Assembly (NCBI GenBank): GCA_013138965.1
Contig: WTBT01000032.1
Location: 1-49,692, forward strand
Direction of reading: 5' to 3'
DNA from: Candidatus Aegiribacteria sp.
GTDB lineage: Bacteria > Fermentibacterota > Fermentibacteria > Fermentibacterales > JCC-6
DNA length: 49,692 bases
Every line of letters begins with the position of its first letter. Position 1 is the stretch's first letter. The notes under the pieces are model-generated. The model was not told the origin of the DNA. It worked only from the letters and a program-made list of their open reading frames with translations, and did not search any database. This document shows positions 1-49,692 of this stretch, in pieces. The translations under genes were made by a program, and so were the position numbers.

Positions 1-19
1 TCTTTTTGAATGCTTTCAT
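1..19 (-). CDS. possible 5' end of a gene leaving the window
   Basis: An ATG on the minus strand at 19 is preceded at a suitable distance by an AGGGAG ribosome-binding-like sequence (about 24-29), and the frame stays open for the six codons left (MKAFKK). This is only a start region, so no function can be given. Confidence 0.25.
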
Positions 20-745
20 GACATTCTCCCTATTTTATGGGAGCACTTGATTGCACTCCCTATAGGAAGTATGCTAATTGAAGATACATGTTGCCTTTAT
101 CTGCGCGGTACGCGCTTAGTTCAACAACTGCATCAACCAGAAACAGTTGCGAAGTTCTTGGCTATTCAAGTACTGTTCTGGTTATGCAGAGCGTTCAGTT
201 CATCAATAACCCCTGGCTGACTTAACAAATATTTTCGGGCAAATGCTCAGATTATGCAACCGCAGAAACTCGGTTGATTCCCAAGACAGATCCAATTATG
301 CGGTGATTGAAGGCATGAACTGTTCACTGGTACCCCCACCCTCGCCAGATGCATAATCCGGACCAAACTTGCCACCGATTCCGGGCAAACTTGCAGGGTA
401 AAGTTTCCACTCTCGCCGGTCGAACATTTACAAACTCGCCGGAGTTATCTTTCCAGTAGGGTCGGTGATATTGCGATTAATTCATGACCCCAAAAGCGCA
501 TATTAGGACATAGTGAATTCGGAATGCTCTGCTAATTCCCCGCTCAAACCCAGACAAAGATTCTTAGATCTATGCTGATTCTCAAAAAAAGAATCATGAC
601 GACAATTGTCCACTGGGTGGCCTATCGCCAACTGTGGAGATAATTATCCATGGGAGCTTGGATTCCGAACAATACGGTCAAACCGAAAAATTCTATATGT
701 AAGTGATGAAACGCAACGGCTATCCAGTAAGCTCCGAGTAGTTGC
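20..745. other. about 725 bp without a recognisable gene
   Basis: I see no reading frame of convincing length or composition on either strand. The stretch is AT-rich with short hairpins, for example GATTC/GAATC arms near 570-595. There is no tRNA, terminator with a T-run, or clear attC site. It may be decayed cassette or intergenic DNA. Confidence 0.4.
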
Positions 746-1036
746 TTAACTGTTTGCTACAAGCTTGATTTCTAGATGGCAGTTCAGGGCATCCGCATAT
801 TTCTTAAGTGTAGAAAGCGATGGCGAATGTTTACCGCTGCTCAATGAAGATTCCAATCTTGTAACTGCTGGAGCCTTTGTTCCCATCCGTTCAGCGATCT
901 CTGCCTGGCTAAGCCCGGCATTCTGGCGAGCTCTCAATATTTCATGAAGCAGGGAGAATTCTGGTTCAAGAGCCTCATAGGCATCCCTGACCTTTCCATT
1001 TTCCAGCGCTTTCTCTTTCAGTTCTGAATGATTCAT
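746..1036 (-). CDS. HigA-like XRE-family antitoxin
   Basis: The 96-residue protein has a helix-turn-helix of the XRE/Cro type at about residues 38-85, with the typical segment LSQAEIAERMGTKAPAVTRLE. It follows the toxin gene on the same strand, the order (toxin first) seen in higBA systems. An AGGAGG ribosome-binding site sits 7 nt before its ATG, inside the 3' end of the toxin gene. It is expected to neutralise the toxin and repress the shared promoter. The pairing and fold are clear; the exact family name (HigA) is inferred from gene order. Confidence 0.8.
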   Translation of the reverse strand: MNHSELKEKALENGKVRDAYEALEPEFSLLHEILRARQNAGLSQAEIAERMGTKAPAVTRLESSLSSGKHSPSLSTLKKYADALNCHLEIKLVANS

Positions 1037-1358
1037 TTTCTAACACCTCCTTCTTTCTTCTTCTTGCAATTTCAATTTCCTTCTTGGGTGTTTTCTGAGA
1101 TTTCTTGATAAAAGAATGGAGCATGATAATCCTCTTACCAATTTTCGTACAAAAGAAAACTCGTGCTATTCCTTCTTTTCCCTTCAACCGTAATTCAAAA
1201 AGCCCTGTCTCAATTTTCTTTGTATGTGGTAAACCAAGATTCGAACCAAACTCAATCAGCAAATCAGAGAGTCGCAAATATCTTGCCAGTAGACCAGCTG
1301 GTAATTTGAGAATCTCTTCTTCAAGCCTCTGATTATAGTATTTGATTTGCCATCTCAT
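975..1358 (-). CDS. HigB/Gp49-like RelE-superfamily toxin
   Basis: The protein starts MRWQIKYYNQRLEEEILKLP and carries the RelE-fold pattern of the phage Gp49-like/HigB family: LYRL-type strand region, GLFELRLKGKEGIARVFFC around residues 52-72, then a basic KKSQKTPKKEIEIARRRKKE stretch. Such toxins are usually ribosome-dependent mRNA nucleases. Members usually end soon after the basic helix; here about 20 further residues are read in another frame over the start of the antitoxin gene, giving a 62-nt overlap. The two genes are almost certainly co-transcribed from the palindromic promoter at 1365-1393. Confidence 0.8.
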   Translation of the reverse strand: MRWQIKYYNQRLEEEILKLPAGLLARYLRLSDLLIEFGSNLGLPHTKKIETGLFELRLKGKEGIARVFFCTKIGKRIIMLHSFIKKSQKTPKKEIEIARRRKKEVLENESFRTERESAGKWKGQGCL

Positions 1359-1364
1359 GCACGC

Positions 1365-1393
1365 ATCATAACATATATGTTACTGTTTGACAA
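1365..1393 (-). promoter_or_regulatory. promoter with palindromic operator of the HigBA-like pair
   Basis: On the minus strand, TTGTCA (1388-1393) and TATGAT (1365-1370) are separated by 17 bp. A perfect 14-bp palindrome, TAACATATATGTTA (1369-1382), overlaps the -10 box. This fits autorepression by the antitoxin. Confidence 0.65.
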
Positions 1394-1470
1394 GTCTGCA
1401 GAATGTCCATTTCAATCCATAAGAAGAATCCAGGCAAAATGCTTCGGTAATTGCTAACGCAGAACCCTGG

Positions 1471-1722
1471 TTGTTCTCCGATTCAAACAAAGGAATAGTG
1501 GATGACTATTACTTGACTGGTAAGCCAATTCCCATGAGTGAGGATAACTGCATTTCCGATGCTGATATAGAACAATTAATCGAACACTGTTCTCCTTGTT
1601 TATCCCTCTTACAGATACTATCATATACGAGAGAAGAAATAATTTCGGGAACAACTAACAACAGAACAGCGACTATGGTTCTATTAGCTCGTGTATTGCT
1701 GTCTGCTGATTTAGAGCGTTAG
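1471..1722 (+). CDS. hypothetical small protein, 83 aa
   Basis: The reading frame opens with TTG at 1471 or ATG at 1534 (MSEDNCISDADIEQLIEHC). I do not recognise a family. The protein is acidic in its first half and ends in a leucine-rich helix-like stretch, and its stop codon lies inside an attC-like site. It could be a cassette gene or the 3' part of one whose 5' end has been lost, because no good ribosome-binding site precedes either start. Confidence 0.4.
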   Translation: MFSDSNKGIVDDYYLTGKPIPMSEDNCISDADIEQLIEHCSPCLSLLQILSYTREEIISGTTNNRTATMVLLARVLLSADLER

Positions 1723-1724
1723 TG
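1653..1724 (+). repeat. attC-like site 1 (integron recombination site candidate)
   Basis: CTAAC (1655-1659) can pair with GTTAG (1718-1722). An inner arm CAGCGAC can pair with GTCTGCTG with one bulged base. The right arm reads GCTGATTT-4 nt-CGTT, exactly the arrangement in site 2 at 2785-2800. The site overlaps the stop codon of the preceding ORF, as attC sites often do. The inner loop is long, so confidence is moderate. Confidence 0.45.
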
Positions 1725-1748
1725 CAATAGCGATTCAAAGGAGTACAC

Positions 1749-2750
1749 ATGCAGAAGTATCTAATAGAAATCTTGGAATGTCCTAAATGCCACGGCAAAC
1801 TAGACTGGAATATCACAGATCAGACTACTGACAGAATTGAGACAGCACAGATTCTATGTACTCATTGTTCCGGTTCCTATTCAATTCAAGATGGAATTGG
1901 CGTATTCCTGACTACGGATTTAAAGCGAAATGATCTTTGGGAACAGGTAGACGGGTTGGAACAGCACTTGAAACAGAACCCGGGACTTGAAGAAAGACTC
2001 ATGGATGTACCTCTCGATACGCTCGGACCTGTTGATCAACATTACAGAGGTGTAGTACATGAAAGTCGTGGAGATATTGAAGCAGCAAATGCGGCTTATT
2101 CCATTTCCAAGAAGGCGATGTATTCGGCGGATACAACCAGATGTGTGGACAGCCAAATGGACTATTTAATCAATGAAGTTTCCCAATCCAACAGCCCCAT
2201 TGTTGATCTCGCTTCAGGAGAGTGTGGACTAGTCAGAAGGATGTTGAAGGATCTACCTAATTTGATTGTTGTGACAGATTTCAGTCCCAGTGTATTAGTG
2301 AGGAATCGAAAATGGCTAATGGAGCAGGGGCTATACGATCGAGTTAGCTTGCTGGCCTTCGATGCTCGTCAGACACCATTTGCGGCCGATTCCATTTCAT
2401 TGCTTACCACACACGCTGGTCTCAACAACATCCAGAATCCTGGGAAACTACTCGAGGAACTTTATAGAATAGTCAATGGCAAGTTCATTGCAGTTTCTAG
2501 CTTCTACCCCGAAGATGATAAAGAAAATGGTGCAGTGATTGAAGAGGGTGGTCTAGCAGAAGTGTGTTATAGGGATAAACTATTAGAACACTTTCATAAC
2601 GCTGGATGGGTATTCGAGGTAAAGAACTCCTGCAGCATAAAGGCAAATCCTGCGCCTCCCGGTGTTGTATTAGAAGGAGCACGAGTAGATGGTTTGCCAG
2701 TACAAAGTACATATTTGGAATGGTGTGTTCTATTGGGAACCAATGCATAA
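1749..2750 (+). CDS. SAM-dependent methyltransferase with N-terminal Trm112-like zinc ribbon
   Basis: The 333-residue protein begins with a Trm112/UPF0434-like domain: LIEILECPKCHGKL with a first CxxC, then a second CxxC (CTHCSGSYSI) near residue 40. The methyltransferase core follows at about residues 140-260, with motif I as IVDLASGECGLVRRML, then VVTDFSPSVL (acidic motif II) and LLAFDARQTPFAADSISLL. The substrate is unknown; the domain order recalls RlmA-like and other class I methyltransferases. A GGAG ribosome-binding site lies just before the ATG. The gene sits alone between two attC-like sites with its stop codon inside the second, the layout of an integron gene cassette. Confidence 0.75.
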   Translation: MQKYLIEILECPKCHGKLDWNITDQTTDRIETAQILCTHCSGSYSIQDGIGVFLTTDLKRNDLWEQVDGLEQHLKQNPGLEERLMDVPLDTLGPVDQHYRGVVHESRGDIEAANAAYSISKKAMYSADTTRCVDSQMDYLINEVSQSNSPIVDLASGECGLVRRMLKDLPNLIVVTDFSPSVLVRNRKWLMEQGLYDRVSLLAFDARQTPFAADSISLLTTHAGLNNIQNPGKLLEELYRIVNGKFIAVSSFYPEDDKENGAVIEEGGLAEVCYRDKLLEHFHNAGWVFEVKNSCSIKANPAPPGVVLEGARVDGLPVQSTYLEWCVLLGTNA

Positions 2751-2804
2751 CAAGGCAAATGCAGCGGACACAGAATACTGTGCCGCTGATTTGCGACGTT
2801 GAAA
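2745..2804 (+). repeat. attC-like site 2 (integron recombination site candidate)
   Basis: GCATAAC (2745-2751) is R''-like. It is followed by a near-perfect hairpin: GCAAAT, bulged g (2761), CAGCGG, bulged a (2768), CACAG, loop AATA, then CTGTG, CCGCTG, ATTTGC, and CGTTG (2797-2801). Two unpaired bases 6 nt apart in the left arm match the extrahelical-base layout of classical attC sites. The methyltransferase stop codon lies inside it. The right-hand GTT core is followed by GAAAT rather than a full match to GCATAAC, so the site may be degenerate. Confidence 0.6.
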
Positions 2805-2959
2805 TACGCGTATACCGGTCAAACCGGAAAGCAAATCTCACGACGCTTATCATCAGCAAGATTGCCGACTCCAAATCTTGATGATAATCTTTAGTAAAGT
2901 TTACTCTCCAGAATAACAGTATTCATCTGCTTGGCTGATTCACGAAAAATGGTCAGTAT

Positions 2960-3268
2960 TTATTTCCGATATGCATCTTTTCTAGCATCTATCGTGAGCA
3001 TATAAATTATTTGCTCAACACTGTCTACAACATAAAAAATCCGATATGATCCAATTCGATATCGCCAGGTTTCAGGTGAGTAACCTTTCAACTGCTTTAT
3101 GTTTTTCCCGTAGAACGGTTCTGAACGAATCTGAGGGTAAGCGTAAATATCAAGCTTTCTCCTAACAAAACTAGATTCACTCTTGGATAGTTTGTCCAAT
3201 TTCTTTATGAATTCATCGGTTTCAAATATTCTAAACTCAGACAAATTTGCCTTGTCTCGATTTTGCAT
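2960..3268 (-). CDS. RelE/ParE-type toxin
   Basis: The 102-residue protein has the RelE-superfamily pattern: FETDEFIKKLDKLSKSE at the N-terminus, a central IKQLKGYSPETWRYRIGSYRIFYVVD (central arginines and tyrosines), and a C-terminal IYMLTIDARKDAYRK. Such toxins cut mRNA on the ribosome or, in ParE, poison gyrase. Its start overlaps an antitoxin-like remnant frame on the same strand. It lies in the segment between attC-like site 2 and the MazEF genes, oriented against them. With no complete antitoxin visible it may be an orphan or inactive. Confidence 0.75.
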   Translation of the reverse strand: MQNRDKANLSEFRIFETDEFIKKLDKLSKSESSFVRRKLDIYAYPQIRSEPFYGKNIKQLKGYSPETWRYRIGSYRIFYVVDSVEQIIYMLTIDARKDAYRK

Positions 3269-3380
3269 CTCTTAATCCGCTTGCTATGCTCAGATTCAGT
3301 TCCTTGTTCTCGCTGATTTCCGCCATTTCATACTCATCTACAAAACCATGCTCTTCTATCCAGAAAGAAAGGATTACGTG
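3237..3380 (-). pseudogene. C-terminal remnant of the RelE partner antitoxin
   Basis: A 47-codon frame without its own good start ends at 3237, overlapping the toxin start by 32 nt. It reads WIEEHGFVDEYEMAEISEN, then NKELNLSIASGLRDAKSRQG and KFV, and an in-frame TAG lies just upstream. The position and the ending resemble antitoxins encoded before RelE-type toxins. Only about the last third seems to survive. The only internal ATG would give 29 residues. Confidence 0.45.
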
Positions 3381-3575
3381 CGCCTATCACTGAAATAGCA
3401 GGCCGATTCCCTCGAGTGAAGATAATTACTCTTGCAGATGAGATTCCGTAATAATTACCCGAGTATCTTCCGGAAAATCCGAACAAATACTCAGATGATG
3501 CTGTGCATCCTCAGCTAATTCTCCGGACAGATCCGGACAATGCTTCGTTAGGCCCTTGCACAATCAGAAAAGTAC

Positions 3576-3610
3576 TTGACTTCCCCGTTGATGCACGTAT
3601 AGTATACGTG
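3576..3610 (+). promoter_or_regulatory. mazEF promoter with palindromic operator
   Basis: TTGACT (3576-3581) and TATAGT (3598-3603) are 16 bp apart. The -10 box lies inside a perfect inverted repeat, CACGTATA-G-TATACGTG (3594-3610). This is the expected design for repression by the antitoxin or the MazEF complex. Confidence 0.7.
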
Positions 3611-3626
3611 TAATAACAAGATAGGG

Positions 3627-3869
3627 ATGGAAAACATGCAGAAAAAACTGACTTTGACTATAGATGAGGAGGTCTACAACGGTCTCCGTCAAGTCATAGG
3701 ACCACGGAAAATTAGCCATTTCATCGAGGACCTTGTTCGACCACATGTGCTCAAACAGGATCTGTATAAGGCATATCAAGATATGGCAACCGATCATGTG
3801 CGTGAAACCGAGGCTCTGGAATGGGCCGAAGCTACATTCGGAGACATAAGTCATCATGAAGAGATCTGA
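3627..3869 (+). CDS. MazE-like ribbon-helix-helix antitoxin
   Basis: The 80-residue protein (77 if the better-spaced ATG at 3636 is used, with AGGG upstream) begins with a strand LTLTIDEEVYNGL and two helices RQVIGPRKISHFIEDLVRP, the ribbon-helix-helix DNA-binding pattern. The acidic C-terminal tail (WAEATFGDISHHEEI) is the part that would wrap around the toxin. It overlaps mazF by 14 nt, so the two are translationally coupled. It probably represses through the palindrome at 3594-3610. Confidence 0.8.
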   Translation: MENMQKKLTLTIDEEVYNGLRQVIGPRKISHFIEDLVRPHVLKQDLYKAYQDMATDHVRETEALEWAEATFGDISHHEEI

Positions 3870-4176
3870 AGTCTGGTGGGTAAATTTCGACCCCTCCGTA
3901 GGAGGTGAAATCCAGAAGCAGCGACCGGTTGTAATTGTGAGCAACGACGCCGCCAATCAGTTCTTGAACCGTGTGCAGGTTGTTCCTCTGACAGGTTCCA
4001 CAGATAGGCTCTATCCGAGCGAAGCGTATGTAACCCTCAAAGGCAAACGTTCCAAAGCTATGGCAGATCAACTAACCACTGTAAGCAAGCATCGTCTTAT
4101 CAATAAAGCTGGATCGCTTTCTTCAGCGGATATGCAGGGTATTGCCAGGGCTATCACGACACAACTCGATCTCTAA
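3856..4176 (+). CDS. mazF: MazF/PemK-type mRNA interferase
   Basis: The 106-residue protein has the full MazF/PemK layout: MKRSEVWWVNFDPSVGGEIQ, then KQRPVVIVSNDAANQ, VVPLTGSTDR in the centre, and the late strand KSKAMADQLTTVSKHRL. The PR-type loop KQRP and the Asp/Gln in MADQ correspond to residues used in RNA binding and catalysis. MazF toxins cut single-stranded mRNA at short motifs and inhibit growth until the antitoxin returns. Length and motifs are normal, so the system looks intact. Confidence 0.9.
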   Translation: MKRSEVWWVNFDPSVGGEIQKQRPVVIVSNDAANQFLNRVQVVPLTGSTDRLYPSEAYVTLKGKRSKAMADQLTTVSKHRLINKAGSLSSADMQGIARAITTQLDL

Positions 4177-4221
4177 GACATAACAAGATGTCTAAAGGTA
4201 ACGCTCGTTGTAGCTATATTG

Positions 4222-4254
4222 AAAAACAGGGCGGGATTTCTCCCGCCCTGTTTT
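4222..4254. terminator. bidirectional terminator
   Basis: A 10-bp stem CAGGGCGGGA / TCCCGCCCTG (4227-4236, 4241-4250) with a 4-nt loop is flanked by an A-run on the left and TTTT on the right. It can end mazEF transcription from the left and the VIT/VWA gene from the right. Confidence 0.85.
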
Positions 4255-4271
4255 CTGTACAGAGTTATGTG

Positions 4272-6716
4272 TTACCAGGTCTTCTGGAAACTGTACTGAA
4301 TCTGTATTGTTCCTGCCCCGTCCGGCGGCGCAGGTATAATTAAACCTTCCATAACTTCGCAAAGGTCATCATCGAGTTCTCTGTCAAGGCCGCTGCCTGT
4401 GATCGAGACAGATGTGACGTTACCTGAACTGTCAACGGTGACATTGAATGTGACCGCGCCGGTGGGCCATTCGTCATCGTTATCCATACTATCCACAAAA
4501 TCCTGGTACACTTCGGTAAGGTCAATGACAAGCTCCCTTGCCGCTGAACGTACGACGGATGCCAGAAGGCCGAGTGTAGGTGAAACCGATATGTGACTTA
4601 CATCGGCTAACCACTGTGTTTCGAACTCGTCACTGTATAAGTAACCTCCGCCAATATCCTCACAACATTCTTCTTGAGCAGCCATGGTTCCGGAACCGCT
4701 GTATCCACCGAGACCTAGAGCCGATGAGCTGGAAGTGGGGCTGTTGACGTTTCTGGAGTAGTGCATTCCACGGGTATCACCAACAGAGCCGAAGATGCCT
4801 TCATACGAAACTCCTTCGGGCATATTGACAGGAACCTGAACCGTTACCGGTTCACCACTGTCCGGGTCGGTTCGAACTTCTTCGGACACAGCAACGAATG
4901 CCGTGTATTCACTCATTATCTGGTAATCAAGGGCAGTATCGGTTATTTCATCGATGATATCCTTATCATCGGTCAGGTAGCCGTAACTGTTGTACATATC
5001 GCGGGTGAGATCATGGATCTTCTTCCTGGCCCATAGAGTCGCGATTACATCGTTATCCTCTTCCTGGGACGGAAGTGCTACCCTCAGCTCCTGTCTCCAG
5101 CGTTCACCTGCGACCGTTCCCGAAAGACGAACTGTCTCGGTTCCGGAACCGTCGTACCGGCCGACTATTACAAGAGGTTCTCCAGCGTAGAGATCAGGAA
5201 TTTTCGAGGGGTAGATATCATGAACATCAAGATCGCCCCAATCAATACCGATTCCTATCAGATAGGGATCGTTTATCTTATCGTAAATGGCGGCAACCGA
5301 TTCGTCTGGATCATCGTTCAATCCTACGTAATACGCGTGTCCCCTGCCCTCTTCGGCAAGCCCCTCAATGATGTACCTGTTAGGGCTGGAGCCGACACCT
5401 ATGCTGAACAGCCGTGTGTTCCCACCAAGTGTACTCTGAAGCTCACCAAGGATCTCCGCTTCGTTGCCTATGAAACCATCGGTAAGGAATATGACGAAGC
5501 GCATCCTTTCCGGGTCCTCCGGGTAGCCTATGGCAGCCCTGATTCCTTCTATCATCATGGTCCCGCCGGTGCCGCTCATATTATTGATGTACTGTATACC
5601 CTGCTGAACGTTACCTTCAGTGTTGCTGAGGGGAGACCTGGACATACTGCTTGCGGTCTCGCTGAATCTCATTATCTGGAAAGAGTCGTTCGGGTTCATT
5701 CCCCGGACGAACTGCCTTACAGTCTCCTTGGCAACTTCCATAGGCTGGCCGCTCATGGAACCCGAACAGTCAACAACGAAAAACATTTCTTTCGGAGTGA
5801 TTTCATCTACATTGATGTCAGCATCGGGCTGAAGGATAAGCATGAAATGACCGCCCATGGAGCCGTTATGCGCAATAACTCCGCTCTGAATCCTGTCGGA
5901 GGCAGTCGTATACCTCAGCACGAAATCCCTGTTTGGTATCACGTCATCGTTCTCGAGAGAAATGGTCACGGTACCGTTCCAGTTCAGCTTCGTATCCACT
6001 TCATGGTTGAGTGATTCAAATTCCCGGATCGCCATACCCGGATTAAGGTTGACGGATAGTTCGATATCGTATCCGGTTCTTGAACCTTCCGGAACGATTG
6101 GCGGTGTTATCCTGTCGGCATCTTCAACGGAAGTAGAGACTTCGTGCATGTCGAAGATCCTTCTCACGAAATTCCCTGCCGGAACGAACCTCGGTCCCAC
6201 GACCATAGGGAACACTATTTCATACTCACCGTCATCGTATTCGACCGGTGCAACGTAACTGATCTCAATTACGATGCTGTCACCGGGCAGGATATTACCA
6301 ACTGTCTGGGTGAAGATGTTCGGACGTTCCTGTTCCAGAAGGCTTGCGGTCTGACCGGCCTCTATGGCTTCATTGTATATCTGCTGCGCCAGATAACGTT
6401 CATGGATCTTTCCCTCGATAAGTCTGTCCCCGATCCACATGTTCATCCTGTCAACGGCTGCGCTCTGGGGAAGGGGAAATGTGTAGATGGCTTCGATAAC
6501 CTCATCGTATGGATTACCGTACACCTGTCGTACGGTGGCCCTCTGCAGGTTGCCGCTTACGTCGATCACGACCGAGGTGTGCTCGAGGGGAAGCTCTCCC
6601 ACAACCCCCTCTTCGCCAAGAACCTGCATCCTGCCGGTACCGATTTCATCCATGGACTGTTCCATGGCAAGCGCCGCAGCTGCAAGGATCATAACTGCGA
6701 TTATCAGGTGTCTCAT
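4272..6716 (-). CDS. secreted VIT and von Willebrand factor A domain protein
   Basis: The 814-residue protein starts with a signal peptide (MRHLIIAVMILAAAALA). A vault/inter-alpha-trypsin (VIT) domain follows at about residues 35-160, with the typical ATVRQVYGNPYDEVIEAIY. A VWA domain spans about 310-490; its metal-binding DxSxS motif is DCSGS at 316-320 and a later TDG. The last 80 residues (GAVTFNVTVDSSGNVTSV onward) resemble the TonB/AgmX-type C-terminal fold. Such proteins bind partners on the cell surface or periplasm; no specific ligand is known. GGAGG precedes the ATG. It runs in the same direction as the C25 peptidase gene 118 bp upstream. Confidence 0.85.
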   Translation of the reverse strand: MRHLIIAVMILAAAALAMEQSMDEIGTGRMQVLGEEGVVGELPLEHTSVVIDVSGNLQRATVRQVYGNPYDEVIEAIYTFPLPQSAAVDRMNMWIGDRLIEGKIHERYLAQQIYNEAIEAGQTASLLEQERPNIFTQTVGNILPGDSIVIEISYVAPVEYDDGEYEIVFPMVVGPRFVPAGNFVRRIFDMHEVSTSVEDADRITPPIVPEGSRTGYDIELSVNLNPGMAIREFESLNHEVDTKLNWNGTVTISLENDDVIPNRDFVLRYTTASDRIQSGVIAHNGSMGGHFMLILQPDADINVDEITPKEMFFVVDCSGSMSGQPMEVAKETVRQFVRGMNPNDSFQIMRFSETASSMSRSPLSNTEGNVQQGIQYINNMSGTGGTMMIEGIRAAIGYPEDPERMRFVIFLTDGFIGNEAEILGELQSTLGGNTRLFSIGVGSSPNRYIIEGLAEEGRGHAYYVGLNDDPDESVAAIYDKINDPYLIGIGIDWGDLDVHDIYPSKIPDLYAGEPLVIVGRYDGSGTETVRLSGTVAGERWRQELRVALPSQEEDNDVIATLWARKKIHDLTRDMYNSYGYLTDDKDIIDEITDTALDYQIMSEYTAFVAVSEEVRTDPDSGEPVTVQVPVNMPEGVSYEGIFGSVGDTRGMHYSRNVNSPTSSSSALGLGGYSGSGTMAAQEECCEDIGGGYLYSDEFETQWLADVSHISVSPTLGLLASVVRSAARELVIDLTEVYQDFVDSMDNDDEWPTGAVTFNVTVDSSGNVTSVSITGSGLDRELDDDLCEVMEGLIIPAPPDGAGTIQIQYSFQKTW

Positions 6717-6834
6717 TATTCTTAACCTCCATGTTGAATGTTTTCCTGTTCCGATTCTGATACATGGAAATCAGGTGGAGTATTCCATCCCGCACAGTAA
6801 ACTTGTACTCAGTCCGCGGAACTCAGATATTGAA

Positions 6835-8892
6835 TCAGTCCAGCACAGTAGTAAGCCGACTGGAAACAGAATCACCCATCCTTGCGGAGATGATGTAGAC
6901 CCCGGCAGGAACTTTTCTGCCCGTTGAATCCGTTCCCTCCCAGCTTACCCTCTGTGATGAGGTGATATCCGTTTTCCAGATAAGCCTTCCGCAAAGATCG
7001 TGTACCGATACTTCCGCGGGTCCCTCATCGAAGTTCACGTAGAAGGAAACCGGAGCATCCCTCTCCGATGGATTGGGATACGGGGGGGTGATATTGAATG
7101 AAACGGGAGGTACGTATCCTCCTCCCTCGGTCTGCATGACCACGAGAGCAGGGTCCATGAAAGCGCTCCAGGACAGGAGGCTCTGGAAGGTACGGTCGTA
7201 GCCTCCGCTCATAAAGGGGATCCTGATATCCTTAGCGATAGCGAAAGCAAGGCCCAGACTTGATGCCTGCGAACCAAAAACCTGCCTGGACAGATCTATG
7301 CACATCCGTTCACTGGCTCCGAGGGAAGGCCAGTGGCCCTCCCAGCCGTAGCTTGTGTTGAAAAGCACGGCAACTCCACCACCGTCGGGTTTGTTGAGAA
7401 GAGCTTCTGCAAGGCAGTTATATCCGATATAGTCTGCTGGACGGCATGCTATGCTCACGTGAATGCCGGTTTTACTGCCGTTATGTAAGCTGTCGGAAGC
7501 GATCCAGTTTGTCATCATTCCCTGAGGGGCTTTATCCCAGTAGATACCCCTCTCATTTCCATGCCCTGCGTAATGATTCCACGCGGAACCACCGCTTATT
7601 ATTGGTATATGTTCCGTGATGCCTCCACCGGGCAGCTCTTCGTAGAATTTATTCACTTCCCAGTACGGAGGAAATTCGACAGCGATGGAATCGCATCCCT
7701 TGTCCGCAGTGTATCCGATACTATCAAAGAGAACAGCGCCGCACAGAACAGCCGTTGTCTGCCAGTCTCCGGAAGGCGGATTGGTCTGGTAGGTCAGGTT
7801 TTTCTGAACGAAGATTTCCGCTTCATCAATAGTAGAAAAGAGTGCCCGCCCCAGCAGTACATCAGCGTACAAATCCAGATCGTCATCCGGCTGACCGTAT
7901 TCACCGTCTCCGCTAGCATCCCATGTGCCATCCAGGTCGGCAAAATAAAGATCCACCGTGGCAGTATCCGCTTCCGTCTCGCAATACGTGTAGACCATCC
8001 TCACGGGAACGAGTGTTTCATCTCCTGCCAGCAGGACAAAGACAGTCCCGTGTTCAAGGAACCTGTTCTTAATGAAGTTTCGCAGCTTCTCAGCGTCATC
8101 AATGCCGGGGAAGGAGGAGAGTATTTCCTGCACAGAAGCCGTTTCAACTGAATACCCCCTGCCCTCATGAAAAGTCGCAAGCGGTTCCATAGTTTCTGCA
8201 AATGAACTGTCGCAGATCAGAAGGTACTGAGCGTCTCCCCCCTGAATTGGGGATGAATCCCATGAAGAAGCCTGGTCAGCAGTCCCTTCAAGAACATTAA
8301 TTCTGCTTCGGGCAACCCTTCTCTGTTCGGCAGTCAGATCACAGGGGAAACCGTCTTCCCATGTTACTGTTACTTCTATTTCATTTATGATGCTGAGCGA
8401 GCCTGTTGCCGGGATGTAAACCCATGGCTGAATAAGACAGGATGCTATCCTGGTACCTGCAAGGGTGCCAGTGTGTGTACCGATAACAGGGTTTTGGGGC
8501 CAGGGGGAATCTGATGAGTAAACGGCAGGATCAGGCAAGCGCACGGAACCTGAATTCTGTAAACTGAATGGTCTGAGTTCCGTTGCGGGTATGATTGGTA
8601 TTCCCGGGAGACCGATTTCAGTCTTTTCATAAGTGGCTGCGCTGAAAGTAACGTTCTTCGCGCCATCCGGTAGTATAAATACTTCGGGTATTGCCGGAAG
8701 AAGCGGAGTTCCGGGGATGCCCCTCTGCTCGAACCCCGGTATTACAGCCACAGTCCAGATATCATTCAACTGAAGGTCGACATCAGCCGGATTGAAATGA
8801 AGTGTTCTGGTAATGGAACCTCCTGCCACCGGAAAACTCAGTATAAAAAGCATTTGTGCAAAACAGACTAATTTCAAATCCATCTCCTCCAT
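6835..8892 (-). CDS. secreted C25 (gingipain-like) cysteine peptidase with C-terminal sorting domain
   Basis: After a signal peptide the 685-residue protein has a propeptide-like region, then a C25 catalytic domain at about residues 222-560. The likely catalytic dyad is His444 (NHYAGHGNERG) and Cys483 (HVSIACRPADY). The C-terminal 80 residues (NPSERDAPVSF, DLCGRLIW, PAGVYIISARMG) form a FlgD-like/T9SS-type sorting domain, suggesting export and surface attachment by a type IX-like system. The start is uncertain: the ATG at 8892 and a second at 8883 overlap the GGAGGAG site, while a TTG at 8877 is best spaced from it and gives MKLVCFAQ. It probably degrades extracellular protein for fermentation. 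Confidence 0.85.
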   Translation of the reverse strand: MEEMDLKLVCFAQMLFILSFPVAGGSITRTLHFNPADVDLQLNDIWTVAVIPGFEQRGIPGTPLLPAIPEVFILPDGAKNVTFSAATYEKTEIGLPGIPIIPATELRPFSLQNSGSVRLPDPAVYSSDSPWPQNPVIGTHTGTLAGTRIASCLIQPWVYIPATGSLSIINEIEVTVTWEDGFPCDLTAEQRRVARSRINVLEGTADQASSWDSSPIQGGDAQYLLICDSSFAETMEPLATFHEGRGYSVETASVQEILSSFPGIDDAEKLRNFIKNRFLEHGTVFVLLAGDETLVPVRMVYTYCETEADTATVDLYFADLDGTWDASGDGEYGQPDDDLDLYADVLLGRALFSTIDEAEIFVQKNLTYQTNPPSGDWQTTAVLCGAVLFDSIGYTADKGCDSIAVEFPPYWEVNKFYEELPGGGITEHIPIISGGSAWNHYAGHGNERGIYWDKAPQGMMTNWIASDSLHNGSKTGIHVSIACRPADYIGYNCLAEALLNKPDGGGVAVLFNTSYGWEGHWPSLGASERMCIDLSRQVFGSQASSLGLAFAIAKDIRIPFMSGGYDRTFQSLLSWSAFMDPALVVMQTEGGGYVPPVSFNITPPYPNPSERDAPVSFYVNFDEGPAEVSVHDLCGRLIWKTDITSSQRVSWEGTDSTGRKVPAGVYIISARMGDSVSSRLTTVLD

Positions 8893-8975
8893 TACATTCA
8901 GAATACTATGAATATATTACATAACCAAGATTATCGTTCCCGGACAGTAAGAAGGGTTCATGGAAGGCGCAGACA

Positions 8976-11528
8976 TTGAAAACTAAGAATTTCAGGGTAG
9001 TACCCAGAATACCGCCGCCGCTTGCCGCTCTCAAGAAGATAGCTTACAACACCTGGTGGACGTGGAATACACAGGCCATGGAGTTATTCCGATGGATCGA
9101 TTCCGATCTATGGGAAAGTACCTATCACAACCCTGTACGCCTGCTTGGACATGTAAGCCAGGAAAGGCTTGAGGAACTTTCGCATGATACAGTCTATCTT
9201 TCACACCTAGAAAAGACAGTCGAGAGGCTGGCTGATTATCTTGAGCGAAACACCTGGTTTGATGCTCTGAAGAAGCAGCAGGAAATAACGGGCGACAATT
9301 TCCTTGTCGCCACTTTTTCAGCTGAATTCGGGCTCCATGAGAGTATACCCATCTATTCCGGAGGCCTTGGCGTACTGGCCGGAGATACGATCAAGAGCTG
9401 CAGTGAGCTTGGTCTCACAGCTGTTGGGGTTTCACTGCTTTACAGGAAGGGATACTTCAGCCAGTATCTGAACAGCGACGGGTGGCAGCAGGAACGTTAT
9501 TTCATCAACGATTACTCCAATATGCCGGTTGAACCGGTCTACCGCGTCGACGGAGCCCAGGTCTCAGTAGAAGTTCCGATGGCCGATAGAATCGTAAGGG
9601 CAGCAGTCTGGCGGGTGAAGGTCGGCAGAGCTTCCCTGTACCTTCTGGACACGAATCTTCCGGAAAACGATAGAAGTGACAGGGAGATAACAGGTCAGCT
9701 CTACGGCGGAGACCGAGAAATGAGGATCAAGCAGGAAATAATTCTGGGTATAGGAGGCCTCAAAGCCCTTGACGAAATGAACCTTGCACCCACCGTTCGG
9801 CATATCAACGAGGGGCATTCGGCTTTTCTTATCCTGGAACGGATAAGACAGCTTATGCAGGAAGGACTTTCCTTCCCGGAAGCCCGTGAAATTGTAGCCG
9901 CAGGCAACGTGTTCACAACCCACACGCCTGTACCTGCGGGAAATGAGGAATTCTCAACGGATATGGTGATCAAGTACCTTCATCCCATCATCAACGCCAT
10001 AGGTCTGACAGATGAGGAGTTTCTTCGATTTGGGCATTACGATGACAATCCTAAATTCTCAATGACGGTTTTCGGCCTTCGTTTTTCAAAATTCAGTAAC
10101 GGTGTAAGCGAACTTCACGGGAAGATCTCGAGGGAAATATGGAAGGATGTCTGGCCGGCTCTCCCATCCGCGGACACACCTATTGCGCACGTAACAAACG
10201 GAATACATCCCGAAACATGGGTCTCCGATGAGATGGAAAAACTGTTCAGCAGGTATGTCGGTCCAAGATGGTCAAGCAACAAGACAGATACTAAGGAATG
10301 GGAAAAAGTTGATAAGATCCCCGACTCCGAACTCTGGCCGGCCCATGTCAGGATGAGAGAAAGACTTATCTCCTGGGCAAGGGACAGATGGGAAAAACAG
10401 ATAAGACGCATGGGATTGCTCAAACCACACCTTGAAGACAAACCCGTTCTTGATCCTGAAACAGCCACCATCGGTTTTGCCAGAAGATTCGCAACTTACA
10501 AGAGGGCTACCCTCCTTCTCAGAGATGAAGAACGCCTTGCCGGAATTGTCAATAATCCTGAATGCCCTGTGCAGTTCATTTTTGCAGGCAAGGCGCATCC
10601 TCACGATTCATCCGGCAAGGAACTGATAAAAAAGATCATCCACCTCTGCATGAAAGAGGAATTCTACGGAAAGATCATCTATCTTGAGGATTACGGCATG
10701 GATATGGCCAGACAGATGGTTCAGGGTGTTGACGTATGGCTGAACACTCCAAAACTGCCCATGGAGGCATGCGGTACCAGCGGTATGAAAGCATGTTTCA
10801 ACGGAGCCCTCCACTGCAGTGTCCCCGACGGCTGGTGGGCTGAAGCTTACAGGCCGGGTGCAGGCTGGTCCATCGGTTCCGGTGAGGAATACGATGATCC
10901 TGAGCTTCAGGACAGACTGGAGGCAAAGGCGCTCTACAATATCATTGAGAATCAGATAGTGCCCATTTTCTACGATCGTGACAAGAACGATATCCCCTTG
11001 AACTGGCTCAGGATCGTCAAGGAGTCAATGAAGAACGTTTGTCCGGTCTTCAGCAGCAACAGGATGCTTGCCGAATACACCTCGAGATTCTATGTACCTG
11101 CATACAAAGGAACAGAGAAACTGTCGAAAAACGGTTATTCGGGAGCCAGGGAACTCGCTGCATGGATGGAGAAGATCAGGGAGAACTGGCATTCCGTCAG
11201 GATAGAATCGGTTGAATCGGAAATTGAGAACGGCACCTGTGCTGTAGGCGATCCTATCCCTGTCAGAGTTATCCTTCGTGCGGGGGAACTTGAGCCCGAT
11301 GATCTCCTCGTTGAAATCCAGCACGGCAGGATTGATCACGACGGATGGCTGACGGAGAGGGAATCGATCCGCCTGGCCTTCGAACGTGAAGAAGACGGAA
11401 TGCTGTTTTTCACAGGTTCATTCGAATGCAGCCACTCGGGAAATCAGGGGTTCACAGTGAGAATACTCCCATGTCACATTGAGTTCGATCGTATTATAGA
11501 GCCTGATCTCGTCTGCTGGTGGGAGTAA
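8976..11528 (+). CDS. glgP: alpha-glucan phosphorylase (GT35, DUF3417 type)
   Basis: The 850-residue enzyme releases glucose-1-phosphate from glycogen-like or maltodextrin chains. The N-terminal DUF3417 region (about 1-110, AYNTWWTWNTQAMELFRWID) marks the Thermotoga/archaeal short-type family. Diagnostic segments are FSAEFGLHESIPIYSGGLGVLAGD, TTHTPVPAGNEEF, and the pyridoxal-phosphate site EACGTSGMKACFNG, with Lys605 as the probable Schiff-base lysine. The start is TTG, with GGAAGG upstream; a nearby ATG in another frame stops at once. It is divergent from the C25 gene with 83 bp between. About 100 C-terminal residues form an extra beta-rich domain. Confidence 0.92.
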   Translation: MKTKNFRVVPRIPPPLAALKKIAYNTWWTWNTQAMELFRWIDSDLWESTYHNPVRLLGHVSQERLEELSHDTVYLSHLEKTVERLADYLERNTWFDALKKQQEITGDNFLVATFSAEFGLHESIPIYSGGLGVLAGDTIKSCSELGLTAVGVSLLYRKGYFSQYLNSDGWQQERYFINDYSNMPVEPVYRVDGAQVSVEVPMADRIVRAAVWRVKVGRASLYLLDTNLPENDRSDREITGQLYGGDREMRIKQEIILGIGGLKALDEMNLAPTVRHINEGHSAFLILERIRQLMQEGLSFPEAREIVAAGNVFTTHTPVPAGNEEFSTDMVIKYLHPIINAIGLTDEEFLRFGHYDDNPKFSMTVFGLRFSKFSNGVSELHGKISREIWKDVWPALPSADTPIAHVTNGIHPETWVSDEMEKLFSRYVGPRWSSNKTDTKEWEKVDKIPDSELWPAHVRMRERLISWARDRWEKQIRRMGLLKPHLEDKPVLDPETATIGFARRFATYKRATLLLRDEERLAGIVNNPECPVQFIFAGKAHPHDSSGKELIKKIIHLCMKEEFYGKIIYLEDYGMDMARQMVQGVDVWLNTPKLPMEACGTSGMKACFNGALHCSVPDGWWAEAYRPGAGWSIGSGEEYDDPELQDRLEAKALYNIIENQIVPIFYDRDKNDIPLNWLRIVKESMKNVCPVFSSNRMLAEYTSRFYVPAYKGTEKLSKNGYSGARELAAWMEKIRENWHSVRIESVESEIENGTCAVGDPIPVRVILRAGELEPDDLLVEIQHGRIDHDGWLTERESIRLAFEREEDGMLFFTGSFECSHSGNQGFTVRILPCHIEFDRIIEPDLVCWWE

Positions 11529-11547
11529 ATCCAGCGAAAACCGGGAC

Positions 11548-11576
11548 TTGACCTGCAAGTAAAAGTGACATATTCT
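11548..11576 (+). promoter_or_regulatory. promoter of the secreted protein at 11623
   Basis: TTGACC (11548-11553) and TATTCT (11571-11576) are separated by 17 bp, followed by an AT-rich discriminator and a GAGGGGG ribosome-binding site before the ATG at 11623. Confidence 0.6.
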
Positions 11577-11622
11577 CTATATATAAGAGTGTTATTTATT
11601 AACCTTACCTGAGGGGGTAAAA

Positions 11623-12318
11623 ATGAACAAAATCACCCGTCTTATGACAGTATGCGCAGCATTACTGCTCATCGTACCGGCAGCCAGTGCAGTAGACTGG
11701 TCCGATAACTTCGATTCGTACGCTCTCGGCAGCGGACTGCACGGCCAGGGCGGCTGGGCAGGATGGGACGGCAGCGTTGCCGCGGATGCCTTCGTTGCAG
11801 ATACAGAGGCCCTTTCCGCACCCCACTCGGTACGCATAACGCCAACATCCGATATCGTACAGGAATTCACTGAAACCACCGGTGAGTGGGAAATGACAGC
11901 ATGGTGCTACATCCCCACAGGCTCCACAGGCAACCAGTTCTTCATAATGCTGAATATGTACACTCCGGACGGTGTAGCTAATGACAAGTGGTCCGTGCAG
12001 CTTAAGTTTGATTCCGATGCGGGCATAGTATCGAACACAATGCATGGCTCTACTGCATCTGCGCCATTAATCCGTAATACATGGGTTGAAGTCAAAATTA
12101 AAATCTATCTTGACACGAATATGCAGGACACGTACTACAACGGTGCCTTCATGGATTCAACTCCATGGCAGGATGGTACCGGAGCGAATGAAATAGCAGC
12201 TCTTGACCTCTTCTCCGACGGGGGAAGTACGATCTACTGGGATGACTGCAAACTGATACAGACCAACATCGCTCTTGAACACACAACATGGGGACGAATC
12301 AAAACACTCCTGCAGTAG
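11623..12318 (+). CDS. secreted beta-sandwich protein with ALExxTWxxIK tail
   Basis: The 231-residue protein has a signal peptide (MNKITRLMTVCAALLLIVPAASA). The mature part begins DWSDNFDSYALGSGLHGQGG, a start typical of LamG/concanavalin-like carbohydrate-binding or structural domains. I cannot assign a substrate. It lacks a FlgD-like sorting domain and instead ends ALEHTTWGRIKTLLQ. Nearly the same tail (ALEASTWAEIKTIF) ends the unrelated secreted protein at 15931-16632. It stands alone between its own promoter and a strong terminator. Confidence 0.7.
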   Translation: MNKITRLMTVCAALLLIVPAASAVDWSDNFDSYALGSGLHGQGGWAGWDGSVAADAFVADTEALSAPHSVRITPTSDIVQEFTETTGEWEMTAWCYIPTGSTGNQFFIMLNMYTPDGVANDKWSVQLKFDSDAGIVSNTMHGSTASAPLIRNTWVEVKIKIYLDTNMQDTYYNGAFMDSTPWQDGTGANEIAALDLFSDGGSTIYWDDCKLIQTNIALEHTTWGRIKTLLQ

Positions 12319-12340
12319 TCCGCGAGAAACCAATATAGAG

Positions 12341-12371
12341 GGAGCCGGCCTTCCGGCTCCTTTCTTCTTTT
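12341..12371 (+). terminator. rho-independent terminator
   Basis: An 8-bp stem GGAGCCGG / CCGGCTCC (12341-12348, 12353-12360) with loop CCTT is followed by a T-rich run. Confidence 0.85.
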
Positions 12372-12454
12372 GCTCCGGGAATTCTACTGATGATTCTCCT
12401 GCATTACCCTTGACAAAACATGGCTGGAATTGTAGTTATTGCTGCCAAAGATGC

Positions 12455-12551
12455 GGGAGCGCACGGGGACTGGTGTCCCTCCCGGACTTCAAATCCGGTG
12501 CTGGGTGCTAGAACCACCCTGGGTGGGTTCGATTCCCACACGTTCCCGCCA
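12455..12551 (+). tRNA. selC: tRNA-Sec (anticodon UCA)
   Basis: The 97-nt sequence folds as a selenocysteine tRNA: a long acceptor stem (GGGAGCG / CGTTCCC), a 6-bp D stem (GGGGAC / GTCCCT, one G-T pair), an anticodon arm CCGGA-CTTCAAA-TCCGG with anticodon TCA, a long variable arm (GGGTG / CCACCC), and a T arm GTGGG-TTCGATT-CCCAC, with an encoded CCA at 12549-12551. The 6-bp D stem, the anticodon and the long variable arm separate it from tRNA-Ser and tRNA-Leu. No selA, selB or selD lies in the window. Confidence 0.95.
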
Positions 12552-12553
12552 TT

Positions 12554-12907
12554 TTATTGTGTCGCTCTATTTTTCGATATATGATCAAGCACCATTTCCG
12601 CAAGGGTATAGCCGAAGATCCCGGGCATTATTATAAGGCTGGGTATCCGGTTTCTTACCCTCCCTTTGCGAAGGATCAGATCGTCCATATCGGGAGGAAG
12701 TGAATGATCGCCGGCAGGCTCAGTTGAATACACGCAGGATATACCCCGGGTAATTCCGCGCTTACGCAGATACTTTCTAAGCTGTTTTGCCAGAGGGCAG
12801 CATCTTGTCTGGGATATGTCACCTGTTCTGACAAGTGACGGATCTCTCCGTCCTGAAGCCCCCATACTGCTGAAAACAGGTATCCTTTGTTCAACGCAGT
12901 ACTTCAA
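12554..12907 (-). CDS. tcdA: TcdA, C-terminal part (frameshifted)
   Basis: This 117-residue frame continues the TcdA protein after a +1 shift. It reads EQRIPVFSSMGASGRRDPSL, matching the GGAGG-containing segment that follows DAIDS in TcdA, and then ISCVYSTEP, the conserved CVFSTE-like motif. It overlaps the upstream half by 17 nt. A TTG at 12907 could in principle start it, but there is no ribosome-binding site, so separate translation looks unlikely. It ends 3 bp beyond the CCA of the convergent tRNA-Sec gene, with no terminator between them. Confidence 0.75.
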   Translation of the reverse strand: MKYCVEQRIPVFSSMGASGRRDPSLVRTGDISQTRCCPLAKQLRKYLRKRGITRGISCVYSTEPAGDHSLPPDMDDLILRKGRVRNRIPSLIIMPGIFGYTLAEMVLDHISKNRATQ

Positions 12908-13304
12908 GCAGCGAAGTTTTTGGATTAAGGCTGTCTATGGCATCGACAACAGCATCTGGTACCGGTTTGAGAATCGAATCAGCTGTGTCTGAATGAAAAA
13001 ACTCCGTAATGGTCTCAACCCGGGTATCGGGGCAGGTCCCGCGAAGCTGATCAGCTACAATGTCAACTTTGTAACCACCACAGTCCCATGATCCGGCAAT
13101 TGGATTCCTGTTCAGAGAGGTTTCTGTAAGCTTATCAAAATCCACAAGGCGAAGGATCCCAATACCACTTCTTGCGAGTGCGGCAGCTGCATGACAGCCA
13201 ACTCCGCCAAGGCCTATGACTGTAACATCCGCCCTGCGTACGGCCAGAAATGAATCCCTGCCAAGGGAGTCAACAACCCTGTCGAATCTTCTTTGAACCT
13301 CCAT
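12891..13304 (-). CDS. tcdA: TcdA (CsdL), N-terminal adenylation part, interrupted by a frameshift
   Basis: TcdA is a ThiF/E1-like enzyme that uses ATP to cyclise t6A37 in tRNA to ct6A. The 137-residue frame has the start RFDRVVDSLGRDSF, the nucleotide-binding VIGLGGVGCHAAAALARSG, the LVDFDKLTETSLNRN motif with the DFD and NRN residues, and VDAIDSLNPKTSLLEVLR before a TGA. A +1 shift at CGT-TGA joins it to the frame at 12554-12907 with exactly the spacing of E. coli TcdA (11 residues between PK and IP). It could be a pseudogene, a base error, or recoding. It lies 3 bp after tatD, in one operon. Confidence 0.8.
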   Translation of the reverse strand: MEVQRRFDRVVDSLGRDSFLAVRRADVTVIGLGGVGCHAAAALARSGIGILRLVDFDKLTETSLNRNPIAGSWDCGGYKVDIVADQLRGTCPDTRVETITEFFHSDTADSILKPVPDAVVDAIDSLNPKTSLLEVLR

Positions 13305-13307
13305 ATT

Positions 13308-14078
13308 TCACCAGCCTTCCCTGATATTGAAAAGCTCTCTTGCATTTCTGGAAGTTTCAAAGGTTACTTCATCTGAACTGATTCCGCGAAGCAGCGCTAA
13401 TGATTCACCGATTCGGGCAACATGTGCCGGCTCCATCCGTTCGGGGTAGATCCCATCCATTCCGATGGAAGGAGAGTCGGTCTCAAGAACGATTTTACGA
13501 AGGGGTATCGCCGCTGCGGAACTTCTTGCTCTCTTTGCGCGGGGCCTTGTCACAGCGCCTCCGAATGCAAGGAAGAAACCAAGCTCAAGGAAACGCTCAG
13601 CCAGCTGAATCCCTCTTGTAAAGGCATGTACAACGCCCGTAACCTTTCCATTGTATTTCTTTTCAGAAAGAATTGACAACATTTCATCGAAAGCTCCCCG
13701 GCAGTGCAGAATCACAGGCAGGCCAAGTTCTGCGGCCAGATCCAGCTGCGTTCGGAATACAGTGATCTGGGTAATTCTGTCTGGATTTTCTACTTTGAAA
13801 TCAAGACCTATTTCACCCACGGCAACTGAACCTGTTTTGATCAGAAGCTTTTCAAGCATACCCGTGTCAAGTCTCTCATCCGCACACCACGGGTGAAGAC
13901 CCAGCGCCGAGTAAACGACTGGATATTCTGACAGTTCGGCTACTTTCTTCCAGGAGCCGGTTTCTACGGCGGGAACGATAATTGCTGAAATGCCCTTCGC
14001 GGCAGCTCTTTTCAGAACACCATCAATATCTCCGCACAGCGGTTTCATGAACAGATGGCAGTGAGTGTCTATCAGCAT
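13308..14078 (-). CDS. tatD: TatD-family metal-dependent hydrolase/DNase
   Basis: The protein is a TIM-barrel hydrolase of the TatD family. Signature elements are MLIDTHCHL (metal ligands HxH), GLHPW, VAVGEIGLDF (metal Glu), LPVILHCRGAFDEML, GVVHAFTRG and VLETDSPSI (Asp). Members act as 3'-5' exonucleases or on D-aminoacyl groups and related bonds. The frame is open from a TTG at 14090, but the ATG at 14078 gives the usual TatD beginning, so I chose it. tcdA follows after 3 bp. Confidence 0.9.
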   Translation of the reverse strand: MLIDTHCHLFMKPLCGDIDGVLKRAAAKGISAIIVPAVETGSWKKVAELSEYPVVYSALGLHPWCADERLDTGMLEKLLIKTGSVAVGEIGLDFKVENPDRITQITVFRTQLDLAAELGLPVILHCRGAFDEMLSILSEKKYNGKVTGVVHAFTRGIQLAERFLELGFFLAFGGAVTRPRAKRARSSAAAIPLRKIVLETDSPSIGMDGIYPERMEPAHVARIGESLALLRGISSDEVTFETSRNARELFNIREGW

Positions 14079-14194
14079 ATCGGATTCCAACAGATTATGC
14101 GAAAAAGTTTTATCGCCTTTTTAAGATATTGTGATCCCATTTCTTAATACAATGCATTCTGCATCGGCCGATCCGATATGTCCAGAGCAGGATA

Positions 14195-15142
14195 TCAGTA
14201 CGTCAATGTTCTCTGCTTGAATCCGTATCCCATTACATCGTAAGCGTCATGCAACACCATGAATGCGTCAGGGTCAATCCCCTTCAGTATTCTCCTGAGC
14301 ATCATAACCTGCCTGCGATGAATACAGACGTAAATAACATCTTTCTTTCTTCTGCTGTATCCTCCCTCCGCCTTGAGGAAAGTTACGCCTCTGTTGAGTT
14401 TCTGGAAAATAGCATCTCTTACTTCATCGGGTTTATCAGTCACTATCATCACCGCTTTTACATAAGGCATTCCCTCAGCGGCGAAATCGGTCATCCTGCT
14501 TGTAAGGAACAGGTTAAGATAAGCCCATATGACGATGACCGGATTCCTGAATACGAAGCCAACCGCGAGAATGATCAGGGATTCGACCATCCAGTAACCG
14601 GTGCTTATCGATACTCCAGTATACTTTTTCAGTATTGCCACGGGGATATCAGTTCCACCGGTGGAACCCCGGAATTTGAAAATCAGACCAAGGCCAATTC
14701 CAAGCAGAGCGGAACCGGCTATGGAAGCCAGGAGCATGTCCATTTCGGAATTACCGGTAAAAAAGACCGCCAGTCGTGGCAGCTGTCCCGCTCCGGCAAC
14801 GTTATGTACCAGATTTTCGTAGTTTGAAAGAAATGATAGATGGGAAGGCTGAAAAAGCCAGCACATTGAATTCGACATGAGCATTCCCACAAGGCTTCTT
14901 ATCCCAAACTGCTTCCCAACGACCAGATAGCCTAAGAAGAAGAGAGGTACATTGAAACCGAACATCCAGATGCTTTCGGAGATGCCTGTCCAGTGGTACA
15001 GAACCTGCGCCAGACCGGCTACACCGCCAGGCGATATCCGGAAGGGAAACAGAAACCACGAATAGGCTATCCCAAACAGGATAGAACCTGCGAAAATACC
15101 GGCGTAGTCCTGAAGTTCATTCCTGATGCTCACTTTCATCAC
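14195..15142 (-). CDS. YitT-family membrane protein (DUF161/DUF2179)
   Basis: The protein of about 315 residues has five or six hydrophobic segments (for example FAGSILFGIAYSWFLFPF and MLLASIAGSALLGIGLGLIF) and the family motif FRGSTGGTDIPVAIL. It has a soluble C-terminal DUF2179-like domain from about residue 220 (YVKAVMIVTDKPDEVRDAIF ... VIYVCIHRRQV). The transported substrate is unknown. Several starts are possible: GTG 15142, ATG 15139, and GTG 15133, which has the best spacing (8 nt) from GGGAGG. Confidence 0.85.
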   Translation of the reverse strand: MMKVSIRNELQDYAGIFAGSILFGIAYSWFLFPFRISPGGVAGLAQVLYHWTGISESIWMFGFNVPLFFLGYLVVGKQFGIRSLVGMLMSNSMCWLFQPSHLSFLSNYENLVHNVAGAGQLPRLAVFFTGNSEMDMLLASIAGSALLGIGLGLIFKFRGSTGGTDIPVAILKKYTGVSISTGYWMVESLIILAVGFVFRNPVIVIWAYLNLFLTSRMTDFAAEGMPYVKAVMIVTDKPDEVRDAIFQKLNRGVTFLKAEGGYSRRKKDVIYVCIHRRQVMMLRRILKGIDPDAFMVLHDAYDVMGYGFKQRTLTY

Positions 15143-15398
15143 CTCCCAGTAGGAAAAGAAAGGGACAAAGCCGGAAATAGCCTTGCCCTGTCATGTACGG
15201 GAAATATAATTGATTCCATCCCCACCGAAGTGAATGTTTCTGAAACATTCGCTGACCGTTTCTTCGAACCAGTGGAATAAAGCGTTGTTCCGAAGATGGC
15301 GTCCCTGGAATTACCGGTAAATTCGGAGGATGAATTTAATCTTGATGATATCATGAACAAAACAGATATCGACCGGATTCCTGAATTGCTGCTCCATC

Positions 15399-15804
15399 AT
15401 GACCCGGCTTCAGAATATAGCCGAGAGGGAACTCGCAGGTGAAGTAATAACTTCTGAAGACGCGGATTTTCTCAAGAGTTTCGCCGGTTATCTGGAATCG
15501 GCTATCTGCTGGGATGGTGTAACAACAGAAGGTCTGGAAACATCACTGATCGCCGATGTTCATACGGATCAGAACAGCGGCCTTGTGCTTGAAGTCGCCT
15601 CAGAAGACCTTGACTACTGCATTGGTTATCTACAGAAGAGCTGACGGTTATATCGAGGCGGTTGTGGGGCCTGTACTCAGCTATTACGAATTCTCATGGC
15701 CGATGCCGAATAGACTGACAGATGAAGCCTGGAGGAAAACGCTGTCGGGCGATGAAACACCGGAAAGACCGCTCTGGGCAGCAGAATACATGAAAAACCC
15801 GTAA
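15399..15804 (+). pseudogene. decayed 3' part of a DUF3160-family gene
   Basis: Two adjacent frames carry successive parts of the DUF3160 C-terminal region. The first (15399-15644) has LQNIAERELAGEVITSEDAD and LIADVHTDQNSGLVLEVAS. The second (15556-15804) has VVGPVLSYYEFSWPMPNRLT followed by DEAWRKTLSGDETPERPLW. ADVHT, SYYEF and RLTD are family hallmarks. A frameshift separates them at about 15590-15645 and the long N-terminal part is absent. DUF3160 proteins are secreted and of unknown function. A weak hairpin, ACAAG/CTTGT, follows at about 15806-15825. Confidence 0.65.
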
Positions 15805-15836
15805 AACAAGCCTTGGAGACTTGTTCTAATTCAGTA

Positions 15837-15866
15837 TTGACATGGATATCTGACCGCTTGTAGATT
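15837..15866 (+). promoter_or_regulatory. promoter of the secreted protein at 15931
   Basis: TTGACA (15837-15842) and TAGATT (15861-15866) are 18 bp apart. A strong AAGGAG site lies 7 nt before the GTG start at 15931. Confidence 0.55.
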
Positions 15867-15930
15867 ACTTTAAGGATAGGTATATGGAAACTGTAATCAA
15901 TCAACAAAGAATTAAGGAAGGAGATATACT

Positions 15931-16632
15931 GTGAAACTTGTACTTTGTGTGCTTATACTTGCCGTATCGCTCAGTATGGCCGGGCACCCTGTAGCGACAG
16001 GCAATTATGGCGGTACATCAAACTGGCAGGGTACCGATGATATTGTAGTCTGGTCTCAGCTACCATCTACAGGACTAATGGCATCCCAGAAATTCACCGA
16101 TTACGACTCAACAGCTGTTGACTGTGGTGTCGCTGATGACTTTGAATTCACCACAGAAACCACCATCAACAAGATCCGCTGGTGGGGAGGGTATTGGAAC
16201 GGTGCGGGGCCCTTTCCTGTCGTGTGTTACTCTCAGATCTACCTGTACAATGATGATGGAACCGGTAATGCTCCAACCCTTCCGGAACATTCATCTGCAA
16301 TCAATTACTGGGCAATAGCACCAGCTGACTACACTGAAACAGTTGACGGGGACTACTTTGTATACGAATACATATTCCCCGCTGACGTAGTATTCGATGC
16401 CAATACTAAATACTGGATTGAGATCCGCAAGGCATTCGACTTCGCTGGAATTGGACAGTGGGGCAGGGTTCAATCAACGCCTATTTTCCTATCAGCCTGC
16501 GTTCAGGGAACAATTGGATTTTCAGGAGGTCCAGTATATTGGACAGCTCTGGCTAACGACGCGGCATTCGAGCTTATCTCTGAAGCCGCGCTGGAAGCCT
16601 CAACCTGGGCTGAAATCAAAACAATCTTCTAA
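15931..16632 (+). CDS. secreted protein of unknown function with ALExxTWxxIK tail
   Basis: The 233-residue protein starts at GTG behind AAGGAG and has a signal peptide (MKLVLCVLILAVSLSMA). The mature part has an all-beta pattern with VADDFEFTTETTINKIRWWG, a motif seen in small secreted proteins of this kind of bacterium, and no recognised catalytic residues. The C-terminus ALEASTWAEIKTIF closely matches that of the secreted protein at 11623-12318, although the two do not align elsewhere. It has its own promoter and terminator, so it is a single-gene unit. Confidence 0.7.
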   Translation: MKLVLCVLILAVSLSMAGHPVATGNYGGTSNWQGTDDIVVWSQLPSTGLMASQKFTDYDSTAVDCGVADDFEFTTETTINKIRWWGGYWNGAGPFPVVCYSQIYLYNDDGTGNAPTLPEHSSAINYWAIAPADYTETVDGDYFVYEYIFPADVVFDANTKYWIEIRKAFDFAGIGQWGRVQSTPIFLSACVQGTIGFSGGPVYWTALANDAAFELISEAALEASTWAEIKTIF

Positions 16633-16653
16633 ACAACCATAGATATGACAGAT

Positions 16654-16683
16654 AACCGGGAAAAGTATCTGCTTTTCCCGGTT
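16654..16683 (+). terminator. rho-independent terminator
   Basis: A 12-bp perfect stem AACCGGGAAAAG / CTTTTCCCGGTT (16654-16665, 16672-16683) with a 6-nt loop is followed by TCTCATT. Confidence 0.8.
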
Positions 16684-16803
16684 TCTCATTAGCTGGCAAA
16701 TTGGATAATCTCCAGAGTTTTCGTATTTACCTCGCGTTCACAAATGGTGATCAGCTGACGTACTGGCTACAATTCATAGAAGCTGACAGTTCATTCTACG
16801 ATC

Positions 16804-17233
16804 ATGCGCGCGGAAGTTCCTTCCTTCCTGATTGTTTCAGGCGCATGGTGCATCTTCGACGGTCAGGAGAATGATAAATACATAACACCCGAAGAATACT
16901 GGAGAACCTCAACCGGCATGAACCTCACCAGAGATGCATTGAACAATAACTCGACAATAAAAACTTCCATGTTTTGCTTTTGCTGCCAGATGAATTCTTA
17001 CAGCGAGTCCGATATACAGGCTTACCTCGATTCGATGTCTGTTCTTGAAGCTGAATATCCCGCTGTTACATTTATCTTGTGATGGAAGGCTGGTAAGTGT
17101 CCCGATCTATACCCAGGTTACCTCTGGAGACCATGAGGTTATTCTGGAAAGCCTGTGCACTGGAATTTATCACTGCGTGATTGTCGCTGGAGAATTCTTC
17201 AGGGATATGGTCAGTGTAGTGCTGTTGAATTAA
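16804..17233 (+). pseudogene. decayed secreted-protein gene (internal piece plus C-terminal sorting-domain piece)
   Basis: The first frame (16804-17082) contains MFCFCCQMNSYSESDIQAYL then DSMSVLEAEYPAVTFIL. I recognise this as similar to a bacterial secreted family with an SMWxWCxQ...YLxxMxxLExxYPxVTFVYMTGH segment; it stops just where MTGH would follow. The second frame (17045-17233) ends DHEVILESLCTGIYHCVIVA then GEFFRDMVSVVLLN, the end of a FlgD-like/T9SS-type sorting domain. The enzyme part between is missing. No ribosome-binding site or signal peptide is visible. This looks like one gene reduced by deletion and frameshift. Confidence 0.55.
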
Positions 17234-17297
17234 AGGCTTGCTTGAATATAGTATTAATAAATAATATGATAATAATGCTTAAATGCAAGACCTGACC

Positions 17298-18839
17298 CTA
17301 TTCCCACTCGATCGTACCGGGTGGTTTTGTCGAGATATCGTACACCACCCTGCTGATACCTTTTACCCTGTTGACGATTGAGGATGATATCCTGGCCAGG
17401 TGTGCAGGAGGCATTCTGTACCAGTCAGCGGTCATCCCGTCTGTGGAAGTTACAGCACGGAGGGCGATGACTCTGTCATAGGTTCTTTCATCGCCCATGA
17501 CTCCAACGGTTCTTACCGGAAGAAGCACGGCAAAAGCCTGCCAGATCTCATCGTAGAGATCGTTCTCCAGAAGATAATCTATGAAAATCCTGTCAGCTTT
17601 TCTAAGAATGTTCAGGTCTCCATGGTTGACATCACCAAGAATCCTGACCGCCAGTCCCGGACCGGGAAAAGGATGCCTTGATACCATACGATCAGGCAGA
17701 CCCAGCTCACGTCCAAGCTCCCTCACTTCGTCCTTGAACAGCTCCCGAAGCGGTTCCAGCAACTTGAGGTTCATCTTCTCAGGCAGACCGCCTACATTGT
17801 GATGGCTTTTAATGGTCGCGGAAGGTCCGCGGACGGAAACGCTCTCAATAACATCCGGGTACAGTGTTCCCTGGGCCAGATGGGTCACATTATCAATTTC
17901 AGAAGCGGCTTTCTCGAAAAGCTCGATGAAGACTCTTCCGATGATCTTCCTTTTCTTCTCCGGATCTGTCACTCCGCTTAAAGAAGAAAGGAACTCATCG
18001 GAACCGTCAATAACCTTAAGCGGCATTCCGAAATGACCGCGGAAAGTCTCCACTACCTCTTTCTTCTCACCCATTCTCAACAGACCGTTATCCACGAAAA
18101 TTGGAGTGAACCTCTCAGGAACCGCTTCATGAAGAAGTGCGGCCACAACGGAGGAATCCACACCACCCGAAAGTCCGAGAATAACATTGCCACCGCCGGC
18201 AAGTTCCTTTCGTACAGTTTCGATTGATTTTATTCGGAATGTTTTCATGCTCCAGTTGGGGGAAATACCGGATATTCCGAAAACAAAATTCCTCAGCAAT
18301 CTCTCTCCGAATTCCGTATGATTCACCTCCGGGTGAAACTGCACTCCATACCTTCTCCTTGTAACATCAGCCATGGCTGCAATCGGAAGTGACTCGGTAT
18401 ATGCTATCGCGCTGTACCCCATGGGAACCTCGACAACTCTGTCTCCATGGCTCATCCAGGCCTGCAGGCCGGATTCAATATCATTGAAAATATCAACGTC
18501 TTTTTCAAAGCACAGCTTCGCAGGGCCATATTCCCTCTCATACCCGCCTTCTACCTTTCCATTCTCATGAAGGGCCAGCAGTTGCATTCCGTAACAGATA
18601 CCAAGCATCGGCAGTTCGATCTGAAATATCACCGGGTCAGGATGGGGAGAGTCTTTATCGTACACGCTTGAAGGACCTCCCGAGAGGATTATTGCAGCAG
18701 GCTCAATTCTCAATATCTCGGGTAGCGGCGCATTCCCGGGAATAAGCTCGCAGTAAACACCCATTTCCCTGATTCTTCTGGCGATCAGCTGATTGTACTG
18801 GGAACCAAAATCAAGAATCGCTACTCCACCGTGAACCAT
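17298..18839 (-). CDS. guaA: GMP synthase (glutamine-hydrolysing)
   Basis: The 513-residue enzyme converts XMP to GMP with ATP and glutamine. The N-terminal class I glutamine amidotransferase has the nucleophile loop LGICYGMQLLA and the His/Glu pair in VQFHPEVNHTE. The ATP-pyrophosphatase domain has the P-loop LGLSGGVDSSVVAALL. The C-terminal dimerisation domain ends DISTKPPGTIEWE, the usual end. Length is normal and AAGGAG precedes the ATG. It is the last gene of a pyrG-purF-guaA operon, 9 bp after purF. Confidence 0.97.
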   Translation of the reverse strand: MVHGGVAILDFGSQYNQLIARRIREMGVYCELIPGNAPLPEILRIEPAAIILSGGPSSVYDKDSPHPDPVIFQIELPMLGICYGMQLLALHENGKVEGGYEREYGPAKLCFEKDVDIFNDIESGLQAWMSHGDRVVEVPMGYSAIAYTESLPIAAMADVTRRRYGVQFHPEVNHTEFGERLLRNFVFGISGISPNWSMKTFRIKSIETVRKELAGGGNVILGLSGGVDSSVVAALLHEAVPERFTPIFVDNGLLRMGEKKEVVETFRGHFGMPLKVIDGSDEFLSSLSGVTDPEKKRKIIGRVFIELFEKAASEIDNVTHLAQGTLYPDVIESVSVRGPSATIKSHHNVGGLPEKMNLKLLEPLRELFKDEVRELGRELGLPDRMVSRHPFPGPGLAVRILGDVNHGDLNILRKADRIFIDYLLENDLYDEIWQAFAVLLPVRTVGVMGDERTYDRVIALRAVTSTDGMTADWYRMPPAHLARISSSIVNRVKGISRVVYDISTKPPGTIEWE

Positions 18840-18848
18840 ATTATCTCC

Positions 18849-20303
18849 TTAACTATGGCTTTTGTAACCATCATATTCCGCGTAAAGTTCAGGTGGTCTT
18901 ACAGGATATTCACCATCAAAACAGGCTGTGCAGTAATCACATGGGTTGTGTGCCCTGACGCAGCTGAGCATTCCATCCTTCGACAGGTATCCCAGGCTGT
19001 CAAGTTCGAGCTGTTCAGCTATTTCTTCCACTGAGAAATTTCTTGCGATCAGCTTCGATGGTTCAGGAAAATCTATTCCGAAGTAACAACCGTATTTATG
19101 TGGAGGGCAGCTCACCCTCATGTGGACCTCAGAAGCTCCGGCTTCCCGGAGAGCCCTTATTCTGGCTCGACTTGTGGTGCCCCTGACAATACTGTCCTCA
19201 ACGACACACAGTCTTTTACCTTTCACAGCTTCCGGAATGGGCTGAAGCTTTCTCATGACCATTGTCGCACGCCGTGCTGAAGTCGGGTCGATAAATGTCC
19301 TGCCAACGTAATGATTACGGGTAAAGCACATATCGAAGGGCAGCCCCAGCTCCCTTGCAAAACCCATTGCGGCGAACATTCCGCTGTCTGGAACCGGAGC
19401 GACTATGTCACATTCCACGGGATATTCCTTTGCCAGCCTACGTCCCATAGCCAACCTTGTTGTGTAGACGCTGTCTCCGAATATCCTGCTTCCAGGCCTC
19501 GCGAAATAAACATGCTCAAAAATGCACTGCGCAAGCCCCGGCCTGTTCCTGAAAAGGTTAGCTCCGTTACTGAACCGCTCCGACTCAGGAATGAATGTGT
19601 CATGCGGAATGTAGAGGATCTCACCGGCTTTTATTTCCCGCAGGTACTCAGCTCCGCATACATCAAAAGCCAGGGTTTCGCTCGCGACGATCCATCCCCC
19701 CTCCTCGAACCTGCCAAGGTTCAGGGGTCTGAATCCCAGAGGGTCTCTCACCGCATAAAAACCATCAGGAGTCATTAACAGAAAACAGTACGCTCCCTGG
19801 AGCTTGTTGAGAGCTATCTCCAGAGCTTCCCGGATATTGAAACCGGTCTGTTCGAGATGACGGGACATCAGGTGCAGAACAACCTCGGTATCGGTATTCG
19901 TCATGAAGATCGCTCCCTGACGCTGCAGTTCGTCCCTCAGAAATCCGGCGTTCGAAAGGGTTCCGTTATGGGCGATTCCTATCTGAAAGCCGGCCATGCT
20001 CACCATCAGCGGCTGAGCGTTCTCGACCCCGACACCCCCATAGGTTCCATACCTTACATGCCCCATTGCCGCTTCGATTCTGCCGGTGAAAAAATCAGAC
20101 GGAATATCGGACATAGCCTCGGATACGGTACCTTTTCTCTTGTGCAGCTTCATCTTGCTATCGGAATAAATAAGCACTCCGGCGGCCTCCTGGCCTCTGT
20201 GCTGAAGGGCGAGTAATCCCTCAGCCACGAGAGCGACAGAATCCCCGCTGAATCCGCTTATTCCGCAGAGTCCGCAATATTCACCTGCTTTATTCGGATG
20301 CAT
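18849..20303 (-). CDS. purF: amidophosphoribosyltransferase
   Basis: The 484-residue enzyme catalyses the first committed purine step, PRPP plus glutamine to phosphoribosylamine. It is a class II (Ntn) amidotransferase; the probable N-terminal nucleophile after propeptide removal is Cys10 in [11 protein letters not shown]. The PRPP-binding motif is [17 protein letters not shown]. Cysteines in [22 protein letters not shown] and NPCDYCTAC match the [4Fe-4S]-bearing Bacillus-type enzyme. It overlaps pyrG by 14 nt, so translation is probably coupled. Confidence 0.96.
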
Positions 20304-21906
20304 GTTTCCTGGCAGCTCCTATGAAGGCTGTGAACAATGGATTGGGCTTAAGCGGGGTTGAAGTGAATTCCGGATGGAACTGGCATGCGACAAACCATTT
20401 GTGATCCGGCCTTTCAACTATCTCAACCAGATCTCCGTTCGGAGACAGGCCGGAACAGACGAGTCCTGCTTCTTCAAGCCTTTCCCTGTATTCATTGTTG
20501 AACTCGTATCTGTGCCTGTGACGCTCTGAAATTCTATCGATACCGTAGGCTGATTGCGCCACCGAGCCATCCTGCAGAACGCATGGGTAAAGACCCAGGC
20601 GCATTGTCCCTCCCTTCTGGGTAACTCCCTTCTGTTCCTCCATAATATGGATTACCGGATGGGAACACCCGGGGGCGAATTCGGAACTGTTTGCATCGGA
20701 AAGTTCCGCAACGTGCCTTGCCGTTTCAATAACCGCGCACTGCAACCCCAGACATATGCCCAGAAATGGAATGTTTCTCTCCCTTGCGAACTGAACAGCT
20801 CCCAGTTTTCCCTCGATTCCCCGGTATCCGAATCCTCCGGGGACCAGTATTCCATTCAAACCTTCAAGGACTCCCTCAATACCACTTTCGAGATCCTCCG
20901 ATTCGATACCCTTTATTTCCAGCGCGACATCATTGGCGATACCCCCGTGAGAAAGAGCTTCAAAAATGCTCTTGTAAGCATCGCGCATCCCCATGTACTT
21001 GCCTACAACACCAATCCTGAGCGAAGGGCCGGATGGGTTCACTGCCCTGCTGATCATGGCTTTCCAGTCATCAAGATCCAGATGATTAAGAGGAAGCTTC
21101 AGCCTTTTCAGAATGAGTTCATCAAGCTTCTGATCCGCAAGCTCAACGGGTACTTCGTATATGGAATTTTCTACATCCTTCTCTTCGATAACAGCATCAG
21201 TCGGGACGTTGCAGAACATGGAGAGCTTTCTGAAATGCTCTTCCTGAAGGGATCTTTCTGTCCTGCAAATAAGAATGTCCGGAATGATTCCAATATTGCG
21301 CAGAATGCTTGCTGACTGCTGTGAAGGCTTTGTTTTCAGTTCCCTTGATGCGGACAGCCAGGGAATAAGCGTTAAATGAATGTACAGCACATTCTCCCTG
21401 CCCAGATCCTGACCGAGTTCCCTCAGGGCTTCAAGAAAAGGCAGACCCTCTATATCACCTGCCGTCCCTCCCACCTCCGTTATCGCGATATCGATACTTT
21501 CATCCGCCTGGGACAGGACAGCTTTCTTTATTTCATCGGTAATGTGTGGTATCACCTGAACGGTTTTGCCCAGATATCCACCTTCACGCTCCCTCGCCAG
21601 AACGGCTGAATAGATCTTACCTGCCGTGTAGTTGCTGTTGCGATTGCATGATACTCCCGCAAAACGCTCGTAATGTCCGAGATCCAGATCGGCCTCCGTG
21701 CCGTCATCCGTTACGTATACCTCTCCGTGCTGGTATGGAGACATGGTTCCCGGATCAATATTCAGGTAAGGGTCAAGTTTCTGTAATGTTACGCTGTAAC
21801 CCCTCTGCCGAAGCAGGAGAGCGATGGAAGCAGCAGTTATTCCTTTTCCCAGGGAGGATACTACTCCACCAGTGACGAAAATGAATTTGCATCTGTCATG
21901 CGGCAT
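20290..21906 (-). CDS. pyrG: CTP synthase
   Basis: The enzyme aminates UTP to CTP using glutamine and ATP. The N-terminal synthase domain has [20 protein letters not shown] and [19 protein letters not shown]; the C-terminal class I amidotransferase has [10 protein letters not shown], the nucleophile loop [12 protein letters not shown] and [11 protein letters not shown] placed the start at ATG 21906 (MPHDRCKF), because the frame's further 11 codons up to GTG 21939 are not family-like. It is the first gene of the pyrG-purF-guaA operon. Confidence 0.96.
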
Positions 21907-22209
21907 GGAAAAAACAACCTTTCGGAATAAGAAAAACACTTCCCAGTATAGTTGAATATGCTTTCATCCCGCAAGTTTTTCAAGCCTGCATGGTTACCCT
22001 GAAACAGTATGCCGATCTTCCGCCCTTCAGCATCCAATACCTGATACTGATTGATGGTAATTTTTCTACACTTCCGGTTTAGTGTCCTTAATCCATTCAA
22101 CAGCAGTAATTTATACAAACAGCAGATACATAGGCAGGCTATTGCGAATACTGTTCATTTATAGCATACTGGCGTGGTCTATAATACTCATTTCCGGAAG
22201 GTTGCTCGC

Positions 22210-22335
22210 ATGATAAGATCTATGCTGGTTATGCTGTTTCTCGCAGTCACGATATTCGCGGTATTTGCTATGGAACCTGATATCACGGAGCCTTCATCCA
22301 TAGATTTAGAAGGTCTTGAAATATATGCAGTCTGA
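22210..22335 (+). CDS. 41-codon signal-peptide-like ORF before the M16 peptidase
   Basis: The frame encodes MIRSMLVMLFLAVTIFAVFA followed by MEPDITEPSSIDLEGLEIYA and V, a textbook signal peptide plus a short acidic stretch, and stops 11 nt after the ATG of the M16 gene at 22325. The M16 frame is offset by +1 and lacks any signal peptide. Either this is the real N-terminus of a secreted M16 peptidase separated by a frameshift, or it is a leader ORF coupled to it. The peptide is too typical of secretion to be chance in my view. Confidence 0.5.
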   Translation: MIRSMLVMLFLAVTIFAVFAMEPDITEPSSIDLEGLEIYAV

Positions 22336-24955
22336 AATTGAGATACCTGACAACGTCAGGATAGAGAAGCTGGAAAACGGCCTTACGGTCATCCTTCAGG
22401 AACTCAGATACTCCCCGGTGGCTGCTGTGTGCCTGGTGTACAGAGCCGGCTCATTGTGGGAGACCCCTGAGACACGAGGTCTCAGTCATTTCTGCGAGCA
22501 TATGATGTTCAAGGGGTCTCAAAAGTTCGGCCCCGGAATATACTGGAAGATGATACAGCGCAACGGTGGGCTGGCAAACGCTTACACATCAAGAGACATA
22601 ACCGTCTATTACTCAGCAGTGCCAAAGGCAGGCCTTAACGATATTCTTGAACTTGAAGCCGACAGGATGCAGAACTGCAGCATGACTGCAGATGATGTCA
22701 CTTCCGAGACAGCGGTCATACTGGAGGAAGAACTTCTTACAAACAGGGATGATCCGGCAGGCTCACTTGATTCACTTCTGTACAGCAGAGCTTTCGGCAG
22801 CCATCCTTACGGCAGACCAATCACGGGTTCACCGAACGATATCCGATCATTCTCTCAGGGGAAGCTGCGGAAATACTACAGGAATTTCTACAATCCGGCG
22901 AACGCGGTGATCTCCGTAGTGGGAGATATCGATTCTGAAGCCGTGTTCGCAAGAATTGTGAAACTCTTCAGGGCGAATGCGGGACATTCAACTGAAAGAC
23001 CCAGTGTTACCACTGCACCTCCCTGTACAGATCAGTTAAGAACAGATATTGAACATCCTTCACACCTTCCAAGAGTATCCATTGGATTCAGAGTACCGGA
23101 ATGTGATCATGTGGATTCAGCACCTCTCTCACTCATTTCAGCTTACCTCGCATCCGGCAGATCCAGCAGGTTTGAAGAGCTTCTGGTGAAACCGTCTCTT
23201 GCTCTTGATATCTCTGTATCAACTAATACTCTTATCATGCCGGGGCTTTACGTGGTACGTGCTGTGCTGCCGAGCGGCGGCTCCACGGAAAAGGTTGAAA
23301 ACATCATCTTCAGAGAACTTAAAAGAATCGGGCAGGAGGGAATTGACAGCGAAATATTGAAAACCCTCAAGAATCGCCGGGAAGCCTGGAGCATAATATC
23401 TGACGCGGACCCTCTGGGCAGAGCCAGGAGAGTTTCCACAGGATATGCGAAATTCAATGACCCTTACTATTATTGGAATTCAATAGAAGCGTGCAATACA
23501 GTTGATGATAATGATATCAGATCAGCTGCATCCAGGTATTTCAGAAAGGGTTTGTCCACTGTCTCGGTGCTGAAGCCTTCCGATACATATACAGCCAGGC
23601 CACCTGCAACGACAATGTCTTCTTCCGAAACCGACCTGGTTCCCCCCACTGGTCAGGAACCTTCTGAAATAGAGATCCCCGACAGGCTCCTGAAAACACC
23701 TGACATCTCCGTATCTGACAATATAAAAGATATCATGCTTGATAACGGAATAAGGGTTCTGTTGAAAAGGGATACTTCCTTTCCAATTGTCTCAATGGGT
23801 TTCTCCTGCTCTATGGGTTCAAACAGGGAACCTGCGAGTCTGACGGGTCTATCGGAAATCACCGCGGAGACCATGCTGTACGGAACACCCGATGAAGACA
23901 GTATAAAATTCAACGCACGACTGGAATACCTGGGCACAAGCGTGGATTTTTCATCGACCAGTGATTTTGCCGGCGGTATCATCACATCGCTCAGCAAGGA
24001 CGCGTCCGAGGTTCTATCCGTGATCTCCGATATGCTTATCCGCCCGGCCTTCCGTCAGACCGATATTGATGCTGTAAGAACTGATGCGGTCTCAAGCCTG
24101 GAGGAATGGGTTAAATCCCCTGTGGGAGCTGCCATGAATTCCTTCTCCAGGCAGTCAACATACCCCCCGGAGAGAGCAGCGGTACCCACAAGGGAATCAC
24201 TGGAAGCTGTATCGCGAAAGGATGTAATCGATTTCCATTCAAGGTGCTGCAGACCTTCCGGAACTGTTATCGTGGCAGTGGGCAGTTTTCAGGAAGACAG
24301 GTTACTCAAGGTGATCAAAAGGCGCTTCTCAAACTGGAAGGATCCCGAGTGCCCTCCATGCGGTATAGAAAAGGTCAGCAATCAGAATACTTCATCCGAA
24401 ACGCATTTAAACCTGGAGGGCAGGGAGCAGATAGCCGTCCTTATCGGATCACCGGCACCCCCAAGGCTTCACAGTGACTCCTATGCCATTTCAGTCCTCA
24501 ACGGAATACTTGGCGAGGGAATAGGATCGAGACTCGGAAGAAACATTCGCGAAACAGGTCTGTCATATCATGTAAGCAGCCTCTACATCCCGCTGACGGA
24601 CAGAGGCAGAATTCTCGCTCTCCTTCTAACGAGTCCTTCCGCTTTCCCTGTGGCCTTTCAGAAGCTGAAGCGGGAGCTTAAAGACCTTACGGAATGTACC
24701 GTGAGCAGGAATGAACTCAGGCTGGAAAAAGCCTCATACATAGGCCGCCAGGAACTTGGCATGATGAAGTACAGCAATATTACTCAGATACTGCTAACAT
24801 ACGCATCAATGAAGCTTCCACTGGACCACGACAGGCGCACCATGCAAAAGATCTCAGAACTGACAGAGGAAGATATCAGGCTGGCAGCGGAAAGGTGGCT
24901 TGGAAGCGGAATTACCTATATATCCATCGCAGGTGGTTTGAACACAATTCCTTAA
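22316..24955 (+). CDS. M16-family (pitrilysin-like) zinc metallopeptidase, two-domain
   Basis: The 879-residue protein has two M16 repeats. The first (about 12-440) is active-type: the inverted zinc motif HFCEH (residues 58-62) and a downstream glutamate in ETAVILEEEL (about 137-139). The second (about 470-879) starts IMLDNGIRVLLKRDTSFPIV and has LSEIT where HxxEH would be, so it is the inactive half that closes the chamber. Such enzymes degrade peptides. Starts at TTG 22316 and ATG 22325 are both inside the small signal-peptide ORF. It is divergent from pyrG. Confidence 0.88.
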   Translation: MKYMQSEIEIPDNVRIEKLENGLTVILQELRYSPVAAVCLVYRAGSLWETPETRGLSHFCEHMMFKGSQKFGPGIYWKMIQRNGGLANAYTSRDITVYYSAVPKAGLNDILELEADRMQNCSMTADDVTSETAVILEEELLTNRDDPAGSLDSLLYSRAFGSHPYGRPITGSPNDIRSFSQGKLRKYYRNFYNPANAVISVVGDIDSEAVFARIVKLFRANAGHSTERPSVTTAPPCTDQLRTDIEHPSHLPRVSIGFRVPECDHVDSAPLSLISAYLASGRSSRFEELLVKPSLALDISVSTNTLIMPGLYVVRAVLPSGGSTEKVENIIFRELKRIGQEGIDSEILKTLKNRREAWSIISDADPLGRARRVSTGYAKFNDPYYYWNSIEACNTVDDNDIRSAASRYFRKGLSTVSVLKPSDTYTARPPATTMSSSETDLVPPTGQEPSEIEIPDRLLKTPDISVSDNIKDIMLDNGIRVLLKRDTSFPIVSMGFSCSMGSNREPASLTGLSEITAETMLYGTPDEDSIKFNARLEYLGTSVDFSSTSDFAGGIITSLSKDASEVLSVISDMLIRPAFRQTDIDAVRTDAVSSLEEWVKSPVGAAMNSFSRQSTYPPERAAVPTRESLEAVSRKDVIDFHSRCCRPSGTVIVAVGSFQEDRLLKVIKRRFSNWKDPECPPCGIEKVSNQNTSSETHLNLEGREQIAVLIGSPAPPRLHSDSYAISVLNGILGEGIGSRLGRNIRETGLSYHVSSLYIPLTDRGRILALLLTSPSAFPVAFQKLKRELKDLTECTVSRNELRLEKASYIGRQELGMMKYSNITQILLTYASMKLPLDHDRRTMQKISELTEEDIRLAAERWLGSGITYISIAGGLNTIP

Positions 24956-24997
24956 CTTTCGATCCTTGTTGAGGATACATGGTAGATACCCTACACC

Positions 24998-25162
24998 TCA
25001 GAGATACGGGACATAGCCCTGGAATGGTTTAAGATAGCTGAAGCTGATTTGGCATCTGCGACCTATTTACAGAATATATAGCCGGTTCCAGTAGAGATTA
25101 TCTGCTACCATTGTCGGGAATCAGCTGAGAAATATCTTTAAGGATATCTTGCTTTTCTGTGA
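24998..25162 (+). pseudogene. HEPN-domain protein remnant
   Basis: Reading one frame gives SEIRDIALEWFKIAEADLAS then ATYLQNI, a TAG stop, PVPVEIICYHCRESAEKYL, a TAA stop, and GYLAFL before TGA. The EWFKIAEADL start and the ICYHCxxSAEKYL helix are hallmarks of HEPN proteins, which usually pair with an MNT nucleotidyltransferase as a toxin-antitoxin or abortive-infection system. Three in-frame stops within about 55 codons show it is dead. No MNT gene is next to it. Confidence 0.65.
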
Positions 25163-25170
25163 GATACTAT

Positions 25171-25581
25171 TTATTCAGTGTGTTCTATGTAATCCTGGAT
25201 TGATACTGCTGTTTCCGGAAAACTGTGGAGTATTTTGCGATCCATTGTAACGAGGGGTACATTCAGGTCCTGTGCGAGATTGACGAATTCACAGTCGTAT
25301 GCGGAACAACCGCTGTTCCCGGACAGCTTCAGAACCTGGAGGGAGTTGATTTCATATTCGTTATGCTTCAGCAGGCTTTCTGCGGTCTCAAAGATATGAA
25401 TGGCAATCGGTAATGCAATGATATCTTTTCTGACATAGAGAGAGAGGATATTCCTGAATTCACTTCTCCAGAGTAGCGGGGCTGCCCAGGAAGATGTTTT
25501 CCGGAATAATTGATCCGCAAGATCAGAATATTCAGAAGAAAGATAGAAGTAGCTGATGACATTTGTGTCAACAACGATCAT
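25171..25581 (-). CDS. vapC: VapC-type PIN-domain toxin
   Basis: The 136-residue PIN protein opens MIVVDTNVISYF (Asp5), has Glu41 in LWRSEFRNIL, and later acidic residues in SAYDCEFVNLAQDLNVPLVT followed by MDRKIL, the expected set of metal-binding acids. VapC toxins are magnesium-dependent RNases, often cutting tRNA or rRNA. Its ATG overlaps the antitoxin stop by 4 nt, typical of vapBC operons. Confidence 0.88.
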   Translation of the reverse strand: MIVVDTNVISYFYLSSEYSDLADQLFRKTSSWAAPLLWRSEFRNILSLYVRKDIIALPIAIHIFETAESLLKHNEYEINSLQVLKLSGNSGCSAYDCEFVNLAQDLNVPLVTMDRKILHSFPETAVSIQDYIEHTE

Positions 25582-25820
25582 GGTCTTCCCTCATTTTTCA
25601 CCTTTGTGAGTTCCTTGTGGCTGATAATGTATTGTGCTGTTTTCTCGCGGAGTGTTCTTGCTGCCAGCAAATGTTCACCGGGGTCAACCGCTGTACAGGT
25701 GGTGGCCTGCCTGATAAGATAAATGATTTCGCTGTTGATACTGCGGTAGTGTTCTGCCGCCTGATGTTTAAGTGTTTCATACAAGGTGTCCGGGATATTC
25801 TTCACTGTAATGGTTGCCAT
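25578..25820 (-). CDS. vapB: VapB/FitA-like ribbon-helix-helix antitoxin
   Basis: I placed the start at ATG 25820, 6 nt after AAGGAGG; the frame is open further upstream without support. The 80-residue protein begins MATITVKNIPDTLYETLKHQ and AAEHYRSINSEII, the FitA-like ribbon-helix-helix motif that binds the operator. The C-terminal part (LLAARTLREKTAQYIISHKE) should bind VapC. Confidence 0.85.
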   Translation of the reverse strand: MATITVKNIPDTLYETLKHQAAEHYRSINSEIIYLIRQATTCTAVDPGEHLLAARTLREKTAQYIISHKELTKVKNEGRP

Positions 25821-25846
25821 GACAATCCTCCTTCCAGTATGGAACC

Positions 25847-25875
25847 AATATGGTTTCACAGGAAGTATCTGTCAA
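25847..25875 (-). promoter_or_regulatory. vapBC promoter and operator
   Basis: On the minus strand, TTGACA (25870-25875) and CATATT (25847-25852) are 17 bp apart. An inverted repeat AACCA-TAT-TGGTT (about 25843-25855) covers the -10 box, as expected for VapB autorepression. The stretch 25876-26138 downstream holds no gene I can support. Confidence 0.65.
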
Positions 25876-26138
25876 CGATCCTTTTGCCTTCTCCTTGGTC
25901 GAGCAAGGCTTGGTTTAGTTACCTCTTCTCCCCTTCTTTTCGCCCCTGAGTTCGTCCATGATGTTTCGAACCTTCTGCATTTCTTTTTGCTCAGTAACCA
26001 TTGCATCGAGTTCCCACTTTGGTTGTGGCAATAGAAGCACGAAGAGGAATCGTTCCATTGAAGCTTGCGATAGCTTCGGATCGGAGCTGCAACCCCGTCA
26101 ATACCCTTATTCATACCATCTATAGATAATTAGTACCC

Positions 26139-27185
26139 TTATTCTGCGTGATATTTCCATCTAGCCCCCCGCCCCCGACCCGTGCAGGAAACTTTTCCTT
26201 CCTGTTTCAATGTACCTAAAATGGATTGAATCCAGTCGCGCCCTACCCCGGAGCAGACAGCTTCAAGCTGTTGCAGGGTGAACTCGCCCGGCATCCCCTG
26301 AAGCGCATGTATCACCATTTCCATTTTCCCGCCGCGCGGAGCCTGAATCTGCCCCACCCGCTCTTCGAACTCCCGGCAGGCCTGCTTAAGGATAAACAGA
26401 AGGTAGCCAATATAGGGCCAGGGATCGTGTTTCCCGTCATGCCAGCCCTGCGAACTCAATTGCAATGTTTCGTAATAGCGCTCCTTGTTCTGTTCAATGA
26501 TGCGTTCCAGACTAATGTAACGTCCTGCATCAAACCCCAGATGATAGCAGGTCTGGAGCAAAAGCAAGCGGGATACCCGCCCGTTACCATCCCGAAACGG
26601 ATGGATACAAAGAAAATCCAGATTAAGTGCTCCCAGCAAAATCAGAGGGTGAACCCGGCTATCACTTCGCAAACCATCCATCAACTCGAAGCTTTGTCTC
26701 GTCATATCAGGAGTTTGCTCCGGCGAAACCGATCTAAACCGTACAACCTGATCCCCGTTTGGAAGAATTTCGACGATATCGACGGGCTTGTTCTTGTACT
26801 TCCCGGCATCCCAGATATCTCCCCGGCTCAAGCGATGGAACCGCAGAACAGTCTCCTCCGAAAGCGAAAGACCGGCACCTTCTGAATGGATCAGGTTCAA
26901 AGCCATTCTGTATCCCGCCACCTCTTCCTCATCTCGGCTCCTGTAGGCGGACGCACCGAAAATCAGCGTTTTGATCCGCTTTTGATCCACCTGCACTCCT
27001 TCGATCCGATTGGAGGAAACCGCACTCTCAATCAACGCATGTTCACGAAGCGCTTTCAGCTTCTGAGGTACCTGACGAGTGAACAGCTCCTGTTTTCCGC
27101 GATATTCCATCAGATCCCCAATTTGCCAATTTATCTTCATCGGAACCGGGATATCATTCATTTGAAATCTCCGCAATGTTTTCAC
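26139..27185 (-). CDS. Fic/DOC-family protein (putative AMPylase), class II
   Basis: The 348-residue protein has the Fic catalytic loop HPFRDGNGRVSRLLLLQ starting at about His195, matching HxFx(D/E)GNGRxxR. An N-terminal inhibitory motif SSNRIEG (residues 57-63) matches (S/T)xxxE(G/N), so its activity is probably held down by its own helix. A C-terminal winged-helix-like region (FTLQQLEAVCSGVGRDWIQS) follows. Fic proteins transfer AMP or other groups to target hydroxyls. Most full-length bacterial members of this architecture are regulators of unknown target. It follows the ImmA/PIN-like pair on the same strand. Confidence 0.9.
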   Translation of the reverse strand: MKTLRRFQMNDIPVPMKINWQIGDLMEYRGKQELFTRQVPQKLKALREHALIESAVSSNRIEGVQVDQKRIKTLIFGASAYRSRDEEEVAGYRMALNLIHSEGAGLSLSEETVLRFHRLSRGDIWDAGKYKNKPVDIVEILPNGDQVVRFRSVSPEQTPDMTRQSFELMDGLRSDSRVHPLILLGALNLDFLCIHPFRDGNGRVSRLLLLQTCYHLGFDAGRYISLERIIEQNKERYYETLQLSSQGWHDGKHDPWPYIGYLLFILKQACREFEERVGQIQAPRGGKMEMVIHALQGMPGEFTLQQLEAVCSGVGRDWIQSILGTLKQEGKVSCTGRGRGARWKYHAE

Positions 27186-27237
27186 TTCAACCCTCCGATT
27201 CTTAACCGCGAAACCGATTCACCGCATTTTTTCTTAC

Positions 27238-27516
27238 TCATCCGGCACTTCCCGGTATCCTGACCGGAACGAGCCTATCTGATACTTCACTTGCATCAGC
27301 ACAGAATACCCCGAGTCGCTTTGATTTAATATCCTGCTTCAGATTGATATGTACTTTTCGACTACTATCATCTTTGAAGTAGTAGACTTCCTTGTTAATC
27401 ATCGTTTCAGTCATTGTAACTTCATATCGTGATAGTAGTTGAGACCACACACCAACTTCATGAAGTGTTATGACTACATCTGAATCAAGGAGTACTAAGC
27501 GTGGTTTCGTAGACAT
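27238..27516 (-). CDS. short PIN-like protein, partner of the HTH-ImmA protein (probably truncated)
   Basis: The 92-residue frame begins MSTKPRLVLLDSDVVITLHE, a PIN-like start with two aspartates, and continues with EVTMTETMINKEVYYFKDD. It overlaps the end of the HTH-ImmA gene by 32 nt. Proteins coded after this type of HTH-ImmA gene are usually longer, with further acidic residues; here the frame ends soon after ADASEVSDRL, so the C-terminal half seems lost. Confidence 0.55.
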   Translation of the reverse strand: MSTKPRLVLLDSDVVITLHEVGVWSQLLSRYEVTMTETMINKEVYYFKDDSSRKVHINLKQDIKSKRLGVFCADASEVSDRLVPVRIPGSAG

Positions 27517-28621
27517 CTGAATTCAGGTCAATCCCGTATAATAGAAGTTCATCACGCAGACCAGAGACTGTTGTTTCAAGCAAATCAGCGAGGCGACCGA
27601 TTGAAATTCTGCCATCATTATATGCCTTGTAAGCTAAAGCGATGTACCTCGAAGGGAATGGCAATTCACTGTATTGATCATCCCGCTCAAGATTCTTGTC
27701 AATGGCGCTCAGTTCAGGTGATGAGAAAAAAGCAGGAGGGACATCATCTGCAATCAACTTCAGGTTGGCTAATCTCCATAGCAGAGCAATGGTGCTTACA
27801 TCATAGCTCCGAGCCAACATCATTAGATCGTACCAACGGATTTTGTCATCGCTTACAAGACGATGGAAATCAGATCGTATACACTCTTCAGGCATTAGCA
27901 GTGAGCTGGCAAATATCTCAGCAAGAGTTTCATTACGACTGCTCATTTTTTCAGTCCATGATTTTGGATGATCCTCTGAACCCCAGGTAATCAGATGAAA
28001 TAACTCGTGACCTAAGCTATAATTCTGTCTCCATCCTGGTTCAGATGAATTAAGCAGTATACCAACTCCGAAATCACCTTTGGTGCAAGCAGCAGAACCT
28101 GTTGCAAGATCATCGGAGAAAACCCAAACACCCCATTCCTCTTCGATAGCATCTCGCAGAGCACAAGCAGGTTTGTCTCCAAGGGACAGGCTTTTCCTGT
28201 AACTATGAGCCCAATCCATAACATCCTCATAGCTCGTTAAATGTGGCTCGTATAATGGTTTTTCCGGTAGCTCCTGGCTTGTTTTGGAGCCTGTGCAATC
28301 AACAATAAACCTATAGTTTTGGCATCGCTGAAAAAAAAGAGCCTCATCCTTCGCTACATCGGAAGTGTCGTTGAGTGCACGCCACTGTACTACCGGTTTT
28401 TGTATGGTTCGAAGTCCAAGGATGGTTTCAATGCTTGTATGAAAATAGCCTGCTAGAATTGAAAGTTCGAATGCTCGAAGAGCTCGATCACCTCTCTCAA
28501 TGTCGGAGATGCTTTGTGCATGCCTTAGGCCAAGTACTTCAGCCAATTCCTGCTGAGATAAGGCCCATGATTCTCTGAGTTTACGAATACGCTTACCAAT
28601 AAGATGATTGTTCGTTTTCAT
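27485..28621 (-). CDS. HTH-XRE and ImmA/IrrE-type metallopeptidase
   Basis: Starting at ATG 28621 (MKTNNHLIGKRIRKLRES, with a GGGGGTG site upstream), the protein has an XRE helix-turn-helix in the first 70 residues (LSQQELAEVLGLRHAQSISD). The ImmA/IrrE zinc peptidase motif HELFH follows at about residue 205, with the third-ligand helix ETLAEIFASSLLMPEE. ImmA-type enzymes cut a partner repressor or antitoxin. Combination with a PIN-like partner suggests a toxin-antitoxin-like or phage-response module. Confidence 0.85.
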   Translation of the reverse strand: MKTNNHLIGKRIRKLRESWALSQQELAEVLGLRHAQSISDIERGDRALRAFELSILAGYFHTSIETILGLRTIQKPVVQWRALNDTSDVAKDEALFFQRCQNYRFIVDCTGSKTSQELPEKPLYEPHLTSYEDVMDWAHSYRKSLSLGDKPACALRDAIEEEWGVWVFSDDLATGSAACTKGDFGVGILLNSSEPGWRQNYSLGHELFHLITWGSEDHPKSWTEKMSSRNETLAEIFASSLLMPEECIRSDFHRLVSDDKIRWYDLMMLARSYDVSTIALLWRLANLKLIADDVPPAFFSSPELSAIDKNLERDDQYSELPFPSRYIALAYKAYNDGRISIGRLADLLETTVSGLRDELLLYGIDLNSDVYETTLSTP

Positions 28622-28656
28622 AAAGATCACCCCCACACTCAATGATTTCCATAAGG

Positions 28657-28684
28657 ATTATAGACTATTCTTGGGATATGTCAA
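28657..28684 (-). promoter_or_regulatory. consensus promoter of the HTH-ImmA gene
   Basis: On the minus strand, TTGACA (28679-28684) and TATAAT (28657-28662) are 16 bp apart. Both boxes match the sigma-70 consensus exactly, so tight repression by the encoded HTH protein is likely. Confidence 0.75.
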
Positions 28685-29006
28685 GTTTTTCTTGAATCCT
28701 GAATCATAAATTAATTTGAATTGATCGTTATCAGTAGAGCAAGATCAGGAGACCGCCTATGGTTGGTGTCACGGTTTCTGCGGAATCAGCGGCTATTCAA
28801 AGGGTCTTCAGATCATTCCTGGTTAGATTCCTGTTATTATCGAACAGCTCGGAACTACTCGGAAGTCGATCGCTTCCGAGTCGAGGTCCGGGTTTCGGTA
28901 GGCTGTTCGAGAGTAGAGCTTCCAGATGTAGGATTGTTCCTGACGATTATCATTGGACACTTGACGTGACATGTTACGGGACATACATTGTCGTTGGAGG
29001 TGAAGT
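28685..29006. other. intergenic stretch, no gene recognised
   Basis: Two overlapping frames of about 80 codons exist here on the plus strand (28721-28969 and 28759-29010), but their sequences are rich in Arg/Ser with no family resemblance and no ribosome-binding site. I regard the stretch as the upstream region of the Xre-RES pair. Confidence 0.4.
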
Positions 29007-29390
29007 ATGAAAGCTATGCAAACATCTGCTACAGTAGTATGTCAATTAGAGAAAACTGCTGCCAAGGAGACAATCGAAGCAGCTCTGGAGTATTTAGGCT
29101 TGAGCAAAGTCGAACTTGCCAGAGCACTCGGTGTTGATAGGCGAACCATTTTTAGATACCGAAATAGAGTTAATGTCCCTTCAAGACATGTTCGCGCCAA
29201 GATGGAGAAACTCCGCGAGATTCAACACCTGCTCAGCGAGATATTCGATGGACGTGATGCCCAGCTGAATTGGCTCTGCAGCCCGGTGCCACTTCTGCGA
29301 GGAAGTCGACCAATTGACCTATTGCGTCGAGGTGACATAGATGAGGTTCTCTCCATACTGGCTGGACTCCATTCAGGCGCGCAGATGTGA
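29007..29390 (+). CDS. Xre/MbcA/ParS-type antitoxin (DUF2384)
   Basis: The 127-residue protein has a central HTH (LGLSKVELARALGVDRRTIF) and a C-terminal toxin-binding region (LSEIFDGRDAQLNWLCSPVP, then RPIDLLRRGDIDEVLSILAG). This matches the Xre-family antitoxins of RES-domain toxins. GGAGG-like sequence precedes the ATG. Its stop overlaps the RES gene start by 4 nt. Confidence 0.85.
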   Translation: MKAMQTSATVVCQLEKTAAKETIEAALEYLGLSKVELARALGVDRRTIFRYRNRVNVPSRHVRAKMEKLREIQHLLSEIFDGRDAQLNWLCSPVPLLRGSRPIDLLRRGDIDEVLSILAGLHSGAQM

Positions 29391-29635
29391 TATTAAAGGG
29401 TCTCGTATGGAGGCACATTCCAGCAGGTGCCCACCCGTTGCACGTCGGTTTTATACTGAGAGCCAAGGGACGCTGGAATCGAGCTGGTGAGTACGGTGCT
29501 CTCTACACATCCCTAACGGTAAATGGTGCTCGTGCGGAGTATCTGAAGTACCTGATGCAGGCAGGAGCAACAGTCGCTAAAAAGCCACGGAATATCGTTT
29601 CACTCGACATTGGACCGGATTGTATTAAACTCTGA
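29387..29635 (+). CDS. RES-domain toxin, probably truncated
   Basis: The GTG-initiated 82-residue frame has the RES-family beginning LVWRHIPAGAHPLHVG, the RES-type core GRWNRAGEYGALYTSLTVNG with the NAD-binding Arg and Tyr, and NIVSLDI. RES toxins deplete or transfer NAD. Full RES domains run to about 150 or more residues with a later catalytic serine or glutamate region. This frame ends after DIGPDCIKL, so the toxin has likely lost its second half. The antitoxin looks intact. Confidence 0.7.
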   Translation: MILKGLVWRHIPAGAHPLHVGFILRAKGRWNRAGEYGALYTSLTVNGARAEYLKYLMQAGATVAKKPRNIVSLDIGPDCIKL

Positions 29636-29732
29636 TACATACTAATAATCAACGAGTCGAAGAGTATTAGAGTCAGCGAGTTGGCAGTCACTGCCATCCA
29701 CGCCATTGAGGAACGGAAGCATTCCACCATAA

Positions 29733-29798
29733 TCAGCCATAACTACCCACTGAGCACAGGTTATGGCTGGATATTTTCAGAATAGTCAGCCATAACTA
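29733..29798 (+). repeat. hairpin with a third direct copy of its arm
   Basis: CAGCCATAAC (29734-29743) and GTTATGGCTG (29760-29769) form a perfect 10-bp inverted repeat. TCAGCCATAACTA occurs at 29733-29745 and again at 29786-29798 as a direct repeat. No T-run follows, so it is not a standard terminator. Confidence 0.6.
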
Positions 29799-29841
29799 TA
29801 TCTCAGATCGACGGGAGCAATATGATGTCTGATCGCATCAA

Positions 29842-30105
29842 TCATCTTTTGCCCATCTCCTGCAGAACAATACCGCCGATTACAAGAAGAAACCCGGCAA
29901 TGGTCCACAGGCCTATCTTTTCACCCACGACAGAACCGATGAAAACCAGGACTATAAACGGCATCAGGTAAATAAGATACCTAACTTAGGACGTTGTTTC
30001 TGAGAGTTCGAGCGCCTTCTGCCATATAGCAAAGGTTATCCCCATTTCAAAAAGTCCGATGTATACAGAACCGATGATACCCATGAATATCAAGACAGCA
30101 GATAT
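29842..30105 (-). pseudogene. C-terminal remnant of a DMT/EamA-family transporter
   Basis: One minus-strand frame reads FMGIIGSVYIGLFEMGITFA, IWQKALELSETTS, a TAA stop, then VRYLIYLMPFIVLVFIGSVV and GEKIGLWTIAGFLLVIGGIV followed by LQEMGKR. This is the end of an EamA (drug/metabolite transporter) protein: the LS-TTA-V-NLIYL-PF region and the last two membrane helices. There is no start and one in-frame stop. The last 26 bp of the gene recur at 31887-31912. Confidence 0.75.
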
Positions 30106-30279
30106 TCACTGGAGACTCGGTATACGGATGTACCTCCCTCTGTAGTAGGGTCCGTGAATTATCACCCAAAATATATTTCAGGAACATCGTGAGAGAGTCT
30201 AATTCTCGAGCATATACGTTGTCAGACGGTGAACACCAGGAATTGATCCCAGAGAGGTGTCGTTCGGATCCTGGTGAAC

Positions 30280-31641
30280 TCATCCGGTCATCGCCTTCAT
30301 GGCAGCATGGAATGCTCTCCAGCAGAGCATTAACAGGAAGCAATTCTCCTCCAGCGGGTCTTGTGAGTGCACCGACATCAGGGCGCCATGAACACCCGCC
30401 TTGCCCTCATGGTCATCTTCGGCCAGGTCGTTCAGGTATTCGTGGAGCTGGGACGCAAGGCGGTCGAGTCGGGATGCGGTGAACACCTCGGCCGTGATCT
30501 CAATGCTGAGCGAACAGATCAGATCACCGAACGACTTCTGTACGGCATCGTCGAGCATATCCTTCTGCGCGATTGCAGCCAGGATGTCAGGTGACTCTTT
30601 GATCCGCTGTTCCATCACATCGAACCAGGGCATGAACTCCTCTACGGGCAGGAAGAGAACATGCGCATCATCACGCTCCAGCAGGCGCAATGCGGCACTC
30701 TCCATATCGCGGCATTGAGCCTGGGTATAGGCTGCATGTTCGGGATGCGAGGCGCAAAACTCTTCAATTATCGCTTTCTTCTCCGGGTCTTCCGTCAGCT
30801 CCCGTAGCCGGGCTTCCAGCTTGTTATACCCCCTCCGTCGAATCTCTTCCGGGTCGATACCAAGCTTCTCGAATAAGGTAATCTCCTCCCTGTTCCGCTG
30901 CTCCTCCCATTCCAGCATGGCGTGTATGAACATGGTGAGAAGAAACGGATCGGCTCCGTCTTCAACCGGCTCGAGGATCAGGATGGCGCTGTGCTGTATT
31001 GTCCATGCGTCGAGGAACCGTTCGGCTTTCACGTATTCGGGCAGCAGGAGCATCAGGCGTCTCGACAGCGCGTCCCGTTTCTCGTCATCAACCAGGAAGC
31101 GGATGACCTTTGCCGCAATCTCGAAGTTCTCACTGTTCGTCCGGTTTCTTATCGGATATCCGACCTCTTCGAAGGCGCGCTGAAGATCAGTTGCGGAAAG
31201 CCTGATGTTCTCGAACGGTGGCTCTGCCAGTAGACTATCGACCCGTTCGAACAGCTTCCCGGGTTTTCTCATCAGTTTCTCGTACTTATTGCGGTGCGAC
31301 TCCAGTACTTCGGCAGCTTCCTCGATCTCCTGCCGCCGGGAGTCGAATTCGATGTACACCTTTAACTGCTCGGTCAGGGGGGCGAGTTCCCTCTGCATCT
31401 TTCGCGGAAGATGCTTCTGCATCTCTTCCCAGTACGCGAGGGACATCAGATCTTCCGGCATGCCCGGGAATCCGTCATCACGAAGCTGGGCGTTCCGTCT
31501 GCGATCACCGACAGGGAGTTCAGAACTCTCAACCCCGGAAAGTACCGCCTCGGGATGCATTGTCCCTTCCTTAAGCCAGCAGCAGCGCTTGTATTTCTTC
31601 CCGCTGCCGCAGGGGCACGGGGCATTTCGTCCAACCTTCAC
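30280..31641 (-). CDS. SEC-C motif protein of unknown function
   Basis: The 453-residue protein begins with a SEC-C zinc-binding motif (NAPCPCGSGKKYKRCC), like the one at the end of SecA. The rest is largely alpha-helical and acidic (EEAAEVLESHRNKYEKLMRK) with no domain I can name. SEC-C motifs occur in many proteins of mobile or stress-related loci as a protein or nucleic-acid contact module. Its codons look clearly richer in G and C than the surroundings, suggesting recent acquisition. It lies between two transporter-gene fragments. Confidence 0.75.
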   Translation of the reverse strand: MKVGRNAPCPCGSGKKYKRCCWLKEGTMHPEAVLSGVESSELPVGDRRRNAQLRDDGFPGMPEDLMSLAYWEEMQKHLPRKMQRELAPLTEQLKVYIEFDSRRQEIEEAAEVLESHRNKYEKLMRKPGKLFERVDSLLAEPPFENIRLSATDLQRAFEEVGYPIRNRTNSENFEIAAKVIRFLVDDEKRDALSRRLMLLLPEYVKAERFLDAWTIQHSAILILEPVEDGADPFLLTMFIHAMLEWEEQRNREEITLFEKLGIDPEEIRRRGYNKLEARLRELTEDPEKKAIIEEFCASHPEHAAYTQAQCRDMESAALRLLERDDAHVLFLPVEEFMPWFDVMEQRIKESPDILAAIAQKDMLDDAVQKSFGDLICSLSIEITAEVFTASRLDRLASQLHEYLNDLAEDDHEGKAGVHGALMSVHSQDPLEENCFLLMLCWRAFHAAMKAMTG

Positions 31642-31799
31642 TTGATATACTCCATTCGCCCCGTGTCATCGATCATGCAGCACCTGTCATCGGAGTTGAT
31701 GATGGAATCGAGGTCTTCTTCAATCACCTGCATCCGAATATCATGGAATACCGAAATCCAGCAGCATTCGGACAGGAACTCCAAGTATAGCAAAATCGA

Positions 31800-32045
31800 T
31801 CAGTACTGCCCCATCTTGCTCAGTCTTCTCGCCTTTCTGGGAGAGAGTTTTCGTCGAAATTCATAATCCAGGCTCAGATAATTACTTCTTTTGACCATCC
31901 CCTGCAGAACAAGCTGAAAAGGGGTAAGCCAGCGCAGGGTCAGCTTGAAAGCTGAAGCAGCGGTTGACCAGAATACTACAGCGGTCAGAGCCAGTACTCG
32001 CGGTTTCACTTGGTGCCCTTTCCAGTGATGGCAGCATTTTCTCAT
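31800..32045 (-). pseudogene. N-terminal remnant of a DMT/EamA-family transporter, fused to its own 3' end
   Basis: The frame encodes KPRVLALTAVVFWSTAASAF and KLTLRWLTPFQLVL, the first membrane helix and loop of an EamA transporter. It then jumps to LQGMVKR, equivalent to the final LQEMGKR of the remnant at 29842-30105. About 230 codons between these points are missing. The 26-bp stretch at 31887-31912 matches 29845-29870 at 24 of 26 positions. The next 40 codons are unlike the family. Confidence 0.65.
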
Positions 32046-32150
32046 TTCACAGCAATATGTTATGAAATCACCGCTGTCAGCCAGGCTGTTTTACGCTCTT
32101 GCCGTCGATTTCCGCAGAGCTTTCACAGATTACTCAATGTCTTGCATATA

Positions 32151-32198
32151 GCGCAATATATGGACACAGCGCTATAGTCTTAACACCAGATATTGTGT
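32151..32198 (+). promoter_or_regulatory. two tandem NrdR-box-like sites
   Basis: GCGCAATATATGGACA (32151-32166) and ACACCAGATATTGTGT (32183-32198) both resemble the NrdR consensus ACACWATATATWGTGT, the second matching 14 of 16 positions. They are 32 bp apart start to start, three helical turns, as in known paired NrdR boxes. They lie just upstream of the nrdD promoter. Confidence 0.65.
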
Positions 32199-32206
32199 TT
32201 ATTCAC

Positions 32207-32234
32207 TTGACACGGGAAAGACATAAAATATACT
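32207..32234 (+). promoter_or_regulatory. nrdD promoter
   Basis: TTGACA (32207-32212) and TATACT (32229-32234) are separated by 16 bp. The untranslated leader to the ATG at 32348 would be about 105 nt; I see no riboswitch fold in it. The stretch 31642-32347 otherwise contains only the transporter remnant. Confidence 0.65.
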
Positions 32235-32347
32235 CGACAGGTGGAAATCCGGATGCTGACGACCACATTGAATAACTGTTTATCTACTTGATAATATTTA
32301 CTGGCGGTTTTTTTCAGAGAACTGATTCTGCTGCTGCGGGGTAAATC

Positions 32348-34468
32348 ATGGACTGGCTGATTCGCAAGCGTGACGGCAAAATTTTAAACTTCACCAAGAT
32401 GAAAATTGAAAAAGCTGTCGAACGAACTCTGAATTCTTCGTCGACCGATGCTGATGCCGGTGAGATTGCGGATCAGGTCGAAGCAAGCCTATATATGAAC
32501 TACTTCAAAAACGGCTCAATTCCGACCGTTGAACATATTCAGGATTTCATTGAAGAGACACTTGTTCTGCGGAAGCTGACTTCGGCAGCGAGGGCATTCA
32601 TTTTATACCGGGAAAAGAAGAACGAAGCCAGAGATGTAGATCATCTGCTCAGCGGAATGGAGGAAACCGTTTCCGATTACCTTGGCAAAGCCGACTGGCG
32701 AGTCAAGGAAAATTCCAACATGAACTATTCCCTTCAGGGCCTGAATTTCTACCTGTCATCTTCGATAACAAGAAAATACTGGCTCAGCAAAATATACACC
32801 CCCAGGATAAGGCAGTTCCAGGAAAACGGTGATTTCCATATTCATGATCTTGGAATACTTGGTCCGTACTGTGTCGGATGGGACCTCATGACCCTCCTGA
32901 AAGAGGGTTTCAGAGGGGCAAGGGGAAAGACGGAATCTTCCCCCCCGGCACATCTCAGAACAGCACTCGGACAGATTGTCAATTTTTTCTATACCCTTCA
33001 GGGAGAGGCTGCCGGAGCTCAGGCATTCTCCAATTTCGATACTCTCCTGGCGCCTTTCATCAGGTATGACAAGCTGGACTATCCGCAGGTCAAGCAGGCT
33101 TTCCAGGAATTCCTTTTCAATATTAACATCCCTACAAGGGTTGGCTTCCAGGCTCCGTTTACCAACATAACAATGGATCTCAATCCTTCATCAACCTTCC
33201 GTGATCAGAAAGTGATTATCGGCGGCAAGCCGAAAGATGAAGTCTACGGCGATTTTCTGCAGGAAATGGATATGATTAACCAGGCTTTCGCGGAGCTGAT
33301 GATGGAGGGTGATTCCAGGGGAAGAATATTCACTTTCCCTATACCCACTTACAATCTTACAAAGGATTTCGAATGGGATAACGACAAGCTGAAGCCATTG
33401 TGGGAAATGACCGGCAAGTACGGTGTGCCCTATTTCAGCAATTTTGTCAATTCCGATATGGACCCCGATGACGCAAGAAGCATGTGCTGCAGGCTCAGGC
33501 TTGATAACAGAGAGCTGCGCAGCAGAGGCGGCGGTCTTTTCGGTTCAAACCCGCTTACAGGATCCATTGGAGTAGTTACCATCAATCTTGCTAAAATCGG
33601 ATACACATCAGCGGATGAGGATGAGTTCTTCAATCGTCTTGCCGCAGTAATGGAAGCCGCAAGGGAATCCCTTGAATTGAAACGTGACCTGATCGAGAAG
33701 CTTACGGAACAGGGTCTCTATCCATATACAAGCCACTATCTCAGAACGGTCAAGGCTCATCAGGGGCAGTACTGGAGCAATCACTTTTCAACCATCGGGC
33801 TTCTGGGAATGAATGAATGCTGCATGAACTTCCTCGGAGAGAGCATTGCCACCGAGGAAAGTCGCAGATGGTCTATCAAGGTACTGGATTTCATGAGGAA
33901 AAAACTCACGGAATTCCAGGAAGAGACTGGAAATCTCTACAATCTTGAGGCCTCTCCGGCGGAGGGCGCTTCCTACAGCCTTGCCAGAAAGGATAAAAGT
34001 GAATTCCCTGACATCTATTGCATGGGCAGCTCTGATCCGTACTACACCAATTCAATCCACCTGCCGGTAACGGAACAGATGGATATTTTTGGGCTTCTCG
34101 AGCATCAGGACCCTCTTCAGACCATGTTCACCGGCGGGACTGTCGTTCATGTATTTATAGGCGAAGCAATTACCGACTGGAGAATGGTAAGAAAACTGGC
34201 AAAATCCATTGTTACACGGTTCCATCTGCCGTACTTCAGTTTCACACCCACTTTCTCAATCTGTCCTGTTCACGGGTATATAGCCGGAGAGCAATTTCTC
34301 TGCCCGTACCCGCATACCGGCGAAGAGCTCGCTGAATTCGGTGAGATTGTTAATCCTGACGAATATAACCAGCTGCCCGAAGGCAGCTACATAAGAATTG
34401 ATGATATTGATTCAGGGGATCAGGGAAGTCTCTTTCTCAACATAGGAAAGGTTTCGACAAATGTCTGA
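32348..34468 (+). CDS. nrdD: anaerobic (class III) ribonucleoside-triphosphate reductase, catalytic chain without glycyl-radical domain
   Basis: The 706-residue protein reduces NTPs to dNTPs without oxygen. An ATP-cone is present in the first 90 residues (RKRDGKILNFTKMKIEKAVE). The ten-stranded barrel follows, with FHIHDLGILGPYCVGWDL, FTNITMDLNPSSTF, SMCCRLRLDNRELRSRGGG and SNHFSTIGLLGMNECCMNF. The C-terminus has SICPVHGYIAGEQFLCPYP, but it lacks the usual second pair of zinc cysteines and the RVxGYxRP glycyl-radical motif. The protein instead ends DQGSLFLNIGKVSTNV. The missing motif lies in the overlapping ORF at 34461-34631. Confidence 0.93.
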   Translation: MDWLIRKRDGKILNFTKMKIEKAVERTLNSSSTDADAGEIADQVEASLYMNYFKNGSIPTVEHIQDFIEETLVLRKLTSAARAFILYREKKNEARDVDHLLSGMEETVSDYLGKADWRVKENSNMNYSLQGLNFYLSSSITRKYWLSKIYTPRIRQFQENGDFHIHDLGILGPYCVGWDLMTLLKEGFRGARGKTESSPPAHLRTALGQIVNFFYTLQGEAAGAQAFSNFDTLLAPFIRYDKLDYPQVKQAFQEFLFNINIPTRVGFQAPFTNITMDLNPSSTFRDQKVIIGGKPKDEVYGDFLQEMDMINQAFAELMMEGDSRGRIFTFPIPTYNLTKDFEWDNDKLKPLWEMTGKYGVPYFSNFVNSDMDPDDARSMCCRLRLDNRELRSRGGGLFGSNPLTGSIGVVTINLAKIGYTSADEDEFFNRLAAVMEAARESLELKRDLIEKLTEQGLYPYTSHYLRTVKAHQGQYWSNHFSTIGLLGMNECCMNFLGESIATEESRRWSIKVLDFMRKKLTEFQEETGNLYNLEASPAEGASYSLARKDKSEFPDIYCMGSSDPYYTNSIHLPVTEQMDIFGLLEHQDPLQTMFTGGTVVHVFIGEAITDWRMVRKLAKSIVTRFHLPYFSFTPTFSICPVHGYIAGEQFLCPYPHTGEELAEFGEIVNPDEYNQLPEGSYIRIDDIDSGDQGSLFLNIGKVSTNV

Positions 34469-34631
34469 GATCAAAGAAAATAATCGCATAAGAGCTGTTA
34501 AAACCGAAGTCTATTCAAGGATAGTAGGATACTACAGACCGGTTCAGAACTGGAACAAGGGAAAAAGAGAGGAATTCTCCCAGCGAAAGTACATTTCGCT
34601 GAAGACAGCAGTAGAAAAGGCTGATAGTTGA
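34461..34631 (+). CDS. separate glycyl-radical domain of the class III ribonucleotide reductase
   Basis: This 56-residue ORF starts at an ATG overlapping the nrdD stop by 8 nt (frame +1) and ends overlapping the nrdG start by 4 nt. It carries TEVYSRIVGYYRPVQNWNKG and KREEFSQRKY, the C-terminal glycyl-radical motif of NrdD, with the radical glycine in VGYYRP (about residue 23). NrdG would put the radical on this glycine. Either the domain works as a detached subunit, or a +1 shift joins it to NrdD. The clean start and double overlap favour coupled translation of three proteins. Confidence 0.85.
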   Translation: MSEIKENNRIRAVKTEVYSRIVGYYRPVQNWNKGKREEFSQRKYISLKTAVEKADS

Positions 34632-35323
34632 TCCGATCCCTCACAGGCACAAGCCTGATCGAGTATCCAGATAAGATATCATCCATAATATTCATATCCG
34701 GCTGCAACCTTCAATGTCCCTACTGCCATAATCCTGAACTAGTAAGACCCGATATGCTGGATCAGGAATTCAGACTTACCCATAAGGAAATCATCGAAAT
34801 GCTGCTGGAGAGGGAAGGCTTCATCGAGGCCGTAACCATAACGGGTGGAGAACCTCTTCTGTACAGCGGTATCTTTGATCTTATCAAAAGCATTAAATCC
34901 GAAACATGCCTCTCGCTAAAGGTGGATACCAACGGAACTCACCCCCGCAGGCTGAAAGAGGTGCTTCATCATACGGACTACGTCGCAATGGATCTTAAAA
35001 GCTCTCCCTCAAAGTACCTGAAGGCTACGGGGGAACAAGCTGTTTTCTCGGATGTCCGGGAATCCATTGACATTATCATGACCCTGCCGGAATACGAATT
35101 CAGGACTACAATGGTTCCCGGTATTGTTGACCGTGATGATGTCATCGAACTCCTGCAGGAGATCGGAAGGGTTAAACGATACGTTCTCCAGAGTTTTCAT
35201 TCGCATAAGACACTCTCGGCTGAATTCAGGGACATGCCCGCCTATCCCAAAGGTTACATTGAGGATACAGCAAGTATCATAAGAGACATGAACCTGGCTG
35301 AAGAGGTTGCTGTCAGGCTCTAA
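34628..35323 (+). CDS. nrdG: anaerobic ribonucleotide reductase activating enzyme (radical SAM)
   Basis: The 231-residue radical SAM enzyme has the cluster motif CNLQCPYCHNPEL (CxxxCxxC) near residue 26 and the SAM-binding ITGGEPLLYSG. It resembles the longer NrdG/PflA type. It produces the glycyl radical on the NrdD system and starts with TTG inside the stop region of the glycyl-radical ORF. Context makes NrdG much more likely than a pyruvate formate-lyase activase. Confidence 0.92.
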   Translation: MIRSLTGTSLIEYPDKISSIIFISGCNLQCPYCHNPELVRPDMLDQEFRLTHKEIIEMLLEREGFIEAVTITGGEPLLYSGIFDLIKSIKSETCLSLKVDTNGTHPRRLKEVLHHTDYVAMDLKSSPSKYLKATGEQAVFSDVRESIDIIMTLPEYEFRTTMVPGIVDRDDVIELLQEIGRVKRYVLQSFHSHKTLSAEFRDMPAYPKGYIEDTASIIRDMNLAEEVAVRL

Positions 35324-35339
35324 AGAACCCCTGCTATCA

Positions 35340-35378
35340 TTGACATACGTATTCTTTATTAGTATATACTTATATACT
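35340..35378 (+). promoter_or_regulatory. promoter and operator of the ArsR operon
   Basis: TTGACA (35340-35345) is followed after 17 bp by TATATA (35363-35368). An inverted repeat AGTATATA-CT-TATATACT (35361-35378) covers the -10 region, the usual place for an ArsR/SmtB operator. GGAGG lies before the ATG at 35392. Confidence 0.7.
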
Positions 35379-35391
35379 GAAATGGAGGCTT

Positions 35392-35769
35392 ATGAAAGCT
35401 GAGCGATACAGCCTTAAGGAACTGGCTGAAGTTATGAAAGCACTGGGCGCTGAAAACAGGCTCAGGATCATCGATCTTCTCGTGGACCGCGAATCTCTCT
35501 GCGTGAACGCCCTTGCCTGCCATCTTGATATTTCCCAGAGCGCAGTATCCCAGCATCTCAGGATTCTCCATTCCAGTGGTTTCGTTACTTCCCACAGGGA
35601 CGGATACTACACCCATTACAGGCTTAACACTGAAATGCTTGACAGCTCCATAAAGCTTCTCGCTCAGCTGGCTGTCAAACGCGAAACACTCAAACCGAAC
35701 GAATGCGCCTCGAAAGGAGGAAAACAATGTGCAAAAACGAAAACAAATGTCAGAAACCGGAAAATCTGA
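35392..35769 (+). CDS. ArsR/SmtB-family regulator, probably metal-responsive
   Basis: The 125-residue protein has a winged HTH with the recognition segment LDISQSAVSQHLRILHSSG and the wing FVTSHRDGYYTHYRL. ESLCVNALAC, at the alpha-3 position where ELCVC-type sensors bind metal or arsenic, holds two cysteines, and the tail adds further cysteines (NECASKGGKQCAK). It should repress its own operon at 35361-35378 until a thiophilic metal binds. Its last 43 nt overlap the next small gene. Confidence 0.85.
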   Translation: MKAERYSLKELAEVMKALGAENRLRIIDLLVDRESLCVNALACHLDISQSAVSQHLRILHSSGFVTSHRDGYYTHYRLNTEMLDSSIKLLAQLAVKRETLKPNECASKGGKQCAKTKTNVRNRKI

Positions 35770-35864
35770 AGGGTAAACCCGACGAATGTTCCCCGGAACA
35801 GATACATGAATGTCATGGTCCGGACGGCCATCATCCATGCAATTCGAACAAAAAGGAAGAGTAA
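35727..35864 (+). CDS. 45-aa Cys/His-rich small protein
   Basis: An ATG 6 nt after a perfect AAAGGAGG opens a frame encoding MCKNENKCQKPENLKGKPDE, CSPEQIHECHGPDGHH and PCNSNKKEE. It holds five cysteines and a GHH cluster. I recall similar short sequences (PE-LKGKP-ECSPEQI-ECHG) beside metal regulators in anaerobes but know no function. It overlaps the ArsR gene and its stop overlaps the next ATG by 1 nt (TAATG), so it is translated within the same operon. A metal-handling role is inferred. Confidence 0.75.
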   Translation: MCKNENKCQKPENLKGKPDECSPEQIHECHGPDGHHPCNSNKKEE

Positions 35865-36184
35865 TGAAGCGGATAATACTTGTTGCTTTAAGCATTGCTA
35901 TAGCAGGTACCTTTGCTATAGTGCAGGCTCATGAGGACACCCTTGTCCCTGACTGCGACAACTGCGAAACCGTAGACGGCGAATGCTGCTGCGGCGGCAC
36001 AGTTGATGGCTGCACTGAAGATTGTGACAGCTGCGACTCCTGCGACTGTGAATGTAAAGAAGATTGTACTTGCGATACCGAATGCAGCTGTGACGATTGT
36101 ACTTGTGACACTGAATGTGACGATTGCAGCTGTGATGACTGTTCTTCAGAAGAAGAAGTTCATCATTGTGACGGGTGCCACTAA
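35864..36184 (+). CDS. exported, extremely Cys-rich metallothionein-like protein
   Basis: Starting at ATG 35864 (MKRIILVALSIAIAGTFAIV, a signal peptide), the 106-residue protein has a mature part with about 23 cysteines in some 78 residues, mostly alternating with Asp and Glu. Repeating units such as CTCDTECSCDD and CTCDTECDDCSCDD recur, and it ends in EEEVHHCDGCH. I know no named family. The composition suggests binding of soft metals (Cu, Zn, Cd or As) outside the inner membrane. Co-transcription with an ArsR regulator fits. A strong terminator follows. Confidence 0.8.
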   Translation: MKRIILVALSIAIAGTFAIVQAHEDTLVPDCDNCETVDGECCCGGTVDGCTEDCDSCDSCDCECKEDCTCDTECSCDDCTCDTECDDCSCDDCSSEEEVHHCDGCH

Positions 36185-36201
36185 ACTTCATAATTCTGCG
36201 G

Positions 36202-36232
36202 AAAGAGCGGGCGGAATCCGCCCGCTCTTTTT
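36202..36232. terminator. bidirectional terminator
   Basis: AAAGAGCGGGCGGA (36202-36215) and TCCGCCCGCTCTTT (36217-36230) form a long perfect stem flanked by A and T runs. It serves the Cys-rich operon from the left and the molybdo/tungsto-pterin-related gene from the right. Confidence 0.85.
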
Positions 36233-36236
36233 CAGT

Positions 36237-36836
36237 TCACTGATTACATGATTTTACTCTTACGGAAATATCATCTTTTTCGTTGTAGCCTTTAAGCGAA
36301 GATACAAGACCCCGAACAGCCCCCTCGATGATACCTGCCGGGAAACTGCCCAGTTCCACAAGTCTGCCTCCTAACTTCACTTCAACAGAGCCTGGGGCGA
36401 AGAAGCAGTCCTCCTCCCTCTTCTCTCCCTTAAGAATGGCTTCAGCCAGCCGCCTGCAGTCGAGGCCGCATCTTCCGCATTCCTCAGCGGTTTTCTGCGG
36501 CAGCAGACTGAACGTTTTCGCGTAGATATCTTCGGAAGAGATAGATGATTCGTTTCCATCGTACCGGGCAAGAAGCAGTGAATCATCACTGAATGTATTG
36601 CTGCCGCATTGTACAACGGGAGCTGCCAATTCCATATCAGCACGTACCAGGAAAATGTCCGGAGGCATGGACTGCATTATCCTCATTGCTGAACACGATC
36701 CGGGGAATGATACTTCGCAGCCACCCCCTTCACTATCTGAGAGAACGCATACAATCCTGTTCTGCAGAGTGTTGCTGAATATTGATATGAATTTGTCTAT
36801 CAGATCGTCTGCCCCGGTAATTTTAATACACTTCAT
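36237..36836 (-). CDS. MobB-like protein with Fe-S motif, last gene of the tungstate operon
   Basis: The 199-residue protein has a cysteine motif CGRCGLDCRRLAEAILKGEK followed by REEDC, the pattern of a small [4Fe-4S] domain. Its C-terminal VEVKLGGRLVELGSFPAGII then EGAVRGLVSSLKG recalls the end of archaeal MobB-type proteins, which act in molybdopterin or tungstopterin nucleotide attachment. The N-terminal part lacks a clear P-loop. It follows the transporter ATPase by 12 bp. A role in tungsten cofactor maturation is inferred from both similarity and position. Confidence 0.6.
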   Translation of the reverse strand: MKCIKITGADDLIDKFISIFSNTLQNRIVCVLSDSEGGGCEVSFPGSCSAMRIMQSMPPDIFLVRADMELAAPVVQCGSNTFSDDSLLLARYDGNESSISSEDIYAKTFSLLPQKTAEECGRCGLDCRRLAEAILKGEKREEDCFFAPGSVEVKLGGRLVELGSFPAGIIEGAVRGLVSSLKGYNEKDDISVRVKSCNQ

Positions 36837-36848
36837 GAAATCTCCTTC

Positions 36849-37901
36849 TCAGAATACATGAACGGCACTTGCCTTGAAGGATATATACACATCCTGACCT
36901 TCTGTCAGATCCAGTTCGGATAGAGCACTTCTGGTAACGGATGAAACTATCAACAGATTACCGCAATCCACAGAGATGCTGAAAATCGAGCCTGTGCGTT
37001 CAACGGATATGATCGTTCCCGCAAAATGATTCCGCTCACTTGTAACCGCAGTCTCCCTTGAAACAACTATTGCCTCCGGTGGTATCGCCAGAAATCCATG
37101 TCCTCTCTTATTCGATGTATGCCTGACAATAACTTCTTCAACGATAGCTCCATCTGCGCTGAATTCCGCAGGAAAAACATTCTTCATTCCAATAAATGAT
37201 GCCATGAAAGGAGTTGAAGGGCTGTAAAAGATTTCATCAATCGTTCCTGTCTGCTCTATCCGGCCGTTCCTCATGACAGCGCCAGTCGTACCGAGAGACA
37301 GGGCATCGGTGAAATCATGAGTAGCCATAATGAACGTTATGCCGATCCTTGAATGAAGATCTCTCAGTCTGCTGAGCAGGTTAAATCTCAGATTCGGGTC
37401 GAGTGATGTAGTCGGTTCATCAAGTATCAGGATTTCCGGTTCAATCACGAGCGCTCTTGCGAGTGCGACCCGCTGCAGCTCACCCCCTGAAAGAGTGCTG
37501 GAATCACGATCCCCGTACCCCTCCATATCCACCATTTCAAGCACACTCGAAACCTTCCTGCCGATCTCATCCTCAGGGATTCCTCTTATCCTCAATCCCC
37601 ACTCGACATTTGAGTTTACGCTACCTCTGAACAGAACAGGTCTCTGAAAAACAGTGACCATTCTCCGGCGTACATCCAATCTCTCTTTCCCGCGATGGGA
37701 AACAGGTTTGCCGGAGTGTATCACTCGTCCTGAAGATGGTTTATCAAGAAGACCTGCTACCCGCAGAAGAGTAGTTTTACCGCAGCCGGTTGGGCCCATA
37801 AGAACAAAAAATGCGCCCATGGAAATAGATAAATCCACATCACTGAGGATCTGCTGTCCGTTCTTCCTCTGAACGATGTTTTCAAGTTCAAGTATCATCA
37901 C
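36849..37901 (-). CDS. tupC: tungstate ABC transporter, ATP-binding protein
   Basis: The 350-residue ATPase has Walker A MGPTGCGKTTLL, signature LSGGELQRVALARAL, Walker B ILILDEPTTSLDP and the switch His in MATHDF. The C-terminal 120 residues include a TOBE/Mop-like oxyanion-binding region (NHFAGTIISVERTGSIFSIS). It couples ATP hydrolysis to tungstate uptake with the adjacent permease and binding protein. It overlaps the permease gene by 4 nt. Confidence 0.9.
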   Translation of the reverse strand: MMILELENIVQRKNGQQILSDVDLSISMGAFFVLMGPTGCGKTTLLRVAGLLDKPSSGRVIHSGKPVSHRGKERLDVRRRMVTVFQRPVLFRGSVNSNVEWGLRIRGIPEDEIGRKVSSVLEMVDMEGYGDRDSSTLSGGELQRVALARALVIEPEILILDEPTTSLDPNLRFNLLSRLRDLHSRIGITFIMATHDFTDALSLGTTGAVMRNGRIEQTGTIDEIFYSPSTPFMASFIGMKNVFPAEFSADGAIVEEVIVRHTSNKRGHGFLAIPPEAIVVSRETAVTSERNHFAGTIISVERTGSIFSISVDCGNLLIVSSVTRSALSELDLTEGQDVYISFKASAVHVF

Positions 37902-38590
37902 TTCTCGCTGTGTTGAAGGATATTAACGGTAACGCTCACGATCATAGCAAGAGCCAGAAGAATAATTCCCAGGGCAATTGAAGCTGCAGTCTCTCCCTTT
38001 CCAACTCCAAGCGCGATTGCTGTTGTGAGAGTCCTCGTGTAACCGGAAATATTACCCCCGACTATAATAGCCACTCCTATCTCCGATACTGCCCTGCCGA
38101 ATCCCATAAGAACCGCTGTCAACACCATGTATCTTGACTCGGACAGAACCTTGAGGACCATCTGCAGCTGCCCTGCCCCGAGAGATAATGCAGTATCCGA
38201 GATATCTCTTCCCATGCCTGCGAGAGCAGATATGGTCAGTCCGGTAATAATAGGAGCTATCAGGAGAACTTCACCAAGCACAATCGCACTTGGTGAAAAC
38301 AGCATTCCAAGGCTTCCAAGAGGACCTGCTCTGGAGATGAACAGAAAAACAAGCATACCCACTAACACCGTGGGTACGCTGTAAAGTGTCTGAATAATAC
38401 TGAGAAGAAACCTTTTCCCTCTGAATCGATTGAAATGAATCAGGCAAGCGAGAGGGATAAAGATGAATGATGCAACCACCGTGGCACTGATCGATATCAT
38501 CAGGGTTCGAAATGCGATAGAGAACACCACAGGGTCTCCTGAGATTATCATATCAAGTGCGATACGAACAGCTTCGAGCAACTGTGACAT
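37898..38590 (-). CDS. tupB: tungstate ABC transporter, permease
   Basis: The 230-residue protein has about five membrane helices and the EAA-type loop SALAGMGRDISDTALSLGAG. IGFGRAVSEIGVAIIVGGN matches TupB-type permeases. It forms the membrane channel with the ATPase encoded next. It lies 8 bp after the binding-protein gene. Confidence 0.9.
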   Translation of the reverse strand: MSQLLEAVRIALDMIISGDPVVFSIAFRTLMISISATVVASFIFIPLACLIHFNRFRGKRFLLSIIQTLYSVPTVLVGMLVFLFISRAGPLGSLGMLFSPSAIVLGEVLLIAPIITGLTISALAGMGRDISDTALSLGAGQLQMVLKVLSESRYMVLTAVLMGFGRAVSEIGVAIIVGGNISGYTRTLTTAIALGVGKGETAASIALGIILLALAMIVSVTVNILQHSEK

Positions 38591-38598
38591 TAACTGCC

Positions 38599-39513
38599 TT
38601 ACATGTCCAGTCCGGCGCAGGGGGTGAACAGCTGTATGCCGTACTCATCAACACCGTAGTTTCCGATAAGCTCCTGCACGGTTTCCGATGTAAGGAATTC
38701 AACAAGATTTTCTGCCATCTCAGGGTTCCTGCTCGATGTAACTTCGAGTACTGAATAAACATTCAGAAGCACATCACCCTGATCGACCACCGGTTCCAGG
38801 TCCAGATGATTCTGGTAAGCGATAAAGGTTCCCATATCCGAGAGTGTGTATGCGTTCATTTCGTCCGCCATGACAAGCGTTGGTCCCATTCCGCTTCCAC
38901 CCTCCACGTACCAGTCACCCGATGTTCGAACATCATCGTAATCGTACCCGGCCGCGGCCCAGATGGCTTTTTCTTTACCGTGTGTGCCTGAATCGTCACC
39001 CCTGGAAACAAAAACAGCCTCACCGCTGTTCATCAGTGTTGTAAAAGCTTCTTCCGGCATCATTCCTTCCAAACCTGCGGGGTCATCAGGTGATCCCGCA
39101 ATAAGGAAATAGTTGTACGCGAACGGGATACGTGCAAGGCCGTATCCTTCCTCCACGAACTGCTCTTCCCTGGCCCTGGAATGGACAGTTATAACATCAA
39201 CATCCCCTCGGAGGCCCCATTCAAGAGCTTTGCCCGTTCCCGCGTAAAGCACATCGAGTTCTACGCCGTATTCCTCTTCAAACATCGGCTCAAGATAGCT
39301 CCACAGGCCGGTATCGTACAGGCTGGTGGTCGTAGCTACCCTCAACCTGCCGGCGCTCGGCCGCGGAGGAACCGATTCGTTACCGGTGTCCTCTGTTATC
39401 TCTGTGTTCTGCTCCGGAACAGTTTCTGCCAACGGCTCTACCTCTTCGCCGCAAGCCACTGAGAGAAGCGCGATAATCAACATTCCGCTGAAGATGTATT
39501 TTGTCATTATCAT
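38599..39513 (-). CDS. tupA: tungstate-binding lipoprotein TupA
   Basis: The 304-residue protein is a lipoprotein (lipobox LLSVAC after an N-terminal helix). The mature part has the TupA hallmark VATTTSLYDTGLW, ending in the oxyanion-binding TTTS-DTGL motif, plus GDVDVITVHSRAREE and the anion-binding FVSRGDDSGTHGKE. TupA proteins select tungstate strongly over molybdate. In the window it heads the operon tupA-tupB-tupC-mobB-like and fits the tungsten-type oxidoreductase genes 4 kb away. Confidence 0.92.
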   Translation of the reverse strand: MIMTKYIFSGMLIIALLSVACGEEVEPLAETVPEQNTEITEDTGNESVPPRPSAGRLRVATTTSLYDTGLWSYLEPMFEEEYGVELDVLYAGTGKALEWGLRGDVDVITVHSRAREEQFVEEGYGLARIPFAYNYFLIAGSPDDPAGLEGMMPEEAFTTLMNSGEAVFVSRGDDSGTHGKEKAIWAAAGYDYDDVRTSGDWYVEGGSGMGPTLVMADEMNAYTLSDMGTFIAYQNHLDLEPVVDQGDVLLNVYSVLEVTSSRNPEMAENLVEFLTSETVQELIGNYGVDEYGIQLFTPCAGLDM

Positions 39514-39606
39514 TCCTCTTCTTGTGGAGATAAGTGTTTTGGAACTATTGAACTTAGTGAACTTTGAAGAGGTAATATATCCGTTATGTCAGCATGACAC
39601 AACCAT

Positions 39607-39620
39607 GCATGCGCGCATGC
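39607..39620. repeat. 14-bp perfect palindrome upstream of tupA
   Basis: GCATGCGCGCATGC is perfectly self-complementary and lies in an alternating purine-pyrimidine run (ATGCATGCGCGCATGCGCAT), between tupA and the FG-GAP gene. It could be an operator (for example for a tungstate or molybdate regulator) or a structural motif. No known regulator is matched. Confidence 0.45.
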
Positions 39621-39675
39621 GCATGAAGTCAGAAGTGGCATCAAGCCCCGACAGCATGAATGATTCTTTTTTTAT

Positions 39676-41100
39676 TTACTCCAGCTTCAGCAGCGCGGCA
39701 GCCGTAATAACATTTCCCGAGTTCAACCTTGCAGTGTAAATACCTGACGGAAGTGAGACTCCTGAAGATGATACTCCATTCCAATGGAAAACGGCTTTTC
39801 CTTCACTTGAAACAACCTCAAGCTCAGCAACCAATCTACCGGAACCATCAAATATCTGAAGATTCCCTGAACCATCGAAATATCCTGACACCTCAATACT
39901 GACGGACGCGGAAAAGGGATTGGGAGAAACATCAAGAATCAACTCCATCATCGAGCCTGCTGATTCTTCTTCGCAGCCCTGGATGATTGTTGTGTTCATA
40001 AAGATATTTCCATATCTATCAGCCAGATCCAGATCTCCATCAAGATCCATATCAATGAATACAAAATCTATATAGGGGTTATTAGACAAAAATTCATTAA
40101 AGGTAAAGGTACCATCACCGTAACCGGCGATTGAACCTCCACCCTCTGCCACAGAGAGATCAAGATGACCGTCAAGATCAAGATCGGCAGTGGCGATTTT
40201 TTCAATACCAATTGGACCAGCACCAAAGTATCCTTCTCCTGTCTGTAGAAATGTTCCATCCTGCTGATTCAGGAAAATGAAGGTTGAGTAAGCGCTCATC
40301 GAAGCCAATCCTGTAACAGCGATATCAGTGTAACCATCCTCATTGAAATCACCACAAACGCTGAAATACGGTCCAGACCAACCGAAGATTTCAGCTTCGT
40401 AATGATCAGGAGCACTGAAACTTCCATCTCCGATTCCATCGAAAACCAGAAAACCATCTTCACCACAGGGCACACACAAATCATAAATATTATCTATTTC
40501 CAAATACCCTAATTGAGCGGAACGGAAATAGTGATATGGCTCAATCTCATCGTAAACCCATCCCTCAGCAAAATCACCCATGCCATCACCGAGCATGACA
40601 ACAACCGAATCACCTCCGGGGAAACTCCAGGATTCTCTAGTAACGCCCGTCATATCAAGATGTCCATCATTGTTGATATCTCCTGTGCAACCATCGCATA
40701 ATGACCATGGGAATGTATCATCCAGAGTGAAACTCCCGGTTCCATCCCCCGCATAGAACCAGGTCTCTTCAAGATTCATCAGCAACATATCATCACAAGA
40801 ATCCTCGTTGAAATCTCCAGTCAGAATCTGACCGAAACTAGAAGTATCAATATTAACTGATCCCAGACGTGTAAAACTGCAGTCTCCATTCGAAAGAAAT
40901 ACTTCATAGTAACTGCTGTCAGAAGTCCAAAAGTCCAGAGCTACAAAATCATCGAGCCCATCGTTATTGAAATCGGCAGACTCAATATCATTGAAGTTCT
41001 CATAATCATAGACCAGTTCAAATATCTCAGCTGATGTGCCTGAGGCAACGCAGAACGGAATTATCAGAAAAGCCGATGTGAATATCGATTTGTATTTCAT
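39676..41100 (-). CDS. secreted FG-GAP/VCBS-repeat protein with C-terminal sorting domain
   Basis: Starting at ATG 41100 (MKYKSIFTSAFLIIPFCVAS, signal peptide), the protein has about seven FG-GAP-like repeats with calcium-type DxNxDGxxD loops, for example DFNNDGLDDF, DINNDGHLDM, DFNEDGYTDI and DLDLDGHLDL, probably a beta-propeller. The end (SPNPFSASVSIEV, IFDGSGRLVAEL, LPSGIYTARLNSG) is a FlgD-like/T9SS-type sorting domain. Such proteins are surface adhesion or binding proteins. The further upstream in-frame start at 41136 gives a non-signal sequence and was not used. Confidence 0.85.
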   Translation of the reverse strand: MKYKSIFTSAFLIIPFCVASGTSAEIFELVYDYENFNDIESADFNNDGLDDFVALDFWTSDSSYYEVFLSNGDCSFTRLGSVNIDTSSFGQILTGDFNEDSCDDMLLMNLEETWFYAGDGTGSFTLDDTFPWSLCDGCTGDINNDGHLDMTGVTRESWSFPGGDSVVVMLGDGMGDFAEGWVYDEIEPYHYFRSAQLGYLEIDNIYDLCVPCGEDGFLVFDGIGDGSFSAPDHYEAEIFGWSGPYFSVCGDFNEDGYTDIAVTGLASMSAYSTFIFLNQQDGTFLQTGEGYFGAGPIGIEKIATADLDLDGHLDLSVAEGGGSIAGYGDGTFTFNEFLSNNPYIDFVFIDMDLDGDLDLADRYGNIFMNTTIIQGCEEESAGSMMELILDVSPNPFSASVSIEVSGYFDGSGNLQIFDGSGRLVAELEVVSSEGKAVFHWNGVSSSGVSLPSGIYTARLNSGNVITAAALLKLE

Positions 41101-41231
41101 CTCAACAGCCTCTCCAGCGCCTATGCCTGCATTCACAACCAGTTATTGAGTTTCAAGTTCTCCAATCAAAATACTTCTTGAAAGATCCTGAAGGGATTCT
41201 TTTTATCAGCCCGTTTCCTGTGGTTTTCAAC

Positions 41232-41846
41232 TCACGGCGATTTCAAGGAAAAGAGGTATTCGATGATCTCGTTGGCCATCATGGCGGCCACAATGGCGAC
41301 CCTGGATGAAAGTGTACCCTGGGAAAGGTCACTTTCCTGATCTCCCACAATCGTAAGGTTCTGCCGCCTGTCAACTCTTATTGAATCGGTCTTTCCGAAA
41401 CCTGTGATACCCGAGCAGGAGAACACAGGTTTGCGGGGGAATCCTTCAAGCCAGGATTCAAGGAGCATGATCTTGGTCTCCTCCCTGTCCACCGCTTCAA
41501 CAAGCACATCACAGTCAGCAAAGATTGAACAGGCGTTTTCAGAATCTATAAGTCTGGTATGAATCTCAATCTCAGCATCGGGGTTTATGAGTTCCAGGTT
41601 ATACTTCAGCGCCTCAACCTTTGGATATCCTATCTGATCTGTGAAGTAAAACTGCCTGTTCAGGTTGGTCAGCTCAACAGAATCGAAATCGGCAATCACA
41701 AGCCTGCCTATCCCGGCACGGATCAGCGAAGCAGCTACATTCGATCCAATTCCGCCTGCTCCTGTGATACCCGCTGACGATCTGTTAAGAAGAGACGTCA
41801 GGCCGGGTGGATTGTCTCGAAAAGCACTGGTTTTTTCATCAATCAT
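41232..41846 (-). CDS. ThiF/MoeB-like adenylyltransferase for a sulfur carrier
   Basis: The 204-residue E1-like protein has the nucleotide-binding GITGAGGIGSNVAASLIRAG, then LVIADFDSVELTNLNRQFYF with the DFD and N-x-NRQ residues, and VEAVDREETKIMLLES. It is the short ThiF type without a C-terminal rhodanese. Such enzymes adenylate the GG terminus of a ThiS/MoaD-like carrier. It is transcribed away from the tungsten oxidoreductase operon, whose last gene encodes just such a carrier. I infer they work together in pterin-cofactor or thiazole sulfur transfer. Confidence 0.85.
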   Translation of the reverse strand: MIDEKTSAFRDNPPGLTSLLNRSSAGITGAGGIGSNVAASLIRAGIGRLVIADFDSVELTNLNRQFYFTDQIGYPKVEALKYNLELINPDAEIEIHTRLIDSENACSIFADCDVLVEAVDREETKIMLLESWLEGFPRKPVFSCSGITGFGKTDSIRVDRRQNLTIVGDQESDLSQGTLSSRVAIVAAMMANEIIEYLFSLKSP

Positions 41847-41869
41847 ATTTTAATTCTAAACAATCATTA

Positions 41870-42039
41870 CCGGATGTGCCAGAGTTCTTTTTGGAGGGTT
41901 GTTTCCGCCCCCTTCGATTTGTAGCTTTCATGCGTATATTTTCGTGATATTTATCACTGTGAACAGATTCTTTTAAACCTACTGGCGCCTACACAGGGAG
42001 TTTTCTATGGCAAACACTTGCAATGCCGGTGAGATTCTT
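41870..42039 (+). repeat. 170-bp direct repeat, copy A
   Basis: This copy matches 43439-43608 with only about four differences (near 41973-41980 and at 42006), a constant offset of 1569 bp and no gap. It contains a leader, a GTGAT-ATTT-ATCAC palindrome, the AGGGAG ribosome-binding site and the first 11 codons (MANTCNAGEIL) of the AOR N-domain gene. It is next to the divergent thiF-like gene. At 42039/42040 homology ends abruptly. Confidence 0.95.
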
Positions 42040-42321
42040 TTCCCAGCCTTCTGGAAGTCTGGCTGTATCAATAGAAACACCGTGGACATAAAAGCCATGT
42101 GTTTGATGGAATAGTGAGAGCTCACCCAGTGCTCCATCGATATAGATCGTTCTCTCCGGTAAGTTTTTGGGTTGTACATCAACTTCAATGGAAGTGCGGA
42201 GATTTTCAGGAGCTTCCGGATATACACTTAAAATTGCCTGAGAGCCGAATACCCACAACTCGTTGTCACCTGAAACCTCACATGCAGCCCTGATGGCATG
42301 CTGGAGCTGCTGAAATGTCAT
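41989..42321 (-). CDS. DUF6036-like nucleotidyltransferase, C-terminally truncated
   Basis: The 110-residue frame has the start of DUF6036-type nucleotidyltransferases: MTFQQLQHAIRAACEVSGDN, LWVFGSQAILSVYPEAPENL (GSQ at the nucleotide site), SIEVDVQPKN, and ALGELSLFHQTHGFYVHGVS followed by TARLPEGWEK. It then enters repeat copy A and ends NLTGIASVCHRKLPV, which is antisense of the repeat, not family sequence. About the last third or half of the protein is lost. Its start overlaps the stop of the wHTH gene by 1 nt, an operon typical of AbiE-like toxin-antitoxin pairs. Confidence 0.7.
   Translation of the reverse strand: MTFQQLQHAIRAACEVSGDNELWVFGSQAILSVYPEAPENLRTSIEVDVQPKNLPERTIYIDGALGELSLFHQTHGFYVHGVSIDTARLPEGWEKNLTGIASVCHRKLPV
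42007..42114 (+). pseudogene. duplicated 5' fragment of the AOR N-domain gene
   Basis: ATG 42007 with its ribosome-binding site encodes MANTCNAGEIL, identical to the start of the gene at 43576, and then runs out of the repeat into FPAFWKSGCINRNTVDIKAM and CLME before TAG. It has kept promoter-like and translation signals, so a 35-residue peptide could be made. It overlaps the truncated nucleotidyltransferase gene on the other strand. Confidence 0.8.
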
Positions 42322-43259
42322 TACTCACCTCCCATTTCTTTTAACACTCGATCCTTCTCCTTCTTACTCAGTACCGCAAGGAATGGACAACTTTGTCGCA
42401 ATCTTATTGCACGATCTTCTTCTGAGGAGAGAAACTGTACAAGACGTCGAACGGAATACTTCTGGAGAATGTCCATCCACTCTTCTATGTCCCCTCTTGC
42501 CGAATCGCATTTACCTTTCAGAATCAGTTTTGTGTGCTGCTCCGCCCTTTCGATTATGGATCTGTCCTCATTGATCATCTTACCGATTATCCTGCAAATC
42601 ACTGTCAGCCGCTTGTCCTGCGTTTCGTGAGAGACAGCTCCACTCATTATTCCGTTTTCAATATTACTATCTCTACCGGGGGGCAAACCGAAAAGATGCA
42701 GTGAGCTGAATTCCTGTTGAGGTGTATCAGCCTTTGTATAGCCAATCAACTCGATAGTCATGTCCACTTCCCTCTCCAGGTCCTGAAACAGTATCCGAAG
42801 ATTCTGTATTGTCACCCTTAGATTCCCGGCGTTCTGAAGTATACAAATCCTTATCGGATGCTGTGAATCGCCAGGGAGTGAAGGTATCCATGCAGAGATT
42901 GGCGGCGGTTCGACTATTTCAATGCACTTTCGGATTGAAGCCAGGATATGCTCATAACGATCAGTCTCAGCGGAGAACAGTGCGGCAACAGCCTGTACTA
43001 AGATATCATTCAGAGATATTTCGTATTGCTGTTTCCGGCCACCTCCGATAGCTCTAACGATTCCAGCAGAAGTGAGTCTCTTCATTGCCTTCCTTGCACC
43101 CAAAGGTGTAAGATCAGCTCTTTCCGCCGCGTCAACGATCGAGATAGGACCACTAACCTCCGTAAACATCACTCTGAGGAGTCTTATCTGAGCTTCGGTT
43201 CCAAGTATGATGTTCAGAGGATACCGAAAAGAATTCTGTTCAATACTTATTGGTCTCAT
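42321..43259 (-). CDS. winged-helix regulator paired with the nucleotidyltransferase
   Basis: The 312-residue protein has an N-terminal winged HTH (ISIVDAAERADLTPLGARKA ... RLTSAGIVRAIGGGRKQQYE). A helical middle and a nucleotidyltransferase-like region (HPIRICILQNAGNLRVT, EVDMTIELIGYT) follow. It reads like the antitoxin/regulator half of a toxin-antitoxin-like pair. It is preceded by a promoter with a 16-bp perfect palindrome. It lies wholly inside the insert bounded by the 170-bp repeats. Confidence 0.7.
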   Translation of the reverse strand: MRPISIEQNSFRYPLNIILGTEAQIRLLRVMFTEVSGPISIVDAAERADLTPLGARKAMKRLTSAGIVRAIGGGRKQQYEISLNDILVQAVAALFSAETDRYEHILASIRKCIEIVEPPPISAWIPSLPGDSQHPIRICILQNAGNLRVTIQNLRILFQDLEREVDMTIELIGYTKADTPQQEFSSLHLFGLPPGRDSNIENGIMSGAVSHETQDKRLTVICRIIGKMINEDRSIIERAEQHTKLILKGKCDSARGDIEEWMDILQKYSVRRLVQFLSSEEDRAIRLRQSCPFLAVLSKKEKDRVLKEMGGE

Positions 43260-43315
43260 GATATTACTCCAGTCTCTCTTGGTAACCTGCCCAACAATAA
43301 CAATTGTTTCTAATT

Positions 43316-43347
43316 AGTAACTATAGTTACTTTGTGATGTATGTCAA
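43316..43347 (-). promoter_or_regulatory. promoter and palindromic operator of the inserted gene pair
   Basis: On the minus strand, TTGACA (43342-43347) and TATAGT (43320-43325) are 16 bp apart. AGTAACTATAGTTACT (43316-43331), a perfect 16-bp palindrome, covers the -10 box. The layout mirrors the mazEF promoter at 3576-3610 without sequence identity of the operator arms. Confidence 0.7.
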
Positions 43348-43438
43348 TCCATATCCATATGCTAGGAGCCCTGTCAGGCAATAAGTGTCGGAAGTGACGT
43401 CCGGCCCCGCGATGTTCGGCCTTGCGATGTAAGTATTC

Positions 43439-43608
43439 CCGGATGTGCCAGAGTTCTTTTTGGAGGGTTGTTTCCGCCCCCTTCGATTTGTAGCTTTCAT
43501 GCGTATATTTTCGTGATATTTATCACTGTGAACAGATTCTTTTTTAACTACTGGCGCCTACACAGGGAGTTTTTTATGGCAAACACTTGCAATGCCGGTG
43601 AGATTCTT
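43439..43608 (+). repeat. 170-bp direct repeat, copy B (functional copy)
   Basis: This is the partner of 41870-42039. Here the repeat runs on into the complete AOR N-domain gene, so this copy carries the working upstream region of the operon. Homology begins at CCGGATGTG and no short terminal inverted repeats are visible at either junction. Confidence 0.95.
43513..43526 (+). promoter_or_regulatory. CRP/FNR-family operator candidate
   Basis: GTGATATTTATCAC fits both TGAT-N4-ATCA (FNR-type core) and GTGA-N6-TCAC (CRP-type core). It lies about 50 bp before the ATG at 43576 and a TTAACT-like -10 (43544-43549) follows at roughly class II spacing. The same site is present in copy A at 41944-41957. 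Confidence 0.5.
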
Positions 43609-44379
43609 GAGAAACAGAAGGTTCTCGGTACGCTCAAGTACACCCCCAAACCCTCCGTAAGAGGGTACACCGGGGAAATACTCAGAGTTGATATCTCCGA
43701 GCCTTCCTTCAGGATCATACCGGTAACGGAGAAAATGAAAGATGTTTTTACCGGAGGAAAAGGATTCGACCTCTGGATGATGTGGCAGGAAGTAACATCC
43801 GAAACAAAATGGGACAGTCCTGAGAACGCGATATGCATAGCTGCGGGACCTTTAGGAGGCACTACTTCTTTCTCAGGTTCCGGCAAGTCGATTGTCACAA
43901 CCATATCCCCCACGACAGGATCCGCGGTTGATTCCAATGTAGGAGGGCATTTTGGTCCTTTAATGAAGTTCTCAGGCTTCGACTGCCTTGTTATCACCGG
44001 AAAATCCGAGATTGATGTGATCATCTTCATTGACGGGATAAACGGGATAGTCCAGGTGATTGAATCTCCGCTTCTTTCGGTGAACTCACACCTGGCCGCG
44101 GAGGAGCTGGCCGAAATGTACTCCGATAATGATGACGACAAGCGCCATATTTCAACGGTTTCAGCCGGCGTAGGAGCGGAGCACGCATGGATCGGATGCC
44201 TGAATTTCTCCTGGTGGGACTGGAGAAGAAGAACCATGAGGCTGAAACAGGCCGGAAGGGGCGGAACAGGCACAGTCTTCCGGAACAAGGGTCTGAAGGC
44301 TCTTGCAGTGAAGGCTCCCCACACAAGACCCGCATGGACAATTTCCCGGCAGGATTCAGGGGAGGCATCCAATGATTGA
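43576..44379 (+). CDS. stand-alone N-terminal domain of a tungsten aldehyde:ferredoxin oxidoreductase
   Basis: The 267-residue protein is the AOR_N domain only. RGYTGEILRVDISEPSFRII is the typical start (after about 28 extra residues), then FTGGKGFDLWMMW, AICIAAGPLGGTTSFSGSGK, NVGGHFGPLMKFSGFDCLVI and QAGRGGTGTVFRNKGLKALA, equal to AAGRGGVGAVMGSKNLKAI of Pyrococcus AOR. These segments contact tungstopterin. The protein ends where domain 2 of AOR would start; domains 2-3 are encoded at 46708-48696. AGGGAG precedes the ATG. It overlaps the NuoE-like gene by 8 nt. Confidence 0.9.
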   Translation: MANTCNAGEILEKQKVLGTLKYTPKPSVRGYTGEILRVDISEPSFRIIPVTEKMKDVFTGGKGFDLWMMWQEVTSETKWDSPENAICIAAGPLGGTTSFSGSGKSIVTTISPTTGSAVDSNVGGHFGPLMKFSGFDCLVITGKSEIDVIIFIDGINGIVQVIESPLLSVNSHLAAEELAEMYSDNDDDKRHISTVSAGVGAEHAWIGCLNFSWWDWRRRTMRLKQAGRGGTGTVFRNKGLKALAVKAPHTRPAWTISRQDSGEASND

Positions 44380-44827
44380 TTTGAAAATAGTGGACGCAGT
44401 CATTGAGAAATGGAATACCGATCCGGACTTCGTTATCGAAATGATGCAGGATGTTCAGGACGAATTCAGGTATATCCCGAAGGAAGCCCTTGAAAGAATT
44501 TCCGACAGAACCGAAAAACCAAGGGGCAAACTGTTTCATATCGCCACTTTTTACAATGCTTTCAGCCTTGAGCAAAGGGGTGAAACGGAAATACAGGTCT
44601 GCATGGGAACGGCATGCTACGTAAAGGGGGCAGCGGATGTTCTTGCAGCCCTTGAAAGGGCTCTTGGTATTTCAAGCGGAGATACGACACCCGATGGCAA
44701 ATTTACCCTTACGGAAGTCAGGTGCGTCGGCGCGTGCGGGCTTGCTCCCGTTGTTACCATTGGTGATGAGGTTATCGGAGGAGTTAAATCCAGCGAAATA
44801 CCAGCTATCATCAAGAGATTCAGTTAA
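44372..44827 (+). CDS. NuoE/HndA-like [2Fe-2S] subunit
   Basis: The 151-residue thioredoxin-like ferredoxin has a helical start (DFVIEMMQDVQDEFRYIPKE) and four cluster cysteines: CMGTAC and CVGAC, in the family spacing. It passes electrons between the NuoF-like flavin subunit and the rest of the complex. Its gene sits between the two AOR parts, 12 bp before the NuoF-like gene. Confidence 0.92.
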   Translation: MIDLKIVDAVIEKWNTDPDFVIEMMQDVQDEFRYIPKEALERISDRTEKPRGKLFHIATFYNAFSLEQRGETEIQVCMGTACYVKGAADVLAALERALGISSGDTTPDGKFTLTEVRCVGACGLAPVVTIGDEVIGGVKSSEIPAIIKRFS

Positions 44828-44839
44828 GGAGGGCCGGAA

Positions 44840-46708
44840 ATGACTATTGATCAGTTAAAACAGATGCAGCAGAAGGCTCTCGATAAGTACGAAAGCTACA
44901 GTGCGGCGCTTATGGTATGCACAGGCACAGCGTGCGTCGCAAACAAATCCTTCAATCTCGTTACTGTCCTGAATGAGGAACTTGAGAAACGAAACCTGTC
45001 GAAAAAGTACCTGGTGGTACCGAGCGGCTGCAACGGGTTCTGCGCCAAGGGGCCCATTATGGTGGTTCAGCCTGAGGGGATATTCTACGAGGAGCTTACC
45101 GGCAAAGATATCCAGGAAATAATAGAGAAGCATCTTGAGGGTGGAGAACCTGTGGAAAGGCTTCTTTATCATCATGATGGAGCAGCTGTTCCCAAGATGG
45201 AGAATATTCCGTTCTTCGGAAAGCAGAAACTCCTTGCTCTGCGGCACAAGGGAATGATCAATCCTGAGAAGATCGAAGATTACTTCAGACTTGATGGATA
45301 CCAGACACTGCACAGGATACTCACAACCATGAAACCGGAGGAAGTGATCACTGAAATCATCCGCTCCGGCATCAGGGGCCGTGGAGGCGGTGGTTTCCCG
45401 GCTGGAGTGAAGTGGCAATCGTGTGCCCAAGCCGTTGAAAAAACCGGAAACCCTCCGTCTGTGATCTGCAACGCGGATGAGGGAGACCCCGGCGCTTTCA
45501 TGGACAGAAGCATAATAGAGGCAGACCCCCACAGTGTAATAGAGGGAATGCTTACGGGCGCCTATGCAGTGGGAGCCAGCAGGGGATACATCTATATCCG
45601 CAAGGAATACCCCCTTGCCATGAAACGGCTGATCATTGCTATAGATCAGGCACGCGAACACGGCCTTCTTGGAAAGAATATCTTCAATGCCGGATTCGAT
45701 TTCGATATTGTAGTACACAGGGGCGCCGGAGCCTTCGTGTGTGGTGAGTCTTCAGCCCTGATGGCTTCCATGGCCGGTGATCCGGGAGAACCAAGAGCAA
45801 AATACGTCCGTTCCGTTGAGCGGGGCTACAAGGATAAACCGACTGTCCTGAACAACGTTGAGACCTGGGCCAACATTCCCCTGATAATGGAAAAAGGAGC
45901 TGAATGGTTCGCATCCATCGGAACAGGCGATGTATCTGAGAATCCCTGGAACGGATCATCGGGAACCAAGGTTTTCTCTCTTGTCGGAGACGTGAACAAC
46001 ATAGGCCTCGTTGAAGTGCCTATGGGAATAACTCTCCGGGAGATCATCTACGATATCGGCGGAGGCATTCCTGAAGAGAGGGAATTCAAGGCTGTACAGA
46101 CAGGAGGCCCTTCAGGAGGAGTCCTCCCTGCCGACAAACTTGATCTTCCGGTGGATTTCGACACTCTCACTGAGGTTGGCTCAATGATGGGCTCGGGCGG
46201 AATGGTCGTCATGGATGATGAAACATGCATGATCCAGGTGGCAAAGTACTTTGTTGATTTCCTCAAGGATGAATCCTGCGGCAAGTGCACACCCTGCAGG
46301 GAAGGACTTGTCGCCCTTGGCACTATTCTGGAAAGGATAACCAACGGAGATGGCCGCCAGGGTGACATCGAACTTCTCGAAGAATATGCGCAGAACATGT
46401 GCGAAAGCAGTCTGTGCGCGCTGGGTCAGACTGCGGCCAATCCTGTTCTCAGCACAATCGAGTACTTCCGGGATGAATACGAAGATCATATCCGGAAGAG
46501 AAAATGCATGGCGCTCAAGTGCAAGGCGCTTATTGAGTACCACATAATTGCCGATAACTGTACCGGCTGCACCATCTGCGCCAGAAACTGCCCGGTGGAC
46601 GCGATCGAGGGCAGCCTGAAGGAACAACATATGATAGACCAGGAGAAGTGTATTCACTGCGGAGTCTGCAGGGAAGTATGTAACTTCAACGCGGTGGAGG
46701 TACTCTAA
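44840..46708 (+). CDS. NuoF/HndC-like NAD(H)- and FMN-binding subunit with extra ferredoxin domains
   Basis: The 622-residue protein has, in order, an N-terminal [2Fe-2S] thioredoxin-like domain (CTGTAC, CNGFC), the Nuo51 FMN/NADH fold (GRGGGGFPAGVKW, NADEGDPGAFMDR, GAGAYVCGE-like GAGAFVCGESSAL), a SLBB region, and the N3-type cluster motif CGKCTPCREG. A C-terminal two-cluster ferredoxin follows (CTGCTICARNCPVD and CIHCGVCREVCNFNAV). This architecture is that of HndC/HydB-type subunits found in electron-bifurcating enzymes. AAGGAGG lies before the ATG. It overlaps the next gene by 1 nt. Confidence 0.93.
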   Translation: MTIDQLKQMQQKALDKYESYSAALMVCTGTACVANKSFNLVTVLNEELEKRNLSKKYLVVPSGCNGFCAKGPIMVVQPEGIFYEELTGKDIQEIIEKHLEGGEPVERLLYHHDGAAVPKMENIPFFGKQKLLALRHKGMINPEKIEDYFRLDGYQTLHRILTTMKPEEVITEIIRSGIRGRGGGGFPAGVKWQSCAQAVEKTGNPPSVICNADEGDPGAFMDRSIIEADPHSVIEGMLTGAYAVGASRGYIYIRKEYPLAMKRLIIAIDQAREHGLLGKNIFNAGFDFDIVVHRGAGAFVCGESSALMASMAGDPGEPRAKYVRSVERGYKDKPTVLNNVETWANIPLIMEKGAEWFASIGTGDVSENPWNGSSGTKVFSLVGDVNNIGLVEVPMGITLREIIYDIGGGIPEEREFKAVQTGGPSGGVLPADKLDLPVDFDTLTEVGSMMGSGGMVVMDDETCMIQVAKYFVDFLKDESCGKCTPCREGLVALGTILERITNGDGRQGDIELLEEYAQNMCESSLCALGQTAANPVLSTIEYFRDEYEDHIRKRKCMALKCKALIEYHIIADNCTGCTICARNCPVDAIEGSLKEQHMIDQEKCIHCGVCREVCNFNAVEVL

Positions 46709-48696
46709 TGGCTGACAGAGAAATGATAACAATCGAAATTGACGATAAACCAGTCTCGGTCGGGAAGGATTCGACCATTCTTGAAGCCGCGCGGGAAATC
46801 GACATCTATATTCCGGCGCTCTGCAACAGTGAACTGGTTGAGCCGTACGCGGCGTGCAGGCTCTGCATTGTGGAAGTGGATGACGGAAGAAAGAAAATAC
46901 TGGTTACTTCATGCAATTATCCTGTTCGGAAACCCATCAAGGTATACACCTCTTCGGAAAAGGTGCTCAGGAACAGGAAAATCATACTGGAGATGATGCT
47001 TTCCAGGTGGCCCGGTGTGCAGGTCATAAAGGATCTCGCGAAACATGCCGGGATTCAAAAACCCCGCTATCAGCATCCCGCAGTAGATCTGAATCCCAAC
47101 GCCTGCATTCTATGCGGCCTCTGCATGAGAATCTGCGAACAGGGCATCTGGGAGAACATCATCAATTTCACGAACAGGGGCGCGGTGAGGGCGGTTCGAA
47201 TGCCCTACGATTCCGACCAGCCCCATTGTATAGGATGCGGGGCTTGCGCCGAAATATGTCCCACCGGGGCAATAACCATGGTTGACGACCCTAACCATCC
47301 CCACGACGCCGATATGGTTCGACGCGCAGGCATGAGAATAACCGAGGAGATGATCAGGTTCGACGAGGAGCAGTGCGACATGCGCGGAGTGGGGACCGCC
47401 CACCTTGTTGAGATAATGGATGCCTACGATCTCCTCCCCGTCATGAACTACCAATATGGCAAACATGAAGATACTCCAAAGATCAGCTCCGATGTCCTCA
47501 GAAAATTCTTCACAAAGGGTAAACCGGATGGATGCTGGCTCGGATGCACCATGGCCTGCGCAAAGGCCATCGAGGATTTCGAACTGAAAACCGGGCCCTA
47601 TAAAGGAGAGAAAGTCCTCGTTGACGGCCCGGAATACGAAACCCTGGGCGGTTCATCCAATATGGGCATATTCGACCCCCGTTTCGTAATCGAGTACAAT
47701 TTCTACTGTGACACCTACGGACTTGATACGATCTCCTTCTCAACAGGACTATCCTTTGTTATGGAGTGTTACGAAACCGGCATTCTTGATAAGGAAAAAA
47801 CCGGAGGGCTTGAAATCCCCTTCGGCGCTAAGGACGCGGCCCTTGAACTTCTGCATCAGATAGGCCGGGGAGAGGGTTTCGGACTCATCGCCGGCAAGGG
47901 TATCCGCTACATGAAGAAATACTTCGTGGAGAATTTCGGCGCCGATCCGGACTTCGTGACTGATATCGGCATGGAAGCCAAGGGAATGGAATACTCCGAA
48001 TACGTAACCAAGGAATCCCTTGCCCAGCAGGGCGGTTACGGCATAGCCCTGAAAGGCGCCCAGCATGATGAAGCCTGGCTGATCTTCATGGACATGGTGA
48101 ACAAGCAGATACCGACCTTTGAAGATAAAGCTGAAGCCCTTCATTACTTCCCCATGTGGAGAACATGGTTCGGTCTGTGCGGGCTCTGCAAGCTTCCCTG
48201 GAACGATGTTGAGCCGGCGAATAACGCCGAAACAGATGAACCGGCAAAGGTACCCGGACATGTCCAGGGGTACTGCGAGTTCTTCGAAGGGGTTACAGGA
48301 AAACCTCAGACCATGGACAGCCTGATAAGAATGTCCGAGAAGGTCTACACCTTCCAGCGCGTTTTCAACCTGAAGATGGGCTTCGGAAAAAGAGAACATG
48401 ACGTAATACCCTACAGGTCTGCCGGTCCCGTTACTGTTACGGAGTACGAATCACGTCAGGAACGATACGACACACAGCTTCGCGTAGACGTGGGAATCGA
48501 TCCCTCCGGAATGTCTTCCGAAGAGAAGGTTGCAGCCATGCGTAAATACCGCGAAGCGCAGTACGAGCAACTGCTGGACGCGGTTTACAAGCGCAGGGGC
48601 TGGACGAACGATGGTGTTCCGACGGTCGAAAAGCTCGAGGAGTTGGGCATCGATTTCCCGGATGTAATCGAGCTCGTACGAAAACACGGAGGTTGA
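46708..48696 (+). CDS. NuoG-like iron-sulfur module fused to AOR C-terminal catalytic domains
   Basis: The 662-residue protein starts with a NuoG/HydA-type [2Fe-2S] domain (PALCNSELVEPYAACRLCIV) and two [4Fe-4S] motifs (CILCGLCMRICEQ, CIGCGACAEICPTGAI) in the first 230 residues. From about residue 265 it continues as AOR domains 2 and 3: cluster cysteines C276, C280 and C284 (GCWLGCTMAC), VDGPEYETLGGSSNMGIFD, DTYGLDTISFSTGLSFVMEC, a late Cys (LCGLCKLPW, about 491-494) and the ending RRGWTNDGVPTVEKLEELGI. The first AOR domain is missing and is encoded at 43576-44379. Tungstopterin would bind between the two chains. I know of no named enzyme with this exact arrangement. Confidence 0.9.
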   Translation: MADREMITIEIDDKPVSVGKDSTILEAAREIDIYIPALCNSELVEPYAACRLCIVEVDDGRKKILVTSCNYPVRKPIKVYTSSEKVLRNRKIILEMMLSRWPGVQVIKDLAKHAGIQKPRYQHPAVDLNPNACILCGLCMRICEQGIWENIINFTNRGAVRAVRMPYDSDQPHCIGCGACAEICPTGAITMVDDPNHPHDADMVRRAGMRITEEMIRFDEEQCDMRGVGTAHLVEIMDAYDLLPVMNYQYGKHEDTPKISSDVLRKFFTKGKPDGCWLGCTMACAKAIEDFELKTGPYKGEKVLVDGPEYETLGGSSNMGIFDPRFVIEYNFYCDTYGLDTISFSTGLSFVMECYETGILDKEKTGGLEIPFGAKDAALELLHQIGRGEGFGLIAGKGIRYMKKYFVENFGADPDFVTDIGMEAKGMEYSEYVTKESLAQQGGYGIALKGAQHDEAWLIFMDMVNKQIPTFEDKAEALHYFPMWRTWFGLCGLCKLPWNDVEPANNAETDEPAKVPGHVQGYCEFFEGVTGKPQTMDSLIRMSEKVYTFQRVFNLKMGFGKREHDVIPYRSAGPVTVTEYESRQERYDTQLRVDVGIDPSGMSSEEKVAAMRKYREAQYEQLLDAVYKRRGWTNDGVPTVEKLEELGIDFPDVIELVRKHGG

Positions 48697-48704
48697 TATT
48701 TGCA

Positions 48705-48727
48705 GGCGGGGACAATTTGTCCCCGCC
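48705..48727 (+). promoter_or_regulatory. perfect hairpin before the sulfur-carrier gene
   Basis: GGCGGGGACA and TGTCCCCGCC (10 bp) with a 3-nt ATT loop end 9 nt before the ATG at 48737. No T-run follows. The left or right arm occupies the place of a ribosome-binding site, so it may lower translation of the carrier, stop 3' decay, or partly terminate. Confidence 0.6.
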
Positions 48728-48736
48728 GCTGACAGT

Positions 48737-48934
48737 ATGATAAATGTTAACGGCGAACAATCAGAATGGTCCCGGGGTAAGACAGTAAGGGATGTCATAA
48801 AGGAGAAGAATTACCTCTTCCCCCTTCTTATCGCACGAATCAACGGAAAACTCATACCCAGGGATAAATACGATTCCACGGTAATTCCGGATGAAGCAAC
48901 TGTAGACATAATCCATCTGATGTCCGGAGGATAA
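48737..48934 (+). CDS. ThiS/MoaD-like sulfur-carrier protein
   Basis: The 65-residue beta-grasp protein begins MINVNGEQSEWSRGKTVRDV and ends with VDIIHLMSGG, the C-terminal Gly-Gly that is adenylated and thiocarboxylated. The partner enzyme is probably the ThiF-like protein encoded at 41232-41846, beyond the start of the same operon. Carriers of this kind are often placed with AOR genes, where they likely supply dithiolene sulfur for tungstopterin; thiazole synthesis is the alternative. Confidence 0.88.
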   Translation: MINVNGEQSEWSRGKTVRDVIKEKNYLFPLLIARINGKLIPRDKYDSTVIPDEATVDIIHLMSGG

Positions 48935-49004
48935 ATACCGATACGGTCCGATTAAGAATCAGTCTTATCCCGGCCCGGTGGACATGGAAAAACGGATACG
49001 CGGG

Positions 49005-49493
49005 TTATTCGCATGCACCGCTTCCGCAGCACGAACCTTCGGTGGAGCAGGGTCCGCTGCAATCGTCTTCCTTGTTTTCGGCAGCGGCTTCCACGAGCTC
49101 CTGGAACCTTGCATCCTCTCTGAGACTGGCAAGATCTTCATCATCAAGCATCCAGTCGGGGTCTCCGAATCCAGCGCCTACAGAACCTTCAAGCCAGGTA
49201 AAAGCCTCGTCAGTATTTCCGTTTATGGCTTCAAGGCATGTGAGATTGTACATGACCATGCAGTCCATAGCGCCAAGTGAGCACAGTTCATTATCATCTG
49301 TTATCTCACCCTCCAGAGCTTCTCCGATCATGGTATGAGCTTCCAGAAGTGTCTCATATGCGCCTTCAGCGAATTTACCGGTTTCCAGATCGAATGCAGC
49401 GGTCACCTTCTCAGAGATGTCAGCGATGGTATCCATTCCTGCTGTGGCGATGGCGATAAGCAGTGTTACAGCAAACAGAGATGCTATTCTCAT
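49005..49493 (-). CDS. exported TPR-like protein with Cys-rich tail
   Basis: The 162-residue protein has a signal peptide (MRIASLFAVTLLIAIATA), then helical TPR-like repeats: YETLLEAHTMIGEALEG and MYNLTCLEAINGNTDEAFTW followed by LEGSVGAGFGDPDWML, with the frequent ending DDEDLASLREDARFQELVEA. The last 20 residues hold five cysteines (CSGPCSTEGSCCGSGACE), possibly a metal-binding tail. It is convergent with the sulfur-carrier gene. Function is unknown; TPRs mediate protein contacts. Confidence 0.75.
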   Translation of the reverse strand: MRIASLFAVTLLIAIATAGMDTIADISEKVTAAFDLETGKFAEGAYETLLEAHTMIGEALEGEITDDNELCSLGAMDCMVMYNLTCLEAINGNTDEAFTWLEGSVGAGFGDPDWMLDDEDLASLREDARFQELVEAAAENKEDDCSGPCSTEGSCCGSGACE

Positions 49494-49692
49494 ATTATTC
49501 TCAATTCCTTTCGAGTGGATGTAATAACGGCTCAGTTCTACCCAATATAGATATTTATCTTAACTAGGAGGCTGTCCGAGAATGCAGCATCGGCATAAGG
49601 AACCACATATCTGGCTATAATGACCACATATTATCGTCAAATACATTCCAGTATTCTCCTCAAATCTGTAATCATTCTATCTCAGCTATGAG
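49494..49692. other. window end without a recognised gene
   Basis: About 200 bp of AT-rich DNA upstream of the TPR-like gene. It includes GGCTGTCCGAGAA (about 49570-49582), which resembles ends of some insertion sequences, but no transposase frame or matching inverted end is visible. Confidence 0.35.

Follow-up and report, generated by a model that had tools for sequence, protein, structure and literature searches.

AOR-type tungsten enzymes normally consist of one protein. In a contig of Candidatus Aegiribacteria sp. (the window: positions 1-49,692 of WTBT01000032.1), the AFOR_N and AFOR_C domains are both near full profile length in Pfam searches, yet they lie on two proteins, with NuoE-like and NuoF-like genes between them. 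Is this a single enzyme divided between two genes, and to which electron carriers would it be connected? An initial annotation took the two halves to assemble a tungstopterin site at a subunit interface, wired directly to NAD(H).

Locus and gene architecture

Each open reading frame across 43576-48934 lies where the initial annotation had placed it:

43576..44379, + strand: AOR_N, 267 aa, AOR domain 1 as a separate subunit (Pfam PF02730 AFOR_N, 1-197/199, E 4.8e-44)
44372..44827, + strand: NuoE/BfuC/WorC-like, [2Fe-2S] thioredoxin-like subunit, 151 aa (PF01257, E 1.7e-45)
44840..46708, + strand: NuoF/BfuB/WorB-like subunit, 622 aa (PF01512, PF10589, PF01257, Fer4)
46708..48696, + strand: NuoG-AOR_C fusion (NuoG N-terminus/BfuA/WorA-like plus AOR domains 2-3), 662 aa (Fer2_4, two [4Fe-4S] motifs, PF01314 AFOR_C 14-385/385, E 8.5e-93)
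48737..48934, + strand: ThiS/MoaD-like sulfur carrier with a GG terminus, presumed pterin-cofactor accessory (PF02597, TIGR01683)

Pfam confirmed the solitary AOR_N and the NuoE-like and NuoF-like subunits that follow it. The operon is tightly coupled, as the AOR_N stop overlaps the NuoE start and the NuoF stop overlaps the start of the fusion. The NuoF-like subunit is ordered as an N-terminal 2Fe-2S thioredoxin-like domain, the FMN/NADH domain, the NuoF 4Fe-4S domain, and a C-terminal 2x[4Fe-4S] domain (Pfam). No gene for a WorS polyferredoxin, with its four [4Fe-4S] clusters, was detected among the open reading frames and Pfam matches within 43576-48934.

Residues 1-193 of the fusion form the NuoG part, and AOR domains 2-3 begin at about residue 195. 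According to the residue map, the NuoG part contains the [2Fe-2S] ligands C39, C50, C53, and C69 and the ligands of two [4Fe-4S] clusters (C133, C136, C139, and C143; C174, C177, C180, and C184). The AOR part contains T230, E311, Y432, and H453, the annotated cluster cysteines C276, C280, and C284, and a fourth cluster ligand, C494. PDB matches divide along the same line: the C-terminal part matched AORs, and the closest chain for the NuoG part was 9mqx_A (E 6.4e-34, 37% identity, TM 0.65 by target length), which we take to be from the class IV WOR of Acetomicrobium mobile. The 94%-complete genome has one AFOR_N and one AFOR_C, both at this locus; a role for AOR_N as the partner of another AOR was ruled out, as no second AOR was found in the genome.

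Two neighboring features may relate to cofactor supply:

36849..39513, - strand: oxyanion ABC transporter, TupA-like, TupB-like, and WtpC-like (NCBIfam), presumed to take up tungstate
41232..41846, - strand: ThiF/MoeB-like adenylyltransferase (PF00899 and NF006395, both above cut-offs), presumed partner of the ThiS/MoaD-like protein

Within the transporter, TupA was the sole NCBIfam match of its protein (E 2.5e-47) and WtpC the best of its own (E 8.9e-85), while the permease matched the generic ABC_perm1 best (E 4.7e-62) and TupB second (E 1.7e-46); all Tup/Wtp matches fall below the curated cut-offs for those names. The ThiF/MoeB-like gene adjoins many, but not all, relatives, and passages of PMC1779556 describe MoaD genes linked to AOR. 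The genome also has a MoaA-family match and two PF00384 molybdopterin matches; given the latter, the transporter and cofactor genes cannot be credited to the split AOR alone.

Distribution, phylogeny, and selection

The initial annotation proposed a search of further genomes for AOR_N-only genes beside NuoG-AOR fusions. Such genes were found: AOR_N stands apart from AOR_C in 45 of the 53 split-type rows, and the remaining 8 are cut by contig ends. The arrangement occurs in several groups of mostly uncultured bacteria, and its recurrence across numerous separate assemblies, which carry the labels of several phyla, excludes both chance and an assembly rearrangement. In a tree of 106 rows (104 different sequences), the 53 split-type rows form one clade relative to 53 single-chain relatives (SH-aLRT 98, starred). 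Four loci had been dropped beforehand, L040 for broken frames and L017, L015, and L071 because contig ends cut them; in three of these (L040, L017, and L015) AOR_N is visible, whole or in part. The operon of L040/L102 (Candidatus Sabulitectum silens) has broken frames throughout. A rooted tree also recovered its 33 split rows as one clade (99, starred), with weak rooting, as the outgroup sits on very long branches. The split group was recovered with domain 1 alone and with domains 1 and 2-3 together; with domains 2-3 alone, no branch sets all the split rows apart (2 changes, with no conflict that is starred).

Full-length AORs at this place had been named as grounds for abandoning the split reading. 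They do occur in related Fermentibacterota but lie outside the split clade and without NuoEFG at the locus, and therefore do not refute the split form. We also considered the single-chain ThiF-AOR-ThiS loci of order-mates (L093-L097) as the direct pre-insertion state. This was not kept: their AORs are placed elsewhere in the trees, near those of Aminicenantes and some Cloacimonadota, and thus show only the common neighborhood of the family.

Values of dN/dS were 0.04-0.13 for AOR_N and 0.04-0.08 for the fusion, with synonymous change versus L008 near saturation; judged by these ratios, both halves are under purifying selection. Together with the 45 rows that share the arrangement, this bears out the earlier view that a split at the AOR domain 1/2 boundary does not represent decay. 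Pairwise distances of AOR_N and AOR_C correlate at 0.845 (31 loci), which says nothing specific about this pair because AOR_N gives much the same values when compared with the NuoG part (0.846) or NuoE (0.826).

AOR_N is fused to NuoE in ten loci, six as AOR_N-NuoE (L037-L039, L130, L132, and L134) and four also with NuoF (L131, L133, L142, and L143). Alongside the NuoG-AOR_C fusions, these point to a single complex. In L022 and L028, AOR_N and the fusion are adjacent, and no NuoE/NuoF was found on the stretch of sequence covered at each locus. A C-terminal Trp tail (RPAWTIS region) is present on all 45 split AOR_N proteins and on none of the 53 single-chain relatives. This conserved tail and the AOR_N-NuoE(-NuoF) fusions are new here.

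Active-site residues and models

The residues expected to meet at the interface (pterin-side, second-shell, and cluster) are conserved. On the pterin/Mg side of AOR_N, the N93 position is retained in 32/33 split versus 47/47 single-chain rows and G95 in 33/33 versus 47/47. The AOR cluster cysteines are invariant in 40 aligned rows, as are the equivalents of the second-shell residues T243, E313, Y427, and H448 in 33 split and 47 single-chain rows. The subfamily departs from other AORs in having CX3CX3C rather than CX2CX3C, G, S, or A in place of D489, and Q at the A183 position. Because some sites differ and we found no characterized member of this AOR subfamily (identity to solved AORs is 20-28%), aldehyde activity is a prediction.

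AlphaFold gave the fused chain alone low confidence at the cluster loop (block means 52 and 69) and the active-site loop (50, 38, 39, and 46). In a single-chain relative with domain 1, the corresponding values were 85 and 87 and 90, 77, 73, and 55. Weak spots also occur at residues 149-175 of the fused chain (NuoG part) and 571-578 of the single-chain control. The models differ in protein and alignment, and the contrast in confidence is suggestive only.

Predicted electron partners of the NuoF-like subunit

The NuoF of the window carries the HX5CX4C ligand signature of bifurcating BfuB (HIRKRKCMALKC motif). In passages of PMC9304861, this His/Cys signature is reported for BfuB that bifurcates but not for homologues that do not. 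The motif, which includes the His ligand of the B2 cluster, is present in 36/36 NuoF proteins above score 600 and in 5/6 further ones; the 36 do not include shorter fragments (e.g., L010 and L023) or the single-chain loci L065 and L073. As the NuoF is of the BfuB type, ferredoxin is predicted as a partner alongside NAD(H). The initial annotation is thus modified in one respect: the split is real, the sole AOR_N and AOR_C of the genome lie at this locus, and interface-side residues are conserved, but NAD(H) is probably not the only partner. Bifurcation may not hold for every member, since the NuoF part of the AOR_N-NuoE-NuoF fusions seemingly has no N-terminal 2Fe-2S domain of its own and one of these fusions, L133, lacks the exact motif.

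Comparison with known systems

The locus resembles the class IV bifurcating WOR in combining an AOR-type catalytic subunit with a WorA/B/C-like bifurcating module. In that system (WorABCSL), as described in passages of PMC13328260, WorL is one chain, WorA is separate, and the WorS polyferredoxin connects them. Here, in contrast, the WorL equivalent is split and its C-terminal part is fused to the WorA equivalent. The domain sets that section 19 of PMC13328260 gives for WorA, WorB, and WorC are all present, with Pfam counterparts standing in for the InterPro entries; of the five subunits WorLSABC, WorS is the one absent from 43576-48934. Like the Type 1 Bfu enzymes (FeFe-, Nfn-, Fdh-, and F420-Bfu), the window has a BfuBC core and a catalytic domain fused to BfuA; unlike them, that domain is an AOR, with domain 1 as a separate subunit. 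Passages of PMC9304861 list FeFe, Nfn, Fdh, and F420 as the catalytic domains of Type 1 and place Wor, which has extra subunits, in Type 2.

Class II benzoyl-CoA reductase (Bam) likewise combines an AOR-fold W subunit with BfuABC homologues (passages of PMC9304861). Its BamB, however, is a single chain accompanied by BamC and HdrA-like subunits (passages of PMC13328260), and the aldehyde second-shell residues present in the window are absent in BamB (passages of PMC12096430). A Cys ligand to W is a further mark of the Bam class. Within the same subfamily, single-chain AORs (e.g., L043 and L053) are 63-69% identical to the window in domains 2-3 (11 aligned) and often have ThiF/ThiS adjacent, but they consist of one chain, ~720 aa long in most, and have no inserted NuoEFG and no Trp tail. 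No split AOR or NuoG-AOR fusion appears among the literature matches listed (titles and abstract starts) or in passages of PMC13328260, PMC9304861, PMC12096430, PMC1779556, and PMC7325909.

Proposed mechanism and alternatives

We conclude that the product of the locus is probably a tungstopterin oxidoreductase of the aldehyde type, with a catalytic subunit in two chains clamped around a BfuABC-type bifurcating core and without WorS. AOR_N (domain 1) would bind to the fused chain at domains 2-3 and close a bis-pterin site at the subunit interface, with the Trp tail substituting for the lost covalent linker by docking to a partner chain. From the W site, electrons would first reach the AOR [4Fe-4S] cluster and would move directly from there into the NuoG-like part of the same chain, with its [4Fe-4S] and [2Fe-2S] clusters. 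The NuoE/NuoF (BfuCB) core would receive them next and divide them between NAD+ and ferredoxin, or operate in the opposite direction. With the catalytic domain joined to the WorA/BfuA equivalent, WorS would not be required.

Four alternatives, not mutually exclusive, can be set against this reading. The same reconstituted split AOR could feed a diaphorase that passes electrons to NAD+ only, with ferredoxin no partner. Nuo-like modules of several enzymes do not bifurcate (passages of PMC9304861), and the extra NuoF 2Fe-2S domain is seemingly absent from the AOR_N-NuoE-NuoF fusions; the window-type NuoF, however, has extra N-terminal and C-terminal FeS domains besides the BfuB His/Cys signature as interpreted in that source, and we regard this version as unlikely, though worth serious consideration. 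A benzoyl-CoA-reductase-like or other non-aldehyde tungsten enzyme seems less probable again: the subfamily is only distant kin of characterized AORs and Bam shares the combination with BfuABC homologues, but all four aldehyde-type second-shell residues are invariant here.

It is quite improbable that AOR_N serves the diaphorase in a regulatory or scaffold role while the fused chain has a reduced or different catalytic site. The Trp tail and the fusions to NuoE/NuoF do link AOR_N with the diaphorase; against this, its pterin/Mg-side residues show almost the conservation seen in single-chain AORs, the genome offers it no AOR_C other than the fused chain, whose active site is invariant, and the active-site loops are of low confidence when modeled without domain 1. 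Decay, a frameshift, or an assembly rearrangement of an ordinary AOR operon might account for broken frames such as those in Candidatus Sabulitectum silens, but the 45 rows with the same arrangement (contig ends cut the remaining 8) and the low dN/dS led us to reject it as having virtually no chance of being correct.

The preferred reading of a two-chain AOR around a bifurcating core admits a more speculative extension, which we consider a long shot. AOR_N, which some lineages attach to NuoE or to NuoE-NuoF, and AOR_C, attached to NuoG, would form a closed ring through the core, and opening and closing of their interface at the tungsten site would be coupled mechanically to the motions of NuoE/NuoF that have been suggested to gate bifurcation. 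The split would then be functional, with the metal active site acting as a clutch.

Implications

Fusion of a WOR catalytic domain to BfuA is a case that the Bfu scheme, in passages of PMC9304861, gives for other enzymes and not for WOR, and suggests that such an enzyme can do without WorS as a wire. The split form also marks a blind spot. Because the WOR census of 2026 (4,064 members) required both domains in one protein (PMC13328260 section 5), split AORs such as that of the window and the 45 rows with AOR_N in view could not enter it. The effect of the split is directly testable, since single-chain versions so similar in domains 2-3 exist. If our reading is true, a tungstopterin site would lie at the interface of two gene products, its halves bracketing a bifurcating diaphorase in the operon, and the split gene layout would be an indication of a new wiring of an old tungsten enzyme to the energy carriers of the cell.

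Organization and conservation of the split locus

The AOR is encoded in the window by four plus-strand genes that overlap or almost touch, from a free-standing AOR domain 1 (AOR_N) to a fusion of a NuoG N-terminus with AOR domains 2 and 3 (AOR_C). The AOR_N stop overlaps the NuoE start, and the NuoF stop overlaps the fusion start.

Features of the split-AOR locus
Upstream, beyond the ThiF/MoeB-like gene, strand opposite to AOR_N: three-gene ABC transporter
41232-41846, upstream, strand opposite to AOR_N: ThiF/MoeB-like gene
43576-44379, plus: AOR_N, AOR domain 1 alone (PF02730, profile 1-197 of 199)
44372-44827, plus: NuoE-like protein
44840-46708, plus: NuoF-like protein, 622 aa
46708-48696, plus: NuoG N-terminus fused to AOR domains 2 and 3, 662 aa (PF01314, profile 14-385 of 385)
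48737-48934, downstream of the fusion: ThiS/MoaD-like gene

TupA, TupB, and WtpC are among the best NCBIfam matches of the transporter, all under the curated cutoffs for these names, and the top match of its permease is a generic ABC permease model. The tungstate-type transporter is adjoined by a 199-aa protein (36237-36836) weakly similar to MobB/FeS-domain proteins. A 174-bp direct repeat, 97% identical (41866-42039 and 43435-43608), holds the AOR_N upstream region and first codons in two copies. Its copies flank a two-ORF insert (41989-42321, minus strand, no Pfam match; 42321-43259, minus strand, weak Pfam match to DUF7342), which looks like a recent mobile piece because ThiF lies close to AOR_N in relatives L001 to L004. 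AFOR_N and AFOR_C each have exactly one match in the genome (94% complete), both at this locus. The genome also contains a MoaA-family match and two PF00384 matches; pterin cofactor synthesis is therefore plausible in this organism, though not specific to the split AOR.

We scanned genome contigs for relatives of the fusion and kept the best 80 of 204 (L001 to L080). The top matches, from Candidatus Aegiribacteria/Fermentibacterota, are 92% identical over the fusion. Loci L001 to L040 carry the NuoG-AOR_C fusion, complete or cut by contig ends (with broken frames in L040), and L041 to L080 carry single-chain AORs, ∼720 aa long in most. The set used for trees, which includes loci from whole-genome searches and leaves out L040, L017, L015, and L071, comprised 53 split-type and 53 single-chain rows (104 different sequences). 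The initial annotation had noted that the split does not look like decay, and the relatives bear this out: AOR_N is separate from AOR_C in 45 of the 53 split-type rows, and in the other 8 (L005, L006, L010, L014, L023, L032, L128, and L129) a contig end precedes the expected AOR_N. Comparison of the window with six closely related loci gave dN/dS values of 0.04 to 0.13 for AOR_N and 0.04 to 0.08 for the fusion. The split arrangement is conserved, not decayed. The operon frames are broken in “Ca. Sabulitectum silens” JCC-6 (L040/L102) and intact in its relatives, reflecting sequencing errors or decay in that single genome.

Among the matches listed for the window's phylum, 24 of 42 genomes have the fusion (three in pieces), 8 have AOR_C without the NuoG part, and 2 have end fragments only. 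In four further phyla, searched at a cutoff of 1e-100 with part of the candidates per genome scored, fused AOR_C and AOR_C without the NuoG part were found in 8 and 5 genomes, respectively (phylum of L021, 195 genomes), 2 and 45 (L025, 396 genomes), 16 and 49, with 3 fragments (L023, 124 genomes), and 4 and 0 (L037, 290 genomes). No genome with both forms occurs among the matches listed in the five phyla; mutual exclusivity per genome is not firm, given that cutoff and the scoring of part of the candidates, and given that the matches listed for the window's phylum stop short of the weakest ones.

Origin of the split

In the combined tree (53 split, 53 single-chain rows), a single branch separates all split rows from the single-chain ones (SH-aLRT 98, starred), as is also the case in the AOR_N-only tree (45 split, 53 single-chain; 99, starred). 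The AOR_C-only tree (33 split, 47 single-chain) needs two changes, and no starred branch in it contradicts one origin, which is the simplest reading. When the tree is rooted on four solved AORs, the split clade (33 rows; 99, starred) falls within the single-chain AORs, so the split form looks derived; the rooting is weak because the outgroup branches are very long. Record labels within the clade (Fermentibacterota, Myxococcota/Deltaproteobacteria, Bdellovibrionales, Acidobacteria, Eisenbacteria, and Cloacimonetes) suggest transfer of the split AOR between phyla.

The position of the cut at the boundary of AOR domains 1 and 2, claimed from the first reading, was confirmed. Single-chain relatives have a linker of ∼12 residues (e.g., KALVVKYKGVKGDSNGPVDKQ in L043) between the last strand of domain 1 and domain 2. 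In the split form, domain 1 stops past the same strand, the linker is replaced by a tail bearing a conserved Trp (in many cases as RPxW), and the NuoG part joins immediately before an invariant Asn (N196 of the fusion), the first residue of domain 2. The tail Trp is present in 45/45 split AOR_N proteins versus 0/53 single-chain AORs. The Trp arises with the split and persists, as would be expected of a docking element.

Further fusions are found at ten loci that form one clade (100, starred): AOR_N-NuoE in L037, L038, L039, L130, L132, and L134, and AOR_N-NuoE-NuoF, on one ∼900-aa polypeptide, in L131, L133, L142, and L143, where the enzyme comprises two genes, AOR_N-NuoE-NuoF and NuoG-AOR_C. 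In the latter, the NuoF match starts late (overlapping NuoE in L133), and NuoF's own N-terminal 2Fe-2S domain therefore seems to have been lost. The stretches examined of L022 and L028 showed no NuoE or NuoF, yet AOR_N still adjoins the fusion there. The L022 genome (G042) has a NuoE-NuoF pair elsewhere (L111, with no NuoG match in its 4.8 kb), whose NuoF is placed, on a long branch and with moderate support (84), as sister to the NuoF clade of the split AORs. Based on the natural fusions and the adjacency in L022 and L028, these gene arrangements suggest that AOR_N belongs with both the fused chain and the diaphorase.

Active site, clusters, and predicted structure

Residues T243, E313, Y427, and H448 of Pyrococcus AOR are conserved in most aldehyde oxidoreductases listed in PMC12096430, and their equivalents are invariant across 33 split and 47 single-chain rows. 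Asn occupies the position of N93, a domain 1 Mg ligand, in all but one of these 33 split rows (32/33). The AOR cluster cysteines had been described as kept in the fusion, and all four are indeed invariant in a 40-row alignment made up of 29 fusions and the domain 2-3 stretches of 11 single-chain AORs. By motif and Pfam, the NuoG part has cysteine sets for one [2Fe-2S] and two [4Fe-4S] clusters; among solved structures, it comes closest to chain A of 9mqx, an electron-bifurcating tungsten aldehyde oxidoreductase. NuoF carries HX5CX4C in 36/36 sequences above the score filter and in 5 of 6 further ones (L133 is the exception). In PMC9304861, the His of this motif is reported to ligate a special [2Fe-2S] cluster and to occur in nearly all bifurcating homologues but not in nonbifurcating ones.

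AlphaFold2 modeling of the fused chain with the 40-row alignment gave a mean pLDDT of 78.6 and a pTM of 0.73. The pLDDT drops under 50 at, among other places, the cluster loop (277-281) and residues 424-456. These are some of the best-conserved parts and contain the active-site Tyr and His; residues 149-175 of the NuoG part are of low confidence as well. A control, single-chain L043 with a 40-row alignment, reached 89.5 and 0.92. Block means for L043 versus the fused chain were 85 and 87 versus 52 and 69 in the cluster loop and 90, 77, 73, and 55 versus 50, 38, 39, and 46 in the active-site loop, with domain 2-3 means of 87.5 versus 78.7, a contrast between different proteins with different alignments, each modeled alone. 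In Foldseek, the L043 model matched 1aor with a TM of 0.89; the fused chain (TM normalized by target) scored 0.48 to 0.53 against AORs and 0.65 against 9mqx_A. Indirectly, the low-confidence loops fit a fused chain whose active site would become ordered only with domain 1 in place.

Relation to known bifurcating enzymes

The 2026 WOR census (PMC13328260) admitted only proteins with both AOR domains and describes bifurcating Class IV as WorL, WorS, and WorABC on separate subunits. WorL (catalytic AOR) and WorA (NuoG-like) are thus separate in Class IV, whereas here AOR domains 2 and 3 are fused to the NuoG-like part. In the Bfu scheme of PMC9304861, Type 1 enzymes, exemplified by FeFe, Nfn, Fdh, and F420, have the catalytic domain within BfuA; Wor is placed under Type 2. 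As in Type 1, the catalytic domain here lies in BfuA, but it is an AOR with domain 1 separate; by its gene arrangement, the present system would be a Type 1 Wor enzyme with part of the catalytic subunit outside BfuA. No description of a split AOR or NuoG-AOR fusion was found in the open-access literature searched, supplements apart, nor was a characterized member of this AOR subfamily.

Other arrangements were seen among the relatives. In L065 (8146-14492) and L073 (9729-16228), a single-chain AOR and ThiS are followed by a NuoE-NuoF fusion (790 to 795 aa) and a 1,304- to 1,309-aa protein. In L065, the NCBIfam matches of this protein are a mixture of a NuoG/hydrogenase N-terminus with HdrA-like parts and NAD(P)-binding parts; this is perhaps another bifurcating WOR form. 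In L113 and L118, NuoE-NuoF-NuoG-like sets adjoin genes resembling 2-oxoacid:ferredoxin oxidoreductase subunits (sequence starts, by eye), an arrangement like the Por-Bfu described in PMC9304861.

The Acetomicrobium mobile enzyme, as reported in PMC9304861, reduces NAD+ and ferredoxin together as it oxidizes aldehydes. By analogy, the split enzyme would oxidize an aldehyde reversibly and pass electrons simultaneously to NAD+ and ferredoxin; its most likely function, with substrate and direction putative, would be such coupled aldehyde oxidation for detoxification or fermentation.
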